Virus record (IMG/VR): IMGVR_UViG_3300001450_000081
Coordinates: 15,353 to 39,899 of that record
Source of the DNA: a virus
Length of the DNA: 24,547 nucleotides
Strand: one strand, 5' to 3'
Part shown: positions 1 through 24,547 of the stretch, one piece after another
How the letters are laid out: each line of letters opens with the position of its first letter
Numbering within the stretch: position 1 is the stretch's first letter
Translations under genes and position numbers: made by a program
Notes under the pieces: model-generated
Told to the model about the DNA's origin: nothing
Databases searched by the model: none
The model's input: only the letters and a program-made list of their open reading frames with translations

Positions 1-1184
1 CTTCCAACTAAACTACCTTCAGTGCTGCCATCTACTGAATCTTCAAGCAGCTTAACAGCCTTTTCATTGATCTCAGGGATTTTACCAAGAACTCTTTCCC
101 TAGTATTTTTAATATGCAAAGTCTGAGCACCTCTAAACTTCTTTAAGGCTTCTTGATCAATTAAATTACCATTAGCGTCTCTAGTAATCTTAGCTAGCTC
201 ATCATCAGAAATAGCGTATGTAGGATTTCCTTCATCGTCAAACCCAGTAACCTTAGTAATAGAAACATTATTGCCGTCTACAACTTGATAGTAATCTGGG
301 CGATATACTGTGTTTATGTCTTCAAGATCCTTTTCAACAAGATCTCTATTTGTAACTTGATTTGTTGTAAACGCCTCCGCAGCAACAGCATTCCATACTG
401 TCTTATTTGTTTTGGTTGTAGTGTTGTATTTATCTAAAAAGTCCTCATTAAACTTCTCCTCGTTAATTGACACTGGTACTAGTTTTTCATCAATAACCTT
501 TAAGTCATAGTAGACGTTGTTTGGTACGTGTGGACTAAGGCCCTCATTAAAAATAACCTCACTTAGCTCAGGGGAGGTAAACTTGTATGACGCCTCTGTT
601 GAGCCCTGAACCATGAAGAGGTTCTCTGCGTTAGAAGCAGTTATAGCTGAATCAAAGTATGGGACAAAGCCACCGCCTGGCTGCTCGACAGTAATGATAT
701 TTCCCTCCCTGCTGTAGTTTGGTACTAGCGCATAATCATCAAGAAGCCCAAGATTAAAATCTTTTAACCCCTGCTCTATTAACTCTTGATTCTCATTAAT
801 TGACTTAGCTTGCTCTAGCATGTGATTACTACCAAACTTAGCATCGTCAAGGAAGTTTGCGTATTGGTTTTTAGCTTGAACAAGAGCCGCTTGATTGGAG
901 GCGTTAGGATTTGATTTGAAGTTTGTAGCTGTCTCCTGCCACACATTTAGAGCCATCTGAACGCCAGGCTTGTATTTGCCATTAAGCTGCCCAGGAACTG
1001 CCGCTAAGAAAGCCTCATCTGGTTTGAAAGCACTAAGCTTTGCTTCTTGTTTCTTAGCTCGCTCAACTAGAGCTCCAGCAATAGGGTTAGCGAAAGCTTC
1101 TCCTGCTGCACGACCAACAGCCCCGTAATCAATATTAGGAGCTACATAGCCAGTTTTAAATCTTCTTCCTTGTCCGTCAGCCAT
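1..1184 (-). CDS. Internal virion/cargo protein candidate (3' end cut by window edge)
   Basis: The minus strand is open from an ATG at 1184 to the left edge, giving at least 394 residues with no stop. The start overlaps the preceding gene's stop as TAATG, so it is translationally coupled. The protein begins MADGQGRRFKTGYVAPNIDY and continues with a helical, Ala/Gln/Lys/Glu-rich stretch (about residues 20-140), then mixed alpha/beta acidic sequence. It has no signal peptide and no enzymatic motif I recognise. In podoviruses, the genes after the nozzle gene commonly encode proteins carried inside the head and ejected into the host. That position, and the similar setting of the 317-residue gene before it, are the only basis for the functional guess. 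A tail fibre or other virion protein is possible. Confidence 0.6.
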   Translation of the reverse strand, partial: MADGQGRRFKTGYVAPNIDYGAVGRAAGEAFANPIAGALVERAKKQEAKLSAFKPDEAFLAAVPGQLNGKYKPGVQMALNVWQETATNFKSNPNASNQAALVQAKNQYANFLDDAKFGSNHMLEQAKSINENQELIEQGLKDFNLGLLDDYALVPNYSREGNIITVEQPGGGFVPYFDSAITASNAENLFMVQGSTEASYKFTSPELSEVIFNEGLSPHVPNNVYYDLKVIDEKLVPVSINEEKFNEDFLDKYNTTTKTNKTVWNAVAAEAFTTNQVTNRDLVEKDLEDINTVYRPDYYQVVDGNNVSITKVTGFDDEGNPTYAISDDELAKITRDANGNLIDQEALKKFRGAQTLHIKNTRERVLGKIPEINEKAVKLLEDSVDGSTEGSLVG

Positions 1185-2137
1185 TACTTTTCAAATTTCT
1201 TTAGCAAGTTAAATAGGTATTTGTGTAACTGAGAATCACCATCCTTAGCTAGCTGCATTAGTTTTTTAGATTGCTCTGGGTTGAATACATACTCACCTCC
1301 AGTAAGCTCAGCTACCTTTTCACCTCCGTTATCTACAACGTGGAGAGGATTGCGTTTATGAGAAAACTCTCCAGGAGTTTTTGTAACCTTAACGCCACGC
1401 TTAGCTATCTTACCTCCATTTTCTTTTTTCCTGTTAGGGTCAAGGCCAAGTAAGTTACCAAACCCCCCAGCAGCAGCGCCCATTCCTATAGCGCCTCCAG
1501 CTATCCCAGCTACTCCACCAATAACATTAGATATATTCTGAACCCTCTGCTGTTCTACTTGAGCCTGCCTAGCTTCTGCTAAGGATTTAGCGTCATAAGC
1601 GTAATCAAGATCCCTTGTAGATCTAGTCTCTTTTAACCTTGTTTCTCTTTCCCTTGCTCCAGCAAGCTGTCCTAGCGCCTCGGTTTGTAACCTCTGCTGC
1701 GTCAGTGTCTCTTGTCTCTGAGACTTTTGAGCTTGTTGTGATGCCTGCATAACAGCACCTAATCCACGAGCGCCAAACTGAGATGCTGCTTGAGTTGTTG
1801 TGGCTAGAGATCTATTAATATCTTCAAGACGCTGCTGCATAAGCCGCTGATCATACGCTTGATTAACCATCTGGTAATACTCAGAAGGAGTTGATAACGA
1901 AGGCTGAGTATCTTTTACTTTTTGAAGGTCGGCTAATGCGGTTTGCATTTCTGTCTCAGCAGCAGCTCGCCTGTCTTTTTGCCCAACCATTCCAGCAATA
2001 CCACCAGCTAGCGAGCCTATCCCCCCAACCGCTGATGTTAAGCCAGTTCCTAGCAGCTCAGCTTGGCTTGCGCTCATATCTCCGAAATTGAACCCGCCGC
2101 CGCTGTTGTCTTCTTCGCCGTTTGTTGCTACTCCCAT
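1184..2137 (-). CDS. Internal/ejection protein candidate with two glycine-zipper segments
   Basis: 317 residues. Two Gly/Ala-rich hydrophobic segments (about 29-52 and 204-231, with repeated GxxxG/GGxxG spacing) flank a long polar helical region rich in Gln, Glu, Arg and Ala (about 53-200) that looks coiled-coil. The C-terminus is basic and carries a compact motif, VAELTGGEYVFNPEQSKKL (about 275-293), which I have the impression recurs in phage internal proteins. Glycine-zipper segments plus a helical middle suit a protein ejected from the virion that inserts in or crosses the host envelope, as P22 gp7/gp16/gp20 and T7 core proteins do. That role is inferred from composition and from position just after the nozzle gene (2-nt gap). 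A piece of a baseplate or tail is an alternative. Confidence 0.6.
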   Translation of the reverse strand: MGVATNGEEDNSGGGFNFGDMSASQAELLGTGLTSAVGGIGSLAGGIAGMVGQKDRRAAAETEMQTALADLQKVKDTQPSLSTPSEYYQMVNQAYDQRLMQQRLEDINRSLATTTQAASQFGARGLGAVMQASQQAQKSQRQETLTQQRLQTEALGQLAGARERETRLKETRSTRDLDYAYDAKSLAEARQAQVEQQRVQNISNVIGGVAGIAGGAIGMGAAAGGFGNLLGLDPNRKKENGGKIAKRGVKVTKTPGEFSHKRNPLHVVDNGGEKVAELTGGEYVFNPEQSKKLMQLAKDGDSQLHKYLFNLLKKFEK

Positions 2138-2139
2138 AT

Positions 2140-5100
2140 CTATTTATCGTTATGTAGGTTTGATGGAGTGTAAGACATGTTAACAGCGTAAAGTTCAGTA
2201 GCTGTTTGTGCTGGGTTTTTCATAGCTATTTGAGCGTAATAGTCCCTAATGTTATCTCCGTTTATTTTATCTTCTGACACAGCCATTAAAGTATCTCCCA
2301 CTGTAACACCTGCAACTGTCGTGTTTGCTGTGACTTCTTTTCTACCAGACACAGATGATATAGTAAGACTCAAGCTTGTTTCAGATGATGATTCCAACTT
2401 AAATAAGGTGTCTCCAATTCCAAACGGCAAGTTACTGATTCTAGAGGAAAATGTAATCTTATCCCCATCAATAGCTGTTACTTGCCCCAGAACAATTTTG
2501 TGAGAAGTGTTCAGTGTTCCTCCTGTCTCATCCTTGCCCATCACACGATACCACATGTTTTCTTTTTCCGTGAACTCAGTGGAGGGCATAGATGCTGTGG
2601 TTTGATCTGAGTTAGATACCACCGCTGTCCAAGGGCTATCGCCCTCTAAAGACATAGCATCGTAAACCTTTACCATACTAGGGTTGCCTTTAGATACAAC
2701 AGTTACCTCGCTATCATTTGCTGAACTATAGAATAAGTTATGCTTAGGATTACTATTGTGCTTCCATATTTGACCATCCTTAAATGAAAAGAATCTGTCA
2801 TGTAAACGTGCGTAGTTCTCAGGAACAAACGAGTAGAATGTAAGCCACACTTGTTTAATTGTTGACCAAGCAACAGTCTCTCCTGGCACTGTTGTTTCAC
2901 TAGCTCCCTTTGTTAGTGTAACAGATCCTGCATTTGAAGTTCTTACTAATGAGGTTGGTAAAGACATTGTGCTGTCTTTTATAGACACAAACCCAAGTCC
3001 AGTAAAATCATCCCCAAACAAAGAAAACTTAATATTGACTGCCGATTCAGTTGCTCTATTATCAAAGGTAGTATCTAGAATAACACCTCCCTTTTCTGGG
3101 AGTTGATCAATGTATGCGATACCGTTTCCTGATCTCTCCCAATTGTCAGAATCCATCTGCCATAAGTTAGCGTCCTCATTCCACCAAGGAGCCCCGTTTT
3201 TTCTATACTCAGGATTAACAATAAGATCAGTGTAACCTTTGCCAGTACCCATTCTTGGGTTTTCGATACGAATAATGTCACCACCATCATCTGAAGGAAC
3301 ACTTAGCATTTGTGAGCTTATTTCACTCATGCTTACAATATACTCGTCATTCTCAGGATCTATACCACAAGGAACTTTCTTTCTAGCTGAAACGCTATCT
3401 ATAAGCCCTAGCTTTGTTTGGAAGTATGAATCCATGTGCTTCGCACTAATAGGCTGAAGACCGTTACTATCTAGCTGCAATACAGCCGCCCTAGAAACAT
3501 CTACAAAGTAAACCCTGCCAAACTTTTCAGTTACTCCTTCTGGTTGCAATCCAGGCCCGTAGTCGCCAGCATAGAACGTAGGTGTGCCCATAACATTCTG
3601 TGATGTTACAAGCTGCCCTCCTGCTGCGCTTTCAATTAACACCCTTGATATTGGAGTTGCTGAGACTTTATTTTCTTGCATTACAAGAAGAGCCTCGTTC
3701 CTATCCATCAAATAACAGATTGCTCCATGCTGCGTATTGTAGTCTTTGAATGGGAATAAAGAAGGATTGAATGAAGATAGATTTAATGTTGCGCTATCTA
3801 GAGTAAATACATCGCTATACGTAACAGATGATATTCTGCGTATCTCTTGTTGGTCTGGAGTTTCTATATGAGGCCTACCAATTGAAACCGCTTTTGATTC
3901 AAAGAAATCACTAGCCGATTGATCCTCAATAAAAAAAGTTTTATAGAATTGATCATCTGGCTTAGTTTCATCAGGCAAACCAGTAGTCGAGTCAAGAGCA
4001 TTAACTAGTAAAGACCTTCTCCTTAAATAAACATCCCCTGTAGATAATGTTACTACGCCTGCAAATATTCCATCGTTATTGCCTGGAGTAGCCACAACTG
4101 AATTGTTAGGGACGCCACTGCCTTGAATGCCTTGACTAAAATTATTTCCGTCTGTTGTGTAGGTGAAGGTTCCGTCATCATTAATATTTATTCCTATAAT
4201 GATAACAAACCCACTATCCGTACCAGCAGTTAAAACTTTATCTCCTATATATAAACGCTCAGAAGTAGTGAAATCGTTAAGACCATTTACAATAATGTTG
4301 AATGTAGAGCTTGTGAAATTATCTCTATCTCCTCCATGAGTTCTTAAACCTCCTTGTTCTACAATATCATAGCACTTTCCAATCTCATAATACCTTTGAT
4401 TCTCCTCTATCTTTGCTGGCCTATATATCTCTACAACACAGTTGTTTGAGAAGTAATCTGTTCCACCCGATACATTTCCTCTAGTAAAATTAGCAACATC
4501 CTCATCACGTATAGTCATAAAGAAACCAGTCCTTCTATAGGCGGTTTCATCAGATTCAACTGTTTCAGTTGTTAGCTTTATAGGATTGTTTTCATCGTCA
4601 CCATACATCTTGTATGACGTTATAGGGAACTCCGCAAGCGGTCTAACTTTTGCGCCATCAGAACTAATACACTCTATCACCCTTAGCATATCTCCCTCTC
4701 TGTATTCGTAAGATATGTTTGCGCCCTTAGATTCTTTGTATGAGTTGTTCTTGCCTTCTAAGCTTCTTAATGAAAGATAAATCAAACCACTAGTTCCACC
4801 CGCAAGCCCCTCTACTATGGGTCTTGTAACAGCGCCAGAGTCACTTAACGGATCTGCATAAGTTGTTTGCTTAGCAAGAGCTGCTTCTGACACTGAGATC
4901 TGAAGTATGCTTTCGTATGTAGTATTCTTAGAATACACAGGAGCCCACTTAGCTGCCCAAGATGGGGGCTCATGCTCTAGCCTAATGTCTATTTCAGACT
5001 TGCCTTCATTACCCAATCTAGAGCTTCTACCAAAGTGATCAACATCAACAGAATCAATTTTCTGTACACCACTTGGTCTATTCCTGTGATCAAAGTAAAC

Positions 5101-7458
5101 AACACCAAGATCATGTGTAGCCCCTGCCTTAAAAGACTCAAATGCTTTTGACTGATCATTAATGAATTCAATGCTTGCTGAGGTTTGTTTGAAACCCCTA
5201 TAGGCAGATACAACTTGATTAGTTCCGTCACCAAAGTCATCCTTCAATTCCATCCCAACAGCAGTTGTGTTTCCAGCACCACCTAGTATAGGAGCTGACA
5301 TATTCTGCTGAATATAAAGGCTACCTATATAGTTTATTGCGAGCTGCATGTTGAATGCGTTGATCGGGCTATCTGGATCATTATTGAAAGCCATATCTGG
5401 GTAACCTGTGATCAAAAGCTGTTTTAGACTTAAAGCCGTTTCAGTTACTCTGATTTTAAATCTAACCTTTGGGACATCATTATCAAGGAAATAAGTGCCT
5501 CCGTATAACTCAAAGGTTACAAACCCATCAAAAGTCATTCGTGCCATTAACTGATCAGTACCAGTAATCGCTACATTTTGGGTAGGATCAGAAATAGGTG
5601 TTGTAAAGACATTATTAATAGCAACTGTTGAGGTTATTAAAGACTGAATTGATTGACCTTCTAATGAATCTGAAGCATTGCCAAATACATCGTCTGTCTG
5701 AAGAACTCCTAAAAATTCAGTAGTCGCAGTTCCGTTTACAGCATTAATTAATTCATTTGCAAAAGCTTGCTCTATAGGGGTGTCACTGGTTGCTGCTATT
5801 TCGTCGGTAATGTCAACCGATGTAGAAAATGTTATAGGAGCTGTAGGCTGGAGATTGGAGATTGAAGTTGACGCTTGAATATCATCGCTAGTATTACTAA
5901 CATCACCAGAACTTAATCCACTAGTAAAACCATTTACACTGTTTCCTTGTGAGTCATTAAACCCAAAGTTTAAACCTGAGAACTGAGGAGTCAACACCTG
6001 CATGTTTAAAGATGTTGGAAGATTAGCATCAAGCAGTGCTTGTGGGGGATCTCCGTTTTCGTCAGTAAAAGTTACTGGGTAATCAAAATGATTGTTATCG
6101 CTACCAAATGTTCCAATACCAAACTCAGTAAAGTCAAACTTAGCAAGGAAGTTTATCTGACCTGGCTGTATAGTCTCCATGTCCACAACTTGACTGATGT
6201 CAATTTCAATCCCAGGATACCCATCAAACTGGCCATAAGAAACTAAATCATTACTAGCTGTTAATGTACTGGGCTCGTTAGTTCCAATTCTATTCCCAAG
6301 TATAAAGTCATAGTAATTCTGAAGAAACTCAGAAAATGAACCAGACTCAACCGCCCCTGCTTGTGAAGGGAGTTCTAAGTTAAAAGGTGTTGGATGATAT
6401 ATAGGGTAAGTGATGTTGCCATCCGTATTGATATTGTCAAAGCCCTCTAAGTAGTTAGAGTAAAACAATCTGTTGTTACTGACAGCTTGAGAAAAAGCCT
6501 TTCGAGGAACAGCATCAAAAGCTTTGAAAGCTTCTTGATCTGGCAACAGATTATAAATCCCATCGTTTCTAAAAGTAAATCCAACCGTTCCACCTTCAGG
6601 AGTGTTATCTACTTCGCCTATTCTATAAAAAGCTTGGTCATTATTCTTCCTAGCATAAATCCTTATCTTATCTACTGGAGCTTTAGTAGCTGTAAGAGTT
6701 AACTCTACAGCGTTATTCTCATCTTCAAAGAATGTTTTAGCAGTAATGTTATGAGCAAGGTTTGTCGTGCTTACAGCTATCTTAGAATACATTGATAAAG
6801 CGCTAGTCTCTCCATCATCATACACGTACTGATAAGCAAACTGAAAGATGTTGTTCTTTAGTTTGTTTGACTTGTTATTGTCTTCAGTTAAAAACTCGAA
6901 CGTAATTGGAGTTTGTGGTGGCTGCTTACACACAGTCAAGAACAGCTCTTTCTCCGCTGTAGATCCAGTCTGCAATACCGCTGAGTAATTTGACTGAAGC
7001 GCTCTAGTAGCGTTAATCTTTCTTGGCTCATTACGATTGTCAGTGAAGTACAATAAGTGTTCGCCAAACTGATTAATCACAACATCAGCCTTAACATGAT
7101 CTTGAGCTCCGAAGTTTAAAACAGAGTTTTCATAAACCATGTAGTATTGATCTGCGGTATACCTATACACATATATACCATGAAGCCCACCAGTGTTGTA
7201 TAAGAAGTAATAGATGCACTTACCCGCCTCAGAAGACACAGATCCAATAACTCTATTGCTACCAGAATCTGGAATTAAATCTCTAGGTAAGCTAGCTGAA
7301 ACAGCAGTATTTCCTTTAACATTCTTTAGAACACCTTGATTACCATCAGGATCATTAGAGACTCTAACATTAACAGCGTTAGACATCTCAACATTCTTTA
7401 TCAGTCTAGCGTCCTCATCCTTGTTGAGGTACTGTGGTATGAGCTTATCTATTGCCAT
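2140..7458 (-). CDS. Giant tail nozzle/muzzle-like protein (P22 gp10-like, crAss-like 'stabilization protein')
   Basis: 1772 residues, the largest gene here. The N-terminus (MAIDKLIPQYLNKDEDARLI) leads into repeated beta-rich segments, including HLLYFTDNRNEPRKIN near residue 140. Near residues 1290-1340 lies the segment GVTEKFGRVYFVDVSRAAVL followed by NGLQPIS. From memory of the family, this beta-propeller-like signature matches the nozzle/stabilization proteins of crAss-like and other Bacteroidota podoviruses. Residues about 380-760 are Ser/Thr/Asn-rich and look inserted relative to the core; P22 gp10 is only about 470 residues. It starts by a 1-nt TAATG overlap with the neck-protein gene and is followed 2 nt later by the internal-protein gene, the order expected for a tail-tip nozzle. 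A receptor-binding role for the inserted region is possible but unproven. Confidence 0.62.
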   Translation of the reverse strand: MAIDKLIPQYLNKDEDARLIKNVEMSNAVNVRVSNDPDGNQGVLKNVKGNTAVSASLPRDLIPDSGSNRVIGSVSSEAGKCIYYFLYNTGGLHGIYVYRYTADQYYMVYENSVLNFGAQDHVKADVVINQFGEHLLYFTDNRNEPRKINATRALQSNYSAVLQTGSTAEKELFLTVCKQPPQTPITFEFLTEDNNKSNKLKNNIFQFAYQYVYDDGETSALSMYSKIAVSTTNLAHNITAKTFFEDENNAVELTLTATKAPVDKIRIYARKNNDQAFYRIGEVDNTPEGGTVGFTFRNDGIYNLLPDQEAFKAFDAVPRKAFSQAVSNNRLFYSNYLEGFDNINTDGNITYPIYHPTPFNLELPSQAGAVESGSFSEFLQNYYDFILGNRIGTNEPSTLTASNDLVSYGQFDGYPGIEIDISQVVDMETIQPGQINFLAKFDFTEFGIGTFGSDNNHFDYPVTFTDENGDPPQALLDANLPTSLNMQVLTPQFSGLNFGFNDSQGNSVNGFTSGLSSGDVSNTSDDIQASTSISNLQPTAPITFSTSVDITDEIAATSDTPIEQAFANELINAVNGTATTEFLGVLQTDDVFGNASDSLEGQSIQSLITSTVAINNVFTTPISDPTQNVAITGTDQLMARMTFDGFVTFELYGGTYFLDNDVPKVRFKIRVTETALSLKQLLITGYPDMAFNNDPDSPINAFNMQLAINYIGSLYIQQNMSAPILGGAGNTTAVGMELKDDFGDGTNQVVSAYRGFKQTSASIEFINDQSKAFESFKAGATHDLGVVYFDHRNRPSGVQKIDSVDVDHFGRSSRLGNEGKSEIDIRLEHEPPSWAAKWAPVYSKNTTYESILQISVSEAALAKQTTYADPLSDSGAVTRPIVEGLAGGTSGLIYLSLRSLEGKNNSYKESKGANISYEYREGDMLRVIECISSDGAKVRPLAEFPITSYKMYGDDENNPIKLTTETVESDETAYRRTGFFMTIRDEDVANFTRGNVSGGTDYFSNNCVVEIYRPAKIEENQRYYEIGKCYDIVEQGGLRTHGGDRDNFTSSTFNIIVNGLNDFTTSERLYIGDKVLTAGTDSGFVIIIGININDDGTFTYTTDGNNFSQGIQGSGVPNNSVVATPGNNDGIFAGVVTLSTGDVYLRRRSLLVNALDSTTGLPDETKPDDQFYKTFFIEDQSASDFFESKAVSIGRPHIETPDQQEIRRISSVTYSDVFTLDSATLNLSSFNPSLFPFKDYNTQHGAICYLMDRNEALLVMQENKVSATPISRVLIESAAGGQLVTSQNVMGTPTFYAGDYGPGLQPEGVTEKFGRVYFVDVSRAAVLQLDSNGLQPISAKHMDSYFQTKLGLIDSVSARKKVPCGIDPENDEYIVSMSEISSQMLSVPSDDGGDIIRIENPRMGTGKGYTDLIVNPEYRKNGAPWWNEDANLWQMDSDNWERSGNGIAYIDQLPEKGGVILDTTFDNRATESAVNIKFSLFGDDFTGLGFVSIKDSTMSLPTSLVRTSNAGSVTLTKGASETTVPGETVAWSTIKQVWLTFYSFVPENYARLHDRFFSFKDGQIWKHNSNPKHNLFYSSANDSEVTVVSKGNPSMVKVYDAMSLEGDSPWTAVVSNSDQTTASMPSTEFTEKENMWYRVMGKDETGGTLNTSHKIVLGQVTAIDGDKITFSSRISNLPFGIGDTLFKLESSSETSLSLTISSVSGRKEVTANTTVAGVTVGDTLMAVSEDKINGDNIRDYYAQIAMKNPAQTATELYAVNMSYTPSNLHNDK

Positions 7459-8267
7459 TAATACTTAGGTGATTGCTTAAAGTTCTTACGGATAGTCTTG
7501 AGTGCTTCCTGCTGGCTAAACGATTTCAATCTAGAGTTAGCCTTCCTGCGCTCATTATAGTATTCAGATCGAGCTCTACCCTTTTCAGCCATAGGGACAT
7601 TACTCTTGCGCTCAACGAGCCTGTAGTATATGTATGACCTTAGAGCCTCTTCAGCCTGAACGTGAACTGTAGGGTTAGATGACCTAGCTTCATCAGCGAT
7701 ATATTCAATCACTACTTCGCTAGTAGGGTTGTTCGTGGCAAGCTCGATCCTGTTTTGATCAAAGTTAAGCCTATACTCTCCCTCGTAAAAGCCACCGCCT
7801 AACCCGTAGATCTGACCGATGTTGTTCTGGTATATGTAGTTTGAGAAAACAAGGAAGTCGTCTCCACCAAGAACACCGCTAGAAGATGAGCCAGTCTTAG
7901 CGTCCTCTCTGTCAAACACCCCATCACCATCACTATCTAAGTTATTTCCAGCGCTATCAGTCTTATATTTTTGAGAGTAGTTAATATTCTTATTCTCACC
8001 GAAGACATGAACCAATCCGTCAGACCCAACGATACCAATCTTAATAAGATCTACAAAATCATCAGGCAGCTCTACAGTGTTATTAGCTCCAGCTGAAAGC
8101 TTGATAGACCTAACCCGCTGGAGAAGATCAAACCCCATCTCTCTAACACCCCTTAAGGCGTAGTTATGTATTAACGTATCTGATGCGTTGTTAGCGTAGT
8201 CATCCCCTTCTAAGGTTAGTATGAAGTCGTTTACTACTTGTGATACGGTTACTAAATTCCTTGCCAT
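7458..8267 (-). CDS. Neck/ring protein (tail tubular A / P22 gp4-like candidate) with calcium-loop-like insert
   Basis: 269 residues. The N-terminal half is helical (about 1-55), followed by LPDDFVDLIKIGIVGSDG (about 69-86), beta segments, and a helical C-terminal third (EEALRSYIYYRLVERKSN). This layout of helices, LP-DFV strand and terminal helices matches my memory of head-to-tail adaptor/ring proteins in crAss-like and related phages, which bind below the portal. A striking insert around residues 109-122, NLDSDGDGVFDRED, has the DxDxDGxxDxxD spacing of thrombospondin type 3 or dockerin-like calcium loops. The gene sits between another neck candidate and the nozzle. The exact ring position cannot be deduced from sequence alone. 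Confidence 0.58.
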   Translation of the reverse strand: MARNLVTVSQVVNDFILTLEGDDYANNASDTLIHNYALRGVREMGFDLLQRVRSIKLSAGANNTVELPDDFVDLIKIGIVGSDGLVHVFGENKNINYSQKYKTDSAGNNLDSDGDGVFDREDAKTGSSSSGVLGGDDFLVFSNYIYQNNIGQIYGLGGGFYEGEYRLNFDQNRIELATNNPTSEVVIEYIADEARSSNPTVHVQAEEALRSYIYYRLVERKSNVPMAEKGRARSEYYNERRKANSRLKSFSQQEALKTIRKNFKQSPKY

Positions 8268-8270
8268 CTG

Positions 8271-9002
8271 TTATGCCTTTTTTGATTCAGCGTCCCCATA
8301 GTTATATACGTTAGGGTCTCTGAGGTTGACGCCTATAAGCTTAGCAATCTCAAACACTAAGTCAGAACTGTAATGTTCTGGGAGCTCAAAGTCAACTGAG
8401 GTAGAGGCGCTATACGCCTCTTTCCCATTGCTTGTAGTAAATCCAAACTTAGGAAGAGATACTGTCCTTGCTCCTGTAGAAGGATTAGATCCTTCTGGTT
8501 GCTTGTAATATCTTAATATAATCTTGTTTATGCTTGTAGGAAAGACTTCGAAGCTGTCCTTTACTATAGCTACTGGACGAGAAGTTGAAGGAGCTGATAG
8601 AGTACTAAGAAGAATCCTGTCAATCTTTTCTTCATCATAGATAGGATCAATCATTACTGAGCTAGTAACATCCAGAAGGACACTGCCAAAAGTCTTCATG
8701 CTTATAAGCCTAGCAAAGTCATCGGGCTTTGCAAATACACCAGAAGCTTTGGTAACTGTGGAGTTTTTAGAAAACACCCCTAAGTCCTCCTTGAGCTGCT
8801 TGATTCTAGACTTGTCTCTAGCTGGATCTAAGTTGCGCCTACGCATTGCTTCTGCAAGCGTTAAGTCTGCAAACAGCTTATTAAAAATGTTCTGTTGTGC
8901 AATGGGAGCGAACGAATTAAATTCCGTAGGAGTCACGAAACCTCGCTGCTCCTTATTCGCTAAGTCACTCAATGCATTATATACTTCCCTTACACTTGCC
9001 AT
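8271..9002 (-). CDS. Neck/connector structural protein candidate
   Basis: 243 residues starting MASVREVYNALSDLANKEQR, followed by GFVTPTEFNSFAPIAQQNIF. This N-terminal pattern (helix, NKEQRG, T/SPxEFN, AQxxIF) is one I associate with a conserved structural protein in Bacteroidota podoviruses, coded just before the gp4-like neck gene. The rest is mixed alpha/beta, including a strand-rich segment near residues 145-165 (SINKIILRYYKQPEG). It is the first gene after a terminator and has its own promoter box, so it leads a neck-nozzle-internal protein transcription unit. Role inferred from position and N-terminal pattern; no catalytic residues seen. Confidence 0.55.
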   Translation of the reverse strand: MASVREVYNALSDLANKEQRGFVTPTEFNSFAPIAQQNIFNKLFADLTLAEAMRRRNLDPARDKSRIKQLKEDLGVFSKNSTVTKASGVFAKPDDFARLISMKTFGSVLLDVTSSVMIDPIYDEEKIDRILLSTLSAPSTSRPVAIVKDSFEVFPTSINKIILRYYKQPEGSNPSTGARTVSLPKFGFTTSNGKEAYSASTSVDFELPEHYSSDLVFEIAKLIGVNLRDPNVYNYGDAESKKA

Positions 9003-9024
9003 TATTGATATATCTTCAGATAGG

Positions 9025-9032
9025 CAAATATA
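9025..9032 (-). promoter_or_regulatory. Bacteroidota-type -7 box TATATTTG before the neck-protein gene
   Basis: The plus strand reads CAAATATA, giving TATATTTG on the minus strand, an exact match to the flavobacterial -7 consensus TAnnTTTG. Its last base lies 22 nt before the ATG at 9002. A TTG lies 27 nt upstream of the box, longer than the usual 17-23, so the -33 element is doubtful. The box directly abuts the U-run of a terminator, so this looks like a fresh start of transcription. Confidence 0.5.
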
Positions 9033-9053
9033 AGAAAAGGGGCCGAAGCCCCT
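9032..9053 (-). terminator. Intrinsic terminator with UUCG tetraloop
   Basis: On the minus strand, AGGGGC-TTCG-GCCCCT forms a 6-bp stem closed by a UUCG tetraloop (9038-9043 paired with 9048-9053), followed by TTTTCTTA. It lies about 30 bases past the stop of the AT-hook protein gene and immediately before the neck-gene promoter box. Confidence 0.75.
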
Positions 9054-9083
9054 CTCTTACAATCACTATGAGTAAAAAACCGT

Positions 9084-9941
9084 CTAGGCAATATCAGACA
9101 GCTGCCTTTCGATTTCAGATAGTACCGAAGATCCTTTGTCTGTCATGCAGAAACGAGTTAACGTATCAATGGAGTCTTGGCCTACTGGTACCGAAACTAC
9201 AACTTTACTTGTGTCGGGCCAAATAATAACCCCATTTTTTTCCATGACAATCTGAAAGTCTAATGCTTGCATCACTGTTGTACGTGCGTGAACTATAGGG
9301 TTGTCAAACATTTCGATAAACTTTTTCGGCTGTTTTTTAGCATACACCACAAGAGCCCTCTTTACCAATAAGTCCTTTTGATTTGTATTAATGTTTAAAG
9401 CCAAAGCAACAGGCAAAAGGTCTTCAAGTGGTCTTGATTTTATCATTGAAATAGCGTCTGTAATTAGAAACTCATCTTCAATTTCTTTTTCAAAGTCCAC
9501 CTTCTTATCTATAAGGTAAAAGGCGCCTCCCCCGTTTGCTCTATTGTCAGGGTGCTTGTTTAAATAATCGATAAGGTTTGGCTGATCATGCCTGACGATA
9601 AGGTTTTTTTCCCTAAAAATAACATGCTCTCTAACAGCTGACTTTGATTGCTCGTCAACATAAATAGACGGCTCTCCTGGGCAGTACCTTATTATTCTTC
9701 TTTGCCTAGATTCCTCGTCGTAAATAGAGATGTTGTTGGCTCTTAGTTTAAAGAACACACCTCCCTTGCCTCCGATTGTTTCGTACATCTTAGGCATCCT
9801 ATCTTCGTTAGGAATGCTCCTTTTTATAACAGAACCAGTTTTAGATACTGCTTTCTTTTTAGGGGATGTAGTTGGGGCTGTAGTTTCTTTGCGAGCTATA
9901 GGGCGGCCTCGCTTTACCGCTGGATTTTGTTCTTGTTCCAT
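9084..9941 (-). CDS. Conserved-looking phage protein with N-terminal AT-hook, function unknown
   Basis: 285 residues. Residues about 8-45 are basic and Pro/Thr/Ala-rich with an AT-hook-like KRGRP core (10-14), suggesting minor-groove DNA contact. The folded part from about residue 50 contains GGVFFKLRANNISIYDEES, then RIIRYCPGEPSIYVDEQ, a strand-rich segment, and helical sequence from about 150 to 225. I have the impression that similar RxIRYCxGExSIxVDEQ proteins occur in marine phage structural regions, but I know no assigned function. The gene is isolated by a terminator on each side (9972-10002 and 9032-9053), so its dose can differ from capsid and neck genes. No exact TAnnTTTG box was found in the 80 bases before it, so read-through from the capsid operon may drive it. 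Confidence 0.6.
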   Translation of the reverse strand: MEQEQNPAVKRGRPIARKETTAPTTSPKKKAVSKTGSVIKRSIPNEDRMPKMYETIGGKGGVFFKLRANNISIYDEESRQRRIIRYCPGEPSIYVDEQSKSAVREHVIFREKNLIVRHDQPNLIDYLNKHPDNRANGGGAFYLIDKKVDFEKEIEDEFLITDAISMIKSRPLEDLLPVALALNINTNQKDLLVKRALVVYAKKQPKKFIEMFDNPIVHARTTVMQALDFQIVMEKNGVIIWPDTSKVVVSVPVGQDSIDTLTRFCMTDKGSSVLSEIERQLSDIA

Positions 9942-9963
9942 GATATTAAAATCTTATTGAATT

Positions 9964-10002
9964 AAAAAAATAAAAGGGAGAGAGCTATCCCCTCTCCCTT
10001 TT
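9964..10002 (-). terminator. Strong intrinsic terminator after the capsid operon
   Basis: Perfect 11-bp inverted repeat: AAAAGGGAGAG at 9972-9982 and CTCTCCCTTTT at 9992-10002, with a 9-nt loop. On the minus strand the stem is followed by A and then seven T residues (9970-9964). It sits 20 nt past the stop of the small capsid-associated gene, marking the end of the scaffold-capsid unit. Confidence 0.85.
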
Positions 10003-10021
10003 CTTATAGGATAGTTAACTA

Positions 10022-10399
10022 TTAAGCATTATCAGCAATAACAGTAAAGTTAGCTATAGAAGCAATATCTGAGTGTGCGTACTCAGCAGCTTGATCATCA
10101 GCCACAACAATAAACTCATCCCTAGATTTAGCAAATTGTTCTACCAAACCCTGCATGACCGCCTTTTGGTTATTAGCAGTTGTAATTGTTATAACAACAC
10201 TGTCGTTGATACCAAAAGTAGCATCATCGTGTCCAGCGGCGTAACTATTGTGTTTTCCTTTAAAAAACAACTCAAGCGTACTATTACCTACAGACTCCAT
10301 TCCTAAGAATGAAGATAACGGATAAGTGTTAGATCCAGCAGCAGCATCATCATCGTTACCAGCAGTTGGATCAGCACGAAAATATAAATATTTCTCCAT
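10022..10399 (-). CDS. Small capsid-associated protein candidate
   Basis: 125 residues, acidic, no Cys. It starts MEKYLYFRADPTAG and shows alternating strands: NSTLELFFKGKH (about 39-50), SVVITITTANNQKAVMQGL (about 67-85, strand then helix), and FTVIADNA at the end. This strand-strand-helix-strand pattern is one I associate with small proteins coded beside the capsid gene in marine phages, where they may be capsid cement or minor head proteins. It lies 25 nt downstream of the capsid gene with no promoter box and ends at a strong terminator, so it is probably co-expressed with capsid. No enzymatic motif is seen. Confidence 0.6.
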   Translation of the reverse strand: MEKYLYFRADPTAGNDDDAAAGSNTYPLSSFLGMESVGNSTLELFFKGKHNSYAAGHDDATFGINDSVVITITTANNQKAVMQGLVEQFAKSRDEFIVVADDQAAEYAHSDIASIANFTVIADNA

Positions 10400-10424
10400 G
10401 TTTCTAGAATTTTAAAATTGATAA

Positions 10425-11906
10425 TTAAGTTCCTTGAATAAGAACGTGCTGGTTAGCACTTCTAGTAACAAGACAACACTCTGAACGATAGTTGAATTTA
10501 GCCGTATCCTCAGTAGTATTAGTAAAACCAAGTACACCACCACCAGTTACCCAGTGCTCCATTTCACGAGAATATCCACCAGCAGACTTGTAGTTCATTT
10601 CAAGAGCAGGAGCTCTTTCGCCTGAACGTGGATCTACTACGTTAGCTAAAGGAATCATAACACCAGCAGCTAAACGATTGTGAACATCGTCATTTCCAAG
10701 AAGAGTAGGGTCATTCAACAACTTGAAGCTATTCTTGTGGAAAGTATATCCTCCACGAGAGAAAGACTTAAAGCCTAGATTCAACGCCATATCCCTATCG
10801 TTATTGAAAGCACCGAAAGAAGAAGCTACACCAGCAGTAACGCCAGTTCCAGCGCCAGCGCCAGCGATCATGTCATCAAGCATAAGATCCTGAGCAGTCG
10901 CTGAGTAAACAGCGTATTCAGCAGGACATCCGTTCCTGTCCATCTCCCTAATAAGAGCGTCAAGATCACCAAGGCCAGTAGAGCCAAGAAGGTCTGAAGT
11001 TACCATACCTCTATCCTCAAGAGCTGAGAAATAGCCCTCAGTGCCGTCTATGTCTGTAATACCATGTGAGGTATCAATATTAGTAACAGCCTGACCTAGA
11101 AGCATAACCATCTCACGCTTGTCCATAAAGCGCTGACGAGTATCCATCTCGCCCTTAACGTACCAGCGGTAATCTCCACCTCCTACGTCAATGTATCCGA
11201 GGTTAGTCGCTTGCGAACCTGAAACTTCAAAAGATTCCTTAACGATAGCGTAAGGATTAGTCCTCCTAACTACGTTAGACTCTAGGAAGTTAGTAGGCTG
11301 CTCAGAACCTTGAGCGAACATATTACCAACGATTGGCATAGTGTAAGTAGTTTCATCAACTAAAGCTACACTTGGCGCAGCAGCTCCGTCAGCAGCATTC
11401 GCTCCAAGCAAAGGCTTAGTAGTGAACCCTGTAGCAGTAACAGCAGTAACCAATAAGCGGTCAACACCATTAATAAGAAGGACGTCTCCAACACGACAAA
11501 CGATTTGAACATCAGTACCTTCAGTAGAGATTGTTGCAGCAGAAACAACGCCATCAAAAATCAAACCACCAGCAATGTCACTAAGGTCACTAGCTTGAGC
11601 ACCACCATCCTTATCGACTGCACTAGCAATAGTAGCAGTTTGAGTTTGGTGAAGACGAGCTTCCTCAAAGTATTGAACATTGTCAGCAGTACCATTGTTC
11701 TTGATAGCGCCAGTCATTTTCAAAAATCCAGATATGCCTTGGTTACCGAAACTCTTCGATAGCTTAGCACGAACGTCTGGAGCGTTGACTTCGTCAATGA
11801 AGTCGTACAACGAAGTATACTTCGTTGGAGTAGCCAGATTATACAGGTTGTTGTTGATGCCCCTAGGAGCACTACTAAACGTACCTGTGTTTTGAGTAAT
11901 TGCCAT
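10425..11906 (-). CDS. Major capsid protein
   Basis: 493 residues, the usual size for an HK97-fold capsid protein of this phage type. It starts MAITQNTGTFSSAPRGINNN and has helical sequence at about 30-65 (SLYDFIDEVNAPDVRAKLSK). A strand-rich small domain follows (about 130-165, with GDVLLINGVDRLLVTAVTA), like an inserted beta domain. Later segments are typical of a capsid core: a helix with GQAVTNIDTSHGITDIDG, SFGAFNNDRDMALNL, and near the C-terminus ALEMNYKSAGGYSREMEHWV. Codons look more G+C-rich and more uniform than in neighbouring genes, fitting very high expression. It follows the scaffold candidate by 17 nt. No protease gene is visible beside it, so P22-like assembly without a separate protease is possible. 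Identification rests on size, context and overall look. Confidence 0.82.
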   Translation of the reverse strand: MAITQNTGTFSSAPRGINNNLYNLATPTKYTSLYDFIDEVNAPDVRAKLSKSFGNQGISGFLKMTGAIKNNGTADNVQYFEEARLHQTQTATIASAVDKDGGAQASDLSDIAGGLIFDGVVSAATISTEGTDVQIVCRVGDVLLINGVDRLLVTAVTATGFTTKPLLGANAADGAAAPSVALVDETTYTMPIVGNMFAQGSEQPTNFLESNVVRRTNPYAIVKESFEVSGSQATNLGYIDVGGGDYRWYVKGEMDTRQRFMDKREMVMLLGQAVTNIDTSHGITDIDGTEGYFSALEDRGMVTSDLLGSTGLGDLDALIREMDRNGCPAEYAVYSATAQDLMLDDMIAGAGAGTGVTAGVASSFGAFNNDRDMALNLGFKSFSRGGYTFHKNSFKLLNDPTLLGNDDVHNRLAAGVMIPLANVVDPRSGERAPALEMNYKSAGGYSREMEHWVTGGGVLGFTNTTEDTAKFNYRSECCLVTRSANQHVLIQGT

Positions 11907-11923
11907 TTTTTCTTAGATAAATG

Positions 11924-12970
11924 TTATGGATTAAAAGTAACACCATCACCACCCCCAAAAGCTTGAAGCAATTGATCTTGACTTATACCTGAGCCAGATT
12001 GTCCATCTCCGACAGACGGTCTAGAGGAATCGACATTAGCTGCTGATTGAACAACACCCATCCTACCGTCACTCAATCCTTGATTGTAGATAGAGGCTGT
12101 AATAGAATCGATATTATCAACCAACGCCCTATGAGCGTTTAGCTTGTCAAAATCCCATGAACCATTGTCGCTCACGTAGTCATCAAAATAATTCTCAAGA
12201 TTAGAGTTTCTCTGAATCAACTGCTTCCTATAGCCCTCATCAATTCCAAAGTTGAACGTCTCGTTCTTTCCTGGAAGATCAAACTCTAGTCTACCGAACA
12301 TGTTAGTGTTCTCAGACATTTCAGAAATCCACTCCTTAGAGATAGGTGTGTTGTCTTGATTTACCCCAACATCAGGAGACTTATACGAATCTCGTAATTC
12401 TCCAACATGCTTACGGGCATTTTCCGCATCCATCTTGAGTTGTAGCTTAGCCAACTTAACTTCGTCTTCACTGTGAAAATCTTCATCCAGCTTATACTTG
12501 TTGCTGATCAAAAGATCTATATCACTAGGTTCGAGATTGGAATGCTCGGAAGACATCTGTAGGCGAATAAGCGCCATCTCATCCATTTCGGATGGATCAA
12601 GCGATTGATACCTATACCAGTCTTCTGGCGATCTACCAGTCTCTAAAACGAATTTGTTGATTGCGCTAACACGCTCATCAATTTCAACGGGTTTATAAGA
12701 AAGAGCTTCAGATATAGAATCGTAGCTATCAAAGTCCTTGCCTAGCTTTTCGCTTAGGCGAGAAAATATTCTACTATCAATATCGTCAGCTTTCGCTTCT
12801 TGTTGTTGCGGAGCTTCTTGCTCCCCAGTAACTTCTTTAACAGGAGCCTCGCTCGCAGCTTGGGGCTGCTCTTGGGCCTGAGGTTGTTGTTGTTCTTGTT
12901 GTTGAACAGGTGGTTCAGAACTAACAGCATAGCCAGCTTCTCCTAATGCATTTTCAATGTCTTTATTCAT
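11924..12970 (-). CDS. Scaffolding protein candidate
   Basis: 348 residues, very acidic. Residues about 20-62 are low-complexity Gln/Pro/Glu/Ala (many QQ and PQ steps), a flexible N-terminal tail. The middle (about 65-200) is charged and helical with DIDSRIFSRLSEKLGKDF and EDEVKLAKLQLKMDAENARK. The end is Gly/Ser/Gln-rich (SGSGISQDQLLQAFGGG). High acidity, predicted helices, disordered tails and a place directly upstream of the capsid gene (17-nt gap) are what scaffolding proteins show. They direct prohead assembly and then leave the shell. No direct motif proves it. A minor head protein would be the alternative. Confidence 0.72.
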   Translation of the reverse strand: MNKDIENALGEAGYAVSSEPPVQQQEQQQPQAQEQPQAASEAPVKEVTGEQEAPQQQEAKADDIDSRIFSRLSEKLGKDFDSYDSISEALSYKPVEIDERVSAINKFVLETGRSPEDWYRYQSLDPSEMDEMALIRLQMSSEHSNLEPSDIDLLISNKYKLDEDFHSEDEVKLAKLQLKMDAENARKHVGELRDSYKSPDVGVNQDNTPISKEWISEMSENTNMFGRLEFDLPGKNETFNFGIDEGYRKQLIQRNSNLENYFDDYVSDNGSWDFDKLNAHRALVDNIDSITASIYNQGLSDGRMGVVQSAANVDSSRPSVGDGQSGSGISQDQLLQAFGGGDGVTFNP

Positions 12971-12991
12971 TTAATTATATTTTCATTTATA

Positions 12992-13525
12992 CTAGTACTC
13001 TATGTGAAGGTGAATCTTCACGTTGTCAGTGCCATCAAAGTCTGGGGCTCCAGAGTGAACCACGCCACCCATATACATTGTATTAGTGAACAAATTGTCT
13101 CCAGCCTTATCCGTCATTAAAACCATATTATCCGTTCCACTGCCACCTCTTGCATTATTTGCGTATTGACTTACCGTCATTCCGTAATAAAGAGCAACAT
13201 TGTCAATTACGTCTAGATCTCTTGCATCAGCATCAGTTAAGCCCACAAATGCAGATCCAATAAACTGGTTCGCTGTAAAGTTAGCTGCGCTAATATTTGC
13301 TGTAGCATCTAGAGTACCAAGAGAGGCGGTAGTGTTCTTTTTAAAGAACAAAAGTCCAATCTTAGTATCATCCTCACCACCACCAGAAGCAACTTCCATG
13401 AATACATTTATAAGTTTGCATGCTCTATGTGGTAGATTAAATGCTGTAAGGTTGAACATAACGTCACCCGCCGCATGAGCTCCATCAGCCGTTGTTGGTG
13501 ATACTGTAATTACATCAAATGCCAT
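12992..13525 (-). CDS. Beta-rich capsid decoration protein candidate
   Basis: 177 residues without enzymatic motifs. The pattern is a string of strands: GDVMFNLTAFNLPHRACKLI (about 21-40), INVFMEVASGGGEDDTKIGL, LFFKKNTTASLG, and the final KIHLHIEY. It resembles small beta-sandwich head proteins seen near capsid genes in marine phages, where a polar loop in the middle (GGGEDDTK here) precedes a LFFF strand. It lies between another beta-rich gene (13 nt upstream) and the scaffold gene (21 nt downstream). Function as a shell decoration or head fibre base is inference. Cys36 is the only cysteine. Confidence 0.6.
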   Translation of the reverse strand: MAFDVITVSPTTADGAHAAGDVMFNLTAFNLPHRACKLINVFMEVASGGGEDDTKIGLLFFKKNTTASLGTLDATANISAANFTANQFIGSAFVGLTDADARDLDVIDNVALYYGMTVSQYANNARGGSGTDNMVLMTDKAGDNLFTNTMYMGGVVHSGAPDFDGTDNVKIHLHIEY

Positions 13526-13537
13526 ATCTCTTATTTT

Positions 13538-13900
13538 TTATATTGACCAGAAGCCATATTCTACCGTTGTAGCGCCACCATATGATTCAGCAGTGATAGC
13601 TAGGCTGTTATACAATGGGAAGAAAGCGAACTCTCCAACCCTTACTTTAAATACTACATTCCCATCAATCTTTACTTGAAGGAAGTCTGTTGCGTTTGCG
13701 CCCGATACTACCTTGATGTATACGTAAGAAAAAGCGCTATTGGATGCTATTAATGCTTGAGCAGATCCTGTAGCTATACTCGTTCTAGCGACATCTATAG
13801 ATGGTGAAGTGACAGTAACGGTGTCTGTTACTGACAACGATAGAGCATCTGAGGCCGTGTCGGTGCTTGTTAGTGATAGTGTTTTTATTAATGAAGCCAT
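13538..13900 (-). CDS. Small beta-rich virion protein candidate
   Basis: 120 residues. A Ser/Thr-rich N-terminal half (many SLT, SVT, TVT steps) precedes a compact beta domain with FSYVYIKVVSGANATDFLQV (about 57-76) and VFKVRVGEFAFFPLYNSLAI (about 82-101), ending TVEYGFWSI. The combination of an IKN/V-x-SGA strand, a RVGEFAFFPL turn and a C-terminal VEYGxF strand is one I associate with a common small virion protein in marine phages. A minus-strand TATATTTG box 29 nt upstream suggests that it starts a transcription unit running to the scaffold and capsid genes. Capsid decoration is the best guess. Confidence 0.6.
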   Translation of the reverse strand: MASLIKTLSLTSTDTASDALSLSVTDTVTVTSPSIDVARTSIATGSAQALIASNSAFSYVYIKVVSGANATDFLQVKIDGNVVFKVRVGEFAFFPLYNSLAITAESYGGATTVEYGFWSI

Positions 13901-13929
13901 ATCTTATTTTTGTCAGTAAGTTCTATGTG

Positions 13930-13937
13930 CAAATATA
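13930..13937 (-). promoter_or_regulatory. Bacteroidota-type -7 box TATATTTG before the small virion protein gene
   Basis: The plus strand reads CAAATATA, i.e. TATATTTG on the minus strand, exactly TAnnTTTG. The ATG at 13900 follows after 29 nt. A TTG lies 27 nt upstream of the box within an A-rich run, the same long spacing as at 9025. It sits in the 63-nt gap between two virion genes, where no other gene start needs it. Confidence 0.5.
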
Positions 13938-13963
13938 GACATCCTGTTGTTTTTGTTTTTTTA

Positions 13964-14302
13964 TCAAAATGTCCGTTTTTGGCTTTTAGGTGGGCGCTTC
14001 GAGCCTCCCCCTTTACCAGCCCAGAGAAACCTGTTAGCCCAGTATGCTGGACTACCTTTTCTCTTAATGTTTTTAGCATGCCTACTCTTAAAGGCTTTCC
14101 TTGCTTCAGGGCTATAGTTATGCCCCATATTCTGGTCACCAAACCTGATAACCTTTCCTGAATCTTGACCTGGCCCTAATGTGGAAACTACAACAGCCTT
14201 CTTAGTCTTATGACTCCTAGTCAGCTTAGGCTTGTTAACTCCCTTAACTCCAACCTTCTTTATCTTAGAAGCTATAGACGCACGTAGTTTTGATCTATCC
14301 AT
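13964..14302 (-). CDS. Small strongly basic phage protein with IRFGD...YWAN signature
   Basis: 112 residues, very Lys/Arg-rich and without Cys. Residues about 23-35 read NKPKLTRSHKTKK, followed by KVIRFGDQNMGHNYS (about 50-64), ARKAFKSRHAKNIKRKG (about 67-83), and SPAYWANRFLWAGKGGG (about 84-100). The series KVIRFG, R-x-x-FK-x-RHAKN, YWAN-x-x-LW matches my memory of a widespread small protein coded near portal and capsid genes in marine phages; I do not know a proven function. Its charge suggests DNA contact, for example inside the head. Its start overlaps the stop of the 54-residue gene by 8 nt, so it belongs to the same coupled operon. Confidence 0.65.
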   Translation of the reverse strand: MDRSKLRASIASKIKKVGVKGVNKPKLTRSHKTKKAVVVSTLGPGQDSGKVIRFGDQNMGHNYSPEARKAFKSRHAKNIKRKGSPAYWANRFLWAGKGGGSKRPPKSQKRTF

Positions 14303-14459
14303 TAGTTCCTTGGTCGATTGAAATAGTATCGGGATTAATAGTTGGGGTTATAGTAATTGTTTTTTGAGACTCAATAGTTACATCAATAGAACTAGAGGTG
14401 GGTAGTACAAGGCTAACCACGTTATTACTAGTTGATATAATAAGATTAAGATGACTCAT
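14295..14459 (-). CDS. 54-residue beta-rich small protein, translationally coupled at both ends
   Basis: An open frame from ATG at 14459 to TAG at 14295 encodes 54 residues, beginning MSHLNLIISTSNNVVSLVLP and ending ISIDQGTNG. It is rich in Thr, Ser, Ile and Val in alternating order (SIDVTIESQKTITITPTIN), which predicts beta strands. It has no Lys-rich part and no Cys. The ATG overlaps the stop of the upstream BppU-like gene as ATGA (14456-14459), and its stop overlaps the next gene's start by 8 nt. It fills exactly the only large gap in an otherwise tightly packed operon. These couplings make it very likely real despite its size. The role is unknown, perhaps a small virion component partnering its 120-residue neighbour. 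Confidence 0.75.
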   Translation of the reverse strand: MSHLNLIISTSNNVVSLVLPTSSSIDVTIESQKTITITPTINPDTISIDQGTNG

Positions 14460-14818
14460 ATTGTAACATCCTCATTTACCTGCAACACTCCAGTCAACCA
14501 TGTCTGAGTAGTCCCAGCTTTTATCGTCTGCAAATCATACACATACAACCCACTAGAAACACCACTCATAATACTTGAGTCAATGTTTGAAGTTAGAACA
14601 CCACCCGAAGTTCCTGTGATAGTCACGTTGTTTTCTGAAACAGTTGAACCAGAAGAGGTATCGGTTTCCCTGATCTGCATCTTAAATGAATAAGCAGTGA
14701 GATCAACAACAGCACCTGCTGAGTCGGTTACGTTAACAACAAGATTAAAGGTGTCTCCTTTCCTGCAAGTAATGTCTAGCCTTTTGGCTACATCTAATGT
14801 TACACTTGATACACTCAT
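14456..14818 (-). CDS. BppU-N-like beta-sandwich virion protein candidate
   Basis: 120 residues. The pattern DITCRKGDTFNLVVNVTD (about 15-32), then VDLTAYSFKMQIRETDTSSG (about 38-57), an acid-poor loop, SGLYVYDLQTIKAGT (about 89-103) and LTGVLQVNEDVTI at the end is that of the N-terminal domain of phage baseplate upper protein BppU and related domains, an Ig-like beta sandwich used as a mounting or spacer domain in virions. Here it stands alone, so head decoration or a fibre anchor is likelier than a true baseplate. The start overlaps the portal stop by one base (TAATG), and its own stop overlaps the 54-residue gene as ATGA. Confidence 0.68.
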   Translation of the reverse strand: MSVSSVTLDVAKRLDITCRKGDTFNLVVNVTDSAGAVVDLTAYSFKMQIRETDTSSGSTVSENNVTITGTSGGVLTSNIDSSIMSGVSSGLYVYDLQTIKAGTTQTWLTGVLQVNEDVTI

Positions 14819-17256
14819 TATATAAGACCGTCTAAGAATTGTTCAATATCATCAGAACCTTCCTCCTCTTCTGGGAGTCGGGGTATTTCTCCTTTTCGTT
14901 GCGCTATTAGTTTGGATTGCTCTACAGTCTGCTTTTCAACTCGATCATCCTTCCTATCCTCTTTCAACACCTCTAGCTTTTCTCGGAACTCCTGATCATC
15001 AGTTTTAAATCCAAGACTAGCTTGAGCTTTCAGCTGCTCAATCTGCATTCTCATTTGGTGCATAGCTGAAGCAACCTGAACATCCAGCTGCCCTTTGAGC
15101 TGCATTTTCTGAGCGTCAATTTGAGCTTGCATCTGAAGCTCTTGCATCTTTAACTGAGAAGCTACCTGGGTAGCTTGAGAATTTGACTGCGCCTGAGCCT
15201 GCATGTTTTCCATAGCCTGCTGCCTAGCCACTTGCATCCTCCTCTTTCTACGCACAATGAGAAGTCTTTGAGCTTGATCAATATCAACAAGCTCTCGAAT
15301 AGCTATAGCGTCTTCAAGATCTATTTCCCTTTGAGCTAAAGATCCTTGAATGTTTTGTTCTAAGAATACTCTATCCTCATCAGACATTGTCTTCACAACT
15401 CTGATACCAAAGTTATACATCGGCAGCTCCTTAAAGGATGAGATGATCTCCATATTGTTTTGACCGATGGCTTTAGTGTAGACTCGATAAAGAACAGAGT
15501 CTTCTGGAATTATTTGTAGGCACTTAACAATATCCTCACACACACGCTTGTAAAGAACAAGTGATGCATTAGTTATATCATATAGCGCATTATTACCAGC
15601 AGCAATAGCTTGTTGCTGAACCCCGACCAAAGCATCACCCTTAGGTGTGCTAGCGTCCATTACTTCATTTACTCCAGTAGCATCACGTATCATTCTTAGA
15701 TAGTGGTTGTACAAAGTAATAAATGAGTTGATGTTTCTTATTTGGTTTTCTAGAGATCGGATCGGTGGGTTCTGGAAACCCCCCTCTGGATTCTTAGAAC
15801 GATAGTACATGACTCCCGTCTGCTCATATATATCTTGGAGCTGGAGAGGAGATAGGTCACCACCGCTTCCTAGCTGTACATTTTCTAATCCCTCTACATC
15901 TATTAGTAAACCGTCTGGCTTAGCTTTCGCTACAGCCTGCTGAATCTTTAGATGCGTAAGCTGAAGTTGATCAGCGAAACCAATGATTCCTCCAGTCATT
16001 GACTTTGGAACCATCTTTCGAATGTTCGTGCAAGCTATACTGTAAGATAGTTTTGCTTTAGTTAAGTCATGAACATTCTTAGGAATGTTTTTCTTAGGCC
16101 CGTAATTAAAGACCTTGTTCATGTCCATTAAGTAGCATCCACCGTACAATGTCTCGACATCCATTTTGTATGGCTTGCGCTCATAGACTGAATCAGTAAC
16201 AGGCTTGTACTCATTGCCCTTATAGTAAAACCCTACATTCCCAAATTGAGACTGCTTGCTTTCATAGTAAACGCAATCAACGCTTAGGAATTCAAAGTCA
16301 AGAACATCTACTAAATAATCATCGTACCCGTAAGTATTCTTTAATGGATTGCCATTACCGAACTTGCTATGATCATTGTAGTCATTATTCATCACCTTAC
16401 GAGCAAGCTCCTCATACTCCTTTTCAGTGAACTGATCCCCTGCTTTACGCTTAAGATCCATAATAGACATACGCCTAACATGGCCAGCGTACACAATATC
16501 ATTCATGTGAGGATCTTCTGTGTGGCTGTGCAAGAAGTTTACTGGGTCAACGTATTCTGTTGTAATACCGTAATTAGGATCGTTACTTCTTTTAACCACG
16601 CCCATACCACAAACAACCAAGTCCTCAACACACCTGCGGTAGATGTCTTGGTTAAAGTCATTCCAGTCAAGGGTTAACGAAGTAGCCATCTGAGCAGCAA
16701 TCTCAGCATTAGTCCTGATGTTTTGATCCATGAAGATCTCAGCTTCCTCAGAGCTTTCAGGTACTGTATCTGGATCTATCTCCAGCTGTAGACCTAAATC
16801 CTTTGCCTCCTTAAAAGCATCCCTGTTCTCTACAGCAACCTCTAGCTTAGCTTTCTTTTTTTCTTGCTCCTGCTTTGACACAGGGTCTAAAGCCTCAACA
16901 GCTGGGTAGGGCTTGCGGGAAAGAACCCTATTAACAACAACACGAACAAACTTAGGAACAATCGGTACTGGGCTCCAGTCTATATTCAGTAAAGTCCCAT
17001 CGCCGTTATTGGGATCTAATGAATTAAGTAGTTGTTTATATATAGATGTATCCTGAGTACCATTAGCGTAGTCCCTGTTTTTTTCAAAATCATGTTTTCT
17101 CCTATTGAGTAATGATGATGAATCTTGGGAAGAGCCCCACTGCCCCATGATAGCCTTAGCAAAAGACTCTCCATAAGAAGGAGTATGCTTCTCCATCGGG
17201 TCTGCAAATGGATCAGGAAAGTTACCGTAGCCGCTTTTTGTGTTTCCGTAGCCCAT
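14818..17256 (-). CDS. Portal protein with long Gln-rich coiled-coil C-terminus
   Basis: 812 residues. The N-terminal portion (about 40-110) has LLNRRKHDFEKNRDYANGTQ and WSPVPIVPKFVRVVVNRVLS. The core has DIYRRCVEDLVVCGMGVVKR (about 206-225) and ITTEYVDPVNFLHSHTEDPH. These are typical of large portals of Bacteroidota podoviruses and crAss-like phages, where the ring forms the DNA channel at one capsid vertex. From about residue 645 the chain becomes a Gln/Met/Ala/Lys-rich helix (KMQELQMQAQIDAQKMQLKG), matching a P22-like barrel domain projecting inside the head. It ends in an acidic tail (EEEEGSDDIEQFLDGLI). It lies downstream of the large terminase with its own promoter box between them. The N-terminal 20 residues are Gly/Tyr-rich. 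Confidence 0.85.
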   Translation of the reverse strand: MGYGNTKSGYGNFPDPFADPMEKHTPSYGESFAKAIMGQWGSSQDSSSLLNRRKHDFEKNRDYANGTQDTSIYKQLLNSLDPNNGDGTLLNIDWSPVPIVPKFVRVVVNRVLSRKPYPAVEALDPVSKQEQEKKKAKLEVAVENRDAFKEAKDLGLQLEIDPDTVPESSEEAEIFMDQNIRTNAEIAAQMATSLTLDWNDFNQDIYRRCVEDLVVCGMGVVKRSNDPNYGITTEYVDPVNFLHSHTEDPHMNDIVYAGHVRRMSIMDLKRKAGDQFTEKEYEELARKVMNNDYNDHSKFGNGNPLKNTYGYDDYLVDVLDFEFLSVDCVYYESKQSQFGNVGFYYKGNEYKPVTDSVYERKPYKMDVETLYGGCYLMDMNKVFNYGPKKNIPKNVHDLTKAKLSYSIACTNIRKMVPKSMTGGIIGFADQLQLTHLKIQQAVAKAKPDGLLIDVEGLENVQLGSGGDLSPLQLQDIYEQTGVMYYRSKNPEGGFQNPPIRSLENQIRNINSFITLYNHYLRMIRDATGVNEVMDASTPKGDALVGVQQQAIAAGNNALYDITNASLVLYKRVCEDIVKCLQIIPEDSVLYRVYTKAIGQNNMEIISSFKELPMYNFGIRVVKTMSDEDRVFLEQNIQGSLAQREIDLEDAIAIRELVDIDQAQRLLIVRRKRRMQVARQQAMENMQAQAQSNSQATQVASQLKMQELQMQAQIDAQKMQLKGQLDVQVASAMHQMRMQIEQLKAQASLGFKTDDQEFREKLEVLKEDRKDDRVEKQTVEQSKLIAQRKGEIPRLPEEEEGSDDIEQFLDGLI

Positions 17257-17271
17257 TATTAATTTTTTCTC

Positions 17272-17286
17272 ATATTTGCAAATATA
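17272..17286 (-). promoter_or_regulatory. -7 box TATATTTG within a perfect palindrome before the portal gene
   Basis: The minus strand has TATATTTG (17286 to 17279), an exact TAnnTTTG box, ending 22 nt before the portal ATG at 17256. A TTG lies 16 nt upstream of the box, close to the usual 17-23. The box overlaps a perfect 14-bp palindrome ATATTTGCAAATAT (17272-17285), which could be an operator. Confidence 0.55.
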
Positions 17287-17293
17287 GAGCTTT

Positions 17294-19432
17294 TCACTTT
17301 TTCAATGTTGATGGGCCTGACGAGTTGTATTTATACTTCCTGAAGAACTGTTTATCTTCAAAATTAGACTTAGGCTTCTCTTTACCAACCTTCTGCGCCG
17401 CTAGCAACGCAAGCCCTGAACTTATACTAAGGTCAAACTTAGTTCGGTCGGTTATCTTAAAACCAATCCAATCCTCTAGGGTTCTGTTGAAATGCATTCT
17501 ACCAAAGCTACCTTCTTCATTACTTCCAACATGCTCGTGAATATAATCCTCGATAGCCTGGGCGTGAGTTTGTATAACGTCTTGAGAGTTTGAAGGGATG
17601 CCTTTGGTCTTTACATTTATAGAACTACTAGTAGATCTTAAGTGGGCGGGCCTGTCTAAAACATAACCATCATAACCCCTCTCTTCAAAGTATCTAACAA
17701 TCCCATACTTATTATTCTCTATAAGTAAAGGGTACCCGTAAAAATAAGAAGCCATTAAAATATCTTCATAAAAGATCCTAGCCATTGGAGGACGACTGAT
17801 GTACTCAGCGATAAACATGTTTGAAGGGTGCTCCATATTAAATTTGTTATATAGATGGCAAGCGCCCTTAGATCCCCTATTGTCCACAGTGGCATCCAGA
17901 TCATAACTATCCACTCCACCACAACCAATGGCAGCGTTAGGAGCCACCATCTTACCACGTTCAATCTTCTTTTTATTTCTAAACTCTGTTGGCGGCATCC
18001 AGGAAATTTTCCACCTGCCTCCAGCCTTTGGCCTAAACAGAACATTAGTATCTCTCTTACCTCCCTCCCAAACAAAGTTACCTTCAACACAAGGGTTCGG
18101 ATAAAGGTTGTCATTGTATTCAATCTGATCATAGATCTTCGCAATGTTAAATAGACTACTCTCAACAGAATCTCGGAAGGCTTCTTCTGGGGAAAATGGG
18201 AATTGCCTGATAAACTCATTGAGCTCCCTAGCGTCACTCTTTAATGCGTTCCTTTCATTTTTTAAGAATGTCTTTGCTCCAAAAGCAATCTTCTCACCAT
18301 CAAGGCCATCGATAGGATTCTCTGGATCTTCAATAACAGCATTTCCATGTACATCAAAAAACCCTTCTAGCGCATCATAGGCGGGAATGAATAACCTATA
18401 TAAGCCAGATATTGTCCTGCCGTTAGCATTACGACTCAAGGGATCGGAGTCATTGTATAGCTTCTTATACTGCTCACCTCCTTTGTCCATTGGGTTTACA
18501 GTACTCCCAACCATAGCCTTACCTACAATCTTTCTACCTACAATAAGACAGGTTCTTTGTATCCTCCAGGCTTCACGTATGTCTGTAGGCTTCTCCCACT
18601 TACCAGCCTCATCAAGGTAAAGCCAGTGAACCTTTTCCCCATCATACGCATTATTGGTTGTGTTCTTCCAGTTAAGAATAGTATTCAAAGCCTCTCCTCT
18701 TTGCGATGTCTTATTGTTCTTAGTAATTCGCTTCGATGGTTCACGGAAAGCTAGTTCCATTCTAGGGTTCGTAGTTCCATCTTGTATTGGTTTGAAGAAG
18801 AATGGGTAGCCCCTGAATATAGGTACTACCTTTTTCATAAAGATATTCTCTTGAGCGTCCTTTCCAGTCTTAGACTGAACACCTAACAGCTTCTCCTTAA
18901 CCTGAGTAGCCTCGTCAACCATTGATGCGGCACACATGTTTGTGTACCCAGAACGCCTACACTTTACATACAGCTGACCCATACACCTAGCATCAACTTC
19001 GCAAGCTGACATGTGTAGGAATAGATCTCTTTGAAACGAAAGGAAGCTAGGGTAGCCTATGTCAATTCTTGACCACTGGAGGAACATGTAATGATGCCCC
19101 GATATATACGTAGGTACACCATTGTTGTAAAACCAAAAACCCTCACGCCTACGTGTAAATTCTTTCTCGACATTCGGATGAAACCTCTCTCGGAATTCTT
19201 TCGGCGCTTCCATCCACTCATCCATACTGCGAACACGCAACAGCTCTTCGGGTAGTTCTTGGCGCCTCCAATATTGCTCTTCCTTCGGAAGGTTGTAATT
19301 CGCAATGTCTTTATCTTCAGGGGTAGCGGGAAGCACAATGTGAAGGCCACCGATCTCAATACTCTCACCCAGTGTATCATTGGGGCATATGACAACGCCC
19401 TGTTCATTATATCCTTCAACATCTATTAGCAT
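17294..19432 (-). CDS. terL: Terminase large subunit
   Basis: 712 residues, the DNA-packaging motor. It starts MLIDVEGYNEQGVVICPN; residues 99-120 hold FYNNGVPTYISGHHYMFLQW, a phrase I associate with TerL of crAss-like and other Bacteroidota phages. The ATPase P-loop is the deviant KCRRSGYTNM (157-166), which lacks Lys at the usual place but has it at the first position, as in lambda gpA (KSARVGYSKM). Walker B with catalytic Glu is LYLDE (271-275), and a coupling motif GSTVN lies at 309-313. The C-terminal RNase H-like nuclease has candidate metal-binding acids D508 (GVDSYDLD), E543 or E572, and D667 (KFDLS). The start lies 5 nt after the HNH gene, and the portal follows. Confidence 0.93.
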   Translation of the reverse strand: MLIDVEGYNEQGVVICPNDTLGESIEIGGLHIVLPATPEDKDIANYNLPKEEQYWRRQELPEELLRVRSMDEWMEAPKEFRERFHPNVEKEFTRRREGFWFYNNGVPTYISGHHYMFLQWSRIDIGYPSFLSFQRDLFLHMSACEVDARCMGQLYVKCRRSGYTNMCAASMVDEATQVKEKLLGVQSKTGKDAQENIFMKKVVPIFRGYPFFFKPIQDGTTNPRMELAFREPSKRITKNNKTSQRGEALNTILNWKNTTNNAYDGEKVHWLYLDEAGKWEKPTDIREAWRIQRTCLIVGRKIVGKAMVGSTVNPMDKGGEQYKKLYNDSDPLSRNANGRTISGLYRLFIPAYDALEGFFDVHGNAVIEDPENPIDGLDGEKIAFGAKTFLKNERNALKSDARELNEFIRQFPFSPEEAFRDSVESSLFNIAKIYDQIEYNDNLYPNPCVEGNFVWEGGKRDTNVLFRPKAGGRWKISWMPPTEFRNKKKIERGKMVAPNAAIGCGGVDSYDLDATVDNRGSKGACHLYNKFNMEHPSNMFIAEYISRPPMARIFYEDILMASYFYGYPLLIENNKYGIVRYFEERGYDGYVLDRPAHLRSTSSSINVKTKGIPSNSQDVIQTHAQAIEDYIHEHVGSNEEGSFGRMHFNRTLEDWIGFKITDRTKFDLSISSGLALLAAQKVGKEKPKSNFEDKQFFRKYKYNSSGPSTLKK

Positions 19433-19437
19433 TTATT

Positions 19438-19776
19438 TCAATTCTTTGTCCTATGCTTTCTTCTGTGACAGTTAGAGCATCGAACTTCACACTTACGAAT
19501 TTCATTCTTTATCGCTTTTATTGAGTACGACCGCCCAACCATGTCAGAGACATTACTTACTTTCTTTCCTCTTACGTGGTCAAAGTCTAAAAGAATGGAT
19601 TCATCCTCACCGCAATCTATGCAGTGAAACATCTCCTTTACTCTATCTAAAAATTTCCTATTCCAACTTCTTCGTAGTTTATTTCTCTTTGCGCTCTTCT
19701 CTAATATCTTAGCTTTATTTTTTAAGTAGTGGCGAGCTGACGCCTCTTTTTGATTCTCCTTACTCTTATAAGCCAT
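19438..19776 (-). CDS. HNH endonuclease, packaging-associated
   Basis: 112 residues. The N-terminal 48 residues are basic and helical (KENQKEASARHYLKNKAKIL). A zinc knuckle follows: CIDC (52-55) and, after the core, CSNC (100-103). Between them is DFDHV (64-68) with the HNH histidine H67, then KKVSNVSDMV, and the helix closing with CEVRCSNCHRRKH (96-108) gives N102 and H104/H108. This is a complete HNH/beta-beta-alpha metal nuclease. In many phages an HNH gene beside the terminase acts with TerL and portal in cutting DNA during packaging; its place 5 nt before TerL suggests that job here. A homing endonuclease is the alternative, but the tight operon fit argues against a recent insertion. Confidence 0.88.
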   Translation of the reverse strand: MAYKSKENQKEASARHYLKNKAKILEKSAKRNKLRRSWNRKFLDRVKEMFHCIDCGEDESILLDFDHVRGKKVSNVSDMVGRSYSIKAIKNEIRKCEVRCSNCHRRKHRTKN

Positions 19777-19783
19777 AAATTAT

Positions 19784-20089
19784 TTATCTAGCCATTCTCT
19801 CAGCAAAACCACTGCTGTGATCTACATCTTCTTTTATACCAATGCCCTGAGATAGGTCGTTAACCATTTGCTCCAGCTTCTGTCTTTCAACAAGAAGCTC
19901 CTTGCAGTCAATGGCGGTTTGTTTAATAGATTGGAGCTCAGCCTTCCTAGCGGAGCCATTAATTTCAGGATCTACAGGTTTGCGTATCTCACTAATCATG
20001 TTATCGATTGCCTCCTCCATTGAAGACATCAGCCTTTTGGCTGCATCAATCGTTGTGAACTTCTTGGACTTCGACATAGGATATATCAT
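19784..20089 (-). CDS. Small helical protein, possible small terminase subunit
   Basis: About 97-101 residues depending on start. The ATG at 20089 (after an AGGATGAGAG stretch) gives MIYPMSKSKK; a TTG just before it, or the ATG at 20077 giving MSKSKKFTTIDAAKRL, are alternatives. Either way it overlaps the end of the co-chaperonin gene. It is nearly all helical and charged: IDAAKRLMSSMEEAIDNMIS and ARKAELQSIKQTAIDCKELL, with coiled-coil spacing to about residue 85. Small terminases are often short helical oligomers coded right before TerL; here only the HNH gene intervenes. No clear helix-turn-helix is visible, so the assignment is contextual and weak. Confidence 0.45.
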   Translation of the reverse strand: MIYPMSKSKKFTTIDAAKRLMSSMEEAIDNMISEIRKPVDPEINGSARKAELQSIKQTAIDCKELLVERQKLEQMVNDLSQGIGIKEDVDHSSGFAERMAR

Positions 20090-20648
20090 CAACTCTCATC
20101 CTATAAACAATATCGCCGTTATCTAGCTTAATCTTATAGTCAGAGTTTTTATCAAAACCAATAATATCACCAGGGTTAACCCCTTGATCTAGTAAGTCTG
20201 AGTGAGGAGTATATACCTCGGCTACGTCTCGCTTTTTCTTGTAGGCAGCGATCTTAGTTACAATTCCATTTTCTTCAACATCATCCTCTGGCTCGTCTAC
20301 AGGTAAAACAAAAAGCCAGTCGCATAACATGTGAAGCTCATTAGTGTCCTTGCTTCGGTAAGCTATGCTTGCGCTTTGAGCACCATTAACATCATCGTAA
20401 ACAGATATGTAGTTGTCATCTCCAATGTCTAAGGACTTATTGATTGTTACATGGTGATGAAAAATTAATGTATCCCCAGGCTTTGCTCCTGTATTATACT
20501 TGAGTGGAGCAGAAACTATCTCCCCATAGGAGATGCGGTTTTCAAATTCGTTATACTTGGATTCAAAGTATATCTTTTTATCGCCTAACTGGATTGTGTC
20601 CTCGTGCTTCTTTGGCACATGAACAATGAAGTGATTCAATGCATTCAT
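20046..20648 (-). CDS. GroES-like co-chaperonin candidate with two tandem domains
   Basis: 200 residues. The C-terminal domain (about 110-195) follows the GroES order: CDWLFVLPVDEPEDD like the first strand, NGIVTKI (127-133) at the place of the mobile loop GGIVL that binds GroEL, then VYTPHSDLLDQGVNPGDIIG (145-164) like VKVGDIVIF, and DIVYRMRVDDISYVE (179-193) like the closing strands. The N-terminal domain (about 5-85) has the same plan: FIVHVPKKHEDTI, ISYGEIVSAP (39-48), TGAKPGDTLIF (53-63). Co-chaperonins cap GroEL; T4 gp31 does so to fold its capsid protein. Position upstream of packaging and capsid genes fits that use. The tandem arrangement is unusual; most GroES proteins are near 95-110 residues. 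Motif-level assignment only. Confidence 0.6.
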   Translation of the reverse strand: MNALNHFIVHVPKKHEDTIQLGDKKIYFESKYNEFENRISYGEIVSAPLKYNTGAKPGDTLIFHHHVTINKSLDIGDDNYISVYDDVNGAQSASIAYRSKDTNELHMLCDWLFVLPVDEPEDDVEENGIVTKIAAYKKKRDVAEVYTPHSDLLDQGVNPGDIIGFDKNSDYKIKLDNGDIVYRMRVDDISYVEVQEVHND

Positions 20649-20653
20649 TTATA

Positions 20654-20890
20654 TTAAAATTTACAGTCATATTCAATAAGTACAGGTTGATTCTCAATTG
20701 TCTTCCACAGGGCAGATGAGTCATCATCCTCTATGTAGATCTCATACCTACGTACATTGTATTTATACAGAGACTTATCGTCTTCCATTATAGCGGAGAC
20801 AGTTCCGTCTCCAGCCCTCATCCCAATAAAATACGCCATAGCGTCTTTAGGGTTTGGGCCTACAATAATCTTTCTAATAATATTTGCCAT
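20654..20890 (-). CDS. Small protein of unknown function
   Basis: 78 residues. It starts MANIIRKIIVGPNPKDAMAY, continues FIGMRAGDGTVSAIMEDDKS, then strands YNVRRYEIYIEDDDSSALWK, and ends PVLIEYDCKF. The strand-rich pattern and one terminal Cys give no enzyme signature. I have a weak sense that the KIIVGPNPKDAM opening is shared by other phages but cannot name a family. It lies 5 nt from the genes on each side, so it is co-transcribed with the co-chaperonin. Confidence 0.6.
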   Translation of the reverse strand: MANIIRKIIVGPNPKDAMAYFIGMRAGDGTVSAIMEDDKSLYKYNVRRYEIYIEDDDSSALWKTIENQPVLIEYDCKF

Positions 20891-20895
20891 TACAA

Positions 20896-21174
20896 TTAAT
20901 TTAAACAGATGTTTCCAAGGAGGTCGTCCTTGTCTTCACCATTTATTTCGTAAGCCTCTTCTAGTATCATGAGAAGCTCATTAAACTCTTTGCTGTTATT
21001 TATATTCCAAGAATAACCAGCGGTATATTCAGTCCCAGATAAACCTCGTTTTTTATCAATACCAAAACAGAAGACATATGAGAAGTCATCACTAAATCCC
21101 TCCTCTTCAGCTATGTCTGAAAGGTCTTTCATTAGTGACGATATTTTAATGATCAAGTCTTTATAGTTATCCAT
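20896..21174 (-). CDS. Small acidic protein of unknown function
   Basis: 92 residues, strongly acidic. An N-terminal helix (MDNYKDLIIKISSLMKDLSD) and a C-terminal helix (NELLMILEEAYEINGEDKDD) flank a central strand pair with FSYVFCFGIDKKRGLSGTEY and TAGYSWNIN. No motif is recognised. The start overlaps the stop of the fibre-like gene by one base (TAATG), so its translation is probably coupled to that gene. Confidence 0.6.
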   Translation of the reverse strand: MDNYKDLIIKISSLMKDLSDIAEEEGFSDDFSYVFCFGIDKKRGLSGTEYTAGYSWNINNSKEFNELLMILEEAYEINGEDKDDLLGNICLN

Positions 21175-22046
21175 TAAGCGGCTCCTATAACTGCGATGCT
21201 GCTTGGGTTTGCATTAGTTGTAGTAAGTCTAGCATCAACGACCCATGTGGCCACACTTGAAATTGTAGCTCCGTATATTTCAATAACATCACCTTGAGCA
21301 CCACCGCCTGTCGCAGAGTTACCATCTAAAGATAATGTGTCATTGTCGTAAGAGTTTCCTGTGTTCGCTACTATTTGAACAGCCCGTTGTTCATCAGTAG
21401 TACTTTCAACAGAAACCTTGCCTATAAATCTTTGAACTGTTCCGCTTGTTCCAGCGTTAGCTGTAACAATATTAAACTCGGTGTTGCTCGTTGTAATAAA
21501 AAGAAACTTAAAATACAATCCCGCAGCACACGTAGGCAATGTAACAGTATCTCCAGCTAAGGCATTTGAATCTAAGAGATGAACCTTACCCGAATCAGCA
21601 GCAGTAAGTGATACAGTGTCGTTTACAAGATTAGTAGTTTGGTTTGTGTTTGCAAATGTGATTGTATTAGCTGATTGAGTAATATCAATACCAACACCCC
21701 CGCTAAAAACAATTGATGTAGAGTTTCCTCCTGAATCAGCGATTGCTACTGTAGGATTAGTAGCCCCTGTTATAGTAGTGGTAACTGTTTCAAAACTGGG
21801 TAGAGTTCTATAACCAACACTCTTTGTTGACGAGTCCCACACTAAGACGTTTGTAGAGGAAGCTTTAAGTGGAGCGTCAATTTGTAACGTTGCTGCTTTT
21901 ACAGTGGTGGATGAAACAGATAGGGCAGTATCATTACCGCTACCATCTTGAATAGTTTTAAGTGTCCCAGAAACGGCAGCACTATCAGAAGTCTTTAGTA
22001 AGCCTTGGTAAGTGTTTTTTATTGAGTTGCCAGAAAGAGTTGCCAT
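21174..22046 (-). CDS. Fibre/appendage-like virion protein
   Basis: 290 residues, rich in Thr, Ser, Ala and Asn, and in strands. The first 80 residues (IKNTYQGLLKTSDSAAVSGT, then LKTIQDGSGNDTALSVSST and NVLVWDSSTKSVGYRTLPSF) form a pattern I associate with the shaft or anchor of head and tail fibres in marine phages. The region after about residue 140 (TNLVNDTVSLTAADSGKVHL, LPTCAAGLYFKFLF) looks like a beta-rich knob, ending in SSIAVIGAA. This is the first gene of the minus-strand run toward terminase, reading from a TATATTTG box 19 nt before its ATG. Receptor binding or head decoration are both possible. Confidence 0.65.
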   Translation of the reverse strand: MATLSGNSIKNTYQGLLKTSDSAAVSGTLKTIQDGSGNDTALSVSSTTVKAATLQIDAPLKASSTNVLVWDSSTKSVGYRTLPSFETVTTTITGATNPTVAIADSGGNSTSIVFSGGVGIDITQSANTITFANTNQTTNLVNDTVSLTAADSGKVHLLDSNALAGDTVTLPTCAAGLYFKFLFITTSNTEFNIVTANAGTSGTVQRFIGKVSVESTTDEQRAVQIVANTGNSYDNDTLSLDGNSATGGGAQGDVIEIYGATISSVATWVVDARLTTTNANPSSIAVIGAA

Positions 22047-22051
22047 ATTGT

Positions 22052-22059
22052 TAAATTTG
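22052..22059 (+). promoter_or_regulatory. Plus-strand -7 box TAAATTTG before the winged-helix gene
   Basis: TAAATTTG matches TAnnTTTG exactly. A TTG at 22027-22029 lies 22 nt upstream, within the usual spacing. The ATG at 22079 follows 19 nt after the box, so the leader would be about 12-14 nt. Confidence 0.6.
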
Positions 22060-22065
22060 TAGAAG

Positions 22066-22073
22066 CAAATATA
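22066..22073 (-). promoter_or_regulatory. Minus-strand -7 box TATATTTG before the fibre-like gene
   Basis: The plus strand reads CAAATATA, giving an exact TAnnTTTG box on the minus strand, 19 nt before the ATG at 22046. No good -33 TTG is seen. It faces the plus-strand box 6 bp away in a 32-bp divergent gap, so the two transcripts would run through each other's promoter. Confidence 0.5.
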
Positions 22074-22078
22074 ATTAA

Positions 22079-22516
22079 ATGGCTAGACACCATAAAGGGA
22101 GGAAGATGAGAGAGTTCTCATACCTCAACGAAAGGTACGTAAGTAAAAACTACCTAAAGTATTACAAGCATGCTATTCGTGACATATCAGGAAGGACGGG
22201 CTTAACAATGAATGAGATCAATGTCATGGTATTCATGTATGACTACGAGTTCTTTACAGCAACCCATATGTCTCAAGCTCTGTATCAGAGCGATAGGAAG
22301 TTTAGGAATAAAGTCCTATACCCTCTACAACAGAGAGGATGGATAGAAAAAGCCTTTGATAGGAATAAGGTTAGCGAGATGACTTTCTCTGAAGCCATGT
22401 TCCATGAACGAGGTAACTATAAGAATAGGTACACCTTGTCACAGAAAGCTAGGCTTGCTGTTCAGCGGTTCTACCGTAAACTAGAAGGGTTAGAGGAAAT
22501 TGTAATCCCCGATTAA
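22079..22516 (+). CDS. Winged-helix DNA-binding protein, probable phage regulator
   Basis: 145 residues, basic. After a charged start (MARHHKGRKMREFSYLNERY), residues about 35-90 follow a MarR-type winged helix: SGRTGLTMNEINVMVFMYDY, EFFTATHMSQALYQSDRKFR (recognition helix region), and NKVLYPLQQRGWIEKAFD (helix and wing). The end NRYTLSQKARLAVQRFYRKL is a further helix pair. The VMVFMYDYEFFTATHM phrase resembles a protein I recall from Bacteroidota phages near structural genes. It reads against the late genes from a 32-bp divergent gap, a common layout for a regulator that binds its own promoter region. A small-terminase-like role cannot be excluded. Its TAA stop overlaps the opposing gene's stop in TTAA. 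Confidence 0.72.
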   Translation: MARHHKGRKMREFSYLNERYVSKNYLKYYKHAIRDISGRTGLTMNEINVMVFMYDYEFFTATHMSQALYQSDRKFRNKVLYPLQQRGWIEKAFDRNKVSEMTFSEAMFHERGNYKNRYTLSQKARLAVQRFYRKLEGLEEIVIPD

Positions 22517-22707
22517 GACTTCGAGTGGCTAGCTGTTTTAAACATCGCCTTCTCAACAGCGCCTGGATGCGGCTTATAATCACCCTCCATTAGGTAGTAC
22601 CTACCCTGCTCTTCCATCCAGTGGTAGCCTTTCGGTGGGTTTACTTCAATCTTCTCATCTGAAATTGACAGCTTGCCACCCTCCTCGTATCGTTTTCCAA
22701 CTTTCAT
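22513..22707 (-). CDS. Small phage protein with GYHWMEE...HPGA motif, function unknown
   Basis: 64 residues. It starts MKVGKRYEEGGKLSISDEKI and continues with PPKGYHWMEEQGRYYLMEGD and YKPHPGAVEKAMFKTASHSK. The YKPHPGA-x-x-x-A-x-F ending is one I associate with small proteins in marine phages, with no known role. The opening resembles the start of the 238-residue protein at 23776-24492 (MKLGKRKKK) and its internal GGK/EEGG motifs. The start overlaps the preceding gene's stop by 4 nt (ATGA type, 22704-22707), and its stop shares TTAA with the convergent regulator gene. Confidence 0.6.
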   Translation of the reverse strand: MKVGKRYEEGGKLSISDEKIEVNPPKGYHWMEEQGRYYLMEGDYKPHPGAVEKAMFKTASHSKS

Positions 22708-23063
22708 TTCTTTTTTCTTTTAATAGGAATGTTAACTCTAAGAGAAGCGCTTGGATTAACTTTCCCTTCAGAGGTGTAGGCCGAAGCGCCACCAGTAACT
22801 CTTATGCCCTTAATTTGTGTAGACGCAGAAGCGCCCCCGAAAAAACCTTGACCAGCCACTCCCCCTAAGTATGCTGAGGCAGAAGTTTTCTTTGGGGTGC
22901 GAGAAGGGATTTTGATCTTAGGAGAGGATGCTTTCTCTCCTTTACTTGTCAAATCAACAGATTGATTTTTTTGACCTTCAATTGACCAATTCTTTATTGG
23001 CTTCGCTAACACATCTAGTAGCACATCAACCTTTGTCTTTTTTTTCTTCTTGTCTTTCGGCAT
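22704..23063 (-). CDS. Highly basic small protein with Gly/Ala/Ser repeats
   Basis: 119 residues with a poly-Lys opening (MPKDKKKKKTKVD) and a Lys-rich end (PIKRKKK). Between lie a basic Ser/Pro region (about 45-60) and a Gly/Ala/Ser-rich beta-like part with near repeats: ASAYLGGVAGQGFFGGASAS, then IKGIRVTGGASAYTS, then KVNPSASLRVNIPI. The charge suggests binding to DNA or RNA, for example as an internal head protein. That is inference only. It lies 2 nt after the membrane-protein gene. Confidence 0.55.
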   Translation of the reverse strand: MPKDKKKKKTKVDVLLDVLAKPIKNWSIEGQKNQSVDLTSKGEKASSPKIKIPSRTPKKTSASAYLGGVAGQGFFGGASASTQIKGIRVTGGASAYTSEGKVNPSASLRVNIPIKRKKK

Positions 23064-23065
23064 AT

Positions 23066-23275
23066 CTACGATATAAATTTATAAAGATCCTCGGCCACTA
23101 TTTCTAGTGAGTCCTTAAGCTTTTGAAGATCTGCCTTTGTTTCTTCAGCTTTCCTTTCTAAGGCGTCAGGAATAAAATTACTGTTCTTATCAACTTCTCT
23201 GTTGTTTAGTAGATACACAAGGTATATACATGCACACAACAATAAACCACACATTACGCTTAAAAATAAAATCAT
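23066..23275 (-). CDS. Small N-terminally anchored membrane protein with coiled coil (spanin/holin-like candidate)
   Basis: 69 residues. Residues 2-23 (ILFLSVMCGLLLCACIYLVY) form a single transmembrane helix. A short loop follows with DKNSNFIPDALE (about 29-40), which has the D/N spacing of a calcium-binding loop. Then a charged coiled coil runs to the end (ERKAEETKADLQKLKDSLEI). An inner-membrane anchor plus a short coiled coil is the layout of an i-spanin, which links membranes during lysis, but spanins are usually longer. No endolysin or holin is visible nearby, so a membrane or superinfection role is equally possible. A TATATTTG box lies 60 nt before its ATG. Confidence 0.6.
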   Translation of the reverse strand: MILFLSVMCGLLLCACIYLVYLLNNREVDKNSNFIPDALERKAEETKADLQKLKDSLEIVAEDLYKFIS

Positions 23276-23296
23276 ATCTAAAGTTTTGTTAATAAC

Positions 23297-23328
23297 TTGC
23301 TTTTTAAATCAACAAGTCCTTATATTAG
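23297..23328 (+). promoter_or_regulatory. Plus-strand promoter candidate for the exported protein gene
   Basis: TTG at 23297-23299, a 21-nt spacer, then TATATTAG at 23321-23328, one mismatch from TAnnTTTG. The ATG at 23351 follows 22 nt after the box. Confidence 0.45.
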
Positions 23329-23343
23329 TAGAAATCAAATATA
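23320..23343. repeat. Copy 2 of the 23-24 bp dual-promoter element
   Basis: The plus strand reads TTATATTAGTAGAA, then AT, then CAAATATA, matching the copy at 22051-22073 in 20 of 24 columns. It ends 7 nt before the ATG of the exported protein gene. Confidence 0.6.
23336..23343 (-). promoter_or_regulatory. Minus-strand -7 box TATATTTG upstream of the membrane-protein gene
   Basis: The plus strand reads CAAATATA, giving an exact TAnnTTTG on the minus strand. The leader to the ATG at 23275 would be about 55 nt, longer than at the other sites. No convincing -33 element. Confidence 0.4.
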
Positions 23344-23350
23344 CATCATT

Positions 23351-23767
23351 ATGAAGAATTTATTTTTTATCGGAGCACTATTGATAGCAGGAGCCTTTCA
23401 AGCTCAAGACACTTTTGACAGCATTGAATGGGAGAACAACTGGTTCTTTGATAAGGAGAGCAAGATGTACCAAGAATCATGCTGGAACACAGTTTCTTTT
23501 ATTGAAAACGACAGTGTAGACTGGGTCTTAGTTATGCGTGTAATAGAAAACAAAATAGGAGAGTTAGAGTTTCTGCCTTACAATTACATAGTCTTAGGTC
23601 GTGACCACCAAGACGACATACGTATCTACTGTGACGGCACGTTTGTCGCTGCTGGTTTTAATAAGGAAGGTAGCCAGTGTACGGAGTTTAAGTACTTCCT
23701 ATCTAGCTACTACTTCTGTGATGATACGGGAAAAGGTAATGTGGAGCTTGAGCTAACTATGAAGTAG
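23351..23767 (+). CDS. Small exported protein with signal peptide, function unknown
   Basis: The frame opens at 23297, but the ATG at 23351 is chosen because it begins a clear signal peptide, MKNLFFIGALLIAGAFQAQ, with likely cleavage after AQAQ-type Gln19. That gives 138 residues and a mature part near 119. The mature part is acidic, with strands such as WVLVMRVIENKIGELEFLPY, and four Cys (44, 94, 110, 123) that could form two disulfides in the periplasm. No known domain is recognised. It is transcribed opposite to the late genes from its own promoter element and ends in its own terminator, like an independent accessory cassette. Host surface change or superinfection exclusion is a guess; the sequence does not decide it. 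Confidence 0.7.
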   Translation: MKNLFFIGALLIAGAFQAQDTFDSIEWENNWFFDKESKMYQESCWNTVSFIENDSVDWVLVMRVIENKIGELEFLPYNYIVLGRDHQDDIRIYCDGTFVAAGFNKEGSQCTEFKYFLSSYYFCDDTGKGNVELELTMK

Positions 23768-23771
23768 GCGG

Positions 23772-23798
23772 GGGGCTAAAACTTATAGCCCCTTTCAC
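23772..23798 (+). terminator. Intrinsic terminator after the exported protein gene
   Basis: GGGGCTA (23772-23778) and TAGCCCC (23786-23792) form a perfect 7-bp stem with a 7-nt loop, followed on the plus strand by TTTCAC. It begins 5 nt after the stop of the plus-strand gene and overlaps the last codons of the convergent gene. The minus side lacks a T-run, so it probably works on the plus strand. Confidence 0.65.
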
Positions 23799-24492
23799 CT
23801 TTCAATGTTTCATTGACGTCATCCAATGACCTGCCTTTTTCTAATTCCTTACCTAGGTTTTCTCCAAATTCCCCCTCTTTCATAAGATCGGGCTTACTGC
23901 CTTTAATTGACATTAGCTTCTCCTCAGCTTTAGCTATTAAGGTGTCGTAGTAATTAGCGGCGCTGGCTGATCCTTTCTCTGAGATTCCAGTTAACCCATC
24001 ATACTCTTTACCTTCTTCGGAAGCCGTCCACATTAGAACTCCAGTAGCGTCACCCATCTTTGCAGTTTGGCGTTTTTCAATAGAAGCTGTTTCTATTAGC
24101 TCCCTTAAACTAGCCTCGTCTGTAGGTAGTGTGTTGTCAATGTAAGCTTGTTGAACAAAAGAGTATTTCTTAGGTGGATCAGTTTCACCGCCCTCCTCCA
24201 TAAACTTGTAGCCACGCATCTTGCCGCCATATTTTTTAACATCCATAGGTGAAGACACATCTGTTCTAAAAGTCCACGTATCTCCATCTTTATATAACTT
24301 TTTCTTTTGATATGCTTTAGTGTGTTCAGCACCCAGAACCCCTGCCTCTCTCAGATCTGAAGAAAGTTTCCTTGCAGCAGTCGCTCTATCTATACTAGAA
24401 GCTGAAAAGTTTGGCTTGTTGTAATCTATATTACCGCCAACACTAACATCGTAACCTTTCGGTGTTTTCTTTTTTCTTTTACCTAACTTCAT
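23776..24492 (-). CDS. Hypothetical phage protein, basic N-terminus, possibly internal
   Basis: 238 residues. A basic start (MKLGKRKKKTPKGYDVSVGG) precedes a helical segment (SSIDRATAARKLSSDLREAG, about 32-51), then KKYGGKMRGYKFMEEGGETD (about 86-105), and a long helical, charged C-terminal half (SLRELIETASIEKRQTAKMG; ANYYDTLIAKAEEKLMSIKG). No membrane segment or catalytic motif is seen. The GGKM/FMEEGGE stretch recalls short GGK/EEGG motifs in the 64-residue and 317-residue proteins of this window. It starts within an ATGA overlap with the upstream partial gene and converges on the exported protein gene. Confidence 0.6.
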   Translation of the reverse strand: MKLGKRKKKTPKGYDVSVGGNIDYNKPNFSASSIDRATAARKLSSDLREAGVLGAEHTKAYQKKKLYKDGDTWTFRTDVSSPMDVKKYGGKMRGYKFMEEGGETDPPKKYSFVQQAYIDNTLPTDEASLRELIETASIEKRQTAKMGDATGVLMWTASEEGKEYDGLTGISEKGSASAANYYDTLIAKAEEKLMSIKGSKPDLMKEGEFGENLGKELEKGRSLDDVNETLKGERGYKF

Positions 24493-24547
24493 CTTAAATC
24501 TGTATCGTGTTTTTTAGAACCTTTAATGTAGCTGTTGACTCTCCCCA
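24489..24547 (-). CDS. C-terminal end of an upstream gene (cut by window edge)
   Basis: On the minus strand a frame is open from the right edge to a TGA at 24489, ending ...SYIKGSKKHDTDLR. The stop overlaps the next start as ATGA, the coupling used elsewhere in this operon. A second frame ending in TAA at 24494 (...LKVLKNTIQI) is also open, so the choice is uncertain. Too short for any function. Confidence 0.4.
   Translation of the reverse strand, partial: GRVNSYIKGSKKHDTDLR

Follow-up and report, generated by a model that had tools for sequence, protein, structure and literature searches.

Facing −7 boxes as putative bidirectional promoters of two early-orientation genes in the late module of a Bacteroidota phage

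Two genes that run against the late genes of a Bacteroidota phage are each preceded by a short element in which two −7 boxes, one on each strand, face each other. Dual promoters at both elements are well supported by sequence comparison. Each element is probably a compact bidirectional promoter with exclusive occupancy, and late transcription would silence the two plus-strand genes. The elements and the features around them are collected in Table 1.

Table 1. Elements, boxes and genes of the window to which the argument refers.
Feature	Position	Strand	Remark
Element 1, facing −7 boxes	22051..22073	both	plus TAAATTTG 22052-22059, minus TATATTTG 22066-22073, gap 6 bp
Element 2, facing −7 boxes	23320..23343	both	plus TATATTAG 23321-23328 (1 mismatch), minus TATATTTG 23336-23343, gap 7 bp
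145-aa protein, predicted MarR-like winged helix	22079..22516	+	keeps an orientation contrary to that of terminase in about 100 loci
138-aa exported protein	23351..23767	+	position and promoter kept in relatives, protein differs
−33 TTG of second plus promoter	23297..23299	+	21 nt before its −7 box
Candidate late promoter box TATATTTG	9025..9032	−	before gene starting 9002; directly after terminator-like hairpin 9056-9035
Candidate late promoter box TATATTTG	13930..13937	−	before gene starting 13900
Candidate late promoter box TATATTTG	17279..17286	−	before portal gene starting 17256
290-aa late gene	21174..22046	−	predicted to be driven by minus box of element 1
Late genes, 69 + 119 + 64 aa	22513..23275	−	predicted to be driven by minus box of element 2

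The stretch of DNA analysed here, called the window, is 24,547 nucleotides long and corresponds to bases 15353-39899 of a 39,899-base IMG/VR record (IMGVR_UViG_3300001450_000081). Its predicted genes are those of the late module of a Bacteroidota phage resembling podoviruses. The terminase is ~40% identical to that of a Flavobacterium Elemovirus and 48% identical to that of an uncultured Manatee Spring phage, and portal and capsid were assigned via PHROGs. A 1772-aa protein (window 2140-7458) matches the Crassvirus muzzle families PF25731 and PF25729, which points to a distant crAss-like relationship. Among the related loci, L082 encodes a 3243-aa protein (2708-12439) whose sole match is a short DUF7178. 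A tblastn search for cultured relatives, with the regulator as query against 50,697 phage records, gave no match, and the Elemovirus and Manatee Spring records have no opposite-strand gene upstream of terminase.

All genes of the 39.9-kb record are leftward save those for the 145-aa and 138-aa proteins. The initial annotation called these the only two plus-strand genes, which holds for the record and not for the virus. Complete relatives (55-65 kb) consist of a one-strand late block of 40-45 kb and a gene block on the other strand; only two plus genes are seen here because the record is a fragment, and they are probably not the whole plus-strand content of the virus. In these relatives the regulator gene lies inside the late block and is oriented like the second block. 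That block is named ‘early’ by analogy with crAss-like phages, in which modules follow strand (PMC8375218), and the timing label is putative. The contrast of early and late genes drawn earlier is better described as a late module with genes of early orientation embedded in it. In the literature on promoters of Cellulophaga and crAss-like phages, nothing was found beyond module-level timing for crAss001.

The positions and sequences of both elements were re-derived as first described, together with their match in 20 of 24 columns, their distances to the ATGs of the winged-helix gene (5 nt) and the exported-protein gene (7 nt), the plus boxes, the exact minus boxes, the gaps, and a TTG 22 nt (element 1) or 21 nt (element 2) upstream of the plus box. 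By column, the match comprises 7/9 in the plus box, 8/8 in the minus box and 5/7 in the spacer. The similarity resides in a pair of Bacteroidota-type −7 boxes that face each other (TAnnTTTG ... CAAATATA) and in the spacer; TAnnTTTG is exact in three of the four boxes and has one mismatch in the fourth. Within the window, TATATTTG-N0-2-TTCTACnAA occurs at these two places only, and in 0 of 100 shuffles. Single TAnnTTTG boxes show no overall enrichment across the window (29 against 23 expected), and a scan for E. coli-type promoters gave no more matches than in shuffles. L001 is the closest relative in which both junctions are present; its boxes are kept and its spacers are different (TGTAG and CAGAAA). 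The repeat is therefore better described as a pair of boxes than as a unit of 24 bp. Conservation over the full 24 bp was rejected: a search of relatives recovered the facing boxes and not the exact sequence, and only the boxes persist.

In Flavobacterium, measurements place the −7 box between −12 and −5, counted from the start (PMC9723704). From this box position, starts are predicted at ~22064 (+) and ~22061 (−) for element 1, with leaders of ~15 nt, and at 23333 (+) and 23331 (−) for element 2. The predicted separation is 9-g bp for a gap of g, which amounts to ~3 bp here and to about +6 to −2 in relatives.

The minus boxes resemble those of the late genes in general. On the minus strand of the window TATATTTG has five copies, each upstream of the start codon of a minus gene, and on the plus strand it has none. 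Of 450 late starts in 12 related genomes, 90 have TAnnTTTG upstream, in 60 cases exactly TATATTTG; of 407 in-gene control stretches, 10 have TAnnTTTG. By sequence and placement, the minus boxes of both elements belong to this putative late-promoter set, as two of its five members in the window. No −33 element stands out at the late boxes of the 12 related genomes, where TTG is mostly absent; the flanks do stand out, with a run rich in T ahead of the box and C/T behind it.

Several other observations concern the late boxes. About one quarter of them (22/91; 12 related genomes) end just 4-5 nt before the called ATG and would give leaderless or near-leaderless messages. A terminator-like GC hairpin with a T-run (window 9035-9056) is followed directly by a late box, and comparable pairs occur in L162 near 11329, in L140 and in L174; in such pairs a terminator and a promoter may be fused into one unit that separates late genes. 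A near-perfect palindrome, ATATTTGCAAATAT (window 17272-17290), includes the late box upstream of the portal gene, and there is no plus-strand gene for it to serve. Early-orientation genes, for their part, are largely without host-type boxes (TAnnTTTG before 14 of 197 starts in the 12 genomes), and a separate polymerase for early genes is conceivable.

The case for element 1 draws on conservation at the regulator junction. Regulators fall into 31 clusters at 75% identity, of which 18 have a divergent neighbour starting 25-45 nt away. An exact facing pair is present in 12 of these 18, and a pair with at most one mismatch in 17, against 0.01 and 0.13 expected from letter shuffles, expectations that overstate independence because the clusters share descent. 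This problem is limited by the spread of regulator identity (about 33-100%) and by the two types of neighbour. In 1.29 Mb of related loci, 20 of the 22 distinct strict facing pairs lie at the regulator junction. Where a box precedes a gene, the reverse box is found at 22 of 40 regulator sites and at 12 of 292 sites elsewhere (Fisher p about 1e-15), and 10 of those 12 are the regulator junction read from the opposite strand. Some clusters have a 290-aa-type gene as divergent neighbour and others a 100-aa gene unrelated to it, which means that the facing pattern does not derive from one particular neighbour. At the other divergent junctions of 12 genomes a facing pair occurs at one site, with one mismatch. 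The proposal of promoters on both strands thus gains support from facing boxes kept over deep divergence and nearly absent elsewhere, and from the place of the minus boxes in the late set.

There is a small chance that the leftward late promoter alone is functional and that the rightward −7-like box is a coincidence of an A+T-rich leader. In favour of this reading, the rightward box takes several forms (TAAATTTG, TAATTTTA, TCTTTTTG) where the leftward one hardly changes, and late leaders are A-rich; against it, the reverse box is almost never present in other late leaders, the plus box is also retained in several clusters that have no facing minus box, and the second junction retains a −33 TTG at near-fixed spacing. 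A conserved −33 TTG for element 1 was rejected: it is not kept beyond close relatives, and it falls within codons of the neighbouring gene.

A serious rival to a regulatory role, mainly for element 1, is plain genome compaction, to which we give just short of an even chance. Independent promoters of divergent genes ~30 bp apart would then overlap, and exclusion would occur with no regulatory role. A distance of 29-40 nt between the start codons at the regulator junction partly forces promoter overlap, and each box lies at the usual distance from its own start. Furthermore, clusters in which the divergent gene abuts the regulator are without a close facing pair, so the pair is not needed for the regulator in general. 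On the other hand, the facing layout is missing from most of the other divergent junctions in the 12 genomes. In the abutting-gene clusters (L066, L040, L063, L023 and others) a reverse box CAAAnnTA is located ~57 nt inside the regulator coding sequence; it may be the promoter of the neighbour, but it coincides with conserved Gln-Arg-Tyr codons.

The second junction also bears on compaction. Its start codons are 42-86 nt apart, mostly 74-84, so the facing layout retained at element 2 is not forced by lack of space alone. The minus box CAAATATA is unchanged in 9 of 11 junction variants, with one-letter changes in the other two, and TTG(AC) stands at N20-21 before the plus box in 8 of the 10 distinct homologous junctions having that box. 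The plus box takes the forms TATATTAG, TATACTTG, TATGTTAG, TATATTGG and TATATGAG; with one or two mismatches to the consensus in every variant, it is less certain to be active. Upstream of other early-orientation genes of this phage group, including an unrelated 305-aa gene and an 88-aa gene (L129, L134, L137, L132), there is a similar sequence, CTTGACTCGTAT-N-TAnnnTTG, which is likely a strong early promoter in common with the exported-protein junction. As a general early promoter, TTGAC-N17-20-TA was rejected, with no enrichment at early versus late gene starts; its occurrence is limited to the exported-protein junction and a small number of other genes in early orientation. The exported protein itself has no family match in profile searches and varies among close relatives at a constant site with a kept promoter (about 390-760 in L001), a position that may be a variable cargo slot.

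The 145-aa protein is predicted to have a MarR-like fold. Its AlphaFold2 model is a confident winged helix (pLDDT 86), and the best PDB matches are MepR, AbsC, AbfR and MarR (E 4e-4 to 1e-3, TM about 0.5-0.6). Against Pfam no MarR or HTH model was matched up to E 0.1, and no match in the profile libraries (Pfam, PHROGs) gives the protein a name. MarR proteins usually bind pseudo-palindromic sites that cover the divergent promoters of their own genes, and both elements are imperfect inverted repeats. The facing boxes could thus be half-sites of an operator for this protein, serving autoregulation and control of the second junction. A MarR dimer would need a fixed half-site distance, and the gap between facing boxes ranges over 3-11 bp in relatives and is unequal between the two copies in most genomes (element 1/element 2 gaps of 6/7 here, then 5/6, 3/9, 3/10, 3/7, 3/7 and 3/11, with one 5/5), which disfavours one dimer spanning both boxes. 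An operator with fixed half-site spacing was set aside on these grounds. In addition, the half-sites match the sigma box of late genes genome-wide, and no other sequence was seen common to both junctions. The operator reading is improbable, which also counts against the suggestion that the 145-residue protein uses the two boxes of the element as its operator.

Returning to the bidirectional promoter, the observed sequence, conservation and geometry lead us to infer the following initiation, timing and order of events. At each element two opposed −7 boxes of the Bacteroidota primary-sigma type would face each other across 3-11 bp, with start sites that nearly coincide and with overlapping melted regions and polymerase footprints. 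The leftward box (TATATTTG) would be an ordinary late promoter, and the rightward box would serve an early-orientation gene in the late block, either the MarR-like regulator or, with a −33 TTG, the exported protein. RNA polymerase would sit in just one direction at once. With predicted starts ~3 bp apart, binding would be mutually exclusive on physical grounds if both promoters are used. The claim of the initial annotation that the polymerases exclude each other therefore follows from the geometry if both fire, and exclusion in vivo is what we infer from it. Rightward transcription would take place while late promoters are weak; strong late transcription would turn the plus genes off by shared-site occupancy and antisense read-through. 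The 3′ end of the regulator gene overlaps that of the facing 64-aa gene by 4 nt (22513-22516), and no terminator was found between these convergent ends, so late read-through from element 2 would cross the regulator gene antisense. In E. coli, the two directions of a bidirectional promoter do not compete at basal activity, which also suits compaction, and one is repressed only when the other is strongly activated (PMC12825309). By this analogy the most likely role here is one-way, with late activation extinguishing the plus genes. It is a tentative and rather unlikely proposal that facing −7 boxes with one start region form a one-site toggle, by which the late programme ejects the transcription of the embedded regulator, selected across a large Bacteroidota phage clade.

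Temperate phages of the P2/186 type have face-to-face promoters tens of bp apart, with long overlapping transcripts, that serve lysogeny. These systems share with the present one opposed promoters, interference that decides between two programmes, and a regulator gene on one side. They differ in that here the starts nearly coincide, the opposed programmes are early-orientation and structural genes, and no integrase is seen in the window, which belongs to a fragmentary record. MarR-family systems are similar in the predicted fold and in a regulator gene beside a divergent promoter, whereas here there is no sequence-family match and no operator of fixed spacing. With the primary-sigma promoters of Bacteroidota (−33 TTG / −7 TAnnTTTG; PMC9723704, PMC7366714) the elements share the box sequence and, at the plus promoter of element 2, a TTG 20-21 nt before the box. 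In contrast, late promoters of this phage group are mostly without the −33 TTG, which, in work as cited in PMC7366714, was likewise not found for F. johnsoniae promoters. The bidirectional promoters described by Warman, Grainger and colleagues (PMC12825309, PMC10268837) are alike in that a pseudo-symmetric −10/−7 region drives both strands and one orientation blocks the other. In those the −10 is usually shared and the starts are separated by 18 bp (or by 10 or 23; PMC12825309), whereas here two separate −7 boxes face each other, no −10 is shared and the predicted starts are 3 bp apart. The boxes are also of the Bacteroidota type and lie in a phage genome. At gaps of 6 and 7 bp (3-11 in relatives), the opposed elements here are near enough for mutual exclusion, which would stem from this geometry.

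To our knowledge, little is known of the timing of genes in Bacteroidota phages. By sequence comparison, many distant uncultured relatives appear to keep the paired layout, but not the exact sequence or a matching regulator site. What results is a precise, sequence-level prediction with a regulator gene attached: mutually exclusive starts on opposite strands, 3 bp apart, at both elements of this genome and in numerous relatives. If confirmed, the elements would constitute a very compact switch and would extend bidirectional promoters to a facing-box layout.
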